In this document: piece by piece, positions 1 through 64,000 of the stretch
Position numbering within the stretch: position 1 is the stretch's first letter
Layout: each line of letters starts with the position of its first letter
From: Alphaproteobacteria bacterium
GTDB lineage: Bacteria; Pseudomonadota; Alphaproteobacteria; Rhodobacterales; Rhodobacteraceae
Assembly (NCBI GenBank): GCA_003331935.1
Contig: QOQE01000008.1
Span: 1 to 64,000, forward strand
DNA length: 64,000 nt
Direction: 5' to 3'
Notes under the pieces: generated by a model
Seen by the model: only the letters and a program-made list of their open reading frames with translations
Database searches by the model: none
Told to the model about the DNA's origin: nothing
Program-made: the position numbers and the translations under genes

Positions 1-1
1 T

Positions 2-169
2 GTAGAAATAGCATTGAATAACTTAGCCAAAGTAGACCTTTCTCGAGAAGAGGCTTTAGCTGGAATACTCAGTCAGATTGCGATTCAAGTAGACATGAAA
101 GATTTGGAGTTTGCACTAGAGTTAAATAAAAAGTATCACAAATCTTTTTTAGAAAACGTGAGAAAATAA
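2..169 (+). CDS. C-terminal fragment of an unrecognised protein
   Basis: The window opens inside a rightward reading frame that runs for 55 codons to a TAA at 167-169. The visible tail is helical and charged, with alternating hydrophobic and acidic or lysine residues and no cysteine or membrane segment. It sits 52 bases upstream of ccmF, so it could belong to the cytochrome c maturation cluster, but it does not look like the end of CcmE or CcmI as I know them. I do not recognise it. The frame is supported only by being open and by ending just before a clear gene start. Confidence 0.5.
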   Translation, partial: VEIALNNLAKVDLSREEALAGILSQIAIQVDMKDLEFALELNKKYHKSFLENVRK

Positions 170-221
170 TTTAAGAATTAGATTGATTTTTTAAAAATTA
201 GTTTTAATTCGTTAATCACCT

Positions 222-2159
222 ATGGTCAGTGAATTTGGACATTTTCTTTTAATATCAGCGTTCTGTCTAAACCTTGGTTTGATAGCAAATTATCTTACAC
301 GTAAACCAGTATTTTGGGGTCTTGTAGTTCTTTTCAATAGGCTAGAAAGCTTACTACTAACTCTATTGGCGATCTCTTTTTTATTTTTGATTATTAGCTT
401 TATAACTTCAGACTTTTCTGTAAAGCTAGTTGCAAATAATTCACACTCTTTGAAACCAATTTTATATAAGGTGGCGGGAGCTTGGGGTAACCACGAGGGC
501 TCGATGTTATTATGGGTGTTAATCCTCTCCCTATACCTATTTTTATTTCAGCTAAGTTCAAATAACTACCCCAAAGAGTTAGTTAGAAATATACTTCTTG
601 TTCAATTGTCAATAATTGCACTTTTTTTATTTTACCTCTTGTTCTTATCAAATCCATTCGAGAGGCTTAATTTCCCGCCCTTAAATGGACAGGATCTAAA
701 CCCAATTTTGCAAGATGTTCTTCTTGTAGCGCATCCCCCAATTTTGTATTTGGGTTATTTAGGCCTTTCTATTCCATTTTCTATAGCGATAGGCTTGTTA
801 TTAACAAATGACAACACAACAAATATTGTCAAACTTATAAGATTTTGGGCCCTGGTTCCGTTTGTTTTCTTAACCCTAGGCATTCTTCTAGGGAGTATTT
901 GGGCTTATTATGAGTTAGGTTGGGGAGGTTGGTGGTTTTGGGACCCTGTAGAAAATGTCTCACTACTTCCTTGGCTGCTTAACTTAGCTTTAATTCATAG
1001 TATCTTGATCCTCGAAAGAAGGAGCTCTTTGTTAAATTGGACAATTCTTCTGTGTATTATGGGATTTTCTTTTTCAATGATAGGAACCTTTATAGTTCGG
1101 TCTGGATTAATTACATCCGTCCACGCTTTTGCAAATGATCCTTCAAGAGGATTATTCATATTGTTGATAATTTTTGTAGCGATTACTACGAGTTTATCAA
1201 TATATATATTTAAAAGACCTAATACTGTTTCTGTAATGAAGCTTAACTTTGCTTCTAGGGAACTTTGGATTCTAGTGCAAAACTTAACATTACTAGTTAT
1301 AACCGTAATTGTCTTTCTGGGCACTATTTGGCCTTTCATTATCGAAGTCTTACTTAATGAACAAGTGTCAGTTGGTGAGCCTTTTTATGAAATTTCGCTC
1401 TTACCATTTGCTGTCATTTTTGCGTTCATGTTGCCAATTGCTAGCAAAGTCGCGTGGAAGGGTAAAAATTTTGTAGATATCAAAAAGCTATTGAGTTCTA
1501 TTCTTATTTGTTCTGGAGTGTCCGCAAGCGGATTTTTAATTGGTACTCTTAGCCCTTTGACTTTTATTGGATTTTTTTTGGCCTCATGGGTTTGCTTGAG
1601 CAGCATTTTAGAACTTATTCCCCTTTTTCAATTTTACTTTCCAGTATCTACAATTACGAAGCGATCTCTTTTAGTAAATTTTAGATTAATTGGGAGAACC
1701 TGCTCACACTTTGGTTTTGGATTGCTTATTTTTGGGGTTACTGCGGTTTCAAGTTGGGAAAAAGAAGATATACGAAATATTGAAGTCGGAGAAAGTTTTT
1801 ACATAACATCATACGAAATCATATTTAAGAATATTGATTATTCGGTAGAAAAAAACTTTAAAAAGGTTTCTGGTTCATTTGAAGTGATGCACAACAAAAA
1901 ACTTGTTGGAACACTTTACCCAGAAAAAAGACTTTATCCCTCGCGTAACGAGGTCACGACAGAAGCTTCAATCAAACCAACACTTTTAAATGATTTCTAT
2001 ATTGTTCTTGGAAATAAATTAGACGGAAATGCTTGGGTTGTAAGAACGTATATTAAACCTTTTATTTCTTTTATTTGGTTTGGGGTAACATTGATAGCAT
2101 TGGGTGGCTTTGTAACTCTTCTATCTTTCGCCTCTTATAGAAATAGATTTACGGTATAA
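222..2159 (+). CDS. ccmF: Cytochrome c maturation heme lyase subunit CcmF
   Basis: CcmF is the integral-membrane core of the system I heme lyase. With CcmH it attaches heme to apocytochrome c at the periplasmic face. The 645-residue length is normal for the family, and the protein is a string of hydrophobic helices. The tryptophan-rich WWD heme-handling motif is clear at about residues 234-245 (WGGWWFWDPVEN), and a large periplasmic domain precedes the last helix near residues 615-635. The ATG at 222 gives the usual short N-terminus before the first helix. ccmH follows after 7 bases, so the pair is almost certainly co-transcribed. Family assignment is secure. Confidence 0.96.
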   Translation: MVSEFGHFLLISAFCLNLGLIANYLTRKPVFWGLVVLFNRLESLLLTLLAISFLFLIISFITSDFSVKLVANNSHSLKPILYKVAGAWGNHEGSMLLWVLILSLYLFLFQLSSNNYPKELVRNILLVQLSIIALFLFYLLFLSNPFERLNFPPLNGQDLNPILQDVLLVAHPPILYLGYLGLSIPFSIAIGLLLTNDNTTNIVKLIRFWALVPFVFLTLGILLGSIWAYYELGWGGWWFWDPVENVSLLPWLLNLALIHSILILERRSSLLNWTILLCIMGFSFSMIGTFIVRSGLITSVHAFANDPSRGLFILLIIFVAITTSLSIYIFKRPNTVSVMKLNFASRELWILVQNLTLLVITVIVFLGTIWPFIIEVLLNEQVSVGEPFYEISLLPFAVIFAFMLPIASKVAWKGKNFVDIKKLLSSILICSGVSASGFLIGTLSPLTFIGFFLASWVCLSSILELIPLFQFYFPVSTITKRSLLVNFRLIGRTCSHFGFGLLIFGVTAVSSWEKEDIRNIEVGESFYITSYEIIFKNIDYSVEKNFKKVSGSFEVMHNKKLVGTLYPEKRLYPSRNEVTTEASIKPTLLNDFYIVLGNKLDGNAWVVRTYIKPFISFIWFGVTLIALGGFVTLLSFASYRNRFTV

Positions 2160-2166
2160 AAACAAT

Positions 2167-2562
2167 TTGAAGTATTTTTTCTTTATTTTATTTGCTTTTT
2201 TTATTGCATCAAGAGCTCTAGCTGTTGAGCCTTCCGAAATTTTAGGTAATCCCCAATTAGAGGATAGAGCTAGAAAATTAAGTTCGAACATTCGCTGTCT
2301 AGTGTGTCAGAATGAAAACATTGATAGTTCTGATTCCGAGTTTGCAAAAGACATACGGCTATTCATAAGGGATCAATTAATTGAAGGTCGCTCAGATAGA
2401 GAAATAGAGAATTTTTTAGTTTCAAAATACGGAACGTACATTTTATTTAAACCTAAGTTCGCTGGATATAATATTTTTTTATATCTCTTTGGCCCATTTA
2501 TTTTTATATTAGGTATTAGTACGATTTTTTTTCTTTTCTTAAAGTCGAAGAGAGGCAGTTGA
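2167..2562 (+). CDS. ccmH: Cytochrome c maturation protein CcmH (apocytochrome thioredoxin-like subunit)
   Basis: The product is a 131-residue CcmH/CycL. It keeps the CXXCH cysteines of apocytochrome c reduced and delivers it to CcmF. An N-terminal signal segment (residues 1-19) is followed by the redox motif RCLVCQ at residues 43-48, then a helical domain and a C-terminal membrane anchor at about 103-125. This is the short single-domain form, without the TPR domain fused in E. coli CcmH. The start is a TTG at 2167, seven bases after ccmF; no ATG gives a complete signal peptide. Confidence 0.94.
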   Translation: MKYFFFILFAFFIASRALAVEPSEILGNPQLEDRARKLSSNIRCLVCQNENIDSSDSEFAKDIRLFIRDQLIEGRSDREIENFLVSKYGTYILFKPKFAGYNIFLYLFGPFIFILGISTIFFLFLKSKRGS

Positions 2563-2566
2563 CTTG

Positions 2567-2869
2567 ATGCTATACAAACAGAGTAAAGTTTTTAAGGGTG
2601 ATATTCATTGCGATAAAACAGGTCTTATTTTTGAGGCATATAACATTAAGGATATCGACTCAAGCTCTTGTAGAGTTATATTCTTCGACTGGCTCATGTC
2701 CCTGGACCCAAGCTTAGATCAAGGTGAAGCGATTGAGGAATTGCTAGCACATTATGCACCAAAATTTCCCGGCCATCCTATGACTAACCTACTGATTACT
2801 GGAATAGATAAAAAAAAGGAAATTAGGCAAAGAAGAAAAAGAGCTAAAACTGTAAGAAGAGCTATTTAA
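2567..2869 (+). CDS. Conserved-looking small hypothetical protein
   Basis: This encodes a soluble protein of 100 residues. The ATG at 2567 is preferred over the TTG just before it because an AGAGGCAG ribosome-binding site lies about ten bases upstream. A central segment rich in aromatic and acidic residues contains FFDWLMSLDP (about residues 40-49) and a later PGHPMTNLL stretch (about 70-78), and the tail is strongly basic. The blocky composition suggests a real conserved family; I have an impression of similar short proteins in other alphaproteobacteria but cannot name one. It follows ccmH by 4 bases and overlaps the end of convergent yaaA by 8 bases. Function unknown. Confidence 0.75.
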   Translation: MLYKQSKVFKGDIHCDKTGLIFEAYNIKDIDSSSCRVIFFDWLMSLDPSLDQGEAIEELLAHYAPKFPGHPMTNLLITGIDKKKEIRQRRKRAKTVRRAI

Positions 2870-3623
2870 TAAAGACTGGGTTTGATGAAGTACTCAGTTT
2901 ATCGCTGTAGACATAGCCTTCATCTGAGAATTGACAAACTTTTTCATAGTCTTCTATTTTATTTCTAATGACATAACTTGCCATCAATCCTCTAGCCCTT
3001 TTTGATAATATACCGATGGTTTTCAGTTCTCCATTTTTCTTACGCTTGAATTTTGGCGTGACGACCTTACAACCTAATTTGTTGAAATTAAGTGCCTTCG
3101 AGTATTCTTCAGAGGCTAGATTTAGTATCCCGCTTTCATTAGACTCAACCCTTTTCTTCATGAATTCGAATAGGGGATCCATCCAAAAGTCATAGAGCGA
3201 TTTATAGCCATTATAGTCGATTCTAATTCCCATCTCAAATCGATAGGGTTGAATTCCATCAAGAGGCCTCAATATCCCATATAACCCTGAAATAATCAGC
3301 AAATTATTTTGAGCGAAAGTTATATCGTCTTTTGTAAAGGTTTCAGCTTTTAATCCAACATAAGTGTCGCCTTTAAAACTGTAAATTGCTTGCTTGGCCA
3401 CGTTTAACCCTGGCTTGTCCTGAAATTTTTGAAATCGATCAAAGTTAAGCTGTGCCAATGAAGAACTTATTTTCATTTTATCAATTAAATCTTTTTCGCT
3501 TAAAGATTTTGCATAATTAACTAGTTCGGTAAGTTTTCCAGGAAATGCACCATCTGTAGTTTCGAAGCCAAGGCTGTTATTAGTCGGGGTAAGCTTTTTT
3601 GCAGGTGAAATAATTATTGTCAT
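2862..3623 (-). CDS. yaaA: Peroxide stress protein YaaA (DUF328)
   Basis: The 253-residue protein begins with the family signature MTIIISPAKKL and matches YaaA/DUF328 in length and layout. It has the conserved segment around ISGLYGILRPLD (about residues 110-121) and a basic C-terminal half. In E. coli YaaA limits intracellular iron and oxidative DNA damage under peroxide stress, and it is cytoplasmic. The ATG at 3623 is unambiguous. It lies 13 bases downstream of mnmA on the same strand and may share its transcript. Its 3' end overlaps the convergent small hypothetical gene by 8 bases. Confidence 0.95.
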   Translation of the reverse strand: MTIIISPAKKLTPTNNSLGFETTDGAFPGKLTELVNYAKSLSEKDLIDKMKISSSLAQLNFDRFQKFQDKPGLNVAKQAIYSFKGDTYVGLKAETFTKDDITFAQNNLLIISGLYGILRPLDGIQPYRFEMGIRIDYNGYKSLYDFWMDPLFEFMKKRVESNESGILNLASEEYSKALNFNKLGCKVVTPKFKRKKNGELKTIGILSKRARGLMASYVIRNKIEDYEKVCQFSDEGYVYSDKLSTSSNPVFIK

Positions 3624-3636
3624 ATTAAAGTTAAAC

Positions 3637-4758
3637 TCATTTTGTTATCCATCCTCCTCCCAACACACGTGTTTTCTCTTTGCAATAAAAAACACATGCT
3701 TGGCCAGGGGATATTCCCTCTTCTCCATTAGAAAGAGTTACTAATGCTTTTTTATTAGGCAAAGGGGTGACGTCAGCCATTACAGGCGTTCTTTGGTATC
3801 GAGTCTTAACAAGTACTTTTTTTGTTGAGCCAATAAGCTTTTCAAAAGCCATATCATCTAGCCAATTGACTTCATTTATATGAAATTTAGCCTGTCTCAG
3901 GGCCTCCCTTGGGCCAACAGTTATGGAGTTCGTATTGGCATTTATGTTTAATACAAACATTGGCTCTGAGGTGTGAACACCTAATCCTTTTCTTTGTCCA
4001 ACGGTATACTTTATTATTCCCTCATGGGTGCCGATAACGTCTCCTTCTAAACTAATAATGTCTCCGGGCACAGAGGCGTTTGGTCTCAATTTTTTTATTG
4101 CTTCCGAGTATGAGCCGTCTGGAACAAAACATATATCCTGGCTTTCATTTTTGTCAGCAATCCTTAAATTGTACTTTCTAGCGAGGTCACGTGTTTCAGA
4201 TTTAGTTTTGATTGAGCCTAATGGAAATCTTAGAAATTTTAATTCGTCAGGGGTAACAGTGAACAAAAAATAGCTTTGATCCTTATCTGGGTTGCTGGCT
4301 ATATGCAGTTGAACTGAGTTTCCAACTTCAACTCGTTTAACATAGTGCCCTGTAGCAAGACAGTCTGCATTCAATTCTTTTGCCTTTATAATTAAATCTT
4401 TAAACTTTATCCGTTCGTTACACCTAATACACGGAATCGGTGTGGTTCCACCTGAATAACTGTCTATGAAATCCTCAATTACCTTCTGCCGAAATTCTTT
4501 TTCAAAATTAACAACATAGTGTGGGATTCCTATTTCTGCAGCAGCTTTTTTTGCATCCATGATATCTGTGCCAGCGCAGCACGTTTTACTGTTTTTGTTT
4601 ATCTTTTTATAGTCAAACAGCTTCATTGTAAGGCCAATTACATTATAGCCTTGGTTCTTTAACAGAGCAGCAGCGACTGAGCTATCTACTCCACCAGACA
4701 TCGCCACAACTACTCTAGTGTCTTCCGGTTGTTTGTTTACACCTAAATCGTACATCAT
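3637..4758 (-). CDS. mnmA: tRNA-specific 2-thiouridylase MnmA
   Basis: MnmA inserts sulfur at C2 of the wobble uridine (U34) of Lys, Glu and Gln tRNAs, using ATP and persulfide sulfur. The PP-loop SGGVDS is at residues 21-26. The conserved catalytic cysteines are visible as C113 in PCIRCN and C210 in DICF. At 373 residues it is of family length. The start is the first of two tandem ATGs at 4758. The sulfur ultimately comes from cysteine desulfurases such as those in the suf operon of this window; that link is an inference. Confidence 0.96.
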
Positions 4759-4818
4759 TTATTCTCTAACTTAGATGAGATTTTTGATCAATCAAATAAT
4801 ATCTCTTTTGTTCAATAA

Positions 4819-8993
<4,175 letters not shown>

Positions 8994-9021
8994 CTCTGAA
9001 AAAACACTGAAAAAGCAATTT

Positions 9022-9064
9022 GTTTTTTATTTGTTCTTTACATGTTCTACTTATGTTCTATAAT
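9022..9064 (+). promoter_or_regulatory. Triple LexA half-site (alphaproteobacterial SOS box) over a promoter
   Basis: Three exact GTTC tetramers occur at 9033-9036, 9044-9047 and 9055-9058, each separated by exactly seven bases. A degenerate GTTT at 9022-9025 continues the 11-base phase upstream. GTTC-N7-GTTC is the established LexA operator of alphaproteobacteria. The repeats overlap a likely promoter, TTTACA (9037-9042), 16-base spacer, TATAAT (9059-9064), so bound LexA would cover both elements. The -10 ends 19 bases before the ATG of the microprotein at 9084. LexA itself is encoded at 55294-55935 with its own box of the same type. Confidence 0.88.
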
Positions 9065-9083
9065 ATTATCAAGGGAGAGCAAA

Positions 9084-9200
9084 ATGAAGAATAAACCACC
9101 TTTTTTACATATAGAAAAGAGCGTAATAGTAGACATTATTAACTTATTAATTATCGGAATGTCACTTGTTCTGTATGGATTAGTTAGTTTTTGTTTTTAA
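9084..9200 (+). CDS. Putative SOS-induced 38-residue single-pass membrane protein
   Basis: An ATG at 9084 follows a good ribosome-binding site (AAGGGAGAG, 9071-9079) and opens 38 codons ending in TAA at 9198-9200. The product has a short basic cytoplasmic head (residues 1-13, three lysines and one histidine) and one hydrophobic segment of about 25 residues reaching the C-terminus, with an aspartate at 17 and a cysteine at 37. A promoter covered by three LexA half-sites lies directly upstream. Caulobacter SidA, an SOS-induced inner-membrane peptide of similar size that blocks division, is the closest functional precedent I know; I claim no sequence homology. The 3' end overlaps the convergent NifU-like gene by 21 bases. 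Expression is predicted, not shown. Confidence 0.78.
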   Translation: MKNKPPFLHIEKSVIVDIINLLIIGMSLVLYGLVSFCF

Positions 9201-9617
9201 GCCAGAAACTTTTCGGAGGGCTTCAATCGAAGCATCAAGCACTAGAAGAACAGAATCATGTCTATATGGAACTTTTTGAACTGGTTCAAAGTATTTATAT
9301 CTTGTGAATGGATTTCCAATTGAAAAGTTTCCTGTTTCAAGGAATGTTTTTAAGTTTTTTCTTAGTTTCAATATAGTGTCAACATCAGTTCCAATCGCAT
9401 GGGTGAGAAAAATACATGCTGATGCCTGACCAAGGGCGCATGCCTTTATGTCAAGGCCGAATGCACTTATCTTAGCTTCTACAATATTCAAGTCCAGTGT
9501 GATACTTGAGCCGCATATTGCAGTCCTTTTGGTAACACTGATGTCTGGATCTTTCAATCTACTTGTCACTGGAATTGTTGAAGCAAGCTCTAAAATATTA
9601 TTTGTGTATAAATCCAT
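9180..9617 (-). CDS. NifU/IscU-like iron-sulfur scaffold protein lacking the third cysteine
   Basis: The 145-residue protein has the NifU N-terminal/IscU fold signature. C35 is in the AICGS motif, and C60 is in KACALGQASA. The position corresponding to the third cluster cysteine of IscU (C106) reads PYRHDS (117-122) with no cysteine, although C68 lies nearby. Alphaproteobacterial genomes carry a family annotated as iron-sulfur cluster assembly scaffold with this pattern, so the loss may be a family trait. It is not in the suf operon. It diverges from hisI, with only about 40 bases between the starts. Whether it carries clusters or is a sulfur-handling relative is uncertain. Confidence 0.8.
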   Translation of the reverse strand: MDLYTNNILELASTIPVTSRLKDPDISVTKRTAICGSSITLDLNIVEAKISAFGLDIKACALGQASACIFLTHAIGTDVDTILKLRKNLKTFLETGNFSIGNPFTRYKYFEPVQKVPYRHDSVLLVLDASIEALRKVSGLKTKTN

Positions 9618-9657
9618 TTGTGTTAAAAAACCCCGATATCGACAGAAGGACTATAAA

Positions 9658-9996
9658 GTGAATGAAATAAAATTTAAACAAAAAATGGAGACTTTAAAGT
9701 TTAATGATAAAGGTTTAATTCCGTGTGTCGTACAGGATCATGCTAGCAAAGAAATTCTTATGCTCGCCTGGGGTTCAAAAGACACGTTAGTTCAGACTTT
9801 CTCAAGTGGCTTAGCAACATATTGGTCGCGATCGAGAAAAGAGATTTGGGTCAAGGGAAAAACATCTGGCAATATCCAAGAAATAAAAAAAATATATATT
9901 GATTGTGATAAAGATTCTGTCCTGTTTGAAGTCAAGCAAACTGGGGCAGCCTGTCATACTGGCTCTAAATCTTGCTTTTTTGTCGAACTACTTTAA
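9658..9996 (+). CDS. hisI: Phosphoribosyl-AMP cyclohydrolase HisI
   Basis: HisI opens the purine ring of PR-AMP in the third step of histidine synthesis. I place the start at GTG 9658, eight bases after an AGAAGGA ribosome-binding site, giving 112 residues; an ATG at 9685 would give 103. The metal-binding DCDKD motif is at residues 82-86. The three zinc cysteines C83, C99 and C106 have the exact 16- and 7-residue spacing of characterised HisI. It is the single-domain form, without fused HisE. Its last codon overlaps the end of convergent trmFO by 4 bases. No other his gene is nearby. Confidence 0.93.
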   Translation: MNEIKFKQKMETLKFNDKGLIPCVVQDHASKEILMLAWGSKDTLVQTFSSGLATYWSRSRKEIWVKGKTSGNIQEIKKIYIDCDKDSVLFEVKQTGAACHTGSKSCFFVELL

Positions 9997-11345
9997 ACAA
10001 AATTCACTCCCTTCAGCCAATTTTGAAAACTGGACTTTGCGATTGATGTATAAGTTGAGTACCTTTCTCGTCTGTTTTTCTTGCCTTTAAGATTATTGAT
10101 GCTTGACTTGAAAAGTCCGAAGTTAATGTTCATGGGTTGAAAGTCGTCATTCTGAGAAATTAAATGATAAGCAAGAGCCCCTAAAGCAGTATCAGGGGGA
10201 GGTAATATAACCTCTCTGCCTAAAATTTTTGCTCCAACCATTCGTCCTACTAACAGACCTATAGCAGCACTCTCGACATACCCTTCGACTCCTGTAATTT
10301 GCCCAGCAAGGCTGACTTTAGGGTATGATTTTAGTTGAAAGTGGTGATCTAAAATATCTGGTGAGTTTAAAAAAGTGTTTTTGTGAATCCCCCCCAATCT
10401 AGCGAATCTAGCATCTTGCAGACCACTAATTGATCTTAAGATTTCTGCTTGCCTAGAATGCTTGATTTTTGTTTGGAATCCTACGATGTTGAATAGTGTT
10501 CCCTCTTTGTTTTCTTTTCTCAACTGCACTACAGCATATGGTTTAACCTCGTTTTTTGGATTCGTTAGTCCTACGGGCTTCATAGGCCCGAACCGAAGTG
10601 TGTCTTTGCCTCTTGATGCCATAACCTCAATGGGTAAACAGCCAGAAAAAAATGGTACGTCCTTTTCCCAATCATTAAAGTCGGCCTTATCACTCTTACA
10701 GATTTTAGAAACAAACTCGTAGTATTCATCTTTTGTCATGGGGCAATTAAGATAAGCTTCTCTTTCTTCTACAGTATCTCCCTTATCATACCTGGATTGA
10801 AACCATGTACTTTCATAGTCTATGGAGTCTGCATAAATGGTAGGCGCTATAGCGTCATAGAAGTATAAATTTTTTGATCCTGTTAATTCTATTAAAGCTT
10901 GTGCAAGCTTGTTTGATGTGAGGGGGCCAGATGCGATAATTATATGGTCCTCTTTCAATTGTTTTAAGTCTGTGATCTCCTTATGGTTTAAGCTGATCAA
11001 GGGATGTTTTTCTATTATCTCAGTTATTCTTGAAGAGAATTGATTGCGATCGACCGCCATTGCACTTCCGGCAGGTATACGTGATTTATCACCCATTGAG
11101 ATTATTAGGCCATCAGCAGCTCTCATTTCCCAATGTAATTGCCCTACAGCATTATTAATATCGTCATCTGATCTGAAAGAATTTGAGCAAACTAACTCAG
11201 CTAAGAAAGAAGTTTTATGAGCAGGAGTGGTTTTGTTGGGTCTCATTTCATATAAGTTAGATGGTATACCCATTTGACATAGTTGCCATGCCGCTTCACT
11301 CCCAGCCAGTCCACCACCAACTACAGCTACTTCTTTCTTTACCAT
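9993..11345 (-). CDS. trmFO: Folate-dependent tRNA (uracil-54-C5)-methyltransferase TrmFO
   Basis: TrmFO makes ribothymidine at position 54 of tRNA, using methylenetetrahydrofolate and FADH2 instead of SAM. The N-terminal FAD-binding GGGLAGSEAA is at residues 9-18. The conserved CSNSFRSDD segment is at about 53-61, and a second conserved block, GGIHKNTFLN, lies near residue 318. The 450-residue length is normal. Its ATG at 11345 directly abuts the gyrA stop codon, so it is probably read from the gyrA transcript. Confidence 0.95.
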   Translation of the reverse strand: MVKKEVAVVGGGLAGSEAAWQLCQMGIPSNLYEMRPNKTTPAHKTSFLAELVCSNSFRSDDDINNAVGQLHWEMRAADGLIISMGDKSRIPAGSAMAVDRNQFSSRITEIIEKHPLISLNHKEITDLKQLKEDHIIIASGPLTSNKLAQALIELTGSKNLYFYDAIAPTIYADSIDYESTWFQSRYDKGDTVEEREAYLNCPMTKDEYYEFVSKICKSDKADFNDWEKDVPFFSGCLPIEVMASRGKDTLRFGPMKPVGLTNPKNEVKPYAVVQLRKENKEGTLFNIVGFQTKIKHSRQAEILRSISGLQDARFARLGGIHKNTFLNSPDILDHHFQLKSYPKVSLAGQITGVEGYVESAAIGLLVGRMVGAKILGREVILPPPDTALGALAYHLISQNDDFQPMNINFGLFKSSINNLKGKKNRRERYSTYTSIAKSSFQNWLKGVNFV

Positions 11346-14054
11346 TTAATCTGAGTCTTCTGTTGTATCCGCTATCCAAGCGACAGATACAACATTTTCA
11401 TCTCCCTTTGTATCAAACACTCTGACGCCAGATGCGCTTCTTGACTGCCTGGATATTTCAGATACTGAACAGCGTATGCTTTGACCTGCAGAAGTCACAA
11501 GCATTATTTGGTCATCATCTTCAACAGTGAAAGAGGCTATGATGCTATCCTGTCGTCTTTCAAGGTTAGCCGACGTAATTCCTTGCCCACCGCGGCCTGA
11601 TCTTCTGTATTCATGAGCTGAAGATCTTTTTCCAAACCCTTGGGAAGTAATTGTCAATATCCATTCTTCCAAAGCCCCTAGCTCAACATATCTTTCTTGG
11701 CTCAATACTAATGTAGAAGTTTCATCACTTTCAACTCCACTATCTTCCCCTGTTATTGCTCTTCTCATTTTAAAATAAGCTAAGCGTTCCTCAGTACTGA
11801 CCTCTATATGCTTTAATATAGCCATAGAGATAACGGCATCATTTTTTTTCAGTGATATTCCTTTGACACCCACCGAGTCACGACCTTTGAAAATTCTTAC
11901 ATCTTCAGTATTAAAACGAATAGCCTTCCCTTTTGCAGTGGTAAGGAGAACATCATTATCATTTTTACAAATTTGTGCTCCAATTAGTGTCGTGTTCTCA
12001 GGCAATTTCATCGCAATCTTGCCATTTGCTTTTACGTTTATGAAATCTGACAAAGCATTTTTTCGAACATTACCTGTCGAAGTTGCAAAAAATATTTGAA
12101 GGTCTTCCCATGTTTCTTCTTCTGCCTCAACAGGTAAAATAGTGGTAATTCTAGCTAATTGGTTTATCGGTAATAAGTTTACTATGGCTTTACCTTTCGA
12201 ATTCCTGCCACTTTGCGGCAAGCGCCATGTCTTAAGCTTGTAAACGAATCCATCTGAGGAAAAGAACAATAGGGGGGTATGCGTATTAGTAACAAAGAGA
12301 TTAGTTACTACATCCGTTTCCTTTGTGTTCATTCCTTGAGTACCCTTACCTCCGCGTTTTTGCTCTCTATATTCTGATAATGCTGTCCTTTTGATATATC
12401 CTTCCCTCGTAACTGTTACGACCATTTCTTCCTTCTCTATGAGGTCTTCGTCTTCGAAGTCACCTTCAAATTCTTGAATTTCAGATCTTCTTGGTATGGT
12501 GTAGCTTTTCTTAACTTCCGAAAGCTCATCAGAAATTATCGCTCTTATTTTTTCTCTCGACCTCAAGATATCGAGGCACAACCTTATCTTATCTGATAAT
12601 TCCTCAAGCTCAGCTCCTATTTCAGATGCACCCAGAGCTGTTAGTCTTTGTAATCGAAGCTCAAGTATCGCTTTAGCCTGCTGTTCTGAAAGCAAATAAG
12701 TTCCATCTTCTTTTACTTTGTAAAGCGGATCATCAATAAGCTCTAAATATTGTCTTAATTCCCCTACTTTCCACTTGGTAGTCATAAGTGCTTCTTTAGC
12801 TATTGATGGGTTTTCTGAGTTTCTTATTATTGTGATGACTTTATCAACATTAGAAACTGCTACGGCCAAGCCACAGAGGAGGTGGCTTCTTTCTCTTGCT
12901 TTTTCAAGTTCAAAGATAGTGCGTTTCGCAACCACTTCTTCTCGAAATTCTATAAACTTATTCAAGAAAGTTTTTAAGTCCAGAAGAGTCGGCTTGCCTT
13001 TATCCAGAGCTAGGAGATTGAACCCAAAACTCGTTTGCATCTGTGAAAAACGATATAATTGGTTTAAGACTACTTCGATTGTGGCATCTCTTTTTAGGTC
13101 GATAACAACTCTTACGCCAAGCCTATCTGATTCATCTTGAACGTGGGATATCCCCTCGATCTTTTTTTCTCTAGCAAGTTCAGCAATTTTTTCTACTAGT
13201 GAGGATTTATTTACTTGATATGGGATCTCAGTTACAACAATAGAAAACCTATCTTTTTTCTGTTGCTCCACCGTATATTTTGCTCTTATAATAATAGAGC
13301 CTTTCCCCGTTAAATACGCTTGTCTAGAGCCAGATTGACCCAGAATGATGCCCCCTGTAGGGAAGTCAGGGGCAGGCAAAAGCTTCATTAACTCCTCAAT
13401 TTCTATTTTTGGATCTTCTATTACAGCTAAAGTGGCATCGATCACTTCTCCAATGTTATGAGGGGGAATGTTTGTAGCCATCCCTACTGCTATACCCCCA
13501 GCGCCATTTACTAATAAATTTGGAAACCTTGCTGGTAAAATTTTAGGTTCAACGTCTTTACCATCATAGTTATCCTGAAAATCAACAGTACCTTTTTCGA
13601 TGTCGTCAAGCAAAGCGGAGGAGGGCTTTGCCATTCGAACTTCTGTATATCTCATTGCTGCTGCAGAATCTCCATCAATTGACCCAAAGTTACCTTGTCC
13701 ATCCAACAAGGGTAAAGACATTGAAAAATCTTGAGCCATTCTGACGAGCGCATCATATATAGCCTGATCTCCATGAGGATGATATTTACCCATAACATCG
13801 CCCACAGGTCTTGCAGACTTTCTATACGGCCGGTCAAACGTATTATTTGTTTCATTCATAGAGTATAACACTCTTCTATGAACGGGCTTCAAGCCATCTC
13901 TCAAATCGGGAATAGCTCTACTAACTATTACACTCATCGCATAGTCCAGATAGGCAGATTTCATCTCTGACTCAAGCGACACCAGAGATACGCTATCATC
14001 GACTAATGTCTTGTCACTCTCGGAGTGTTCTTCATTACCTTCATCATCTGTCAA
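11346..14054 (-). CDS. gyrA: DNA gyrase subunit A
   Basis: GyrA carries the DNA-cleaving and strand-passage activity of gyrase. The core begins with the LDYAMSVIVSRAIPD motif (about residues 36-50), and the active-site tyrosine is Y136 in AMRYTE. The GyrA box QKRGGKG near residue 560 separates it from ParC and opens the C-terminal beta-pinwheel. The 902-residue protein starts at TTG 14054, with AGGA ten bases upstream. In the quinolone region the residue aligned with E. coli S83 is Q97, while D87 is conserved as D101. It follows ssb by 29 bases. Confidence 0.97.
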   Translation of the reverse strand: MTDDEGNEEHSESDKTLVDDSVSLVSLESEMKSAYLDYAMSVIVSRAIPDLRDGLKPVHRRVLYSMNETNNTFDRPYRKSARPVGDVMGKYHPHGDQAIYDALVRMAQDFSMSLPLLDGQGNFGSIDGDSAAAMRYTEVRMAKPSSALLDDIEKGTVDFQDNYDGKDVEPKILPARFPNLLVNGAGGIAVGMATNIPPHNIGEVIDATLAVIEDPKIEIEELMKLLPAPDFPTGGIILGQSGSRQAYLTGKGSIIIRAKYTVEQQKKDRFSIVVTEIPYQVNKSSLVEKIAELAREKKIEGISHVQDESDRLGVRVVIDLKRDATIEVVLNQLYRFSQMQTSFGFNLLALDKGKPTLLDLKTFLNKFIEFREEVVAKRTIFELEKARERSHLLCGLAVAVSNVDKVITIIRNSENPSIAKEALMTTKWKVGELRQYLELIDDPLYKVKEDGTYLLSEQQAKAILELRLQRLTALGASEIGAELEELSDKIRLCLDILRSREKIRAIISDELSEVKKSYTIPRRSEIQEFEGDFEDEDLIEKEEMVVTVTREGYIKRTALSEYREQKRGGKGTQGMNTKETDVVTNLFVTNTHTPLLFFSSDGFVYKLKTWRLPQSGRNSKGKAIVNLLPINQLARITTILPVEAEEETWEDLQIFFATSTGNVRKNALSDFINVKANGKIAMKLPENTTLIGAQICKNDNDVLLTTAKGKAIRFNTEDVRIFKGRDSVGVKGISLKKNDAVISMAILKHIEVSTEERLAYFKMRRAITGEDSGVESDETSTLVLSQERYVELGALEEWILTITSQGFGKRSSAHEYRRSGRGGQGITSANLERRQDSIIASFTVEDDDQIMLVTSAGQSIRCSVSEISRQSRSASGVRVFDTKGDENVVSVAWIADTTEDSD

Positions 14055-14083
14055 AAGTTAGAATTCCTGAAAATTGGTCAAAA

Positions 14084-14560
14084 CTAAAACGGGATCTCGT
14101 CGTCCAAATCATCAGGCCCAAGGTTATTTTGGTTAGATCCATCCGACTCAATTGATTGGTAGGGCTGAGTTTCATTTGGTTGATATGAGGAATTAGACAA
14201 CTCGTCTGATCTTCCTCCCAACATTGTGAGCTCACCCTTAAAATTCTTAAGCACTACTTCCGTAGTATATCTATCATTTCCAGCTTGATCCTGCCATTTT
14301 CTCGTTTCCAATTGACCCTCAATATAAACTTGGGAGCCCTTTCTTAGGTACTGTTCCGCTATTTCTGCAAGACGATTATTATAGATTGCTATATTATGCC
14401 AGCTTGTTCGTTCCTGTCTTTCCCCAGTATTTGAGTCTTTCCATGTATCACTTGTAGCAAGAGAAAAGTTACAGACTTTTCCTCCAGATGGGAACTCTCG
14501 TAATTCTGGGTCTTTCCCCAATCTTCCAATAAGAAGAACCTTGTTTAAGCTTCCAGCCAT
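14084..14560 (-). CDS. ssb: Single-stranded DNA-binding protein
   Basis: SSB protects single-stranded DNA and recruits repair proteins through its acidic tail. The 158-residue protein has the OB-fold (residues 1-115, with [16 protein letters not shown] at the start), a polar disordered linker and the diagnostic DDEIPF C-terminal tip. The ATG at 14560 is clear. It diverges from uvrA across 127 bases, the classical ssb-uvrA arrangement. I see no GTTC-N7-GTTC LexA box in that spacer. Confidence 0.97.
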
Positions 14561-14687
14561 TATAAAAACCTCGTGATGATAAAACTAACATTGAAGTACA
14601 TAAATTTCAACAAACTATCAAGGTGAATATCAAAAAGTACTTTAAATATTTCTTATTTGCTTTAATTGAGAAATAGGAGGATTTTAT

Positions 14688-17528
14688 TTGGACTCTATCT
14701 CACATATTAAAGTTCGTTCTGCTAAAGAACATAATCTGAAAGCAATAGACGTTGATATTCCAAGAGATAAGCTTGTTGTTTTAACTGGGTTGTCTGGGTC
14801 AGGAAAGTCATCTTTGGCATTTGATACAATCTATGCCGAAGGTCAGCGTCGTTATGTGGAAAGCCTCTCAGCTTATGCACGACAATTTTTAAATATGATG
14901 CAAAAACCAGATGTAGAAAGTATATCCGGATTATCTCCAGCCATTTCTATTGAGCAAAAAACGACAAGTAAGAATCCCCGTTCAACCGTTGGCACGGTTA
15001 CGGAAATATATGACTATTTAAGACTGTTGTTTGCCAGAATTGGGGTGCCGTATAGCCCAGCTACGGGCAAGCCAATTAAAGCGCAACAAATATCCGACAT
15101 GATCGACGCATTGCTCAATCTCGATCCTGGTTTAAAATTATATATCTATGCTCCATTAGTTAAAGATCGAAAAGGAGAATTCAAAAAAGAAATTACCGAG
15201 ATAACAAAAAAAGGTTTTCAGAGGATCAGAATAAATGGAGAGCTCTTTGATATAGACGAGATACCGGTATTAAATAAGAAGTATCGTTATAATATAGATG
15301 TACTCGTGGATCGTTTGATATCTGGTTCAACGGATGGGATCGGGGAAAGGCTTGCTGACAGCCTAAGAACTGCTTCAGATATATCTGATGGTTTAGTCGT
15401 TGTTGATATTTTCGATGAAAATAACGAAAAAGATTCTCTATTATTTTCCGAAAAATTTGCCTGCCCTGTTTCTGGTTTTACTTTAGGAGAGATTGAGCCG
15501 AGGCTTTTTTCTTTTAATGCTCCAACAGGTGCTTGTGACGCGTGTGATGGTCTTGGCCGGGAAGACCAGTTTGATGAAAGTCTAGTGGTTATAGATGGGA
15601 AATTATCGGTCTATGATGGAGCCATTGTTCCATGGACGAGGAGTTCAAACCCATACTACCGACAGACAATTGAGGCATTATCAAAACATTACAATTTCAA
15701 TCCTAATATTCCTTGGGATGAGCTTGATGAAAATATTAAGAAAATATTGCTTTATGGTAATGAAGGAAAACAAATAACCTTTAGGTTTGACGATGGAGGC
15801 CGGGTTTATAATACAAAAAAATCATTTGAAGGAGTCATTTCTAACCTTAGGCGTAGGTTTGATGAAACAGTTGAGCCTTGGTTGTTAGAAGAGTTTAAGC
15901 GTTACAGAAGTGAGAAAGCTTGTGCTAAATGTGATGGTTACAGGCTCAAGCAGGAGGCTCTCTGTGTTAGGGTTGCAGATTTAAACATTGGTGAGTGTTG
16001 TAACAAATCAATTAAACAGTTGTTGGTATGGGTTGGAACGCTGGAGAACGTTCTCTCTAACTCGCAACTACAAATTGGAAGAGCCATTATTAGAGAAATA
16101 TCAAATCGTTTAACTTTTTTAGACAATGTAGGCCTTGAATATCTAACTCTTAGCCGCGCTTCTGGTACATTATCTGGAGGAGAAAGCCAGAGAATTAGAC
16201 TTGCAAGCCAAATCGGGTCAGGTTTAACTGGCGTACTATATGTGTTAGACGAGCCTTCGATTGGATTACACCAAAGAGATAATAGAAGGTTAATTAAAAC
16301 TCTTAAAGATTTAAAAGCGCAGGGCAACTCTGTTTTAGTGGTAGAGCACGATGAGGAGGCAATAAGAGAAGCTGATCACGTTATCGATCTAGGTCCAGGT
16401 GCAGGTGTCAAGGGTGGGTATATTGTTGCTCAAGGCTCTCCACAAGAGGTGATTGAAAATGAAAAGTCACTTACGGGGCTTTATCTCTCAGGTAAGAAAA
16501 GTATACCCATTCCACAGAAAAGGAGAAATAAAAGAATAGCTGAGGTTAAATTAATTGGGGCAAATGGTAATAATCTCAAAAATATAACTGTTTCCTTCCC
16601 CACAGAAATGTTTGTCTGTATAACTGGTGTGTCTGGAGGAGGAAAGTCTACCTTAGTGATTGAAACACTTTTTAAGGCGGCAGCTTCGAAACTTAACGGC
16701 TCAAAACAAACTCCCGCAAAACATCAAAAGATCGAAGGTTTAGAGAATTTTGAAAAAGTAATTGATATAGACCAATCTCCCATCGGAAGAACTCCAAGAT
16801 CTAACCCTGCTACGTATACTGGTGCCTTTACGCATATAAGAGACTGGTTTGCAGGCTTACCTTCTTCAAAAGCAAGAGGTTACATGCCAGGACGATTTTC
16901 TTTCAATGTTAAAGGTGGGAGATGTGAGGCGTGCCAAGGCGATGGGCTGATAAAGATAGAAATGCATTTTCTTGCTGATGTTTATGTTGAATGCGATCAG
17001 TGTCTTGGTAAGAGATATAATAGAGAAACCTTGGAGATTAAATTCAAAGACAAAAATATTTCAGATGTTTTAGAAATGACGGTAAGTGAAGCTGAAGACT
17101 TTTTTAAAGCTGTTCCTTCGATAAGAGAAAAAATGTCAACTTTAAAAAGAGTGGGTCTTGATTACATAAAGGTTGGCCAACAGGCAACAACTCTATCGGG
17201 AGGAGAAGCCCAAAGGGTCAAGCTTGCAAAAGAGTTATCGAGAAGAAGTTCAGGGTCAACGCTATATATTTTAGATGAACCGACAACAGGGTTACATTTT
17301 GATGACATTAAAAAGCTTCTTGAAATTCTGCATGAGCTCGTAGACAAGGGTAATACAGTTGTCGTTATCGAGCACAACCTGGATGTTATTAAAACAGCTG
17401 ACTATGTAATTGATATCGGTCCAGAGGGAGGTGATAAAGGTGGTGAGGTGGTTTGCCACGGAACGCCAGAATATATCAAGACCATTAAAGAAAGTTTTAC
17501 AGGAGAGTTTTTAAGTCATATTGTTTGA
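14688..17528 (+). CDS. uvrA: Excinuclease ABC subunit A
   Basis: UvrA is the damage-sensing ATPase of nucleotide excision repair. The 946-residue protein has both ABC modules. Walker A is GLSGSGKSS at residues 34-42 and GVSGGGKST in the second half. There are two LSGGE signatures and the expected cysteine pairs of its zinc modules, including CEACQGDG in the second half. The start is TTG at 14688, justified by a perfect AGGAGG seven bases upstream. Unlike many relatives, no LexA box is visible before it. Confidence 0.97.
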
Positions 17529-17570
17529 ATGTAATTAAATAGAGAGCTGAAAAGAGAAGGAATAACCAAA

Positions 17571-18065
17571 ATGCGAGTAGGATTGTATCCGGGTACCTTT
17601 GACCCCTTAACGCTTGGGCATATAGACATTATTAGCAGGGCTTCATTATTGGTTGACAAGTTAGTTATTGGAGTGGCCATAAACAATGATAAAAACCCTC
17701 TCTTCTCATTAGAAGAAAGAGTGCAGCTTATAGAAACAGAAATAGCTAGGTTAGAAGCGTTAAAGGCAGATATTGTGGTGCACCCTTTTAAAAATTTGCT
17801 AATAGAGTGTGCAAAAGATGTGGGGGCCTCTCTAATAATTAGAGGTTTAAGAGCTGTATCAGATTTTGAATATGAATTCCAGATGGTTGGAATGAATAGG
17901 GTTTTGGACAATAAAATTGAGACCGTTTTTTTGATGGCTGATGCAGGATGCCAAGCTATCGCATCCCGATTAGTTAAAGAAATTGCAAAACTTGGAGGTA
18001 ATATAGACAAATTTGTAACCGAAGACATTGCATTGGCAATAAATAGTAAATTTGAGAGTCAATAA
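17571..18065 (+). CDS. coaD: Phosphopantetheine adenylyltransferase
   Basis: CoaD catalyses the penultimate step of coenzyme A synthesis, adenylating 4'-phosphopantetheine. The N-terminal nucleotidyltransferase motif GTFDPLTLGH is at residues 8-17, and the conserved IIRGLRAVSDFEYE segment is at about 87-100. The 164-residue length is normal. An AGAAGGAA ribosome-binding site precedes the ATG. Two cyclophilin genes follow with short gaps, suggesting a small operon. Confidence 0.96.
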   Translation: MRVGLYPGTFDPLTLGHIDIISRASLLVDKLVIGVAINNDKNPLFSLEERVQLIETEIARLEALKADIVVHPFKNLLIECAKDVGASLIIRGLRAVSDFEYEFQMVGMNRVLDNKIETVFLMADAGCQAIASRLVKEIAKLGGNIDKFVTEDIALAINSKFESQ

Positions 18066-18076
18066 GAGGATTGGGC

Positions 18077-18607
18077 ATGGCACAAAATAAAAAAAAAGTA
18101 CCTAAAAAGAGTGCAAAAAAGAATATTGTTTTAGAAACAAACAAAGGAAAAATAACAATCGAGCTTCTCAGCGACCTTGCTCCAAAGCATTGTGAGAGAA
18201 TATTGAAATTATCTAAAGATAAATACTTTGATGAAGTCGTGTTTCATAGAGTGATTGAGGGATTTATGGCTCAAACGGGTGATGGGCAGTATGGGTCCCT
18301 GAAAAAGGGCTTCCAAAGTAATCGCGCCGGAATGGGTGGATCAGAATTACCTGATTTGGAAGCCGAATTTACCTCCGAGCCATTTGCTAGAGGTATGGTA
18401 GGCATGGCACGGTCACAAAATCCGAATTCTGCAAATAGCCAGTTTTTTATCATGCTTGAAGATAGTCCTCATTTAAATAATCAATATACTGTATGGGGGA
18501 AGGTTATAAAGGGTATGGAGGTTGTCGATAAAATTAAAAAAGGAGATCAATTAGATAATGGAAAAGTTGATGAACCAGATTTCATAAAGACAATAAAAAA
18601 TGTTTAG
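18077..18607 (+). CDS. Cytoplasmic peptidyl-prolyl cis-trans isomerase (cyclophilin)
   Basis: This is a cyclophilin-type proline isomerase of 176 residues. I use the ATG at 18077, six bases after AAGAGGA, rather than an in-frame TTG at 18071. A lysine-rich head (about 15 residues) precedes the catalytic domain, which shows FHRVIEGFMAQTGD and NSQFFIM. There is no signal peptide, so it should act in the cytoplasm, in contrast to the exported paralogue that starts inside its last codons. The lysine-rich head might bind nucleic acid or ribosomes; that is speculation. Confidence 0.93.
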   Translation: MAQNKKKVPKKSAKKNIVLETNKGKITIELLSDLAPKHCERILKLSKDKYFDEVVFHRVIEGFMAQTGDGQYGSLKKGFQSNRAGMGGSELPDLEAEFTSEPFARGMVGMARSQNPNSANSQFFIMLEDSPHLNNQYTVWGKVIKGMEVVDKIKKGDQLDNGKVDEPDFIKTIKNV

Positions 18608-19178
18608 GTGCTACTTTTTAAAAAAAATTCTTATAAGCTTCATTTTTGGTGTATTTCTCTTTAAGTCTGCTTTAGCCGAGAATAATCTTGTTATTGAAGT
18701 AGAAGGAGAGGCTAGCGGGATAATTGAAATAACTTTATTACCCGATCTCGCACCTTTGCACGTAGAAAGAATAAAAGCCCTAGCTTATGACGGTTCATAT
18801 GATGGTGTGGTTTTCCACAGAGTAATTGATGGTTTCATGGCGCAAACTGGAGACGTACAGTTTGGTAACAACAAAGCATTTAACCGGGATCTGGTTGGCA
18901 GAGGCGGCTCTTCGTTACCGAATTTACCATCTGAGTTTTCTGACTTGCCGTTTGTTGAAGGTACAGTGGGCATGGCCAGATCACAAGATCCAAACTCTGC
19001 TAACAGTCAATTTTTTATTATGTTTAAGCCTGCTCCGCACTTAAATAATAACTATACTGTTTTCGGTATGGTTAGTTCTGGCATGGAAGTTTTAAAAAAT
19101 ATCAAAAAAGGTGACTTGAAAAAAAACGGTTCCGTTATTAACCCAGATATTATGAAAAAAGTTTATATAAAGAAATAG
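18600..19178 (+). CDS. Exported peptidyl-prolyl cis-trans isomerase (cyclophilin)
   Basis: This second cyclophilin (192 residues) overlaps the first by 8 bases and clearly arose from the same family. It shares FHRVIDGFMAQTGD and NSQFFIM, and these stretches align without gaps. A hydrophobic signal peptide covers about residues 8-26, ending ALA, so it is periplasmic, like PpiA. The cytoplasmic and exported pair in tandem is common in alphaproteobacteria. It ends 2 bases before the convergent tyrS stop. Confidence 0.93.
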   Translation: MFRCYFLKKILISFIFGVFLFKSALAENNLVIEVEGEASGIIEITLLPDLAPLHVERIKALAYDGSYDGVVFHRVIDGFMAQTGDVQFGNNKAFNRDLVGRGGSSLPNLPSEFSDLPFVEGTVGMARSQDPNSANSQFFIMFKPAPHLNNNYTVFGMVSSGMEVLKNIKKGDLKKNGSVINPDIMKKVYIKK

Positions 19179-19180
19179 AC

Positions 19181-20422
19181 TTAAGTAATGATAATGTTGA
19201 AATGCTTCTTCTTTCCAATTGATAGTTTTTGAGGATCAACAAAATCATTTATTTCGTAGGTACCGGATATATTGTTTATAAGCTTTCCCTCCAGCTTTAC
19301 AGCTTTATCGGTTATTAATCTTCTCGCCTCTTTTCCTGATTTTACCATTCCTGACATAGTGAGTAGTTGAATGATAGAAATATTTGGGGGGCATTCTTCT
19401 TTGCTGATTTCAATTGTAGGAAGATTGTTGGAGCCAATGTTTTCATTGAAAACGGCTTGAGATGTTTTAAATGCTTCCGTTGTCTTTATTTTCCCATGAC
19501 ATAGGTTGGTAACCTCGTTCGCCAAAATGATTTTAGCTTCATTTAGGTGGTGACCCTTTCTTGCGGTGAGCTCCTTAATTTTTTCAACCGAAAATTCTGT
19601 GAAAAGAAGAAGAAATTTTTCTATGTCATTATCTTCACTATTTCGCCAAAACTGCCAAAATTCATATGGTGAGAGATTTTCTTCATTAAGCCAAATTGCT
19701 CCGTTTAACGATTTTCCCATCTTTTGGCCAGCAGAATTTGTTAATAAAGGAGAAGTCAGTCCGAAAAGTTTTTTACCATTCTTCCTTCTAGTCAATTCGA
19801 TGCCGTTTAAAATATTACCCCATTGATCAGATCCGCCCATTTGAAGTATGCATTCATGATCTTTGTTAAGTTTATAAAAATCATAACCCTGCAAAATCAT
19901 ATAATTAAATTCTAGAAAGCTAAGTGGATCATTTTTTTGTAGTCTACTTTTTACTGAATCGAAGCTAAGCATTCTATTGATCGAGAAATGCTTTCCAGTA
20001 TCTCTGAGAAAATCTAAGTAGTTTAACTTGCTTAACCATTCATCATTATTAAGCATTAATGCATCTGGGAAGTTGGATGAAAATTTTATGTATTTCGAAA
20101 ATATTGACTTGAGGCTCGCCAAATTAGTATTTATTGTGTCGTTATTGATTAGTGGTCGCTCAGTCTTTCTAAAGGAAGGATCGCCTATCTTTGTTGTGCC
20201 ACCTCCTAACAAAGTTATTACCCTGTGCCCCTCTTTTTGAAACCATCTTAGCATCATTATATTCATAAGATGTCCTACATGTAGAGAAGAGGCAGTCGCA
20301 TCGTAGCCGATATAGCAGGTAATTTTTGTTTGCTCTAATAAATCGTCGAGTCCAGCTAAATCTGTGCAGTCATTGATAAAGCCTCGGCTCTGTAAATTTT
20401 TAAGAAGATTACTTTTCAACAT
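19181..20422 (-). CDS. tyrS: Tyrosyl-tRNA synthetase
   Basis: This class I synthetase charges tRNA-Tyr. The HIGH-like motif HVGH is at residues 48-51, and the KMSKS-like KMGKS is near residue 231. A C-terminal S4 RNA-binding domain is visible around SGKEARRLITDKAVKLEG. The 413-residue length matches bacterial TyrRS. The ATG at 20422 lies 14 bases after the stop of the upstream hydrolase gene on the same strand, so they may be co-transcribed. Confidence 0.96.
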   Translation of the reverse strand: MLKSNLLKNLQSRGFINDCTDLAGLDDLLEQTKITCYIGYDATASSLHVGHLMNIMMLRWFQKEGHRVITLLGGGTTKIGDPSFRKTERPLINNDTINTNLASLKSIFSKYIKFSSNFPDALMLNNDEWLSKLNYLDFLRDTGKHFSINRMLSFDSVKSRLQKNDPLSFLEFNYMILQGYDFYKLNKDHECILQMGGSDQWGNILNGIELTRRKNGKKLFGLTSPLLTNSAGQKMGKSLNGAIWLNEENLSPYEFWQFWRNSEDNDIEKFLLLFTEFSVEKIKELTARKGHHLNEAKIILANEVTNLCHGKIKTTEAFKTSQAVFNENIGSNNLPTIEISKEECPPNISIIQLLTMSGMVKSGKEARRLITDKAVKLEGKLINNISGTYEINDFVDPQKLSIGKKKHFNIIIT

Positions 20423-20436
20423 TAATCTAAATTAAT

Positions 20437-21078
20437 TTAAAAATCTGACCTAGTAGTAAGATATTCGTTGACCGCATTTGTCATTTCTTCTTCAAAATTG
20501 GTGAAAAAATGATCAGCGCCTTCAATTTCTTTGTGAGAAACTTCTATTCCTTTTTGAAGTTTTAATCGATCCGACAAGATTTTAATAGCAGATGGCGGCA
20601 CAAGGCTATCTAAACTACCATTGATAATCAATCCTGAAGAAGGGCAGGGAGCCAAAAAACTAAAATCGTAAGAGTTGGCTGGGGGCGAGATGGAAACAAA
20701 GCCACTTATTTCCGGTCTTCTCATCAAAAGCTGCATTCCTATCCATGACCCAAAAGAAAAGCCTATGACCCAACAGGAGGTTGAATTTGGAGTATGCGTT
20801 TGCAGAAAATCCAAAGCCGAAGCAGCATCTGCCAATTCTCCTAATCCGTCATCAAATTCTCCTTCGCTCTTGCCGACCCCTCGAAAATTGAATCTTAAAC
20901 AAGTAAAACCAAGGTTAAAGAAACAGTAGTGAAGATTATAAACAACTTTGTTATTCATAGTGCCGCCAAACTTGGGGTGTGGATGCAATATTATTGCAAC
21001 TGGAGCACTTTCATTTTTTTGAGGGTGAAATCTAGCTTCAAGTCTACCACTAGGGCCAGATATGTGTACTTCGGGCAT
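20437..21078 (-). CDS. Alpha/beta hydrolase of the dienelactone-hydrolase-like type
   Basis: The 213-residue protein has a compact alpha/beta hydrolase fold. It shows an oxyanion-side HPHPKFGGTMNN segment (about 32-43), nucleophile elbow GFSFGS (about 105-110) and a late catalytic histidine in GADHFF. It lacks a signal peptide. Similar hydrolases are often found beside suf operons in alphaproteobacteria, but I know of no demonstrated role in cluster assembly. It diverges from the iscR-type gene across 98 bases containing a palindrome, so it may share that control. The substrate is unknown. Confidence 0.85.
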   Translation of the reverse strand: MPEVHISGPSGRLEARFHPQKNESAPVAIILHPHPKFGGTMNNKVVYNLHYCFFNLGFTCLRFNFRGVGKSEGEFDDGLGELADAASALDFLQTHTPNSTSCWVIGFSFGSWIGMQLLMRRPEISGFVSISPPANSYDFSFLAPCPSSGLIINGSLDSLVPPSAIKILSDRLKLQKGIEVSHKEIEGADHFFTNFEEEMTNAVNEYLTTRSDF

Positions 21079-21117
21079 TCAGGATCCTTTATATTCAATA
21101 TCATACAGTTACTAATT

Positions 21118-21137
21118 GCTTGACCTCTAAGTCAAGC
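21118..21137. promoter_or_regulatory. Perfect inverted repeat, probable operator of the suf operon
   Basis: GCTTGAC (21118-21124) and GTCAAGC (21131-21137) form a perfect palindrome with a 6-base centre. It lies 40-59 bases before the iscR-type start, in the only long spacer of the region, and it overlaps a possible -35 (TTGACC, 21120-21125). A homodimeric repressor bound here would block transcription. IscR or another iron regulator is the obvious candidate, but the site is not one whose consensus I can match with certainty. Confidence 0.6.
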
Positions 21138-21176
21138 TATTTTAAACATAAAGGCTCTTAATTTATTGTTTGTATC

Positions 21177-21629
21177 ATGAAACTAAGCACAAAAGGAAAG
21201 TACGCTTTGATAGCGATGGCATACATTGCACGAAAGGATTTGAATTCTAAAGTATCTGTTGCGGAGATTTCAAACAAACTTGATATATCCCAGACTTATT
21301 TAGAGCAGCTTTTTATGAAATTACGTAAAGCAAGTTTAGTGAAAGCTTCTAGAGGAGCATCTGGCGGATTCAGCCTTAATCACCATCCTAAAAACATTAG
21401 AATACATGACATTATGGAAGCTGTTGATGAAAATTTTGCTGTTGTATCCAACGAAACGAGATTAGGGTCTAAGGTTTTAAAAGAGCCTTTTGAGCAAGTT
21501 TTAACGGAGAAGTTTTGGGAGCAATTCTCATCTCAAGTGTATTTGTTTCTGCATAATATTTCATTATACGACGTCGCTTCCGACTCAATGGAGCCTTGTC
21601 AAGCTGTAGTAAATTTCGAAAAAGTTTAA
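21177..21629 (+). CDS. iscR: Rrf2/IscR-family regulator of the suf operon, lacking cluster cysteines
   Basis: The 150-residue protein starts with the Rrf2 winged helix (MKLSTKGKYALIAMAYIA), including the wing segment SRGASGGF at residues 58-65. E. coli IscR holds a 2Fe-2S cluster with three cysteines near residues 92-104. Here that stretch has none, and the only cysteine is C141 near the C-terminus. Iron or sulfur sensing must therefore differ, or be absent. It heads the suf operon; its stop shares a base with the next start (TAATG). Rhodobacterales are known to have IscR proteins with reduced cysteine sets. The gene symbol is by family and context. Confidence 0.88.
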   Translation: MKLSTKGKYALIAMAYIARKDLNSKVSVAEISNKLDISQTYLEQLFMKLRKASLVKASRGASGGFSLNHHPKNIRIHDIMEAVDENFAVVSNETRLGSKVLKEPFEQVLTEKFWEQFSSQVYLFLHNISLYDVASDSMEPCQAVVNFEKV

Positions 21630-22699
21630 TGACACTGTTGCAAAATGGCAGACGTTACTTTGATTGGAACGCCAGTTCTTTGTTGTGTGAAAGATCTAGA
21701 CATAGTTTAGTTTCAAATTTAGATTTAGTCGGTAATGCTAGTTCGGTTCACTCAGAGGGCCGAGAAGCAAGAAATATTATAGAAAGATCTCGAGATGATA
21801 TAATGGATCTTCTTGGTCTTGATAGCGGTACAATAATCTTCACGTCTGGTGCGTCTGAGTCGGCAGCCTTATTTTTACACGATAAAAAAATGGAATGCTC
21901 AGCTATTGAACACGATTGTGTAAAAAAGTGGTGTGATGTGTCTATACCTACAATGAAAAATGGCCTTGTTTGTGTTAGCGAATCAAAAAAAAATCTAGCA
22001 TTGCAAATTGCTAATTCTGAGACCGGCATATTACAAAATATGCCAAAAGGTATAGCATGCTCTGATGCAGTTCAAGCTGTTGGTAAAATTGATTGTAAAT
22101 TTGACGAACTTCAACCAGATGCATTTTTTTTAGCTTCACATAAAGTATGTGGACCAAAGGGTGTAGGGGTACTTTTTGTAAAAGACGGTGATTTAGTCCA
22201 ACCCACGGTCATTGGTGGCAATCAAGAGTTTGGTTTGAGAGCAGGCACAGAAAATTTTCTTCTTATTGCGGCATTTTCTGAAGCTCTAGCTTATTCTATT
22301 AACCTAGTTAAAAATGGTGTGTGGCAAGAAATTGAGGTATTAAGAAATATGCTAGAGAATGAAGTTAGAGAAATCTCAAAAAATACTATAGTGGTCGGGG
22401 AAAAAGAAAAGAGACTGCCCAACACATCGTGCATGATTACACCAGGTTGGAAAGGTGAGAGCCAAGTAATTGGGCTAGATCTAGAGGGCTTTAGTGTTTC
22501 GTCAGGAACTGCATGTTCGTCTGGAAAAATAAGTGAAGTAATTATGTTAAAGGAAATGGAGTATAATGACGATCTATCTAATAGTTCAATAAGGGTATCT
22601 TTGGGTCCTGATACAAAAAAAAGTGATATTGAAGCCTTTATTTTCTCTTGGAAACAATTATATTCAAGGCACATAAGGACAGGGAATCTACACAAATGA
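21629..22699 (+). CDS. Cysteine desulfurase, IscS/NifS type
   Basis: This is a PLP enzyme that takes sulfur from cysteine as persulfide. The 356-residue protein starts at the ATG that overlaps the iscR stop. PLP lysine K172 is in ASHK, and the persulfide cysteine C296 is in GTACSSGK on the mobile loop typical of group I (IscS/NifS) enzymes. Group II SufS is also encoded in this operon at 27378-28598, so the operon carries both types. Its N-terminus is short. It overlaps sufB as ATGA. Confidence 0.92.
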
Positions 22700-24216
22700 C
22701 AGATAATTATGAGGCAAGGGACGTAATAGACAAGGAAACCCTCTCGACAGTTAAATCCGTGGGCGATACCTATAAGTATGGCTTTTCTACTGATATAGAA
22801 ACCGAATACGCACCGTTAGGATTAAACGAAGATATTGTTAGGCTTATATCTGAAAAGAACAGTGAGCCTAGTTGGATGCTTGATTGGAGGCTCAAGGCTT
22901 TTAATAGATGGAAAAAACTTAAACAACCGGATTGGGCACTACTAAAAATACCCGAGATTGATTTTCAAAACCAGTACTACTATGCTCGACCTGCGAATAT
23001 GAAAGAAAAGCCAAAAAGCTTAGATGACGTAGACCCTAAACTTCTAGAAACTTACTCCAAGCTAGGAATTCCATTAACCGAGCAAAAGAAGCTTGCTGGT
23101 GTGGTAGAGGAAGCTCCTTTGGGAGAGGGAGAAAACCGTAAGGTTGCGGTCGATGCAGTTTTTGATAGTGTTTCGGTCGGAACAACCTTCAAGGAAGAGT
23201 TGAAATCCGCAGGAGTTATTTTTTGTTCGATATCGGAAGCGATCAAGGAATATCCCCATTTAGTTAAAAAATATCTTGGATCGGTTGTGCCAATATCAGA
23301 CAACTTTTTTGCTTGCCTCAACGCTGCAGTTTTTTCTGATGGTTCATTTGTATATATTCCTGAGGGGGTGAAGTGCCCTATGGAGCTGTCAACCTACTTT
23401 AGAATTAACGCTGAAAACACTGGGCAATTTGAAAGAACGTTAATTGTTGCGGATAATAATGCATACGTAAGTTATTTAGAAGGATGCACCGCGCCACAAA
23501 GGGATGAAAGTCAGTTACATGCAGCCGTGGTGGAGTTGGTAATTCTAGAGGAAGCAGAAATCAAATATTCAACAGTCCAAAATTGGTTTCCAGGAGATGA
23601 GAATGGTGTTGGAGGTATTTATAATTTTGTTACTAAACGTGCAGATTGTAGGGGTAAAAATTCTAAAGTAATGTGGACACAAGTTGAGACTGGTTCTGCA
23701 ATAACTTGGAAATACCCATCGTGTGTTCTTAAAGGTGACAATTCATCTGGTGAATTTTATTCAATAGCTATAACGAATAACATGCAGCAGGCCGATACAG
23801 GCACTAAGATGATACACCTTGGTAAAAACACAAACAGCAGAATTGTGAGCAAGGGAATTAGTGCTGGAAAGGCGCAAAATACCTACAGAGGACTAGTGCA
23901 AATTGGCGGTAAATCACAAAACTCAAGAAACTTTACTCAATGCGACAGCCTACTGATTGGTAATAAATGTGGAGCCCATACAGTGCCTTACATCGAGGTA
24001 AATAATAGTAGTGCAAGAGCGGAACATGAGGCTACAACGTCAAAGGTAGATGAAGATCAGCTTTTCTATTGTATGCAAAGGGGCATCCAGGAAGAAGATG
24101 CTGTTGCCTTAATTGTTAATGGGTTTTGTAAGGAAGTGCTGCAAGCGCTACCTATGGAATTTGCTATGGAGGCACAAAAATTAGTGGCAATTTCATTAGA
24201 AGGGTCCGTTGGATAA
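22696..24216 (+). CDS. sufB: Fe-S cluster assembly scaffold SufB
   Basis: SufB with SufC and SufD forms the SufBC2D scaffold that builds Fe-S clusters. The start is the ATG at 22696 in the ATGA overlap, giving 506 residues. The beta-helix core contains [14 protein letters not shown], and near the C-terminus [14 protein letters not shown] holds the conserved sulfur-accepting cysteine. The tail is helical. The length is close to E. coli SufB (495). It is tightly packed with sufC, one base between stop and start. Confidence 0.97.
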
Positions 24217-24217
24217 T

Positions 24218-24982
24218 ATGTTAAAGATCGATGATTTAAAGGTTTCTTTAGAAGAAGAAGAAAAGCAAATTATAAAAGGTTTATCCCTTTCAATTAATCC
24301 AGGTGAGGTACACGCGATAATGGGGCCAAATGGATCTGGAAAATCTACACTTTCAAGTGTCTTAGCGGGAAAAGATGGATACATCGTTGATAGTGGTGCC
24401 GTTAAATTCGACGGAAATGACCTTTTAGAAGCTGAGGTTGAAGAACGAGCTGCACTTGGAGTTTTTATGGCATTTCAATACCCAATTGAGATACCTGGAG
24501 TTGGTAACATGAATTTTCTAAGGACGGCTCTAAATTCACAGAGGAAAACAAGAGGCCAGGAAGAACTCAACGCAGCAGACTTTTTGAAGCTTGTACGTGG
24601 AATAGCAAAAGAATTAGAAATTAGTGACGAAATGATGAAAAGACCCGTCAATGTGGGAGCATCTGGGGGAGAAAAAAAGCGAAATGAAATATTACAAATG
24701 TGTTTACTTGAACCAAGATTTGTAATTTTAGACGAAACAGATAGCGGTTTGGATGTTGATGCCATGAAATTGGTCTCCAGAGGAGTAAATAATTTCTCGT
24801 CGTCTTCGCGTTCATTTCTTGTTATAACTCATTATCAGAGACTTCTAAACTACATCGTCCCCGATTTTGTTCATATTATGGTAGATGGAAAAATTGTAAA
24901 AACTGGTGATAAAAGTCTCGCTCTTCATGTAGAAGATACTGGTTATAAAGATTTCCTTCAACTTGGTAAGGAAAAACATTGA
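24218..24982 (+). CDS. sufC: Fe-S cluster assembly ATPase SufC
   Basis: SufC is the ABC-type ATPase of the SufBC2D complex. The ATG at 24218 is favoured over an in-frame TTG at 24209. The 254-residue protein has Walker A GPNGSGKST at residues 36-44, signature SGGEKKRNE and Walker B with LDETDSGLD, the latter typical of SufC. It overlaps the sufD start by 4 bases. Confidence 0.97.
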   Translation: MLKIDDLKVSLEEEEKQIIKGLSLSINPGEVHAIMGPNGSGKSTLSSVLAGKDGYIVDSGAVKFDGNDLLEAEVEERAALGVFMAFQYPIEIPGVGNMNFLRTALNSQRKTRGQEELNAADFLKLVRGIAKELEISDEMMKRPVNVGASGGEKKRNEILQMCLLEPRFVILDETDSGLDVDAMKLVSRGVNNFSSSSRSFLVITHYQRLLNYIVPDFVHIMVDGKIVKTGDKSLALHVEDTGYKDFLQLGKEKH

Positions 24983-26199
24983 ATCATGTAAATATAAGTA
25001 ATTGGTATAATTCCTTAATAAATGAATTTAAAAGTAAAAGTTTAAGTATTGAGAAAGTTAGCCGACGGTCAGAATATTGGAGAAAAAGCAACTTAGATAT
25101 TATCTCTGACTTTGTTGATGATACATCGCAAATAGACCTAAACTCTATTAATGGTACTTGCTTATATGAGCCTAATCTTACTGTTCATGGCGATATTTTA
25201 GAGTTAGCGGATGAGAAGAGTTATGAAGGTTTAAGCATTTTAGACGTTATCGCTGACGAAGACTCTTTTGCTAAGGGTTACTTTGGTAGGCTTGAAAAAA
25301 AATCCCAAAGGCTTGTCCCCAGGCCTCTGGCAAGAGAGAATACCTTAAGTCCAAAAGTTGGGTACGTTTTTAATTTTTCCGATAATCTGAAAAAGCCATT
25401 AGTGATTCACAATAAAACTAGTCCCTCTGCAAGCAGTTGTTTTCAAAGAAATCTAATTGTTCTTAAAGAGAATGTGGAAGCCACGATAATTGAAACCGGA
25501 AATAATCTTTCGGTTTTCAATAACGTAACTGAAATTTATTTGGGAAAAAACGCTAAATTAAATTATTTAGATTTAACGGGAGAAGATAATCTATTTCCAA
25601 AAATATCACATAAGTTTTGTGATATGGCTGAATATTCATCCTTTAATCATTTTGGACTTAGGCTGAATACCAAGGCAACAAGAACAGAAATTGAGTTGCA
25701 CTTAAACGGTAGAGGAATAAGTACTTCAATTGCAAATGTTTGCCTTTTAAATAAAGAAAATCACATAAGCGACGAAAATGTATTAATTAACCATAATGCT
25801 CATGAGTGTAAAAGTAGGCAAGTTTTTAAATCAGTTCTTGATAATGATTGTACCTCCATAGTGCGCGGAAAAATCTATGTAGAACCTGTGGCTCAAAAGA
25901 CCGATGGTTATCAATCTAGCAGATCACTTTTGCTTAACGAAAACTCAAAGTTTTTATGTAAGCCAGAGTTGGAGATTTATGCGGATGATGTTATTTGTTC
26001 GCATGGATCCACATCCGGGTCTCTCGACCAAGAGAGTTTATTTTACTTGCTAAGTAGAGGTGTGCATAAGAATAAGGCCAAAGAAATGCTAATTTCAGCG
26101 TTCATTTCTGAAGCTTTAGACGAGATTGAGGATGGTAGCATTAAATCAGCTTTGAGTAATTATATTGATATTTGGATCTCAAGCTTTTTTAATGAATAG
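24979..26199 (+). CDS. sufD: Fe-S cluster assembly protein SufD
   Basis: SufD is the SufB paralogue in the SufBC2D scaffold. The 406-residue protein starts at TTG 24979 in a TTGA overlap with the sufC stop, with AAGGAAA upstream. No in-frame ATG occurs nearby. The C-terminal beta-helix keeps the functional histidine H342 in CSHGSTSG, equivalent to E. coli H360. The N-terminal third is divergent, as usual. The end overlaps the next gene by 8 bases. Confidence 0.95.
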   Translation: MNHVNISNWYNSLINEFKSKSLSIEKVSRRSEYWRKSNLDIISDFVDDTSQIDLNSINGTCLYEPNLTVHGDILELADEKSYEGLSILDVIADEDSFAKGYFGRLEKKSQRLVPRPLARENTLSPKVGYVFNFSDNLKKPLVIHNKTSPSASSCFQRNLIVLKENVEATIIETGNNLSVFNNVTEIYLGKNAKLNYLDLTGEDNLFPKISHKFCDMAEYSSFNHFGLRLNTKATRTEIELHLNGRGISTSIANVCLLNKENHISDENVLINHNAHECKSRQVFKSVLDNDCTSIVRGKIYVEPVAQKTDGYQSSRSLLLNENSKFLCKPELEIYADDVICSHGSTSGSLDQESLFYLLSRGVHKNKAKEMLISAFISEALDEIEDGSIKSALSNYIDIWISSFFNE

Positions 26200-26758
26200 A
26201 CAGGAAAAAATTAATAGAGGTTTCTTCACAGCTATTCTCTATTCATTCAAGGACTTGGATAAGTCAATCAGTGAACAGATTGAAATAAGAGGTAGAGAAA
26301 GTCAATTACTTCCCCTTCTTTATTTTACATGTTTGATCTTGCTATTGTCGCAACTAATTCAAGTTACTTCCCAAGTTCAGCAAGCCCCTTATTTATCGGT
26401 TATAACTGCTGTGATTGTTACTTATCTTTTTTTTCTTCCAATTTTTATGTATATCACAAGCTTTATACTTCATTTGGTATTAAAACTGTTTGGGGCTATT
26501 TCTCCGAGCTTTCAAACTCGGCTAGCTATGTTTTGGTCTCTTTCCTTATCTGCTTTAATATTTTTATTTGTAAGCGTTGTAAAAATATTTACAAATGGGC
26601 CCATAGAGCTTGTCATTATCACTTTCTCTGAGCTTATTGTCGTCTATATTTTTTCGAGAGTTCTGGGGTTTGTATGCAATTTTAGGGATAGAAACCTGTT
26701 CACATTTGTTATGATTAGTTTTTATCTCACGCCGGTTATGCTTATAAATTTTAGTTAA
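26192..26758 (+). CDS. Polytopic membrane protein in suf operon, possibly Yip1 family
   Basis: The 188-residue protein starts at the ATG at 26192 that overlaps the sufD stop. A polar N-terminal stretch of about 35 residues is followed by about five hydrophobic helices. I see no catalytic motif, cysteine pair or heme site. Topology and position between sufD and sufS fit the YIP1-type proteins reported in suf operons of some alphaproteobacteria, which is from memory. Its neighbour downstream has the same size and topology and may be a distant duplicate. The role is unknown; tethering or metal delivery at the membrane are guesses. Confidence 0.8.
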   Translation: MNRQEKINRGFFTAILYSFKDLDKSISEQIEIRGRESQLLPLLYFTCLILLLSQLIQVTSQVQQAPYLSVITAVIVTYLFFLPIFMYITSFILHLVLKLFGAISPSFQTRLAMFWSLSLSALIFLFVSVVKIFTNGPIELVIITFSELIVVYIFSRVLGFVCNFRDRNLFTFVMISFYLTPVMLINFS

Positions 26759-26773
26759 GGAACCTGAAATAGA

Positions 26774-27385
26774 ATGGACTTAAAGCAATTGTTGATAATA
26801 AGCCTCAGAAGGCCAACCGCACTACCTAACAAATTAAGCCAAGTTAAATTAGAATTAAATACCTTGGTTGAAGGAGCTCTTTTCATTGCAGCTACAACTT
26901 CTTTGTTGAATTCCTCTTTGGACCGGTTGATTTTTAAGTCATATGAAAATGCCTCGAAGCTACTTGAAAATAATTCCTTATCCTTTATTTTCGATCCTTT
27001 TAGTATGTTCGCTTTTGAGTTAATTTTTATTACAACTGTGATTGGATCTATTTTATTTTTTAGTAATTTTTCCAATCAAAACGTGAGCGTAGAAGAATTA
27101 GGAAAAAATGTATTATTTTTATTTTTGGTAGCCTTTATTTTTAAATTTACTCAAGTCTTTTTTGTATTTATTTCAATTGACTTGTACTATATTTTTAGGT
27201 TTGCAGAAATATTGTGGTTTATTTGGGCATTGTCTTCTGTGGTGGTAGTACTATATAAATACAAGAGTATTTTATTAACAGCATTTTTAGGAACTATCAC
27301 GGTCTCGCTATCCATGGGCTTAATGTTCATAATATTCATATCGCTTCTTCAATCTTTATTAGTAGGTAATACCCCTAATGTTTGA
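26774..27385 (+). CDS. Second polytopic membrane protein in suf operon
   Basis: A 203-residue protein with an amphipathic basic head (about 30 residues) and about five hydrophobic helices, with no cysteines or other catalytic motif. Layout and length resemble the preceding gene, though identity by eye is low. Its 3' end overlaps the sufS start by 8 bases, so it is fixed inside the operon and translated with it. The function is unknown; Yip1-like membership is a tentative suggestion. Confidence 0.8.
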   Translation: MDLKQLLIISLRRPTALPNKLSQVKLELNTLVEGALFIAATTSLLNSSLDRLIFKSYENASKLLENNSLSFIFDPFSMFAFELIFITTVIGSILFFSNFSNQNVSVEELGKNVLFLFLVAFIFKFTQVFFVFISIDLYYIFRFAEILWFIWALSSVVVVLYKYKSILLTAFLGTITVSLSMGLMFIIFISLLQSLLVGNTPNV

Positions 27386-28598
27386 TGTTTTAGAAATAAG
27401 AAAAGAATTTCCTATATTGGCTAAGAAAGTTAATGATAAGCCTTTAGTTTACCTAGATAACGGTGCTTCTTCCCAAAAACCAATATCGGTTATAGAAACA
27501 ATTAAAAACTGCTATGAAAATGAGTATTCAAATGTTCATAGAGGCTTGCATTTTTTGTCAAATCTAGCCACTGAAAAATTTGAAGCCGTAAGAGAGAAAA
27601 CTAGAAGTTTTTTAGGAGCCGCTTATCTTGAAGAGATCATTTTTACATCTGGTTCTACTGAGGCATTAAATCTGGTGTCTTACGCCTGGGCAAATCAGAA
27701 TCTGGAATATGGTGATGAGATCATTTTGTCTACTTTAGAGCATCATGCCAACATAGTCCCATGGCATTTTTTAAGATCTAGAAAAAATGTTAAACTTGTT
27801 TGGATAGACCCAGATGAAAATGGTCAAATATCATTTGAGATGATTGAGAAAAAAATTTCTTCTAAGACAAAGATGGTTTGCATAACTCATATGTCTAATG
27901 TTTTTGGATCTATAATAGACGTGAAAACAATTTGCCAAAATCTTAAAAAAAGAGGAATTGTGACCGTTTTAGATGGGTCACAAGCCATCGTTCACTTGGA
28001 AGTTGATGTAAAGTCTATAGGGTGTGATTTTTATACATTTACTGGTCATAAGCTATTTGGCCCCACTGGTACCGGTGTGCTTTATGTCAACAAAAAAAGG
28101 ATAGAAGAGATGGTACCATTTATCGGTGGGGGAGAGATGATTAAAAATGTGTCAAAGGACGATGTTACTTTCAATCAATCTCCTTTTTTATTTGAAGCCG
28201 GAACACCGGGTATAGCTGAAATCATAGGACTAGGTGCGGCCATCGACTTTGTCTTAAGCTTCGATAGAAAATCTGTGTTGGAGTATGAAATATCATTATC
28301 TGAGTATGCTAGAGCTAAACTGCAGAGGCTTGATTGGTTAGCTAAACATTCGTTTCATAGTGATAACCTGGCAATTTTTTCTTTTTCTATGGAAGGGATT
28401 GCACATGCTCATGACATGGCTACTATATTAGATGCAAACGGGGTGGCGGTTAGGTCCGGTCATCACTGTGCCCAACCTTTAATGAAGTTTATCGGAGTGC
28501 CTGCGACTTGTAGAGCTAGTCTTGCTTTGTATAACACACAAGAGGAAATTGACATGCTTATTGAGTCATTAGAAAAATGTAAAAAACTATTCGGTTAA
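27378..28598 (+). CDS. sufS: Cysteine desulfurase SufS
   Basis: This is a group II cysteine desulfurase that mobilises sulfur for the SUF scaffold. The 406-residue protein has PLP lysine K225 in TGHK and catalytic C364 in SGHHCAQP, matching E. coli SufS. It normally needs SufE or SufU as an acceptor, and none is encoded in the operon; sufA and sufT are also absent here. It is the last gene of the operon. Its end overlaps the convergent acylase gene by 12 bases. Confidence 0.96.
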   Translation: MFDVLEIRKEFPILAKKVNDKPLVYLDNGASSQKPISVIETIKNCYENEYSNVHRGLHFLSNLATEKFEAVREKTRSFLGAAYLEEIIFTSGSTEALNLVSYAWANQNLEYGDEIILSTLEHHANIVPWHFLRSRKNVKLVWIDPDENGQISFEMIEKKISSKTKMVCITHMSNVFGSIIDVKTICQNLKKRGIVTVLDGSQAIVHLEVDVKSIGCDFYTFTGHKLFGPTGTGVLYVNKKRIEEMVPFIGGGEMIKNVSKDDVTFNQSPFLFEAGTPGIAEIIGLGAAIDFVLSFDRKSVLEYEISLSEYARAKLQRLDWLAKHSFHSDNLAIFSFSMEGIAHAHDMATILDANGVAVRSGHHCAQPLMKFIGVPATCRASLALYNTQEEIDMLIESLEKCKKLFG

Positions 28599-31049
28599 AG
28601 AGGGGTAAATTATAGTTTCACCTTTAGAACCACCTAACACCATTTTTTTAGCTCCAGATAAAAATAAAAAACCTCCATTTTTCCAAATTTTGGTTTGATC
28701 GTCATAATGTTTTGAAAGCATATGACCACTTTGTCCAGTAGGCAGAATAAACATATTTTTGTTTGGTGTAGAAAAATCAACAATCATTTTAAACGAACTG
28801 GCCTTTGCTTCATTGTTTTGAGAAATATCATTCAACATAGTTGAGTTTAAGGTATATGCACTTCCAGAAACCTCGCTGGATATTTCCCGTAAAAACTTTG
28901 GGACTAGAATACTAACTTCTGAAAAAGGGGGATGATTGATCCTTCTCTCATTGCCCCATCTCCATTTGTTGACATCAGATCCATATTCGTTTCTAAGTCT
29001 TCGAAGGCTTATTGTTAATGATTTTTTTGATAATTCAGCACATGTTTCTATTTTATCGGAATGCTTTATATCACACCATGCCCCAGCTTCCTCTAAGTTT
29101 CTAAGTACTTTTTCTAAAAACAGCGGACTTATTGTGTCGGTAAAATTGAAATTTAAACTTAACTCATCTTCAATGAGCATTTTTTTGAATGTTTTTACCC
29201 AACTTGAATAAATGAGAGGCTCTGGTGAGCTCGTCATCATATTACCGTTCCAATTTGTTAAAAGTTCTAAACTGCGAGCTTTTATCTCATTGATGTCATC
29301 TGGTTCGTTATCATCGTACTGAAACCAAAGTTCTTTACCCATTAATGGTAACAGAGTACGAGCAGGTTCAGAAATGAAATCATTTTGCAGCTCTTTAAAG
29401 CTTTCGACACTATGAAAGTCTCTATTATTAGTCATTTTGGTTGCTCTAAGAAGTCTCTGTTCATCACCCCAATTGAAGCTAAAGTGATTTGGGAACTCTT
29501 CTTCCAGAAAGCTGTTATTCGTATTTAAGAATAATCCTCCTTTGTTAGAAAGAATCATAGGTTGAATTTCTTTTTTTAAACTTAAATCCCATTGATTTTC
29601 AGTTTTCCAACCAAGTGAAATGACTTGACCTTTAGTTTCATTTTCTTTACTCCTTTTCGGTGCATCACCAATAAATACAGAATTTACCTCTGTTTCATCT
29701 GCAATAACAAAAATCAAATTAAAGCTATTGTTATTTGGTATTTTGGCTTTAAAGTCCTTTACGTTGGTAGCAGACATTAATTTAAGAAAAGCTTCCATAG
29801 TTGTATCGTTTCTATTAAAGCCGGTCCAAGCCAGGGAAATAAGGAAACCTTGAGGGACAATAGATTGCATTCTATAAAGTTCATGAGGAATTATTACCCG
29901 GCTTTCAGTACGCTTGACTAAGAAACTACGGGTGGCATTATTTTTTACTTTTATTAATTTTTTCTCAGTAGAAAACTCCTTATATCCTGATGGCGAAAGA
30001 TATTCTTTATTATTCTCTAGGTTTAATTTTTCGAAATAAAGATCTTGATCGTCAACAAAAGAGAAAGAAGAACCCCATGCTATATTATCATTTTTTCCAG
30101 AAAATATTACTGGCACACCCGGGATCGTTGCCCCAACTGCAGAAGTTTTGTTAAGATTAAGATGAGCAAGCATCCATATAGATGGTGAAGATAGAGGTAA
30201 GAATAAATTTGCTAATAATAACGATTTTTTTGAAGCGGTCCTGCTGCTATCAGCAGCAAAAACATTGGAATAAAACCCAGCATTTAAAGGCGAAAAAAAA
30301 CTAGCATTATTGTTTTTGCTACGCTTCTCGAATTTATTAAATTTCACTTCTTCTAATTTCAAGCTAATTTCGCTAAGCTTTGATCGTAAGTGTGATGAAT
30401 TGCCTATTAGATGATTGAGTTTATTCTCTGGTACAGTTGAAAATAGTAAACTTGTTAGCTCTATCTCTTTTAACGCTTTATTAGATGACAAAAACTCAAT
30501 TAGTTTAAATATGGCTAAACTATCTACTGGCCTCCATGGAGTGACCTCAGGTGAGTAGAAAAAAAACTCAGGAGACCCGCGTCCTAGCCCCTGCTCTTGT
30601 ATTTCTTTCAACCTTAAATTAATCCCTTGTGAGTAAAATGATAAAATTTGTTTAAAATCTGAAGGCAAATTTTTAAATATTTCATTTGCTAATGTTTGTA
30701 GATCTAGAGATTTCATGAATGAGTCTAGGAGTACAGTTCTATTGCCACTAATTTCAGATAAGCGGCCCTGGGAGAGACGTTTGAGATAAGTCATTTGCCA
30801 AAGACGTTCTTGCGCATGAACATACCCTAGACCAAAAAAAGTTTCTTTATCGTTATTTCCTGTAATATGTGGAATTGCGTATGGATCTGTCTTTATGATA
30901 ATTTTTGATTTAATGTCATTAGCAAACAGTTTCTTATTATAGTCTGGTAAAGATTGATAACTTAAATAAAAGAAGAAACCAAAGATGGTTAAGAAAAACA
31001 AGGTGGTTGCCATTAAAAGGTATGGCAATGCTTTTATCAGTATTTTCAT
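28587..31049 (-). CDS. Penicillin-acylase-family N-terminal nucleophile hydrolase
   Basis: The 820-residue protein has an N-terminal membrane anchor or signal (residues about 10-30) and the family layout of alpha chain, linker and beta chain. Early motifs include GYVHAQERLWQM. The likely autocatalytic serine is S261 in FYSNVFAADS, followed by SRTAS and a WMLAHLN segment. The usual post-serine ANDPH-like segment reads ANLFLPL, so a normally conserved Asp-Pro-His is lost. Family members cleave amide bonds in beta-lactams, acyl-homoserine lactones or lipopeptides; the substrate here is unknown. It should be periplasmic. Confidence 0.87.
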   Translation of the reverse strand: MKILIKALPYLLMATTLFFLTIFGFFFYLSYQSLPDYNKKLFANDIKSKIIIKTDPYAIPHITGNNDKETFFGLGYVHAQERLWQMTYLKRLSQGRLSEISGNRTVLLDSFMKSLDLQTLANEIFKNLPSDFKQILSFYSQGINLRLKEIQEQGLGRGSPEFFFYSPEVTPWRPVDSLAIFKLIEFLSSNKALKEIELTSLLFSTVPENKLNHLIGNSSHLRSKLSEISLKLEEVKFNKFEKRSKNNNASFFSPLNAGFYSNVFAADSSRTASKKSLLLANLFLPLSSPSIWMLAHLNLNKTSAVGATIPGVPVIFSGKNDNIAWGSSFSFVDDQDLYFEKLNLENNKEYLSPSGYKEFSTEKKLIKVKNNATRSFLVKRTESRVIIPHELYRMQSIVPQGFLISLAWTGFNRNDTTMEAFLKLMSATNVKDFKAKIPNNNSFNLIFVIADETEVNSVFIGDAPKRSKENETKGQVISLGWKTENQWDLSLKKEIQPMILSNKGGLFLNTNNSFLEEEFPNHFSFNWGDEQRLLRATKMTNNRDFHSVESFKELQNDFISEPARTLLPLMGKELWFQYDDNEPDDINEIKARSLELLTNWNGNMMTSSPEPLIYSSWVKTFKKMLIEDELSLNFNFTDTISPLFLEKVLRNLEEAGAWCDIKHSDKIETCAELSKKSLTISLRRLRNEYGSDVNKWRWGNERRINHPPFSEVSILVPKFLREISSEVSGSAYTLNSTMLNDISQNNEAKASSFKMIVDFSTPNKNMFILPTGQSGHMLSKHYDDQTKIWKNGGFLFLSGAKKMVLGGSKGETIIYPSLTE

Positions 31050-31117
31050 TATATCAACTTTGTTAAAAACTAGATTATACTATAATACTATGATTTTCAC
31101 TTATTAAGGATTTAGTC

Positions 31118-31981
31118 ATGAAAAAAATAACCTTTATAGGATTGGGTGTGATGGGGTCGCCTATGGCGGGTCATCTCTCGCAAGAAGGCTACGACGTGAC
31201 TGTATATAACAGATCTGTAGAAAAGTCAAAACTCTGGACTGAGCAGTATACCGGAACTTATGCTACTTCAATAATAGAAGCGGTTAAAGGTAGCGATATT
31301 GTGTTTAGTTGTGTTGGGAATGACTCGGATTTGAGAGATATAACGTTGGGGGCAGATAAAGCATTCTCGGCCATGAAAGCTGGCAGTTTGTTTGTGGACC
31401 ATACCACAACCTCCTCCGATGTTGCCGTTGAAGTAAACAATAAAGCTTTGGAAAAAAATATTTATTTTTTAGATGCTCCAGTCTCAGGAGGAGAAGTTGG
31501 GGCTATTAAAGGAGAGCTTACGGTTATGATTGGTGGTGAAAACGCAATTTTTGAAAAAGTAAAACCGATAATGGAAGCATATGCGAAGAAAATAACCCTA
31601 ATCGGTGGTCCAGGAAAAGGGCAAGTCGCAAAAATGGTTAATCAAATTTGCATAGCGGGACTTGTTCAAGCCCTGTCCGAAGCAATTTCATTTTCTGAAA
31701 AGAATGGGTTAGACACTAAGAAGGTATTACAAGCAATTTCCGGGGGTGCAGCTGGTAGTTGGCAACTTAGTAACAGGGGAGAGACCATGGTTGATCGTAA
31801 ATTCGATTTCGGTTTTGCTGTAAAGTTAATGAGAAAAGATTTAAATATATGTCTTGAGCATGCAAACAATGAGAACATTTCCCTGCCGATAACCTCGATA
31901 GTTAACCAATTCTATGCAGAGGTTGAAAGAAACGGTGGTTCAAAGTTTGATACTTCTAGCCTTTTAACCAGGTTTGATTAA
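31118..31981 (+). CDS. NAD(P)-dependent 3-hydroxyisobutyrate dehydrogenase family protein
   Basis: This is a beta-hydroxyacid dehydrogenase of 287 residues. The Rossmann motif GLGVMG is at residues 8-13, the substrate-binding DAPVSGGEVGA is at about 119-129, and the catalytic lysine K172 is in GKGQVAKMVNQ. These define the 3-hydroxyisobutyrate / tartronate semialdehyde / glyoxylate-reductase superfamily. The exact substrate cannot be read from sequence, and no valine-degradation genes are adjacent. It is flanked by genes on the other strand, so it is probably transcribed alone. Confidence 0.9.
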   Translation: MKKITFIGLGVMGSPMAGHLSQEGYDVTVYNRSVEKSKLWTEQYTGTYATSIIEAVKGSDIVFSCVGNDSDLRDITLGADKAFSAMKAGSLFVDHTTTSSDVAVEVNNKALEKNIYFLDAPVSGGEVGAIKGELTVMIGGENAIFEKVKPIMEAYAKKITLIGGPGKGQVAKMVNQICIAGLVQALSEAISFSEKNGLDTKKVLQAISGGAAGSWQLSNRGETMVDRKFDFGFAVKLMRKDLNICLEHANNENISLPITSIVNQFYAEVERNGGSKFDTSSLLTRFD

Positions 31982-31988
31982 AAATAGG

Positions 31989-32549
31989 CTACCTAATCAA
32001 TCTTGAAAACTTTGCTCCAACTAATGAAGTTCCTGCTAAAAGTCCTTTCTGGTCAAATACTACAGCGTAGACAGGTTTAGAAATTGTTTTTGAGCTAATG
32101 CCAAGGGAATACCCCTTGTCTCTAAACACTACTTCTGCATCAGCCCCCAACTCCCAGCCATCCTTTACTCTGAACTTTTGTAACGCCTCCTCCGTCATGA
32201 AAAATATAATATTAGAGTATTGTTGAGCACCAATTTGCAATCCATATGAAGCAGAAGCCAGAGAATAAAAATCAATTGGTGCCTCATTTATTCTTAGCAC
32301 TCCTTCTCCATATGCACCGCCGAGCACAAACCCAGCTTTGGTAATTCTGGGTATAATAAGTGTTCCAGAAGCGTTCTTATATATACTTATTGTATCAGGA
32401 TCAATTTCGAATAGTGTCTGTAAAACTAGCTCAGCATCTCTATTAATAATGTTCCCACTATTTCTTTCATCTATACTCTGGCAAGAAGATAATGAGCAGA
32501 TAGTTATTAATAAAAAAAAATTGGATATTAAAGTTTTAACTGAAAGCAT
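31989..32549 (-). CDS. SYLF (Ysc84/DUF500) domain lipoprotein
   Basis: A 186-residue exported protein with a lipobox LSSC ending at C23, so probably anchored to a membrane by lipid. The mature part is a single SYLF domain: GFVLGGAYGEGVL, ASYGLQIGAQ and a late SLVGAKFSRL. Eukaryotic SYLF proteins bind phosphoinositides and actin, but bacterial functions are unsettled. It is 17 bases downstream of hemB on the same strand. Confidence 0.88.
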   Translation of the reverse strand: MLSVKTLISNFFLLITICSLSSCQSIDERNSGNIINRDAELVLQTLFEIDPDTISIYKNASGTLIIPRITKAGFVLGGAYGEGVLRINEAPIDFYSLASASYGLQIGAQQYSNIIFFMTEEALQKFRVKDGWELGADAEVVFRDKGYSLGISSKTISKPVYAVVFDQKGLLAGTSLVGAKFSRLIR

Positions 32550-32566
32550 AAAAGACCTCTTAAATA

Positions 32567-33565
32567 TTAAACATTTTTGTCTAAAATCATAGCTGCATCC
32601 AGTGCGAAATACGTCAAGATTCCATCACAACCTGCTCTCTTAAAACAACTAAGACTTTCTATGATTGTCCTATTTTTATCCAGCCAATTATTTTCAATTG
32701 CACTCATCAACATTGCGTATTCTCCAGAGACCTGATAGGCAAAAGTTGGGAAGTTAAACCTTCGCTTTACTGCCGAAACTACATCAAGGTAAGGCATTCC
32801 TGGTTTTACCATGACCATATCTGCACCTTCATTGATATCCTCTTTAACCTCCCTTATCGCTTCTTCGATGTTGGGTGGGTCAATTTGGTAAGTTTTTTTA
32901 TCACCCTTAAGCAAGCCTTGTGCTCCAACTGCATCTCTGAAAGGTCCATAAAAAGCAGAAGCAAACTTCGCTGCATATGACATTATAAGAGTATCCTTAA
33001 ATTGATTTTCTTCTAGAGCGGTTCTTATAGAGTTTATTCTTCCGTCCATCATATCGGACGGACCAAGGATATCCGCTCCTGCTTCAGCTTGTACCAACGC
33101 TTGCTTATCCAGAGCTAACAAGGTTTCGTCGTTTACTATTTTTCCGTCTATTAGCAGACCGTCATGGCCATCTGAATTATAGGGATCAAGTGCTACGTCG
33201 AGCATTATGATAAGTTCAGGGAAATTTTTTTTTAATTGCCTTGTGGCTAAATTGACTAAGTTTTCAGGATTCCAAGCTTCTTCACAATTGGAAGATTTTT
33301 TTTGGATTGGTGTTAAAGGAAAAAGTGCTACAGCCAATATTCCGTACCCAACTAGTTTTTCTACATATGGAATTAATTTATCTATCGAATATCTGTATAC
33401 CCCAGGCATTGAGGGGATTTTTTCAATAATATTTTTACCCTCTCGTATAAATACGGGGCAAATCAAATCCGACTTACTTAGGCTGGTTTCTCTTATTAAA
33501 GATCTAATCCCACTATTAAGCCGTAATCTTCTTCCCCTTCTGTTAGGAAAGCTACTTAACATCAT
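32567..33565 (-). CDS. hemB: Delta-aminolevulinic acid dehydratase (porphobilinogen synthase)
   Basis: HemB joins two aminolevulinate molecules into porphobilinogen for heme. The active-site lysines are K200 (SYAAKFASAFYG) and K254 (MVKPGMPYLD). The metal site segment 123-136 is aspartate-rich (DVALDPYNSDGHDG) rather than cysteine-rich, which marks the magnesium-type enzyme typical of alphaproteobacteria. The length is 332 residues. Two tandem ATGs lie at the start; the first (33565) is used here. Confidence 0.96.
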   Translation of the reverse strand: MMLSSFPNRRGRRLRLNSGIRSLIRETSLSKSDLICPVFIREGKNIIEKIPSMPGVYRYSIDKLIPYVEKLVGYGILAVALFPLTPIQKKSSNCEEAWNPENLVNLATRQLKKNFPELIIMLDVALDPYNSDGHDGLLIDGKIVNDETLLALDKQALVQAEAGADILGPSDMMDGRINSIRTALEENQFKDTLIMSYAAKFASAFYGPFRDAVGAQGLLKGDKKTYQIDPPNIEEAIREVKEDINEGADMVMVKPGMPYLDVVSAVKRRFNFPTFAYQVSGEYAMLMSAIENNWLDKNRTIIESLSCFKRAGCDGILTYFALDAAMILDKNV

Positions 33566-33652
33566 AATTATCCTGGCTACTTAAAATATATATGTCTATT
33601 TTATCCTAGTTTTTATTCCTTTAATCGGCAATAACTTTGTTAGAGAATCTGT

Positions 33653-36600
33653 ATGAATAATAAATTTTTGAAAAATTATAGTAAGGAATTTCAAGCTTTT
33701 GCTTTATCGAAAGTTTTTGAAATTTCTGATGAATCGATACACATACATCTTTTTGATCGTGAAGGAGATCTGAAACAGTTTTCGGATAATATCAAATTTT
33801 TTAATAGACAAATAGAAGTAATTATTTTTCCTTCCTGGGACTGTTTACCCTACAGTAATACGTCTCCTAGAAAAGAGATTATATCTAAAAGGTACAGTGC
33901 TTTAAGAGCATCTAAAAGCGCAGACAAAAATCGTAAAATCATTTTAATGTCATTGGATAGCATCCTTCAAAAAATCATTCCCATAAATGAGATTTTTTCA
34001 AAAAGTTTTTTTCTATGCACTGATCAAGATGTGAATTTTAGAAGCCTTATAGAGTGGCTCGAAAAAATGGGGTATTCAAGGCAAGAAAATGTCTATTCAG
34101 TTGGAGAGTATGCTTTAAGGGGTGGTATATTAGATATTTATGTCCCCGAAATTGAACACCCTATCAGGCTCGATTTTTTTGGAAAAAAGTTAGAAAAAAT
34201 AAGAACCTTCGATCCATCAAGCCAAAGGTCTAATGGATCTATTAAAGAAGTAAAAATATTTCCTGTGTCAGAGATAATATTAGAAGAGCAAACAATTGAT
34301 AGATTTCGGCAAAATTATCGAAGAACTGTAGGCACAGTGCAAATGAGCGATAGAGTATATAACTCAATTTCAGAAAAAGTGTTAGTTGAGGGAATAGAAC
34401 ATTGGTTGCCCTTATTTACTCCAAATCTTGAATCTATATTTTCTGCTTTCAGAGGGGCCTCTTTTTCATATGATCATGATCTAAATGTTATGATTGATAG
34501 AAAATGGGAACAGATAATCGAAAGCAGAAGCTATGATTTGAAGGCTGATAGAAACAATAATAACAAACTTTTTTTAATTGAGCCCGATTTGCATTATTTG
34601 TCTCCTGACGAATTTAAGAAATCTATTCGTTTCTACCACATTAAGAAAATTGATGAGATTTTTACTGATAAATTAGAAACAATTTATAATTCGACAAAAG
34701 ACTTTTCAGTAGAGAGAAATAAGGAAGACATATCTCTTTTTAACGAAGTTGTAAAATATATGCGGCAAAGATTAGACCAAAGATCGATCATATTATCTGG
34801 TGCTTCTGAGGGATCAATAAAAAGGCTTCTAAATGTCTTAAAAGAGCATGATTTAAATATAACAAGAAAAATAGAAAGTGTTACCGAGGTGGATGACCAT
34901 ACCACGCAAATTTACTTTGCAGTCACACAATTAGATATGGGGTTTTCAACTGATCAGTTCGAAATAATAACGGAAAAAGCAATTTTTGGGGGTAAATTAA
35001 GAAGTGGCAAAGCGGCAAAGCGTCGTGACTTTACTGCTGTTTTTGAGGATTTGAATTCGCTCAATGTAGAAGATCTGGTTGTTCACATCGATTATGGAAT
35101 AGGAAAGTTCAGAGGGCTTAAAAATTTTGAGATTAATGGGGTTAATAATGATTTTCTTGAAATAAATTATGCAGGCTCTGATAAGATATTTTTACCCGTA
35201 GAGAACATAGAATTAATATCACCTCTAGGTCTGTCCGATGCTAAGCTAGATAAACTTGGTTCTGCTAATTGGCAACTAAGGAAAGCAACAATTAAAAAGA
35301 AAATTAAATTAATCGCAGAAAAATTAATTAAGGTTGCCGCAGAAAGAAAACTTGTTAGTACAAAGAAGGTTTTTGTGCAAAACGACCTTTTTCAAGAATT
35401 TTGTAATAGGTTCCCTTATGAAGAAACCCCTGATCAGTTACAATCAATAAAGGACGTCGTCGAAGATTTGTCTAGAGGCAATCCTATGGATAGACTTATT
35501 TGTGGTGATGTAGGTTTTGGAAAAACGGAGGTTGCGATAAGAGCAGCCTTTTTAATGGTGACGGACAATAGACAAGTTGTATTAGTGGCTCCTACGACAC
35601 TATTAGCAAAACAGCATTACGAAATTTTCGAAAAGCGGTTTGACAGCTATCCTATTAAAATAAAAATGCTTTCCAGATTAACGAACGCTTCAGATGTAAA
35701 TAATATAAAAGAAGGGGTCTCAAATGGTGATATTAATATCTTGATTGGAACACATAGTGTTATCAATAAAAACCTTAAGTTTATTAATCTAGGTTTATTG
35801 ATTGTAGATGAAGAGCAAAGTTTTGGAGTCGGTCAAAAAGAGCAGTTAAAATCTTTATTTCCTAAAGTGCATATATTAACACTGTCGGCCACACCAATTC
35901 CAAGGACTTTACAAATGGCTTTTTCAGGAATTAGGGACCTGTCTCTGATTAATACCCCTCCGAAAAACAGAATGCCTATTGAAACAAATGTTATTGAGTT
36001 TGATCGAGCTACGATAAGATCTGCTATCATGCGTGAGATCAAGAGAGATGGGCAAGTATTTTTTGTTGTTCCAAGAATAAAAGATATACGTGCTATAGAA
36101 GATTTTCTTAACGACGTTTTACCTGAAATTAAATATATGGTTGCTACCGGAAAAACGAATAATAGAGAGCTAGAAAAAACTATTTCAGATTTTTACTATG
36201 GAGAATTTGACCTTCTTGTTTCTACAAATATTGTCGGAAGTGGTCTTGATGTACAGAGAGCAAATACAATTATAATATACAAAGCGGAGTTATTCGGTTT
36301 GAGTCAGCTATATCAGATAAGAGGGAGGGTTGGTCGTTCAAATAAGAGAGCCTTTGCCTATTTGGTTACAAAAGAAAATGCAAATCTAACGAAAACTGCT
36401 AAGAAGCGTCTGGATTTAATTAAAGAGCTAAATTCCTTAGTCTCGGGGTTCACTCTATCTTCTCAAGACTTAGAAATGAGAGGGTCAGGAAATATTTTAG
36501 GTGAGGAGCAAACAGGTCAAGTAAATGAAGTGGGAGTTTCTTTGTATCAAGAAATGTTGCAAAAAACTATCAATTCTTTGAAACTAAATAAAAATGAAGG

Positions 36601-37093
36601 AGATAATTCTTATCTCGAAGAAAATTGGTCTCCTGTTATAAGAATTCCAACAACTGCTAGGATACCTGAAAAATATATAAAGGACTCGGGTTTAAGGTTG
36701 AGTTTTTATAGGAGGTTATCAAATTTTAAAACTCAAGTCGAACTGGAGTCCTTGCTTGCAGAATTAATTGACCGATTTGGAAAATTGCCCAAAGAAATTA
36801 TTAACTTAGCAAACATTCTTAAAATAAAAGAGAAGTGTAAGTACCTTGAAATTGAGTTGCTCGAGGTTGGCGCGAAAGGTATCACAGTTAAGTTTAGAGA
36901 TGGAAAAGTAGAAAATGTCACAGGACTACTGGCTTTTATAGAATCAGATAAGGATAACGTTAAACCTACAAATGAAAAATTATTTATAAAAAGAGAGAAA
37001 GGTGAAAATTTAAGTTCAGCTTATAACTTATTAAAAAATATAGAAAAATTTCTAAAAAAAGAGGCGCCCTCAAAAGAAGGCGCCAGTTATTGA
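33653..37093 (+). CDS. mfd: Transcription-repair coupling factor Mfd
   Basis: Mfd removes RNA polymerase stalled at lesions and recruits UvrA. The 1146-residue protein contains the UvrB-homology modules, a CarD-like RNA-polymerase-interacting domain (VHIDYGIGKFRG, about residue 478), a RecG-like translocase with Walker A GDVGFGKT at 618-625, DEEQ, SATPIPRT and GRVGRSNKR, and the C-terminal TRCF domain. The ATG at 33653 is clear. The last codons contain the terminator hairpin of the convergent DUF502 operon. Confidence 0.97.
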   Translation: MNNKFLKNYSKEFQAFALSKVFEISDESIHIHLFDREGDLKQFSDNIKFFNRQIEVIIFPSWDCLPYSNTSPRKEIISKRYSALRASKSADKNRKIILMSLDSILQKIIPINEIFSKSFFLCTDQDVNFRSLIEWLEKMGYSRQENVYSVGEYALRGGILDIYVPEIEHPIRLDFFGKKLEKIRTFDPSSQRSNGSIKEVKIFPVSEIILEEQTIDRFRQNYRRTVGTVQMSDRVYNSISEKVLVEGIEHWLPLFTPNLESIFSAFRGASFSYDHDLNVMIDRKWEQIIESRSYDLKADRNNNNKLFLIEPDLHYLSPDEFKKSIRFYHIKKIDEIFTDKLETIYNSTKDFSVERNKEDISLFNEVVKYMRQRLDQRSIILSGASEGSIKRLLNVLKEHDLNITRKIESVTEVDDHTTQIYFAVTQLDMGFSTDQFEIITEKAIFGGKLRSGKAAKRRDFTAVFEDLNSLNVEDLVVHIDYGIGKFRGLKNFEINGVNNDFLEINYAGSDKIFLPVENIELISPLGLSDAKLDKLGSANWQLRKATIKKKIKLIAEKLIKVAAERKLVSTKKVFVQNDLFQEFCNRFPYEETPDQLQSIKDVVEDLSRGNPMDRLICGDVGFGKTEVAIRAAFLMVTDNRQVVLVAPTTLLAKQHYEIFEKRFDSYPIKIKMLSRLTNASDVNNIKEGVSNGDINILIGTHSVINKNLKFINLGLLIVDEEQSFGVGQKEQLKSLFPKVHILTLSATPIPRTLQMAFSGIRDLSLINTPPKNRMPIETNVIEFDRATIRSAIMREIKRDGQVFFVVPRIKDIRAIEDFLNDVLPEIKYMVATGKTNNRELEKTISDFYYGEFDLLVSTNIVGSGLDVQRANTIIIYKAELFGLSQLYQIRGRVGRSNKRAFAYLVTKENANLTKTAKKRLDLIKELNSLVSGFTLSSQDLEMRGSGNILGEEQTGQVNEVGVSLYQEMLQKTINSLKLNKNEGDNSYLEENWSPVIRIPTTARIPEKYIKDSGLRLSFYRRLSNFKTQVELESLLAELIDRFGKLPKEIINLANILKIKEKCKYLEIELLEVGAKGITVKFRDGKVENVTGLLAFIESDKDNVKPTNEKLFIKREKGENLSSAYNLLKNIEKFLKKEAPSKEGASY
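37053..37084 (-). terminator. Rho-independent terminator for the leftward psuK-psuG-DUF502 transcript
   Basis: Read on the minus strand, GGCGCC, a ten-base loop and GGCGCC form a six-pair GC-only stem (37084 to 37063), followed by TC and seven T residues (37060-37054). It lies about 90 bases past the DUF502 stop and inside the last codons of mfd on the other strand. The mfd strand has no T tract after this hairpin, so it acts in one direction. Confidence 0.65.
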
Positions 37094-37172
37094 GGCAGGT
37101 TTCATACAGGCAAGAAACCTATCGAGCAGTGGAACTAGCTTACTTAAATTTAAAGAAATTACCAACTTTTTT

Positions 37173-37793
37173 TTATTTTTTCTCTGGCATTACCAATCCT
37201 GCCGAAATAATGAGCTTAGCAGCATCTTCTACCGACATATCCAGAAGGATTATGTCATTTTTAGGAACAAATAACATAAAGCCAGATGTTGGATTTGGAG
37301 TGGTCGGTAAAAAAACTGTTACAAGGGGCCCAATGTTTATTTTTTTCTTTATTTCACCGAATGTTTCCGTTGAAATAAAAGCTACCGCCCATACCCCTTT
37401 TTTTGGATATTCTACCAAACATGGTTGCTTAAAGCTTGTTCCGTTGGGTTTGAAGACAGCTTGGATAATTTGCTTTATTGAGCTGTATATAGTACTCACC
37501 ACTGGCGTACGGGAAAGAATTTTCTCACCCAAAGAAATAGCCTGTCTTCCTAAAAAACCTGACGCTATAGATCCAATTAGAGTAGTTGTAATCAAGAATA
37601 AAAAAACGCCGAGACCAGGAATATATATTTCAAATAGGTCTAAAGGATTATATCTCGGTGGAATAATTGGGATAACAACTTTGTCAATAAAGCTAATCAC
37701 GCTCCAAACTAAATAAACAGTGAGCACAATGGGTATTAAAACTACTAATCCAGTTAGAAAATCGCGTCGTAATTTTTGAAAAATTTTCCCCAT
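37173..37793 (-). CDS. DUF502 family membrane protein
   Basis: The 206-residue protein begins with a basic head and two membrane helices (about residues 12-35 and 55-80). A conserved soluble part follows, with RTPVVSTIYSSIKQI and a late GFMLFVPKNDIILLDMSVEDA motif, all diagnostic of DUF502. The family is widespread and often near mfd/recG in alphaproteobacteria, but its function is unknown. It follows psuG by 21 bases and probably ends that operon. Confidence 0.92.
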   Translation of the reverse strand: MGKIFQKLRRDFLTGLVVLIPIVLTVYLVWSVISFIDKVVIPIIPPRYNPLDLFEIYIPGLGVFLFLITTTLIGSIASGFLGRQAISLGEKILSRTPVVSTIYSSIKQIIQAVFKPNGTSFKQPCLVEYPKKGVWAVAFISTETFGEIKKKINIGPLVTVFLPTTPNPTSGFMLFVPKNDIILLDMSVEDAAKLIISAGLVMPEKK

Positions 37794-37814
37794 TTTCAGA
37801 GCTCCATAAATTTT

Positions 37815-38750
37815 TTAAGCAGCACCAAGAGCTTTAGCAACTTTTGCTCCAAGTATCGCATTATTTTTCACAAGTTCAATATTTGAATGAAGGGTTTTCC
37901 CATTTGTCTTTTGAACTAGATAGCGTAATAAGCGCGGAGTTAGTTTTTTACCAGTAATGTTGGCTTTTTTTAACTCCACAACTCCACTTGCAATCAATGG
38001 TTCTAGGTAAGTCTGTTCAATAGAAAACTTTTTTGGAATGGGATTACAAAACAATATACCATTAGCAGAATTTGTAGCCTCAGCAATAGTAAAAATATTT
38101 GCAATTGCCTCTGGGCTTTCGACTCGATAAGTTGATTCCAATCCACTGTCTCGGTACCAAAAAGCGGGTAAGTTTTTTTGTCTGTATGAAAACACTGGAA
38201 TTGATAGTGTTTCTAGCACTTCATAGGTCTTTGGTATGTCAAGTATTGTTTTTGGGCCCGCACACACCGTTATGGTTGTTGAGTCCTTTATTGCTTGAAG
38301 GTCTGCAGATATATCCATACTTTCAGATACGTCTCTGTGAACTCCTCCTATTCCACCCGTTACGAATACTGAAATCGATGCTAATTTACAGATCCTTAAA
38401 GAACCAGCAACGGTTGTGCCTCCAGCTCTTTTTGAAAATATGGTGCTGTTCAGGTTGCTGCTAGAAACTTTTTCTACTTTTCGTGTTTTTGCAAATGCAT
38501 CTAAAACTTCTGGATCAAGGCCAATTTGTATTTTGCCGTCTATAATTGCTAAGGTCGCAGGTTGTGCACCCTCAGCCCTTATTATTTCTTCAATTTCTTT
38601 TGCCATCTCTAATGATTGGGGATAAGGCATGCCATGGGAAATTATTGAGCTCTCCAGCGCAACCAGTGGAATTTTTTTTTCAAGCGCTTTCAATACCTCC
38701 CTAGAGCAATTGACTAACTTTTTGTGTTCTTTTAAAAATTTTTTCATCAT
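37815..38750 (-). CDS. psuG: Pseudouridine-5'-phosphate glycosidase
   Basis: PsuG cleaves the C-C glycosidic bond of pseudouridine 5'-phosphate to uracil and ribose 5-phosphate. The 311-residue protein has the family block VALESSIISHGMPYP with glutamate E33, and lysine K94 before SSSNL. A central GGIGGVHR and later NPIPKK complete the match. It overlaps psuK by 4 bases, as expected for enzymes acting in sequence. Confidence 0.95.
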   Translation of the reverse strand: MMKKFLKEHKKLVNCSREVLKALEKKIPLVALESSIISHGMPYPQSLEMAKEIEEIIRAEGAQPATLAIIDGKIQIGLDPEVLDAFAKTRKVEKVSSSNLNSTIFSKRAGGTTVAGSLRICKLASISVFVTGGIGGVHRDVSESMDISADLQAIKDSTTITVCAGPKTILDIPKTYEVLETLSIPVFSYRQKNLPAFWYRDSGLESTYRVESPEAIANIFTIAEATNSANGILFCNPIPKKFSIEQTYLEPLIASGVVELKKANITGKKLTPRLLRYLVQKTNGKTLHSNIELVKNNAILGAKVAKALGAA

Positions 38751-39670
38751 TTTTTTTCTAAAAACTCTTGTGTTTTTTTATCCGCACTAGATAGTACTTC
38801 TTTAAGGGATGCATCAGGGTTTAATTCTTTATGAGAAAGAAAGTAGGCAAAGAAAGCATCACCAGCCCCCAATCTTGAAACATTCCCTTCAATAATGCTT
38901 GGTTTTACCTTTACTATTTGTTCTTTATTAACCCCACATGCAACGTTTGGGCCATCTGTAACCACTACAACGTTTGTTGCAGTTTCCATCTTTTTAAAGA
39001 TAGCTTTTGATGCATCTACTGAGTTTTTTCGAGATTTAGGTCCAAGCAAAATATTGGCTTCCTTGAGATTTATAAAAAGATTGAATCCCTTGAAATATTC
39101 TGGATCACTTTTAAACTCAACTAATTTTGAAGAGTTAGCAGGTATAAAATATTTTGTAAATATACCTTCCGTTGTCTCTTTCTTGACAAAATCTAAGAAC
39201 TCTTTTGGACAGTTCCCGTCGAAAATTAAAGTTGCACTAGAGTGGTTTTTTTTATGCATTAGGCATATTTGTGAGAAATTTTCTTTTACAATGTACAGAT
39301 TTGACAAGAAAACATGTGATGAATTGATTGAGCCAAATATTTCGCCAGATTTTTTCTCAATTGACACATATGCATCATTTTGCTCACCCTTCATTATCAA
39401 ATATTTTGTTTTAATCTGATTGTCACTGAGAGAATTGCATATAGCCTCTGTTTTTTCATTTTTTCCAATTACAGACACAAGATTAAGTTCAAAATCTTGT
39501 GTATTTAAATTCTTCGAAAGTCCCGTAGCTACATTAAAGGCTACACCTCCTGGCCGTTCAGTAATTATACCAGGGCAATCTTTTCCAGAGCTAATTCTTT
39601 CTTCCGGCTTTCCAACAATATCCCACATTGTACAACCAAATATATAAATTTTCTTCTTCGAAGACTTCAT
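38747..39670 (-). CDS. psuK: Pseudouridine kinase (PfkB family)
   Basis: A 307-residue PfkB-type sugar/nucleoside kinase with an N-terminal substrate lid and PGGVAFNVATGL motif, and the C-terminal anion-hole motif RLGAGDAFFA. PfkB sequences alone do not set the substrate, but the 4-base overlap with psuG makes pseudouridine the clear choice. No dedicated transporter is adjacent, so the substrate may come from RNA turnover or from an importer elsewhere. Confidence 0.88.
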   Translation of the reverse strand: MKSSKKKIYIFGCTMWDIVGKPEERISSGKDCPGIITERPGGVAFNVATGLSKNLNTQDFELNLVSVIGKNEKTEAICNSLSDNQIKTKYLIMKGEQNDAYVSIEKKSGEIFGSINSSHVFLSNLYIVKENFSQICLMHKKNHSSATLIFDGNCPKEFLDFVKKETTEGIFTKYFIPANSSKLVEFKSDPEYFKGFNLFINLKEANILLGPKSRKNSVDASKAIFKKMETATNVVVVTDGPNVACGVNKEQIVKVKPSIIEGNVSRLGAGDAFFAYFLSHKELNPDASLKEVLSSADKKTQEFLEKK

Positions 39671-39742
39671 GCGTACACTCTAAGGGAAGTATATATAAAA
39701 TAAATAAATAAATTCTTGATATTGGGCTGTTGATGCCTTAAT

Positions 39743-39825
39743 TATACTCAAAAATCACAGACGCGCGAATAATTTCGGTCCATAAGTGGAATGTGCGTTT
39801 AGGTAAAACCGAAAAGGAAAAGACA
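39743..39825 (+). promoter_or_regulatory. Promoter and structured 5' leader of rpsB
   Basis: A -10-like TATACT (39743-39748) precedes a leader of about 70 bases. TTTCGGT (39773-39779) is an exact complement of ACCGAAA (39808-39814), and a small CCA/TGG hairpin lies between. The long stem closes directly before the AAGGAAAAG ribosome-binding site of rpsB, so it could modulate translation. In E. coli, S2 represses its own operon through the rpsB leader; a similar role here is inferred. The -35 is weak (TTGGGC with a short spacer). Confidence 0.45.
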
Positions 39826-40743
39826 ATGAATTTACCAAGTTTTAACATCAGGACGTTGCTAGAGGCAGGGGTGCATTTTGGTCATCAGACCCATAGATGG
39901 AACCCGTTAATGGATGAATATATTTACGGGTCAAAGAATGGGATCCATATTTTAGACCTTACACAGACAGTAACAATGCTAGACGCGGCTTTGAGTGAAA
40001 TTCATAAGCTTGTAGCTAAAGGAGGCAGCATTTTGTTTGTTGGAACAAAACGGCAGGCACAACAACCTATAGGAGACGCTGCATCGAAGTGTGCACAATA
40101 TTATATAAATTACAGATGGCTTGGAGGAACCTTAACCAATTGGAATACAGTATCGAATTCTATTTTGAGGCTTAAGGATCTTGAGTCTTATGATGAAGGC
40201 CAATTAGCACTTTTTACTAAAAAAGAACGACTTAATATAGAGAAAGAACATCAAAAGCTGAATTTGTCACTTGGTGGAATAAGGGATATGAAAAACATCC
40301 CAGATATGCTTTTCGTTGTGGATACAAATAAGGAATCTATAGCAATAAAGGAAGCAAAAAAAATTGGTATACCAGTGGTCGCTATACTTGACTCTAATTC
40401 TTCTACTGATGGTGTTGACTTTCCGATACCAGGTAATGATGATGCCTCTAGAGCAATAAGTCTATATTGTGAGTTAGTAAGTAAAACTATTTTAGACGCA
40501 ATGGAGTCTCAGTTAGGGTCAGCTGGTATTGATTTAGGAGAAGCGGAAAAACCTATGTCTGAAGAATTACCCCTAGAAAAAGATTTAGAACCTGAAGTTT
40601 CGGATAAGACCCTCAGTGAAGATAACAAAGAGGGTAGTGAATCAGATCCGCAAGATAGTGAACTTGGTTTAGATAAAAATACAAATGAGGTTGCTAAAGA
40701 AACTAATGAAGGCAATTTGTCTGATAATGAGCAACAAACATAG
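39826..40743 (+). CDS. rpsB: 30S ribosomal protein S2 with long acidic C-terminal tail
   Basis: Ribosomal protein S2, with the usual start [15 protein letters not shown] and the [10 protein letters not shown] core. I use the ATG at 39826 because AAGGAAAAG precedes it and the family begins there; an upstream in-frame ATG at 39793 lies inside the leader. The protein is 305 residues against about 240 in E. coli. The extra 60 or so residues after about position 243 are almost all acidic, Ser, Asn or Gln. It heads the rpsB-tsf-pyrH-frr operon. Confidence 0.97.
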
Positions 40744-40771
40744 TTGTTAATAAAAGCTAAGGGAGAATAAA

Positions 40772-41644
40772 TTGATATCAGCTTTATTGGTCAAGGAATT
40801 ACGAGAAAAGTCTGGAGCGGGTATGATGGATGCTAAAAAAGCGCTTCTTGAAACCGATGGTAATTTAGAGGCGGCAGAAGATTGGCTCAGAACAAAAGGA
40901 CTTTTAAAGGCCGAAAAGAAATCGTCTCGAATTGCTGCAGAAGGGTTGGTTGGGGTAAAAGTACACGATAATCAAGGAATGATTGTTGAGTTAAACTCAG
41001 AGACAGATTTTGTTGCAACGAATAAGGAATTTATTGAGTTAGTAGACCTGATTTTAAAAGAAGGTTTTGGAGTCAATGAAAAAGATGACGTTTTGGATAA
41101 GAGTGTTTCTGGAAAAACTATCCAAGATCATATTAACAATAAGATAGCCACTATTGGAGAGAATATTAGTTTGAGAAGAGTTTCAAGTTTAACAGGCGAC
41201 AATGTTTACTCTTATGTTCATAATTCTGTTTCAAACGACTGCGGTAAGATAGGTGTTTTGGTTTCTTTAGAAGGAAAAAAAGATGATGATTTTGGAAAAA
41301 AGTTAGCAATGCATATTGCAGCAACCGCTCCGTTGGCGATGTCTGAGAAAGATATTGCTGAGGATATTGTTAATAGAGAAAAAAAAATTATTAGTGAACA
41401 GCTTCTTTCAGAAGGAAAACCTGCAGATATTGCTGAGAAAATTCTTTCAGGTAAACTCAAAAAGTTTTACCAAGAAAATACCCTTCTTAACCAAAAGTTT
41501 GTAATGGATCCTGATAGTTCAATAAAGCAGGTTTTAGAAAATAATAAACAAACTTTGATCAGTTTCGCGAGATTTAAAGTAGGTGAGGGTATTGATAAGA
41601 AAGAAAGCGATTTTGCTACAGAAGTAAAAGATATAGTCAGTTAG
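40772..41644 (+). CDS. tsf: Elongation factor Ts
   Basis: EF-Ts exchanges GDP for GTP on EF-Tu. The 290-residue protein has the UBA-like head with VKELREKSGAGMMDAKKAL, the conserved NSETDFVATN block and a coiled-coil later. The start is TTG at 40772 with AGGGAGA upstream; the first residues match the family. It is 28 bases after rpsB. Confidence 0.97.
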   Translation: MISALLVKELREKSGAGMMDAKKALLETDGNLEAAEDWLRTKGLLKAEKKSSRIAAEGLVGVKVHDNQGMIVELNSETDFVATNKEFIELVDLILKEGFGVNEKDDVLDKSVSGKTIQDHINNKIATIGENISLRRVSSLTGDNVYSYVHNSVSNDCGKIGVLVSLEGKKDDDFGKKLAMHIAATAPLAMSEKDIAEDIVNREKKIISEQLLSEGKPADIAEKILSGKLKKFYQENTLLNQKFVMDPDSSIKQVLENNKQTLISFARFKVGEGIDKKESDFATEVKDIVS

Positions 41645-41649
41645 GTCAC

Positions 41650-42372
41650 GTGACATTGACAGCAAAAACCCGATATAAACGCATATTGCTAAAGATATCT
41701 GGTGAAGCGCTTATGGGTCAACTTAATGGTGGATTACACCCCCCTACAGTTAATAAAATAGCGTCCGAAATTAAAAAAGTTCATGAAACGGGCGTTGAAG
41801 TGTGCTTAGTAATAGGAGGTGGAAATATCTTTCGCGGTCTTCAAGGCAGCGCACAAGGTATGGAAAGGACGACAGCGGATTATATGGGAATGTTAGCTAC
41901 TGTAATGAATTCACTAGCCATGCAATCTGAGCTAGAAAAAATAAATATTAATACAAGGGTAATATCAGCGATCCCAATGGATCAAATCTGTGAGCCATAC
42001 ATTCGCAGGCGAGCCGTCAGGCACTTAGAAAAAGATAGGGTTTGCATTTTTGCAGCTGGAACGGGAAACCCATACTTTACAACTGATACTGCTGCTACTT
42101 TGAGGGCCATAGAGATGAAATGCCAGGCCATTTTTAAAGCTACAAAGGTTGACGGCATTTACGATAAAGACCCTGAAATAAATCCAAAAGCAAAGTATCT
42201 TGAAACAGTAACCTATGATATGGCTCTCCAAGAGAAATTGAGGGTTATGGATGCGAGCGCAATCGCTTTAGCAAGAGATAACAATATCCCCATTGTTGTC
42301 TTTTCTTTGTTTGAAACCGACGATTTTTTGAGTATTGTTAATGGGAAGGGAAAGTTCTCCTTGGTAAATTGA
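41650..42372 (+). CDS. pyrH: Uridylate kinase
   Basis: PyrH phosphorylates UMP to UDP. The 240-residue amino-acid-kinase-fold protein shows KISGEALMG near the N-terminus, GGGNIFRG at about 56-63 and TDTAATLRA. The GTG start at 41650 lies 5 bases after the tsf stop. It sits in the canonical tsf-pyrH-frr order. Confidence 0.97.
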   Translation: MTLTAKTRYKRILLKISGEALMGQLNGGLHPPTVNKIASEIKKVHETGVEVCLVIGGGNIFRGLQGSAQGMERTTADYMGMLATVMNSLAMQSELEKININTRVISAIPMDQICEPYIRRRAVRHLEKDRVCIFAAGTGNPYFTTDTAATLRAIEMKCQAIFKATKVDGIYDKDPEINPKAKYLETVTYDMALQEKLRVMDASAIALARDNNIPIVVFSLFETDDFLSIVNGKGKFSLVN

Positions 42373-42376
42373 AGTC

Positions 42377-42937
42377 ATGAATGAATTTAGTTTAGATATT
42401 AGTGATATTGAAAAAAGAATGTCTGGCGCGATAGCATCGCTGAAAAATGACTTTCTCTCCCTCCGTACAGGAAGGGCATCGTCTTCAATGATTGAGCCTG
42501 TAGTGGTAGAAGTTTATGGATCAAAACTTCCTTTAAATCAGTGTGCGACTGTAACTGTGCCTGAATCTAGAGTGCTGTCAGTAAACGTTTGGGACGTCAA
42601 CAATGTCAATATGGTTGAAAAGGCAATAATTAATTCAGGACTTGGGCTCACCCCTCAAACGGAAGGTAATTTTATCAGACTTATAATTCCAGAATTAAAT
42701 GAGGAAAGAAGAAAGGAATTAGCTAAACTCGCGGCGACTTATGCAGAGAACGCAAAAATAGCGATCAGGAACGTAAGAAAAGATGGAATGGATAAAATTA
42801 AAAAATTTCGTAGTGAGGGAATGTCAGAAGATGAATCTCAGGTTTGGAGTGACGAAATACAAGCCCTGACAGATAAAATGACGCTTTCTATAGAAAGCTT
42901 GCAAAAAGAAAAACAGTCAGAGATCGTGAAATTTTGA
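42377..42937 (+). CDS. frr: Ribosome recycling factor
   Basis: RRF splits post-termination ribosomes with EF-G. The 186-residue protein shows the family segments LRTGRASSSMIEPV, YGSKLPLNQCATV, the VRKDGMDKIKKF helix and a C-terminal acidic helix. The ATG at 42377 is 4 bases after pyrH. In most relatives uppS comes next; here the next gene is cdsA. Confidence 0.97.
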   Translation: MNEFSLDISDIEKRMSGAIASLKNDFLSLRTGRASSSMIEPVVVEVYGSKLPLNQCATVTVPESRVLSVNVWDVNNVNMVEKAIINSGLGLTPQTEGNFIRLIIPELNEERRKELAKLAATYAENAKIAIRNVRKDGMDKIKKFRSEGMSEDESQVWSDEIQALTDKMTLSIESLQKEKQSEIVKF

Positions 42938-42976
42938 TATATCGCCAAAGAATTTTCTGTGTAGTACGTGTAGTTT

Positions 42977-43750
42977 GTGTTTGAGGATCTAAAATTACGG
43001 GCTATATCTGCGTCAATATTGGTGTCTATTCTTTTTTTATTTGCCTTAGTAATACCCATTTTACTTGTACCTTCGATTTATATGTTAAATATTTTGTTTT
43101 TGAGGGAACTGTTTGATCTTTACAGTTTCAAAAATAAGCTTCCTTTTAATAAAATAATTCTGGCTACTATCTGTATTATTCCTTTATATTTTTTACAAAC
43201 TGATTTAGCTCTAACATTTTTTTTTAATTTTTTTCTTTTTTTCTTAGTCTTATATTTATCAAGATCCATGGGCCTAGGCGTTCTTGTTGTTTACGTAAAC
43301 TTATCAATTTCATGTTTGCTTAGCTTACTAGCGTCGCCTACAGAAGTTGGAGGAGTAAGTTTTTTTGTTGTTTTCGTGTTAGCGGTAGCAGTTGCAGATA
43401 TAGGAGGTTATTTTGGTGGTCGTATAATTGGTGGACCAAAGGTTTTGGAAAAGGTTAGCCCCGGGAAAACCTGGGCCGGAATAATAGCTGGATGGATTTC
43501 AGTATTTTTATTTTACCAAATACTAAGATATTTTGAGTTATTTCTATCTGATTTTTTCATTTTTGTGTTTCTAGGAATCGCTTTGTCATCTCAGGTGGGT
43601 GACTTTATTGAGAGTTTCATGAAAAGAAACTTTGGAGTTAAGGATACTAGTCATATAATACCTGGGCATGGCGGATTACTTGACAGATTTGATGGATTAA
43701 TATTTGCAAGCTTTTTTGTTAAAATTGTCGATTTTTATTTACTAACATGA
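42977..43750 (+). CDS. cdsA: Phosphatidate cytidylyltransferase
   Basis: CdsA makes CDP-diacylglycerol for phospholipid synthesis. It is a polytopic 257-residue membrane protein. The signature near the C-terminus is intact: SSQVGDFIESFMKR, then KD, then PGHGGLLDRFDG. The start is GTG at 42977 with a weak ribosome-binding site. It overlaps dxr as ATGA. Confidence 0.95.
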   Translation: MFEDLKLRAISASILVSILFLFALVIPILLVPSIYMLNILFLRELFDLYSFKNKLPFNKIILATICIIPLYFLQTDLALTFFFNFFLFFLVLYLSRSMGLGVLVVYVNLSISCLLSLLASPTEVGGVSFFVVFVLAVAVADIGGYFGGRIIGGPKVLEKVSPGKTWAGIIAGWISVFLFYQILRYFELFLSDFFIFVFLGIALSSQVGDFIESFMKRNFGVKDTSHIIPGHGGLLDRFDGLIFASFFVKIVDFYLLT

Positions 43751-44910
43751 GCAAGAAAAAAGTTAATATATTTGGAACCACCGGATCTATTGGCCAAAGT
43801 ACACTCCAAGTTCTTCGAGGATACAAAGGTAAGTATGATTTTATTGCTTTTTCAGCACATGACAATGTTGATCAACTTATAAAAGACTGTTTGGAGTTCA
43901 AACCGCAGTATGCAAATATTGGAAATGAAAAACATTTTTTAAAATTAAAAAACGCTCTTCATGATACTGATATTAGCTTAAGCTATGGTCGAGACGCACT
44001 TCTGGACCTAGCTTGTACAAAAGTTGACTGGTCCATGTCTGCAATAGTTGGTTTTTCTGGAGTTGAGATTTCTTTACTTTGTGCAGAACACTCACAAATT
44101 TTGGCACTTGCGAATAAGGAAGCCCTTGTTTGTGCTGGAAAACTACTATTATCTATTTGTAAAACTTATAACACTGAACTTATTCCAGTTGACAGCGAGC
44201 ACAGCGCTATTTTCCAGTGTCTGACAGGGGAAAGGAGAAAAGACCTCAAGAGCATAACCCTAACTGCTAGTGGTGGCCCATTTAGAAACTGGAGCCTAAA
44301 AAGAATGGGTTCCGTAACGCTTAAGGAAGCGTTAAACCACCCAAACTGGCGCATGGGGACAAGAATAACTATTGATAGCGCTTCAATGTTTAACAAGTCG
44401 CTTGAATTAATTGAAGCAATGCATTTATTTGAATTGGAGTTTTCTGATGTAGAGGTAATAATTCACCCTCAGTCAATAGTGCATTCGATGGTAAATTTTA
44501 AGGATGGAACTACTTTGGCACAACTGTCTGTACCTGATATGAAAGGTCCAATAGGCTATGCCCTTAATTACCCAAAAAGATTAAACATTGATATAGAAAA
44601 TGTTAATTTTGCAAAAATAGGGTCTCTTGAGTTTTACATGCCTGACAAAGAAAAATTTCGTTCTTTAGAAATTGTAGAAAAAGTCGGAAGAAACTTAGAT
44701 TTAGGAGTTATATTTAACGCCGCAAAGGAGATAGCTTTGGATAGATTTATTTCGGGAGAAATAGCTTTTTTAGATATGGCAGAGCTAGTAGAAAAAACTC
44801 TTGCGGAAAGTTCGCTTATCAATAAAATTCTCAAAAAGCCTCAAAAAATTTCTGACATAATAGAGATAAATGAACTTACCAGGGGTATTGCAGAAAAAAT
44901 CAAGTTTTAG
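43747..44910 (+). CDS. dxr: 1-deoxy-D-xylulose 5-phosphate reductoisomerase
   Basis: Dxr performs the second step of the MEP isoprenoid pathway. The 387-residue protein has the NADPH motif GTTGSIGQSTL (residues 9-19), ALANKEALVCAG and the metal-binding PVDSEHSAIFQ at about 146-156. It overlaps cdsA by 4 bases and is followed closely by rseP. Confidence 0.97.
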   Translation: MSKKKVNIFGTTGSIGQSTLQVLRGYKGKYDFIAFSAHDNVDQLIKDCLEFKPQYANIGNEKHFLKLKNALHDTDISLSYGRDALLDLACTKVDWSMSAIVGFSGVEISLLCAEHSQILALANKEALVCAGKLLLSICKTYNTELIPVDSEHSAIFQCLTGERRKDLKSITLTASGGPFRNWSLKRMGSVTLKEALNHPNWRMGTRITIDSASMFNKSLELIEAMHLFELEFSDVEVIIHPQSIVHSMVNFKDGTTLAQLSVPDMKGPIGYALNYPKRLNIDIENVNFAKIGSLEFYMPDKEKFRSLEIVEKVGRNLDLGVIFNAAKEIALDRFISGEIAFLDMAELVEKTLAESSLINKILKKPQKISDIIEINELTRGIAEKIKF

Positions 44911-44919
44911 GAGCAAGGT

Positions 44920-46233
44920 ATTATTTTTTTTCAGTTTATTGCGATCGTGTGTGCTTTCGGTGTCGTTATTTTTGTACATGAGTTCGGGCATTTTATAGTC
45001 GCACGTTTTAATAAGATAAAAGTTTCTGTTTTTAGTATTGGCTTTGGTCCGAGGATAATGTCTTTTAAAGACAAGAAGGGTACCAATTGGCAAATCGCAA
45101 TTATTCCATTGGGAGGATTTGTAAAATTTTCAGGAGATGAGAATATTGCCTCCATAAAAACAAAAGCCAATTCCCCCCCGGGAGCCTCAAAATACGCGGA
45201 ATTTGATTTGGCTCCGTTATTTAGTAGATTTTCAACAGTAGTAGCTGGACCACTAGCAAATTTTCTTTTTTCAGTATTAATTTTTTCTCTAATTTTCGTG
45301 ATACAAGGAATTCCTGTAGAGGAGCCTGTGGTTGGTAAGGTCAATTCGTATTACGAGAATAATTATGATCTTAAAGTCAATGACCAAATTCTTAAAGTTG
45401 AAGATAAAAAAGTAAGTTCATTTTCTGACATTTTTTCTCATTTGAAAAGACAAAAATCAGAGATGTCTTCGTTTACGATTAAAAGAGGCGATTTGGAGAA
45501 AGAGATTGAGCTTCCTTATCTTTTGCAACCAGTAGTAGAAGCTATAGAGCCTCTTTCTGCCGCATCCCTCTCTGGTCTGGAAATTGGTGATGTGATTTTA
45601 ACTATGGAAGGGAAAAAACTATCCAACTTCAATGATTTAAGAGAGAAAATCATTAATTCTGAAGGAAAAGTCATGAAAATTACTATTTTTCGGAATGGTA
45701 AGATCCTGGAAAAAGAGATTAAACCAGTTTTGAGTCCAATTGAGGATCAAGATGGAAATTTTGATACTATTTACCGAATTGGTGTAGCTGGGGGTCCAAT
45801 ATTCTATCCTCGTACGACTTCACCAGGTTTTTGGAAAGCGTTGGTGCTGGGAGCAGAAGCTACAAAAGGAGTTATCATGGCTTCTTTTAAAGGTATTAAA
45901 GGTATAATTAGTGGTCAAGTTGATCCCAAGCACCTTTCAGGTCCAGTAGGGATAGCGCACGCGGTTTCAGACTCCATCAAGTCAGGTCTTGTAACTTTCT
46001 TGTCCTTAGTAGCAATCATTTCAACAGGTATAGGGTTTGTAAATCTGCTTCCCATCCCGATCTTAGATGGTGGACACATTGTTTTATTAATGTATGAATA
46101 TATTTTTCGTTCAAAACCCACTGAGGAAATAACAAGATTTTCTATGATATTTGGTTTAGTTTTGTTACTATCTTTGCTATTGTTTACCACCTTTAATGAT
46201 ATTTCAAGGCTGGTGTTATTTTTAAATTTTTAG
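44920..46233 (+). CDS. rseP: Site-2 zinc metalloprotease RseP, probable ATT start
   Basis: RseP cleaves anti-sigma factors and signal peptide remnants within the membrane. The zinc motif HEFGH, two PDZ domains and the C-terminal LLPIPILDGGH motif are present. The first standard start codon in frame is GTG at 44947, which leaves only 10 residues before the histidine and cuts the first helix. The frame is open back to the dxr stop, and an ATT at 44920 lies six bases after GGAG (44910-44913). It puts the histidine at residue 20, as against 22 in E. coli. I therefore prefer ATT, with GTG as the fallback. Confidence 0.9.
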   Translation: MIFFQFIAIVCAFGVVIFVHEFGHFIVARFNKIKVSVFSIGFGPRIMSFKDKKGTNWQIAIIPLGGFVKFSGDENIASIKTKANSPPGASKYAEFDLAPLFSRFSTVVAGPLANFLFSVLIFSLIFVIQGIPVEEPVVGKVNSYYENNYDLKVNDQILKVEDKKVSSFSDIFSHLKRQKSEMSSFTIKRGDLEKEIELPYLLQPVVEAIEPLSAASLSGLEIGDVILTMEGKKLSNFNDLREKIINSEGKVMKITIFRNGKILEKEIKPVLSPIEDQDGNFDTIYRIGVAGGPIFYPRTTSPGFWKALVLGAEATKGVIMASFKGIKGIISGQVDPKHLSGPVGIAHAVSDSIKSGLVTFLSLVAIISTGIGFVNLLPIPILDGGHIVLLMYEYIFRSKPTEEITRFSMIFGLVLLLSLLLFTTFNDISRLVLFLNF

Positions 46234-46243
46234 GGAGACACAT

Positions 46244-48535
46244 TTGAGACGAGCAAGACTTCAATTTATTTTCTTTTTCTTGGTTTTTGTAGCTTGCTTT
46301 TCAAACCCAGTAAAAGCGCAGTTTAGGTTTTCTCAGATTGTTGTAAAAGGAAATACCACTACAGATATTGAAACAATTAAATCGATATCAGGCCTCAAAC
46401 AAAACATACCTCTTTCAGCTTCAGACTTAAATTCGGCTTTAAAAAAATTGTATAGTAGCAATCTATTTGAGGATGTCGAAGTGACCCCTAAAGGAAAGAC
46501 GATAATTATAAAAGTAAAGGAAAATAGAAGAATACGTCGCTTAGTTTTTGAAGGAAACAAAAAAATAGAGGACAAAGAGTTGCTTCCGTTAATAAAGTCG
46601 AAGGAAAGACAAGCCTTTAGTAAATCACAGGTTGTGAAAGATAGTAGAATTATTTCAGATTTCTACAGATTTAAGTCTAGATACTCTGCAAAAGTAGAGC
46701 CAAAGATAATCGAAAGAGAAAAAGGATATGTGGATTTAGTCTTTGAGATCAATGAGGGCGATGTTTTGCAAATTTCTCAAATTGACTTTGTAGGAAATAA
46801 AATTTTTTCTGACCGACAGCTTAAAGATGCGATTAAATCTAGAAAAGCAGGGCTTTTTTCTTCTTTTTTTACTAGTGATAATTATTCTGAAGATAGTCAA
46901 GAAGCAGATAAGTTTCTTTTAGAAAAATTTTATAAAGACAATGGCTTTCCAGATGCAAAAGTTATTGCCTCGATTGGCGGACTTAAAGATGGGGGATCGT
47001 CAGCGTTCTTAACTTATTCAATTTATGAAGGCCCTCTATTCAAATTTGGGAAGGTTTCAGTTAAATCTCTAGTTAAAGGTGTGGGATCATCTATCTATGA
47101 AAATTCAGTAGTCATTTATGAGGGAAACAATTTTAATTTCTCCAAGATACAAGAAACTCTAGATAATATTAAGAGAGTATCTGTAAGCAATGGGTATCCT
47201 TTCTTTGTCGGGAAGGTGGAAACGACAAGAAACTTTAGAGAAAAAAAAGTGGATATACTTTTTAAGATTACAGAAGGCCCAAAGCTCTTTGTCGAACAGA
47301 TAGAAATTAGCGGTAACACGCATACTCGTGATAATGTTATCAGACGCGAATTTCAAGTCGAAGAAGGAGATGCGTTTGACCCAACTATGCTCAAAAGATC
47401 AGAAGAGAAGTTGCAGTCTCTAGGTTATTTTGAGAGTGTAAAAGTCAACGTTCGACAAGGTTCAAGTTCTCAAAATGCGATTGTTGATATAGATGTAAAG
47501 GAAGCCCCCACCGGATCCCTTTCATTAGGTTTGGGATACTCTACTGATACAGATGTTTCAGCTCAGTTTTCCTTCAGTGAGACAAATTTCAGAGGTGCCG
47601 GCCAAGGTATCAGATTAAGTGTTTCTTCATCAAAAGACAGTTCCTCTGTTGGGCTTGGGTTTAAAGAGCGAGGATTCCTTGGAAGAGATGTTTTGGTGTC
47701 AATGGATATTGATTATACTGACTCAAAACCACGCGCTACTGGGTACACGGCAAACCTTCTAGCTGTTAAGCCAGCAATTGGCTTTAACCTGTCGTCAAAT
47801 ACTAGGGTTAAACTTGTTTATAAGTTTGAGAATCTAGATGTGACAGGCGTTGGTACATCAGAGGTTTTGAAGCAGGATCTTGGGCAATCTACAAGGTCAT
47901 TAATTGATTTGTCATTTAGGCATGACAAACGAGATTCAATTATTAAACCTACTAAAGGTTACATGATTAAACTAGGTTCCGAGATTGCTGGCCTTGGAGG
48001 AGATGAGCAGTTTGTTAAAGCTGAGGCAAGCGGAAAAATATACCAAGGTATATATGGAAATAACATTATTTTTTCTACTGAATTGGAAGGTGGTATTTTA
48101 ACAATGGGCAAAGGCTATTCGAAAATAGTCGATAGATTTCAATTGGGTGGTCGTTCCTTTCGAGGTTATAAATTTAGTGGAATAGGACCTAGGGAGCTTT
48201 CTGGTGGAGCATACACCATCCCTTTAGGGGGTGAGAAATATGCTATCGCACGATTTGCTGCTTCTTTTCCCCTAGGTTTGCCCAGAGAGTTAGGGCTATT
48301 TGGAAGTATATTTGCTGAGGCGGGCACTCTATGGGATTTAAAAAGTGACCCAAACGTATCAGGACTGTCAGATAAGATTGCCTTGACCGATAGAAGCTTA
48401 AGAACTTCAATAGGTTTTGCAATGAATTGGGAAACTCCAATCGGCCCTCTTCAGTTTAATTGGTCAAGACCACAAAAATATTTAGAAGCTGATAGTACTG
48501 AATATTTTAGTCTCAATTTAGCCACAAGATTTTGA
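46244..48535 (+). CDS. bamA: Outer membrane protein assembly factor BamA
   Basis: BamA inserts beta-barrel proteins into the outer membrane. The 763-residue protein has a signal peptide ending near residue 26, five POTRA repeats (for example IVVKGNTTTDIETIK at the start) and a C-terminal Omp85 barrel ending in an aromatic-type Phe residue. The start is TTG at 46244 with AGGGAGA upstream. It overlaps the Skp-like gene by 4 bases (TTGA). Confidence 0.96.
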   Translation: MRRARLQFIFFFLVFVACFSNPVKAQFRFSQIVVKGNTTTDIETIKSISGLKQNIPLSASDLNSALKKLYSSNLFEDVEVTPKGKTIIIKVKENRRIRRLVFEGNKKIEDKELLPLIKSKERQAFSKSQVVKDSRIISDFYRFKSRYSAKVEPKIIEREKGYVDLVFEINEGDVLQISQIDFVGNKIFSDRQLKDAIKSRKAGLFSSFFTSDNYSEDSQEADKFLLEKFYKDNGFPDAKVIASIGGLKDGGSSAFLTYSIYEGPLFKFGKVSVKSLVKGVGSSIYENSVVIYEGNNFNFSKIQETLDNIKRVSVSNGYPFFVGKVETTRNFREKKVDILFKITEGPKLFVEQIEISGNTHTRDNVIRREFQVEEGDAFDPTMLKRSEEKLQSLGYFESVKVNVRQGSSSQNAIVDIDVKEAPTGSLSLGLGYSTDTDVSAQFSFSETNFRGAGQGIRLSVSSSKDSSSVGLGFKERGFLGRDVLVSMDIDYTDSKPRATGYTANLLAVKPAIGFNLSSNTRVKLVYKFENLDVTGVGTSEVLKQDLGQSTRSLIDLSFRHDKRDSIIKPTKGYMIKLGSEIAGLGGDEQFVKAEASGKIYQGIYGNNIIFSTELEGGILTMGKGYSKIVDRFQLGGRSFRGYKFSGIGPRELSGGAYTIPLGGEKYAIARFAASFPLGLPRELGLFGSIFAEAGTLWDLKSDPNVSGLSDKIALTDRSLRTSIGFAMNWETPIGPLQFNWSRPQKYLEADSTEYFSLNLATRF

Positions 48536-49113
48536 TTACTTTTTATAAGAATACCTTGAGGCTAATATTAAACCTTCTTTTACTCGTTTTTATATTTTGT
48601 AGCCCTATTTTTTCTCAACAAAAAAATATCAAAACAGCTGTTCTTGTAATCAACAGTATAAATGTTTTTGAGAGATCCCAGTTAGGTAATGATATATTAG
48701 TCTCTTTTCAAGAGGCTGCATTAGCATTAAAAGAGGAGGCTGACTTAAACGTAAAAAAGTTTGAGGACGAAGAGCTAGAGCTAACTAAAAAGAGAGAAAT
48801 TTTGACTAAAAAGCAATTCAATAAAGTAGCAGACGACTTTGATAAAAGAGTTCAAAAAGCCAGAAACCTTTACGATTTGAAAGATAGCCAATTAAGAAGC
48901 AAGTTGGAGTCTTGGAAAAAAAAATTTATTGAGTTATCAGGAAGAGTTATTCAACCAATAATGGCTAACTATAATTCTTTCATTGTGCTAGATTCATCAC
49001 AAATTGATTTATTTTTTGATAATAGAATAGATATAACTGAATTAGTGATTCTTGAATTGGATACTCTTTATAAGAGTGATCCAAAATATTTAGAGATAAT
49101 CATAGGTAAATGA
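48532..49113 (+). CDS. Skp/OmpH family periplasmic chaperone
   Basis: The 193-residue protein has a signal peptide (residues about 10-28), a short beta segment and a long charged coiled coil (about 60-140), the tentacle architecture of Skp. Skp carries unfolded outer-membrane proteins to BamA, which fits the 4-base overlap with bamA. The start is TTG at 48532. It is diverged from E. coli Skp, so the assignment rests on layout and position. Confidence 0.85.
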   Translation: MITFYKNTLRLILNLLLLVFIFCSPIFSQQKNIKTAVLVINSINVFERSQLGNDILVSFQEAALALKEEADLNVKKFEDEELELTKKREILTKKQFNKVADDFDKRVQKARNLYDLKDSQLRSKLESWKKKFIELSGRVIQPIMANYNSFIVLDSSQIDLFFDNRIDITELVILELDTLYKSDPKYLEIIIGK

Positions 49114-49126
49114 TTAGGAGAGTTTT

Positions 49127-49570
49127 ATGACCACAGAGTGCTGCAACATTGATGAAATAAAAAAATTAATTCCTCATAGATACCCATTTTTATTAATTGA
49201 TAAGGTAACAGATATAGTGAAAAATGAGTCAGCTACAGGAGTTAAGAACGTAACCGTAAATGAACCTTACTTCCCTGGTCATTTTCCTTCGTCATCTGTA
49301 GTTCCAGGCGTACTACAAGTTGAGTCAATGGCTCAAACTGCGGCTGTTTTGGTTGCAAAAAGTTTAAATTTTTCCGAATCCAATGCCTTGGTGTTTCTCA
49401 CTACAATAGATAACGCAAAATTTAGAAAGCCAGTCATCCCTGGCGATGTTATGTCACTTGTTATATCCGTTAAAAGAATAAGAAATAAATTATGGAAATT
49501 TTATGGTCAAGTCATGGTAAACTCTCAAAGAGTCTCTGAGTGTGAGTTTTCTGCAATGATGAGAATTTAA
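49127..49570 (+). CDS. fabZ: (3R)-hydroxyacyl-ACP dehydratase FabZ
   Basis: FabZ dehydrates hydroxyacyl-ACP in fatty acid synthesis, supplying acyl chains also used by LpxA. The 147-residue protein has the hot-dog fold motifs PHRYPFLLID (16-25) and FPGHFP with the catalytic histidine, then a glutamate in VLQVESMAQ. It follows the Skp-like gene by 13 bases; lpxD, usually between them, is not there. Confidence 0.97.
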   Translation: MTTECCNIDEIKKLIPHRYPFLLIDKVTDIVKNESATGVKNVTVNEPYFPGHFPSSSVVPGVLQVESMAQTAAVLVAKSLNFSESNALVFLTTIDNAKFRKPVIPGDVMSLVISVKRIRNKLWKFYGQVMVNSQRVSECEFSAMMRI

Positions 49571-49660
49571 AGATGTCATTTTCAAAAAACTATTTTTGCA
49601 TAAAACTAAATGTACCAAATCTTTTTTAGGATTTTGGCCAATAAAAAGGTGTAGGGAGCT

Positions 49661-50470
49661 ATGACTATTACTCTTCCAAATATTCATCCAACAGCAATTG
49701 TTGAAGACGGGGCAAAAGTTAGTAATTCCTGTAAAATTGGTCCATATTGTTGTGTTGGACCTGAAGTCACTTTAGACCATAATGTGTGTTTAGTAAGTCA
49801 TGTGGTTGTTTCAGGGAGGACATTTATTGGCAGAGGAACAAAAGTTTGGCCTTTTTCTTCCGTGGGCAGTGAACCACAAGACCTTAAATATAAAGGAGAA
49901 AAATCCACTCTTACAATCGGTCAGAATAACTTGATAAGAGAATGTGTTAGTATTAGCACAGGCACAGATGGCGGTGGGGGCATTACCAGTATTGGAAATA
50001 ACTGCCTTTTTATGCTAGGAAGTCACGTGGGGCATGACTGTAAGTTAGGGGACAATATTATAATTGCTAATAATTCTGCTATAGCCGGTCATGTTATAAT
50101 TGAAGATAATGTAAATATAGGTGGGTTAGTTGGTGTTCATCAGTTTTGTAGGATAGGTGAGGGTTCAATGATCGGAGCGCATGCTATGGTCTCTAAAGAT
50201 ATTATACCCTTCTCTATGATCGTTGGCATGCGGCCAGTACTATCAGGTGTGAACTTAGTTGGTTTAAAAAGAAGAGGGAGTAAGAGAGAAGATATGAAGA
50301 AGCTTGCTGATGTCTTTTCGAGACTTTTTGAAAAAAAAGGAAATCAGAGTTTTCAGGAACGATTAGAAGCAATAGATAAAGACGAATTGTATCAAATTAC
50401 TGAAGTTCAAAAGGTTATAAAGTTTATGAAACAAGAGAGCACTAGATCATATGTTGCCCCAAAAACCTGA
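49661..50470 (+). CDS. lpxA: UDP-N-acetylglucosamine acyltransferase LpxA
   Basis: LpxA adds the first hydroxyacyl chain to UDP-GlcNAc in lipid A synthesis. The 269-residue left-handed beta-helix protein has repeating hexapeptides, the SHVGHDCKLGDN segment with the catalytic histidine, and a helical C-terminus. A 90-base spacer separates it from fabZ; I see no gene there, only an unconvincing 18-codon frame. A GTAGGGAG ribosome-binding site precedes the ATG. Confidence 0.97.
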   Translation: MTITLPNIHPTAIVEDGAKVSNSCKIGPYCCVGPEVTLDHNVCLVSHVVVSGRTFIGRGTKVWPFSSVGSEPQDLKYKGEKSTLTIGQNNLIRECVSISTGTDGGGGITSIGNNCLFMLGSHVGHDCKLGDNIIIANNSAIAGHVIIEDNVNIGGLVGVHQFCRIGEGSMIGAHAMVSKDIIPFSMIVGMRPVLSGVNLVGLKRRGSKREDMKKLADVFSRLFEKKGNQSFQERLEAIDKDELYQITEVQKVIKFMKQESTRSYVAPKT

Positions 50471-50477
50471 AAGATAT

Positions 50478-51338
50478 ATGACATCAAAAAAAAAAAAAAT
50501 TGGCCTTATTATAGGAAGTGGTGATTTAGCCATTTATTGTGTGGAGAAATTAGTAAATTTAGGGCATGAGATAGTTGTATTAAGATTACCATGTAGTCAA
50601 ATTAAAATACGAAGAGGCATTAAGAAAATCGATATACGATATGAAAAAATTGGTGAGGCATTCTCGTATTTAAAGCAAAACAGTATAAGCGATATAGCAT
50701 TGATTGGGTATTTGGAAAGACCTGTAATAGATGTTTTAAAAGCATCGCAAAAGTCGCAAAGAATTCTATCAAAAGTTGTCTCGACTCTTAACGAAGGAGA
50801 TGGAGCCATCTTTGCTGCTGTAAAAAAAATGCTTATTGATGAAAATTTCAATATGTTAAAAGTACAAGACCTTTTGCCTGCACTAACATTGCCGCCTGGA
50901 ATGTTGGGATCATCTTTTGAAGAAATAATCAGAACTCATGAAATAGAAAGAGGCATATCGACTTTTCTTGACTATGCGAATCTTGATGTTGGTCAATCTA
51001 TAGTCTTTCAAGGCGGGCACTGTCTGGGTATGGAGACACTTACTGGTACTGATGAGATGATAAAAGCAGTTGTTAACTACAGAAAGAGTAACTACGGCAA
51101 GTCACTTTCTGGTGGAATATTGATTAAGGGGTCAAAGCCTAAGCAAATCCTAGATATTGATACTCCGGTTATTGGACCTAATACTATAAAGTTGGCACAT
51201 AAAGCAAAGTTGAAAGGATTGGTTATTGAAAGTAACAAAGTTATCCTTGTGAATAGGGATTTAATCATAACTCTTCTTGAGAGTTACAATATGTTTCTTT
51301 TCTCAACTAATTTCTTCAAAAAAAACCTTCAATGTTGA
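50478..51338 (+). CDS. lpxI: UDP-2,3-diacylglucosamine pyrophosphatase LpxI
   Basis: LpxI hydrolyses UDP-diacylglucosamine to lipid X, replacing LpxH in alphaproteobacteria. The protein (286 residues from ATG 50478; an ATG at 50451 inside lpxA is the alternative) shows the N-terminal GLIIGSGDLA, a central GYLERP and a late DTPVIGPNTIKLA segment typical of the LpxI/DUF1009 family. The fourth to eighth codons contain a run of 13 A residues. It overlaps lpxB by 7 bases. Confidence 0.93.
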   Translation: MTSKKKKIGLIIGSGDLAIYCVEKLVNLGHEIVVLRLPCSQIKIRRGIKKIDIRYEKIGEAFSYLKQNSISDIALIGYLERPVIDVLKASQKSQRILSKVVSTLNEGDGAIFAAVKKMLIDENFNMLKVQDLLPALTLPPGMLGSSFEEIIRTHEIERGISTFLDYANLDVGQSIVFQGGHCLGMETLTGTDEMIKAVVNYRKSNYGKSLSGGILIKGSKPKQILDIDTPVIGPNTIKLAHKAKLKGLVIESNKVILVNRDLIITLLESYNMFLFSTNFFKKNLQC

Positions 51339-52516
51339 AAATATTTATCAGCGTTGGTGAGCATTCTGGCGATTTACTGGGTGCACGATTAATTAGAGCG
51401 TTAAAAAATGAGTTAGATGCTCAAAACCATCTTGACTTCCAGGGAGTAGGGGGGCCGTTGATGGAAAGTGAAGGTTTTAAAAGTATATTCAACTTCTCTT
51501 TACTTTCAGTCATGGGAATAAAAGATATTTTTTCAAATTTCTTCCCAATCTTAAAGATCTTGAGACAAGCAAGTAATTATAATCTCGCATGGAAACCTGA
51601 TCTGATAATAACTATAGATGCTCCTGAATTTAACTTGCGGCTAGCTTCAAGGATAAGAAAAAAGTGGAAAGATGTAAAAATAGTACATTATGTTTTACCA
51701 TCTGTTTGGGCATGGCGGCAAAGTCGAGTGAAGATTTTAAAAAAGAACATTGATCATATTTTATTAATCTTACCTTTTGAGAAAGAGTTCTTGAAAAAGT
51801 TTAATATTCAATGTGATTTTGTTGGACACCCAATATCTTCAAGTTTACAGCCGAAAACAAGAGATGTAATTTCATTTAAGAGAAATTTAAATATCAAAGA
51901 TACAACAAAAATTGTAACTCTTCTTCCAGGGTCTAGGATTAGTGAAGTAAACAGAATGCTTCCAATTTTTTTGGAAACAGCACGTCTATTAAGTGCTAAG
52001 TTTCCTGACACTGTGTTTATATGTCCAACTCCAAAAGTGGTTGAAGGGTCTTTTAAAAAACTAGTATCTGAAAGTAATATCAAGATAAAACATATTAGCG
52101 CTGAGTCAGTTTCGAGTGATGAATTTAACAAGCTCAAAAATTCTCTTTATGCGTGTACAGACTTAGCGCTTGTGACTTCAGGGACTGTAGTTTTAGAGTT
52201 ATCAAAGGCTAGTGTCCCAATGATTGTAGGATATCGTGCGGGTTTTTTAACTGAGATTATTTATAGACTTTTTATAAAAATACCTTCGGCAAATTTGGTA
52301 AACCTAATTACAAAAAGAAATGATATTCCTGAGTTTCTCTTCAATCGTTGCAATTCTAAAAACTTTTATTCGCAAGCTAAATTATTGCTTGATGAAAAGA
52401 AGCAAGCAGAGGCTCAACTTATTTCTTCAAAACAGGCTATCAGAGAGCTTGGATACGGGTCAATAGACCCTTCAATACGAGCTGCGAAATCAATAAAAAA
52501 GTTTCTCAAACTATAA
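51332..52516 (+). CDS. lpxB: Lipid-A-disaccharide synthase LpxB
   Basis: LpxB joins lipid X to UDP-diacylglucosamine. The 394-residue GT-B-type transferase starts with ISVGEHSGDLLGARLI and has GVGGPLM, YVLPSVWAW, LLPGSRISEV and GTVVLELSKASVPM in order. It ends the rightward operon, 10 bases from the convergent gltA end. Confidence 0.97.
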   Translation: MLKIFISVGEHSGDLLGARLIRALKNELDAQNHLDFQGVGGPLMESEGFKSIFNFSLLSVMGIKDIFSNFFPILKILRQASNYNLAWKPDLIITIDAPEFNLRLASRIRKKWKDVKIVHYVLPSVWAWRQSRVKILKKNIDHILLILPFEKEFLKKFNIQCDFVGHPISSSLQPKTRDVISFKRNLNIKDTTKIVTLLPGSRISEVNRMLPIFLETARLLSAKFPDTVFICPTPKVVEGSFKKLVSESNIKIKHISAESVSSDEFNKLKNSLYACTDLALVTSGTVVLELSKASVPMIVGYRAGFLTEIIYRLFIKIPSANLVNLITKRNDIPEFLFNRCNSKNFYSQAKLLLDEKKQAEAQLISSKQAIRELGYGSIDPSIRAAKSIKKFLKL

Positions 52517-52526
52517 TTATCAAGTA

Positions 52527-53825
52527 TTATCTTTTATTCAAAGGCACATAGCTTCTATGAGTTGCCCCCGTAAAAAGTTGTCTAGGGCGACCGATCTTAA
52601 TATTTGGATCAGAAATCATCTCTTGCCACTGAGAAAGCCAGCCTACTGTTCGTGCCAAAGCAAAAATAGGGGTAAACATTGAAGTAGGAAACTCCATCGC
52701 CTCAAGTATTATTCCTGAGTAAAAATCAACATTGGGATAGAGCTTTTTCTCAACAAAATAATCGTCTTCTAATGCGATTTTTTCGAGCTCTTTGGCTACC
52801 TGAAGAGTCGGGTTATCTTTAACTCCCATTAAATCAAGCACTTCATCAGCACTTTGTTTCATGACCCTTGATCTCGGATCAAAGTTTTTATACACGCGAT
52901 GCCCGAATCCCATAAGACGGAATGGATCTTTCTTGTCTTTTGCCTTAGAAATATATTCCGGAATGCGGTCTGGAGTTCCTATTTCTTTAAGCATATTAAG
53001 TGCAGCTTCATTCGCTCCGCCATGAGCTGGGCCCCAAAGACACGCTATTCCTGCAGCTATGCAAGCAAAAGGGTTTGCTCCGGAAGAAGCTGCTAGTCTT
53101 ACTGTTGAAGTGGAGGCGTTTTGCTCATGATCAGCATGGAGAATAAATATTCTATCCATAGCTTTACTCAAAATGGGATCACAAACATATTCTTCAGCAG
53201 GTACAGAAAAACACATTTGCAAAAAATTAGGAGCATATTGGAGATTATTCTTTGGATAAGCAAAAGGCTGTCCTATAGAGTACTTGTATGCCCATGCAAC
53301 AATAGTAGGCAGCTTTGCTATCATTCTAATTGTTGCCACTTCTCGTTGCCATGGGTCATTGATGTCTGTACTGTCATGATAAAACGCAGACATAGCCGCC
53401 TGTACGCCACAAACTATTGCCATCGGATGCGCATCTCTTCTAAATCCTCTGAAGAAATTTAGCATCTGCTCGTGTAACATTGTGTGCCGGGTAACCCTGC
53501 TACAAAAATCGTCATATTGTGGCTTGTCTGGTAATTCGCCACGCAGTAAAAGATAAGCAACCTCTAAAAATGTAGATTTTTCAGCCAGCTCTTCTATCGG
53601 ATAACCTCTATAAAGTAATTCTCCTTTGTCTCCATCTATAAAAGTTATATTGCTGTCACACGAGGCTGTTGAAGTAAAGCCAGGATCATATGTAAATAAT
53701 CCCGTTTCCTTGTATAAACTTCTTATATCTAGAACGTCAGGTCCCAAAGTACCTTTGCTTACAGGTACCTTGATACTCTTTTTGTCTATTTTAAGCTCGG
53801 CATATTTTTGTGATTTATCTAACAA
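52527..53825 (-). CDS. gltA: Citrate synthase
   Basis: Citrate synthase of the TCA cycle, type II length (432 residues). The catalytic histidines are in HADHEQNAS and [12 protein letters not shown], and the catalytic aspartate region is close to the C-terminus. The start is TTG at 53825; AGGGGA lies about eight bases upstream. A clear promoter lies in the 63-base gap from gltX, so it can be transcribed independently. Confidence 0.96.
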
Positions 53826-53851
53826 ACTTCCAATCCCCTATTGATAATAAC

Positions 53852-53879
53852 ATTATAGTTTATAATAATTAATAATCAA
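53852..53879 (-). promoter_or_regulatory. Likely promoter of gltA
   Basis: On the minus strand TTGATT (53879-53874), a 16-base spacer and a consensus TATAAT (53857-53852) precede the gltA start by 26 bases, in the gap after gltX. Confidence 0.55.
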
Positions 53880-53888
53880 TTTTTTGAT

Positions 53889-55274
53889 TTAACTTATGTC
53901 TATCTTTAATCTATTAAGGATTTCATCTTCACCTAGTATTTCCATGATATGCACTATGCTAGGAGATGACATTGATCCAGTTATTATTATTCTAAGAGGC
54001 AAACCAATATCACGAAATTTAAGTTTATTTTCATCACAATAAGTATTGATGAATGCCTCCAAATAATTTGCTTCCCATTTTAGTTGTGTTGACCCAATTG
54101 AGTTCGCAAAACCTTGAATAATCTCTTTAGATCTATCATCTAACAAAGTTAACGATTTTTCCTTTCCAACTGTAACATCGTCAAATAGAAAAGAAGCAGC
54201 ATTAAAGATTTCACCAAGCGAACTACACCTCCCAGAAACTAAAGGCAAAAACTGTTTTAATCTTTCTATGCAAGAATCTGTTAAGTTTACGTTTTTATAA
54301 ACTCTTATATATTCCAATAGCAATTTTTGGAGTTCGCTTGCTGGCTTTGAGGTCAGGTGCTTTTTAGAAATAAATGATAGTTTTTTTAAATCAAGTCTAG
54401 ACGGGCTTCTACCAACTCCCTCAAGGGTAAACCAGGAGATTGCTTGTTCCAAATTGAAGAACTCCTTGTCTTTATAGTTCCAACCGAGTCTGGCAATATA
54501 ATTTAGCATTGCATCTGGCAAAAAGCCCGCTTGCTTAAAGTCTAGCAAGTTACTTTTTCCGTCTCTCTTTGATAGTTTTTCGCCAACACTATTGTGAATA
54601 AGTGGGATATGAGCGAACGTTGGAGGTTGCCATTTCAAAGCTTGGTATAAAAGCAACTGTTTCACGGTATTTGTAAGATGATCTTCGCCTCTGATAACAT
54701 GACTTATATTCATGTCATAATCATCCACAACTACTGCAAGATTATAGGTAGCGGTATTATCACTTCTTGCTATTACAAAATCTTCTATTGAGTTCAAATC
54801 CCATGATAATTCTCCTCTTATTTTATCAGTGAAATAAATCCTTGAGGGTTCAATGGGAATTTTAAAACGTACAACGTATTCTTCAGAGGGCAGTTTATTT
54901 AAACTACGATCTCTCCATGGTGACCTAAACGCGGCTTCCTTTTTCTTAGTGCTATTCTCGGCACCTTCTTTGCTCATAAAGCATCGAAAGGCTAACCCTT
55001 TCTCTAATAATTGATCGATAATTTGTTGATGCCGATTACTGTTATTTCGCTGAAAAACAACATGTTCGTCCCATGGTATATTTAACCATTCAAGGTCATC
55101 CAAAATTTTCTTTGATAAGGAGTTATCTGATCTTTTTAAATCAGTATCTTCTATACGTACAAGAAACTTTCCCTTCATGCTTTTTGCAAAAAGATAATTG
55201 AAAAGAGCTGTCCTAGCTCCTCCAAGATGCAGGTCTCCAGTAGGAGAAGGTGCAAATCTAGTTCTTATTTCCAT
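53889..55274 (-). CDS. gltX: Glutamyl-tRNA synthetase
   Basis: This class I synthetase charges tRNA-Glu. The HIGH-type motif HLGG follows PSPTGD near residue 17, and KLSKRDG (KMSKS-type) lies near residue 240. The length is 461. Many alphaproteobacteria have two copies, one of which mischarges tRNA-Gln for the amidotransferase; which kind this is cannot be told by eye. It follows lexA by 19 bases; comEC, often found between them, is absent. Confidence 0.95.
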   Translation of the reverse strand: MEIRTRFAPSPTGDLHLGGARTALFNYLFAKSMKGKFLVRIEDTDLKRSDNSLSKKILDDLEWLNIPWDEHVVFQRNNSNRHQQIIDQLLEKGLAFRCFMSKEGAENSTKKKEAAFRSPWRDRSLNKLPSEEYVVRFKIPIEPSRIYFTDKIRGELSWDLNSIEDFVIARSDNTATYNLAVVVDDYDMNISHVIRGEDHLTNTVKQLLLYQALKWQPPTFAHIPLIHNSVGEKLSKRDGKSNLLDFKQAGFLPDAMLNYIARLGWNYKDKEFFNLEQAISWFTLEGVGRSPSRLDLKKLSFISKKHLTSKPASELQKLLLEYIRVYKNVNLTDSCIERLKQFLPLVSGRCSSLGEIFNAASFLFDDVTVGKEKSLTLLDDRSKEIIQGFANSIGSTQLKWEANYLEAFINTYCDENKLKFRDIGLPLRIIITGSMSSPSIVHIMEILGEDEILNRLKIDIS

Positions 55275-55293
55275 AACTTAGATGTATAGGTGA

Positions 55294-55935
55294 TTAATAT
55301 TGCCTTATCAAGCCAATCAAAATTCCTTGAATGGTAATTTGACCCGCTGAATATATTCTGGTTTCAAATGCTTGATTCGCAGCCTCTAAGGCAATGGTGT
55401 CTCCACGCTTTCTAAATCTTTTTAGTGTAGCTTCATTTTCATTTGTCAAAGCAACCACAATATCTCCATTGTTCGCTGTACTTTGTTTCTTAATAATTGC
55501 AAAATCTCCATCATTTATACCAGCATCAATCATTGAGTCGCCTTTTATTTCAAGAACGAAGCTATCTGACCCTTTGGTTAATTTTTTTGGAACATGTAAA
55601 CAATTCTCACCAGACTCTATAGCTTCTATAGGTAACCCAGCAGCTATTCTTCCAACTACAGGCAACTTAACAACATGATCATTGCTTTTTGTGTTTTTAT
55701 GATCTGAGAGTATTTGCTTTGCGTTAGATGGTTTTAATATTTCTATAGCTCTTGCCTTAAAGGGTAACTTTTTAATAAATCCTCGCTCCTCAAGACCTGA
55801 AATAAGTCGGTGAATACCTGATTTTGATTTAAGCCCTACTTTTTTCTTCATTTCCTCAAAAGAGGGTGTAACTCCTGACAAAGATATTCTCTCTTCTAGG
55901 AATAAGAAAAGCTCATGTTGTTTTTTCGTTAACAT
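55294..55935 (-). CDS. lexA: SOS repressor LexA
   Basis: LexA represses SOS genes and cleaves itself when RecA is activated. The 213-residue protein has an N-terminal winged helix (about 1-65), the self-cleavage site A99-G100 in RIAAG, catalytic serine S134 in GDSM and lysine K172 in EATLKRF. A strong ribosome-binding site (GGAGGT) precedes the ATG. A LexA box lies in its promoter. Its other visible target in this window is the microprotein gene at 9084-9200. Confidence 0.97.
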   Translation of the reverse strand: MLTKKQHELFLFLEERISLSGVTPSFEEMKKKVGLKSKSGIHRLISGLEERGFIKKLPFKARAIEILKPSNAKQILSDHKNTKSNDHVVKLPVVGRIAAGLPIEAIESGENCLHVPKKLTKGSDSFVLEIKGDSMIDAGINDGDFAIIKKQSTANNGDIVVALTNENEATLKRFRKRGDTIALEAANQAFETRIYSAGQITIQGILIGLIRQY

Positions 55936-55961
55936 CTAGACCTCCGAGGTAAACGGTAAAT

Positions 55962-55981
55962 GTTCTTGTTTTGTTTGTCAA
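55962..55981 (-). promoter_or_regulatory. lexA promoter with LexA box
   Basis: On the plus strand GTTC (55962-55965), seven bases and GTTT (55973-55976) form a one-mismatch alphaproteobacterial SOS box. On the minus strand a consensus -35 TTGACA (55981-55976) directly adjoins it, so the box fills the promoter spacer. This is the expected site for LexA autoregulation. The promoter starts next to the moeA stop codon. Confidence 0.75.
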
Positions 55982-55982
55982 T

Positions 55983-57167
55983 TTAAAAATCAATAATTTC
56001 TACAATCCCACCTTTTTTTTGAGGAGACGAGCAAGGAGGTATAATTAAAAGGCAATTAGATTGTATAAGGACAGAGTGTAGTGAGCTATCTTGTTTTGAG
56101 AACGGTTTAACGTAAATTGTTGTTCCCTTTTGGAATGTAAAAGCTCTCATATAGTGTTCTCTTTGTGATTTTGAAATTTTAATATCTTCAGATAAAAAAG
56201 CTTTTCGGGTAAGCAGTTCTTTACGGTTTCCACTCAGCATTTTTCTGATTAACGTTACTATAAACAATCTCGCGCAAACTATGCTTGATATTGGATTGCC
56301 TGGTAAGCAAAAAATAAGTTTTTTGCCAATTTGCCCTATAATTATAGGTTTTCCTGGCCTTATAGGTATTCCGTCCACAAGGATTGTTATACCTAGTTTA
56401 CTGTAATGTTTCCGTATAAGATCATAATTGCCTTTAGACACACCACCTAGAGTTATAATTACTTGTGATTGTTTGGTGTTTTCAAGGGCGCAGGATATAT
56501 CAGCTAGGTTATCTCTGCATACTGGAGCAATAGTTGCTTCAGCTCCTTCAGCCTCTAACAAAGACTTTATGCCATATGGGCTAGATGAAAAAATACTATT
56601 TTTTCTAGCTTTGCTTCCAAGCGTTAATATCTCATTTCCTGTTGGAATTATACAAACCTTAGGCTTTTTTATGACAGAAACTTTTTCCAGATTAAGAGAA
56701 GCTAAAGCTGAAATAAGCTTAAAATCAATAATCATTGGGTGGTTGATGACTTGGCCCCTATCAAAATCAAGTCCTTTTTTCCTAACATAAGGACTTTTTT
56801 TATCAACGGTTTCCACACGCATAAAATCATTCTCTATCGTAGTATTTTCTTGAAGCACTACAAAATCAGCATTTTTTGGCATCCTTGATCCAGTATAAAC
56901 CCTGACACACTCATAGGGCGTAATCACGTATCCTGATTTTGATCCAGCAGGTATCTCACCTAGGATCCTAAATCTCTTTATTTTTCCTAAAGATGATTTT
57001 TTTATTGCAAATCCGTCCATCGAGGAAGTATCGAATTCAGGGATACTTTTGCTTACAGTAAGTGGCTTTGATAGTGTTCTGCCAATTGAGTCTTTCAAGA
57101 AAATTTTTTCGGTTGAGATTGAAAATTTATGTTCAAATAATACCTTTAAAGCATTGAAAACATTCAT
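55983..57167 (-). CDS. moeA: Molybdopterin molybdenumtransferase MoeA
   Basis: MoeA inserts molybdate into adenylated molybdopterin. The 394-residue protein has the early SSMDGFAI motif, PTGNEIL at about 175-181, GGVSKGNYD and LPGNPISS, in family order. It lies between moaC and lexA in the common alphaproteobacterial arrangement, so a molybdoenzyme must exist elsewhere in the genome. Confidence 0.95.
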   Translation of the reverse strand: MNVFNALKVLFEHKFSISTEKIFLKDSIGRTLSKPLTVSKSIPEFDTSSMDGFAIKKSSLGKIKRFRILGEIPAGSKSGYVITPYECVRVYTGSRMPKNADFVVLQENTTIENDFMRVETVDKKSPYVRKKGLDFDRGQVINHPMIIDFKLISALASLNLEKVSVIKKPKVCIIPTGNEILTLGSKARKNSIFSSSPYGIKSLLEAEGAEATIAPVCRDNLADISCALENTKQSQVIITLGGVSKGNYDLIRKHYSKLGITILVDGIPIRPGKPIIIGQIGKKLIFCLPGNPISSIVCARLFIVTLIRKMLSGNRKELLTRKAFLSEDIKISKSQREHYMRAFTFQKGTTIYVKPFSKQDSSLHSVLIQSNCLLIIPPCSSPQKKGGIVEIIDF

Positions 57168-57182
57168 TTTTTTAAATCTTCA

Positions 57183-57653
57183 CTATTTTTTGTAGTCACC
57201 AGTTTTCCCACCTTTTTTTTCTAAAAGAAATATATCTTTAATGTAAACAGATTTGTCCACTCCCTTTACCATATCATAGATTGTGAGAGCAGAGATCGAT
57301 ACGGCGGTTAGTGCTTCCATCTCCACACCAGTTTTCTCCTCAGATTGTACAATGCTAACTATCTCAAGTTCTTCTTCTAGCAATCTAAAATTAATTTCAC
57401 TGCTATCCAGACTAATGTTGTGACATAAAGGAATTAAATTTGATGTTTGCTTTGCTCCCATAATTCCAGCAATTCTAGCAACACTAATAACATTTCCTTT
57501 CTTAAACGCATCGTTTTTTATCATTGAAATTATTTTACTTGAAAGCCAAATGGTGGCTTGCGCCTTTGCATACCTCGATGACTTTTTCTTTTTTGAAATG
57601 TTTACAATTCTTGCATTGCCTTTTTTATCTAGATGACTGAATCTGTTTTCCAT
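57183..57653 (-). CDS. moaC: Cyclic pyranopterin monophosphate synthase MoaC
   Basis: MoaC acts with MoaA in the first stage of molybdopterin synthesis. The 156-residue protein has the CHNISLDSSEI segment and GVEMEALTAVS, both family hallmarks. MoaA itself is not in the window. It is 15 bases upstream of moeA and 2 bases downstream of trpC. Confidence 0.96.
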   Translation of the reverse strand: MENRFSHLDKKGNARIVNISKKKKSSRYAKAQATIWLSSKIISMIKNDAFKKGNVISVARIAGIMGAKQTSNLIPLCHNISLDSSEINFRLLEEELEIVSIVQSEEKTGVEMEALTAVSISALTIYDMVKGVDKSVYIKDIFLLEKKGGKTGDYKK

Positions 57654-57655
57654 TA

Positions 57656-58438
57656 TTATTCCAGTAACGATTTTGTTGCTTTTTCTACATTATTCTGTTT
57701 CATCAAGCTTTCTCCAACAAGAAACGATGATACTCCGAGTTCGGCCAGCCTTTCTAATTCACCCTTTTTCGATAATCCAGATTCAGAGATTATGGTTTTG
57801 TTTTTGGGTATATGGGGCAATAGCTTAATTGTAGTATCGGTATCAGTAATAAATGTATTGAGGTCTCTATTATTTATCCCAATTATATTTGAAGAAAAAT
57901 GCTTAGTTGCTTCAAGTTCCTCAAGAGAATGCACCTCTAAGATGCATTCTAATCCAATATCTAGCGCCGTTGATTCAATTAATTTATTTTCTTTGATCGA
58001 ATTCATGCCAATTATAATGAGAATACAGTCAGCTCCCAGGTTTTTTGACTCTATCACTTGAAGAGGATCAATCATGAACTCCTTGCGTAGAATAGGCAAA
58101 GATACAACATCTTTTATTTGAGGAATATATTCGTTGGAGCCTTTGAAATAGTTTTCATCTGTTAATACTGAAAGACAAGAAGCGCCACCTTTTTCATAAG
58201 AAATTGCTAATTCACGTGGGTTGAAATCTTCCCTAATTATACCTTTTGAAGGCGATGCTTTTTTAATTTCTGTTATTAACGTATAGATATTATTTCTAGG
58301 CTCTTTTAAAGAGTCTTCAAATGGCAGTTTTTTAGGTGAAGACTTAAGGAAGTTTAGTCTGTCATGCTCAAGCTGATTTTTGTTTAATGCACGTACTTCC
58401 CTCATTTTTGTAAGCTTTATTTTATCTAAAATACTCAT
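57656..58438 (-). CDS. trpC: Indole-3-glycerol phosphate synthase
   Basis: TrpC closes the indole ring in tryptophan synthesis. The 260-residue barrel has EIKKASPSKG at about 57-66, LRKEFMID and the late ISESGLSKKGEL segment. It is monofunctional, not fused to TrpF. It overlaps trpD by 4 bases. Confidence 0.97.
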   Translation of the reverse strand: MSILDKIKLTKMREVRALNKNQLEHDRLNFLKSSPKKLPFEDSLKEPRNNIYTLITEIKKASPSKGIIREDFNPRELAISYEKGGASCLSVLTDENYFKGSNEYIPQIKDVVSLPILRKEFMIDPLQVIESKNLGADCILIIIGMNSIKENKLIESTALDIGLECILEVHSLEELEATKHFSSNIIGINNRDLNTFITDTDTTIKLLPHIPKNKTIISESGLSKKGELERLAELGVSSFLVGESLMKQNNVEKATKSLLE

Positions 58439-59454
58439 GACAAGGAAGGTTTTAACGATTTCAAACTTTCAATAAGCTTTTTTGTTTTTCCTGAAAGCAA
58501 CGCGTCAGTAGCCAACCTCGCTCCATCTTGAAGATTTTTTGTATTTTCACTAATATTTAAGGCTGCTGCACTATTAAAAATAACAGATTGGAAAAAACCA
58601 CTCTTCTCTCCATCAACTAACTGTTCGATTTTTTGTGCATTGAATTGGGGCGAGCCACCCAAAATTTCAGAGAAATTGCATGTCTTAAGCTTAGCATCCT
58701 GAGGGTTGATTTTAAACTCATTAATGTTGCCATCATCAAGCTCAACTACATAAGTGTCACCGGTAATAGAAATTTCATCTGTTCCATCTGATCCGTGGAC
58801 AACCCAAGCTCGTTTTGTATTCAAATTTTTAAGAACTTCTATCATCTTTACTGCTAATGATTTTTCATAAACACCAATAAGTTGATATTTAACAGAAGCT
58901 GGGTTTGTTAGAGGGCCGAGGATATTAAAAACTGTTCTAAACCCAAGGTCTTGCCTAACTGGCATAACGTTTTTCATAGCAGGGTGATAAATAGGAGCCA
59001 ACATAAAACAAAAATTAAAATTCTCTAATGATTTTTGTGCTGCTTCTGGGTCCATTTGAGTATTTATCCCAAGCATATCGAGAGTATCGGATGCTCCAGC
59101 AAGTGAAGAAATTTTTTTATTTCCATGTTTAGCAACTTTTACCCCGGTGGAGGCGACAGTTAGAGAGCTTGCGGTAGAAATATTTAAAGTATTCATGCCG
59201 TCTCCACCTGTTCCTACTATGTCTATTGAGTCCTCACTCTTTAAAACTTTGATGGATTTTTTTCTCATAATAGATGCCGCAGCTGTAAGCTCATCAATAC
59301 TTTCGCCGCGCACTTTTAAAGAAGTAAGGAATGATGATATTTCGACCTTTGACAGATTACCATCCATTATATTTTCAAAGACAAACTCGGCATCTTTAAA
59401 TGAGATGGGTCCTTTCGTTGCGTTAGATAATAAGGCTTTCATATTTTCATGCAT
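58435..59454 (-). CDS. trpD: Anthranilate phosphoribosyltransferase
   Basis: TrpD transfers phosphoribose to anthranilate. The 339-residue protein has the PRPP-binding GTGGDG at about 82-87, KHGNKKISSLAGASDTLD and GPLTNPA. It is not fused to TrpG. The start codon lies just inside the gap of 4 bases from trpG. Confidence 0.97.
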   Translation of the reverse strand: MHENMKALLSNATKGPISFKDAEFVFENIMDGNLSKVEISSFLTSLKVRGESIDELTAAASIMRKKSIKVLKSEDSIDIVGTGGDGMNTLNISTASSLTVASTGVKVAKHGNKKISSLAGASDTLDMLGINTQMDPEAAQKSLENFNFCFMLAPIYHPAMKNVMPVRQDLGFRTVFNILGPLTNPASVKYQLIGVYEKSLAVKMIEVLKNLNTKRAWVVHGSDGTDEISITGDTYVVELDDGNINEFKINPQDAKLKTCNFSEILGGSPQFNAQKIEQLVDGEKSGFFQSVIFNSAAALNISENTKNLQDGARLATDALLSGKTKKLIESLKSLKPSLS

Positions 59455-59458
59455 CAGT

Positions 59459-60037
59459 TCATTCCAAAACGTTCAAAAAATTATTTAGGATTTGCTTTCC
59501 ACAACTTGTCTTAATGGACTCTGGGTGAAACTGAAGGCCAAATATTGGAAGCTCTTTATGCATGATAGCCATGATAGTCTTATCTATTGTCTTTGCAATA
59601 GCTACAAGTGAGTTTGGTAACGTTAAAGGGTCTATGCAAAGAGAGTGGTATCTTGTGGCTTCAAAAGGGTTTGATAAGTTTCTAAATATAGAATGTTCCT
59701 GAGAATAGTGTATCTTATCTACTTTTCCATGCATTATCTCTGGAGCGCTTATAATTTTTGCGCCAAAAGCTGCACCTATAGCTTGGTGACCTAGACAAAC
59801 TCCTAGAAGTGGTATTTTCTGATGGAGTGCAACTGCTTTGACTAGTTCTATGGATATTCCAGCTTTGTCTGGACCACAAGGCCCTGGAGAAATCACAATT
59901 CCCTTTGGTTTCAGTTCAATGATACTATCCACTGTTATTTCGTCATTTCTATAAACGTTAGCTTCATAACCCAATTCACCAAAATAATGGTAGAGGTTGT
60001 AGGTAAAGCTATCATAGTTATCAATAATCAACAGCAT
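59459..60037 (-). CDS. trpG: Anthranilate synthase glutamine amidotransferase subunit
   Basis: TrpG supplies ammonia from glutamine to TrpE. I use the ATG at 60037, six bases after GGAG, giving 192 residues; a TTG at 60049 inside trpE is less likely. The triad shows nucleophile C81 in GVCLGHQ and the late HPES. It might also serve PabB, as in other bacteria with one such subunit. Confidence 0.95.
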   Translation of the reverse strand: MLLIIDNYDSFTYNLYHYFGELGYEANVYRNDEITVDSIIELKPKGIVISPGPCGPDKAGISIELVKAVALHQKIPLLGVCLGHQAIGAAFGAKIISAPEIMHGKVDKIHYSQEHSIFRNLSNPFEATRYHSLCIDPLTLPNSLVAIAKTIDKTIMAIMHKELPIFGLQFHPESIKTSCGKQILNNFLNVLE

Positions 60038-60038
60038 T

Positions 60039-61547
60039 CTAATCTCCAAAAAAGTGTATTGAGTCTTGCGCAGCTTTTAGCAAGGCTTTAGATTTATTAA
60101 CTGTTTCTTGAAACTCTGTTTCTGCGTCGCTATCAAACACTACGCCGCCTCCAGCCTGTAAATACAAATTCTGGTCTTTGAGTATAGCGGTTCTTATAGC
60201 TATACAAAAATCCATATGGCCTGACGTTCCAAAATAACCAACTCCTCCTCCAAATATACCTCTTTTTTCTCTTTCTAATTCATCAATTATTTCCATAGCT
60301 CTAATTTTTGGAGCTCCCGAAACCGTTCCGGCCGGCAAACCCGACAGTAGGGCAGTTACATTATTTATACCTTTAGAGAGTTTGCCTTTTACGTTCGAAA
60401 CGATGTGCATGACGTGACTGTATCTTTCAATAACAAAACTTTCTGTAATTTTTACTGATCCTACTTCAGATACCCTACCTATATCATTTCGTCCTAGGTC
60501 TAGAAGCATCAGGTGTTCTGCAAGCTCTTTTTCGTCATTTAATAGCTCTTTTTCTAGTGCCTTATCTTGTCTTTCATTTAACCCCCTAGGCCTAGTCCCA
60601 GCAATTGGCCTAATTGTAACATCTTCATCATTTTCGACTTTTACAAGGATCTCTGGGCTAGACCCTATTATACTAAAATCGTTAAAATCAAAATAAAACA
60701 TATAGGGAGAGGGATTAGTTCTTCTCAGTGATCTATATAATGAAAAACCTGGCAGCAAATATTTCATTTTCCATCTTTGACTTGGTACTACTTGAAAGAT
60801 ATCCCCACTTTTTATGTAGTTCTTCGCTTTATTAATTATATTTAAGTAGGCAGTTTTTGTGAAGTTAGATACTGGTCTCCCAAGATAAGGTTTAGGTATT
60901 TTCTTTGTCTTTGCTTTTTTTCTGGGTAAGGCAACTTGCATGACTGTCTGCTCAATCAGTTTTACAGAAATATCATAGGTTTCCCTTAAAGGTTGCTTTT
61001 CGTTTGCCCAGGCTGGAGACGCTACAATTAATTCATTTTTTATTGAATCCAATACAATTAGAACAGTCGGTCTAATTAGTCGTATGTCTGGAACACCTAG
61101 AGCATCATTGTTAGTATTGGGTAAATTTTCCATAAGCCTTATTACGTCATAGCTTACATAACCAAATAACCCGGCTACCATCGGAGGAAGTCCCGTGGGA
61201 ATATCTATTTTGCATCTATCTATAGTTTTTTCTAGCTCTACCAAAGATTCAGCATTTAATTTGCGAAATTCCGGCTTTCTTCCTTCCCTTAAGTTCTCCG
61301 CAATTTTACAATTATTTCCTACGCTTTCCCAAATTAGGTCTGGCTTCATTCCTATAATTGAATAACGTGCTTTATTTTCTCCACCTGTTACTGACTCGAG
61401 TAAAAAGCAATTATTTTGGCCACTACAAACTTTTTCAAATATTGAAACAGGAGTTTCTTTATCGGCAATTATTTTTTTAAAAATTAGCTGATTGCATTGA
61501 CCAATTTCTTTGAATTTCTTGAAGCTAGGAAATATCTCATTAATCAT
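60039..61547 (-). CDS. trpE: Anthranilate synthase component I
   Basis: TrpE makes anthranilate from chorismate. The 502-residue protein has the tryptophan-feedback element LLES near the N-terminus, and the catalytic C-terminal half with GSSPEIL, RPIAGTRPRG and a late GGGVVFDS. It starts one base after the ppiD stop, so there is no room for a leader peptide or attenuator directly in front of it. Confidence 0.97.
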   Translation of the reverse strand: MINEIFPSFKKFKEIGQCNQLIFKKIIADKETPVSIFEKVCSGQNNCFLLESVTGGENKARYSIIGMKPDLIWESVGNNCKIAENLREGRKPEFRKLNAESLVELEKTIDRCKIDIPTGLPPMVAGLFGYVSYDVIRLMENLPNTNNDALGVPDIRLIRPTVLIVLDSIKNELIVASPAWANEKQPLRETYDISVKLIEQTVMQVALPRKKAKTKKIPKPYLGRPVSNFTKTAYLNIINKAKNYIKSGDIFQVVPSQRWKMKYLLPGFSLYRSLRRTNPSPYMFYFDFNDFSIIGSSPEILVKVENDEDVTIRPIAGTRPRGLNERQDKALEKELLNDEKELAEHLMLLDLGRNDIGRVSEVGSVKITESFVIERYSHVMHIVSNVKGKLSKGINNVTALLSGLPAGTVSGAPKIRAMEIIDELEREKRGIFGGGVGYFGTSGHMDFCIAIRTAILKDQNLYLQAGGGVVFDSDAETEFQETVNKSKALLKAAQDSIHFFGD

Positions 61548-61548
61548 T

Positions 61549-63441
61549 TCAGCCAGTTCTTCTAAGATTTAATAATGTGCCTTCTATTAACCCTTCATTA
61601 ACTTTTATATCAGTATCCTGCTTTATAAAATTTAAATAATTGTTGATGAAATTTTGCCTTAAGCTTTGTTTGAAAATTTGTTCACGTTGTTTCAACAATG
61701 TTCTTTTTAGTTTTTTGTCTATATCGTTAGGAGTTATGTTTTCAACGAACGCTAAAAAAAGCTTAGAGTTAATATTAAAAAGGATGAATTCTTTTTCCTT
61801 AATAGAAAATATTTTTTCCATATCCTCTTTTGTTACTTGACTGTCGGGATTAAATCTAAAAAGTTTTCTATTTTTAACCTCAACGAAGACCTCCTCACTA
61901 CTATTCATTTCAAATAATTGGTTTAAAAAATTTTCGTTTCCTGGTTTTAATTTTTTATCAAAGTAGGCTTTTGCGCCAATAAGCAAGTTTTCTTTGAGCA
62001 AAAGCTCTTTAATATCTTTAGATGCTTCGGCTAATGTCAAAGCCCTTGATTTTAACTCATTATCTAATTTAACAGCAAGCAAAGAATTATCGCCTAATAA
62101 TACAAATTCAGTGATTTGTTCACTCACGTCATCAAATAATTCTTTTGCATTAGGGTCTTTTTCAAACCTCTCTGGCAATGCATTGTTTTCGATTTCTAAA
62201 ATCTCCAAAGAAAGCGAGAATTTTGGAGCTAAATCTTCTAAGGTCTGCCCCGCAGCAACTTCATTATTTAGATCTTCTAGGAGTTTAAAAATTTCATCTT
62301 TCGCAATTTCAGATGCGAGGAGAGTTCTAATTTCACTCTTAGCATCAGAAAAGGTTATCTGATTTTCTGCATTAATTTCTCTTATTCTGTAAATTGCTAA
62401 ACCTAAATCTGTTTCAAATGGCCCGTAAACCCCAATAGTTTTTTTATCAAATAGTTTTTTGAGGTTAATGTTATTTTTAGACATTGATTTATTAATTGAT
62501 CCCAGTGTAACGTCCTCTATTTTCAAACCTCTAGAAGCAATCTCTTCATCGAATAATTTTGAGTTTTCTTTGATTGCTTGGATACGTTTTTTGCTTTTAT
62601 CTCCTTCATTAGAAAAAGATAAAATATCGATAAGGCGTTTTTCTTCATTTTTAAAGGAAGCTATATTCTCATCATAATATTCTTTGATTAATCTGTTTTC
62701 GATTGTCTGTTCATTAACAAGGTCTGAAAATTTAATGGAAGCAAGTTTCAATTTTTTTATATTAGGAGACTTAAATTGGTCTTTTCTTTTTTCAAAATAT
62801 TTGGAAACATCTATATCACTAGGTTTCTTTGCGACATTCCTAAAAGTGTTCAAGTTGAGCTCTATAAACGAGACATTCCTGCTCTGGAAATAATGCTCTA
62901 TTGATTTCTCAATCATTACAGTATCAATTTTAGAGGGTGCTTGAAAAACGTTGAGAACAAGCTCTCTAACAAGATCATCTTTTAAAGCGCTTTCGAACTC
63001 TTTTATATTCACTCCGGTTGCTGCTACATAGCGCTTATATTTTTCAACATCAAAATTTCCATTTAAATTTTTAAATGATTCAACTGTTTTTATATACTCC
63101 ACAACACTATTATTCTCTCTAGAAATTTCTTCATTTTTAATGAGGTTATCAAAAATCTTTTTTGCAATTAAATCGTTTAATGCTTTGTTTACTAACCCAT
63201 ATTTTTTTGCATCTTCTACGGATAGTGTGACATTGTTTCTCTGAGAGAAATCAAGAATCTCATTTTCTACACTTTTCAAAAATTCATCGACAGTTATTTT
63301 TTCTTTTCCTATTGATGCAATGTTTTGGCCCATAGATCCCAAAATCACGTCTTGAATTCCAAATCCTGCCAGACTTACTATTACTATGGACACCATTATC
63401 CATGCAAAAAATTTGCTTATATTTCTTTTAAGGCTCGCCAC
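61549..63441 (-). CDS. PpiD/SurA-like membrane-anchored peptidyl-prolyl isomerase
   Basis: This is a 630-residue periplasmic folding factor with one N-terminal membrane helix (about residues 10-28), a SurA-like chaperone part and a degenerate parvulin-type domain around residues 235-365. I use GTG at 63441, six bases after GGAG; a TTG at 63456 would add five residues. The position directly upstream of trpE is usual in alphaproteobacteria. Sequence diverges strongly, as in most PpiD proteins. Confidence 0.85.
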   Translation of the reverse strand: MASLKRNISKFFAWIMVSIVIVSLAGFGIQDVILGSMGQNIASIGKEKITVDEFLKSVENEILDFSQRNNVTLSVEDAKKYGLVNKALNDLIAKKIFDNLIKNEEISRENNSVVEYIKTVESFKNLNGNFDVEKYKRYVAATGVNIKEFESALKDDLVRELVLNVFQAPSKIDTVMIEKSIEHYFQSRNVSFIELNLNTFRNVAKKPSDIDVSKYFEKRKDQFKSPNIKKLKLASIKFSDLVNEQTIENRLIKEYYDENIASFKNEEKRLIDILSFSNEGDKSKKRIQAIKENSKLFDEEIASRGLKIEDVTLGSINKSMSKNNINLKKLFDKKTIGVYGPFETDLGLAIYRIREINAENQITFSDAKSEIRTLLASEIAKDEIFKLLEDLNNEVAAGQTLEDLAPKFSLSLEILEIENNALPERFEKDPNAKELFDDVSEQITEFVLLGDNSLLAVKLDNELKSRALTLAEASKDIKELLLKENLLIGAKAYFDKKLKPGNENFLNQLFEMNSSEEVFVEVKNRKLFRFNPDSQVTKEDMEKIFSIKEKEFILFNINSKLFLAFVENITPNDIDKKLKRTLLKQREQIFKQSLRQNFINNYLNFIKQDTDIKVNEGLIEGTLLNLRRTG

Positions 63442-63465
63442 GTTATCTCCAATCAAACATTACTT

Positions 63466-64000
63466 TTATAAACTAAAATTCTTTAGCCTCCTGAACAGTT
63501 CATATATTTCTTCATTTGTAGAATTTGCAAACGCAATTCTAATTGAGCGTCTCTCTTTTATAAAGAGCTTTTTTTTCTTGGGAAAGAACATATCTCCCGG
63601 GATCGTAAGTATGTTTTGATCAGCTAGAAGTTTTTTTGCTACTGATATGGAGTCCAAGTTTGAATTATAACCCAGATAAGCAAAATAACCGCCTATACCT
63701 AATAGTGTCCAATTTGGAAGTAGGCTTACCTCCTTTTCAAAAGTATCTTTAAGTTTTTTGATCTTTAACCTCTCTTTTACAACAAATTCTTGCAAGTTCA
63801 GGAGTCCGAAATATGCAGCTTTTTGTGCTAATCTATTTGGACAAATAGTAGTGGTATCAAGAAATTTTTCAGCTTGCTTTATAAATGACTTAGACGCAAC
63901 CATTAGCCCTACGCGGTGTCCTGTTAACCTATAGACTTTTGAAAAAGAATAAAGTTGGATCAAATGATCATTCCACTTTCCTTTATACAGAATATTACTC
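63466..64000 (-). CDS. Class I/II PLP-dependent aminotransferase, N-terminal part cut by window end
   Basis: The frame is open to the window edge and lacks its N-terminus. The visible 178 codons begin with a segment just before the PLP lysine, which is in YSFSKVYRLTGHRVG (codons near 63910-63950), and include the small C-terminal domain ending RRSIRIAFANS. These are aspartate-aminotransferase-fold features; the substrate is unclear. It precedes ppiD on the same strand by 24 bases. Confidence 0.88.
   Translation of the reverse strand, partial: SNILYKGKWNDHLIQLYSFSKVYRLTGHRVGLMVASKSFIKQAEKFLDTTTICPNRLAQKAAYFGLLNLQEFVVKERLKIKKLKDTFEKEVSLLPNWTLLGIGGYFAYLGYNSNLDSISVAKKLLADQNILTIPGDMFFPKKKKLFIKERRSIRIAFANSTNEEIYELFRRLKNFSL

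Follow-up and report, generated by a model that had tools for sequence, protein, structure and literature searches.

A putative LexA-controlled membrane microprotein gene beside recG and its multi-half-site operator in Rhodobacteraceae

Introduction

The direct repeat GTTCN7GTTC has been described as the LexA box of Caulobacter (PMC12700426, PMC4211646). In Caulobacter crescentus, the SOS-induced protein SidA, only 29 aa long, interacts with FtsW (PMC4211646). The window analysed here, a stretch of 64,000 nucleotides from a Rhodobacteraceae genome, contains a frame of 38 codons between recG and a SufU/NifU-like gene, preceded by a series of such GTTC units. This raises the question whether the short frame is a gene, whether LexA controls it and what its product could do in a cell with damaged DNA. 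The preliminary description of the locus had proposed an SOS-controlled membrane microprotein, with SidA as a functional precedent. The microprotein gene is missed by annotation, and we found no description of it in the literature, where a mention in the Rhodobacter capsulatus lexA paper or in the first SidA paper is possible. The main text of a study listing LexA sites of Dinoroseobacter names lexA, recA, dprA and others, and the microprotein gene is not named there (PMC6473078).

Results

An array of GTTC half-sites covers the promoter elements of a short frame

The features of the locus are collected in Table 1, together with lexA, which lies in the same window. Three GTTC units and one GTTT unit at steps of exactly 11 bases, placed over a promoter in front of a 38-codon frame, had been noted before, and all of them were confirmed. 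The units span the arrangement TTTACA-16-TATAAT; the two hexamers match 11 of 12 consensus bases, and TATAAT lies 19 bases from the ATG.

Table 1 Coordinates of the microprotein locus and of lexA in the window.
Feature	Position	Strand	Remarks
recG	6987..8993	+	gene immediately upstream of microprotein
Degenerate first half-site GTTT	9022..9025	+	GTTT in 11/15 homologs, GTTC in 2/15, GTTA/GTAA in 2/15
LexA-type half-site GTTC	9033..9036	+	perfect in 14/15 homologs
-35 element TTTACA	9037..9042	+	promoter motif reading
LexA-type half-site GTTC	9044..9047	+	perfect in 13/15 homologs
LexA-type half-site GTTC	9055..9058	+	perfect in 15/15 homologs
-10 element TATAAT	9059..9064	+	16-nt spacer to TTTACA
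Ribosome-binding site AGGGAG	9072..9077	+	purine-rich stretch in same place in most relatives
Microprotein gene, 38 codons, MKNKPPFLHIEKSVIVDIINLLIIGMSLVLYGLVSFCF	9084..9200	+	homologs in 14/21 other genus genomes, pN/pS 0.32
SufU/NifU-like gene	9180..9617	-	TIGR01994, 45.6 bits, below cut-off 92.5
lexA, proposed repressor	55294..55935	-	TIGR00498, 190 bits, cut-off 110.95; same window
Half-degenerate lexA operator AAAC-N7-GAAC	55962..55976	-	one perfect, one changed half-site

The pair GTTC-N7-GTTC occurs three times in the window against 1.34 expected, a number equalled in 15 of 100 shuffles, and a three-unit array arose once in 60 windows simulated with a first-order model. Genome-wide enrichment of the pair is absent, as the own genome has 28 sites and the reversed control 44, and it was dropped as evidence. 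A chance origin of the array is excluded because its units are conserved across the homologs of the genus.

The microprotein frame runs from the ATG at 9084 to the stop codon at 9198-9200, and its last codons are overlapped by the convergent SufU/NifU-like gene. Read from an ATG further upstream at 9042, within the operator, this frame remains open as well and would give 52 aa. The ATG at 9084 is the start shared by 15/15 homologs, and a purine-rich stretch precedes it in most of them. The protein has a short basic head and a single uncharged, putatively membrane-spanning helix at its C-terminus, with no charged residue in the helix past D17. AlphaFold2 predicts one helix over residues 6-37 (mean pLDDT 83.8), a prediction that carries no information on function. 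Matches to PF15795 (Pfam, E 0.031) and NF058670 (NCBIfam, E 0.21) were weak and below the cut-offs, and PHROGs gave one weak match (E 0.042).

The frame is conserved as a protein-coding gene within the genus

The genus of the window genome, uncultured Rhodobacteraceae that we take to be of marine origin, is represented by 22 assemblies including its own. The preliminary description had named missing conservation of frame or array in close relatives as a result that would speak against its proposal, and had suggested a search for homologs beside recG or the SufU-like gene as well as an analysis of synonymous substitutions. The outcome was the opposite of such a loss, as frame and GTTC array are kept. 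The search was positive in 14 of the 21 other genomes, each with a full-length homolog of 71-76% identity; among the remaining seven, G006 gave a match at chance level only (E 0.4) and six gave none. The SufU-like gene is present in 16/22 assemblies, own included, and 15 of these 16 have a microprotein homolog. All 16 carry a small frame with a GTTC array at the locus when the divergent frame of G008 (L085, about 1300-1460) is counted, a 39-codon frame after recG that is preceded by four perfect GTTC units. The six assemblies without the SufU-like gene are also without a homolog, an absence that is uninformative because these assemblies are only 58-80% complete. The four-unit array of G008, at 11-base steps, is the longest regular array in the genus.

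The substitution analysis likewise showed a synonymous bias. For the microprotein gene pN/pS is 0.32, and none of 200 column shuffles was as low. Variable columns are distributed over codon positions 1, 2 and 3 as 14, 10 and 27 of 37; the homologs are equal in length, and both other frames hold stops in 15/15. Judged from its substitutions, the frame is a coding gene.

Conservation extends to the operator, which has three perfect consecutive units in 13/15 genus homologs and at least three of its four units in 14/15. G004 and G010 have the variants, in which both outer units are intact and one or both of the units between them are altered. The operator core TGTTCTTTACWTGTTY is found once per genome in 15 of the 22 assemblies, compared with one occurrence of its reversed control across all 22.

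The half-sites match those of recA and lexA in the genus

The own genome encodes a LexA with DNA-binding and S24 peptidase domains. Among the 22 assemblies, lexA was located in 12 and recA in 17. GAAC-N7-GAAC stands upstream of recA in 15/15 genus genes with a readable start, two further recA matches being partial, and upstream of lexA in 10 of the 11 genes read, the start of one further gene not having been found. The own lexA gene carries the half-degenerate operator of Table 1, compared with GAAC-N7-GAAC in 10/10 other genus lexA genes read. The lexA operator of G008 has three units.

The 28 exact two-unit sites of the own genome were sorted by position. Two belong to the array described here, 20 lie inside frames of at least 100 codons and six lie outside such frames or at their edge. 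Among these six are recA, a gene for a Y-family polymerase (PF00817) and an ImuA-like gene with a weak match, far below the cut-off (E 0.0095). The ImuA-like (L001, G000:C1) and ImuB-like Y-family polymerase (L310, G000:C25) genes are on separate contigs, each with its own GTTC-N7-GTTC.

Triple arrays at 11-base steps were found in 69 of 149 genomes, and 30 loci in other genera were examined. Fifteen of them precede lexA, two precede this microprotein gene and 13 precede neither. A triple GTTC array was consequently rejected as a marker of the microprotein gene alone, as 15 of the 30 loci belong to lexA. In G068, 46 places match the triple pattern, many of them as GTTCRTGCA; they form an 11-base repeat family dispersed through this one genome.

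The same half-site pair at recA and lexA of the genus, together with the triple arrays before lexA elsewhere, supports the earlier reading of the array as a LexA site. Control by LexA is well supported by this comparison, and repression by LexA with induction upon DNA damage is almost certainly the regime of the microprotein gene, as far as its sequence context can tell.

A counterpart with a composite operator stands beside recG across the family

Some of the triple arrays outside the genus preceded a frame of 39-41 aa after recG, and for this reason the recG flanks of the family were surveyed. We located recG in 179 family genomes and took the 3' flanks from the first 140 listed, one per genus. 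As seeds we selected 129 frames of 34-46 aa that have a hydrophobic end, lack K/R in the final 18 residues and have a GTTC/GAAC pair no more than 170 nt away. A profile built from these seeds, and thus trained on those flanks, finds the protein in 131 of the 140 flanks, always on the recG strand. Two genomes outside the survey set were also matched (E 3.5e-17 and 9.2e-13). Of the nine flanks without the gene, four belong to genomes that hold it elsewhere (E 3.4e-15 to 1.3e-4) and five to genomes with no match, so that at least 135 of the 140 genomes, one per genus, have the gene. As judged from these flanks, it occurs family-wide and is tied to recG.

The family protein is of membrane type and roughly 40 residues long (seeds 34-43 aa). 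Among the 129 seeds an acidic residue D is present in 128, a G three residues later in 123 and a P near the end in 116, residues of a D..G motif and an LP end. Its best 19-residue hydropathy has a median of 2.16, compared with 2.26 for the window protein. Four family members tested against Pfam and NCBIfam gave no match, nor did two tested against PHROGs, and no PDB chain was matched by the family profile.

The family operator reads GTTC-N6-GTTC-N7-GTTC-TTTAC, followed 23 nt further by GAAC-N7-CAAC, with the consensus tttGTTC.CaaATGTTCT.AaAAAGTTCTTTACa....g.....aataTGAGAACAAAg.ggCAACA. Of the 131 flanks, 124 contain GTTC-N7-GTTC, 105 contain GTTC-N6-GTTC-N7-GTTC and 114 contain GAAC-N7-[GC]AAC, where mononucleotide shuffles give 0.1, 0 and 0.8, respectively; operator and hydrophobicity counts among the seeds are partly built in by the selection rules. 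In 100 of the 123 flanks tabulated, the next GAAC follows the direct repeat at a distance of 23, and no such array was found in the nine flanks without the gene. Eight copies are known through the profile only, outside the operator rule: four relocated copies, two from non-seed flanks and two from the outside genomes. Seven of these eight carry GTTC-N7-GTTC and then a distal GAAC, which indicates that the operator moves with the gene. The exception, G209 (L217), has a reduced operator with one GTTC, TTGACA and GAAC-N7-AAAC and without a direct repeat.

These data also qualify the earlier proposal that the locus has an operator longer than the standard. That it has more than two half-sites holds; that this is peculiar to the gene or genome does not, as triples are common at lexA and the family composites reach five.

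The window protein is a positional counterpart of the family protein

The window protein agrees with the family protein in its position after recG, strand, size, single helix and the GTTC-TTTAC core of the operator. Spacing differs, the genus operator being N7-N7-N7 and that of the family N6-N7 plus the distal GAAC pair. The family profile does not match the window protein (-1.2 bits, a score reached by 1283 of 1985 shuffled copies) and gives 0.9 bits for the G008 frame, where 73 of 1709 shuffles are as good. A profile-profile comparison of genus and family, aligned on D, yielded E 0.0078 at a probability of 5%; against the 129 seeds its score was reached by 11 of 200 shuffles. With no profile match and a marginal profile-profile score, the window protein was not accepted as a family member proved by sequence. 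Direct search of the family with the genus profile (295 genomes) was rejected as well, as it rose above chance in the own genus only; seven other matches were at E 0.012-0.09, four of them within frames of at least 147 aa. We see in the window protein the positional counterpart, and probably the ortholog, of a family protein that evolves fast, homology not being proved by sequence.

The operator layout recurs in a second family

In 337 genomes of the class, the family profile gave six matches at E 0.01, four of them in the same family, and the own genome was unmatched in this search. Spread outside the family was rejected as far as the protein profile goes, since the two non-family matches are weak and fall within frames of 401 aa and 362 aa. 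The operator pattern, searched in 385 class genomes, gave five matches, in 3 of 5 genomes of the same family and in 2 of 3 genomes of another family, f116 (G430 and G621, not G533). There it precedes a hydrophobic frame of 34-35 aa, a candidate SidA-like gene. In both genomes (L320 and L321, around position 1500) the operator, of the form GTTC-N7-GTTC-TTGAC...GAAC, is flanked by a LolD-like ABC ATPase gene and dnaE, neighbours that were identified in G430 and by resemblance in G621. Presumably, Caulobacter sidA also lies near dnaE.

A mobile origin was considered and set aside for one family member, which as a query had no match among 72,556 plasmids and 50,697 phages at E 0.01. The eight genomes positive in a whole-genome search with the family profile each contain a single match.

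Discussion

We give somewhat better than even odds, by analogy with SidA, to the reading of the microprotein locus as a single-gene SOS unit that encodes a LexA-repressed, SidA-like division brake. LexA dimers on GTTC half-sites at 11-base steps would cover the region from -35 to -10 and close the promoter, and the extra half-sites probably make repression cooperative and tight, for a product that is harmful when leaked. Upon DNA damage, RecA-stimulated cleavage of LexA would free the promoter, and the 38-residue protein would be made. It would insert with its N-terminus in and its C-terminus out, the basic head remaining cytoplasmic, an orientation that we consider highly likely. Contacts of its helix with the septal synthesis complex (FtsW/FtsI/FtsN) could then hold back division, as SidA does in Caulobacter, a step that we judge modestly probable from the analogy. 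Division would resume once repair lets LexA re-accumulate. Nothing in the window sequence favours FtsW over other membrane targets. The helix of YneA is described as localising and interacting with FtsW, and alone it does not block division (PMC13396833).

Doubts may be raised about the gene and its regulator as well as about the target of its product. The frame is very short, and an untranslated stretch in which the conserved element is merely an operator or an RNA might look similar; the bias among codon positions, pN/pS of 0.32, equal length of the homologs, stops in the other frames and the motif of the family protein make this extremely improbable. The array might also be genuinely regulatory and be read by a regulator other than LexA. 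The family operator mixes one 10-base with one 11-base step and adds a distal GAAC/CAAC pair, because of which a part of it may be the site of another protein. We nevertheless hold a regulator other than LexA to be very unlikely, as lexA and recA of the genus share the half-site pair and its spacing, and triples precede lexA at 15 of the 30 loci.

The target leaves more room for other readings. A peptide like TisB or DinQ would insert in the inner membrane, lower its potential and the ATP level, and slow the cell or render it dormant, without acting on the divisome. DinQ, an SOS peptide with a single helix, is described as depolarising the membrane (PMC3567139), and the size, single helix and elaborate operator of the microprotein gene would fit such a peptide. 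According to the same source, DinQ and TisB belong to the type I toxin-antitoxin loci and have antisense RNAs (PMC3567139), whereas at our locus the 19 bases from TATAAT to the ATG leave no room for a long leader. An Rfam search of 8800-9700 was without match, an undescribed RNA being possible, and the sole promoter-like match on the minus strand (9626-9597) is outside the microprotein frame. The helix, furthermore, is uncharged past D17, and a single match per genome in eight genomes and no plasmid or phage match for one member speak against a mobile toxin module. Altogether we consider a peptide of this kind unlikely. We assign a similarly low probability to an SOS-induced membrane adaptor with another partner, such as a regulator of a membrane protease, an ion transporter or an anchor for RecG or the repair machinery. 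The gene is linked to recG in 131 of 140 flanks, and D stands at the helix start in 128 of 129 seeds, both of which suggest a specific partner; the linkage, however, is not needed, as four genomes keep gene and operator elsewhere, and several known SOS-induced small membrane proteins are described as targeting the divisome (PMC13396833).

A wider and still doubtful reading can be formulated, in which a single-helix microprotein that evolves fast and an operator of several half-sites that evolves slowly would travel together as a LexA-operated module common to Alphaproteobacteria, an SOS checkpoint. The Rhodobacteraceae version would be the one after recG, and the second family would have the same operator layout beside LolD-like and dnaE genes. 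Should this hold, the five-half-site operator (three direct units plus an inverted pair 23 nt on) could accommodate a higher-order LexA complex, release of repression could be all-or-none, and a general division brake would be traceable by its operator rather than by its protein sequence.

The microprotein may be the family's brake on cell division under DNA damage, and its presence in at least 135 of the 140 genera examined makes it one testable candidate across many strains. The composite operator lends itself to testing whether the strength or the timing of repression is set by extra LexA half-sites. An operator that can be traced further than its protein also helps to find short genes that annotation misses.

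Among known systems, the autoregulatory arrays of lexA in the same family resemble the operator in layout, with three half-sites spaced by 11-base steps immediately in front of the gene; they differ in preceding lexA, in the GAAC orientation and in standing after TTGACA. TisB and DinQ of Escherichia coli are likewise small SOS-controlled membrane peptides, and differ in being type I antisense-RNA loci (PMC3567139), of which we found no sign at the window locus. YneA of Bacillus, SosA of Staphylococcus and ChiZ of Mycobacterium are described as damage-induced small membrane inhibitors of division (PMC13396833). YneA and ChiZ continue past the helix with a LysM domain, whereas the window protein has almost nothing beyond it. 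DidA of Caulobacter, of 71 aa and binding FtsN, is a small single-helix inhibitor of division after damage (PMC4211646); it is longer than the window protein and is controlled by DriD instead of LexA. SidA, compared here by its description, shares with the window protein an alphaproteobacterial host, very small size and, as predicted for the latter, LexA control and an inner-membrane location (PMC4211646, PMC12700426), and differs from it in that the window protein is longer (38 aa; family seeds 34-43) and that a near-invariant acidic residue marks the helix start in the family.
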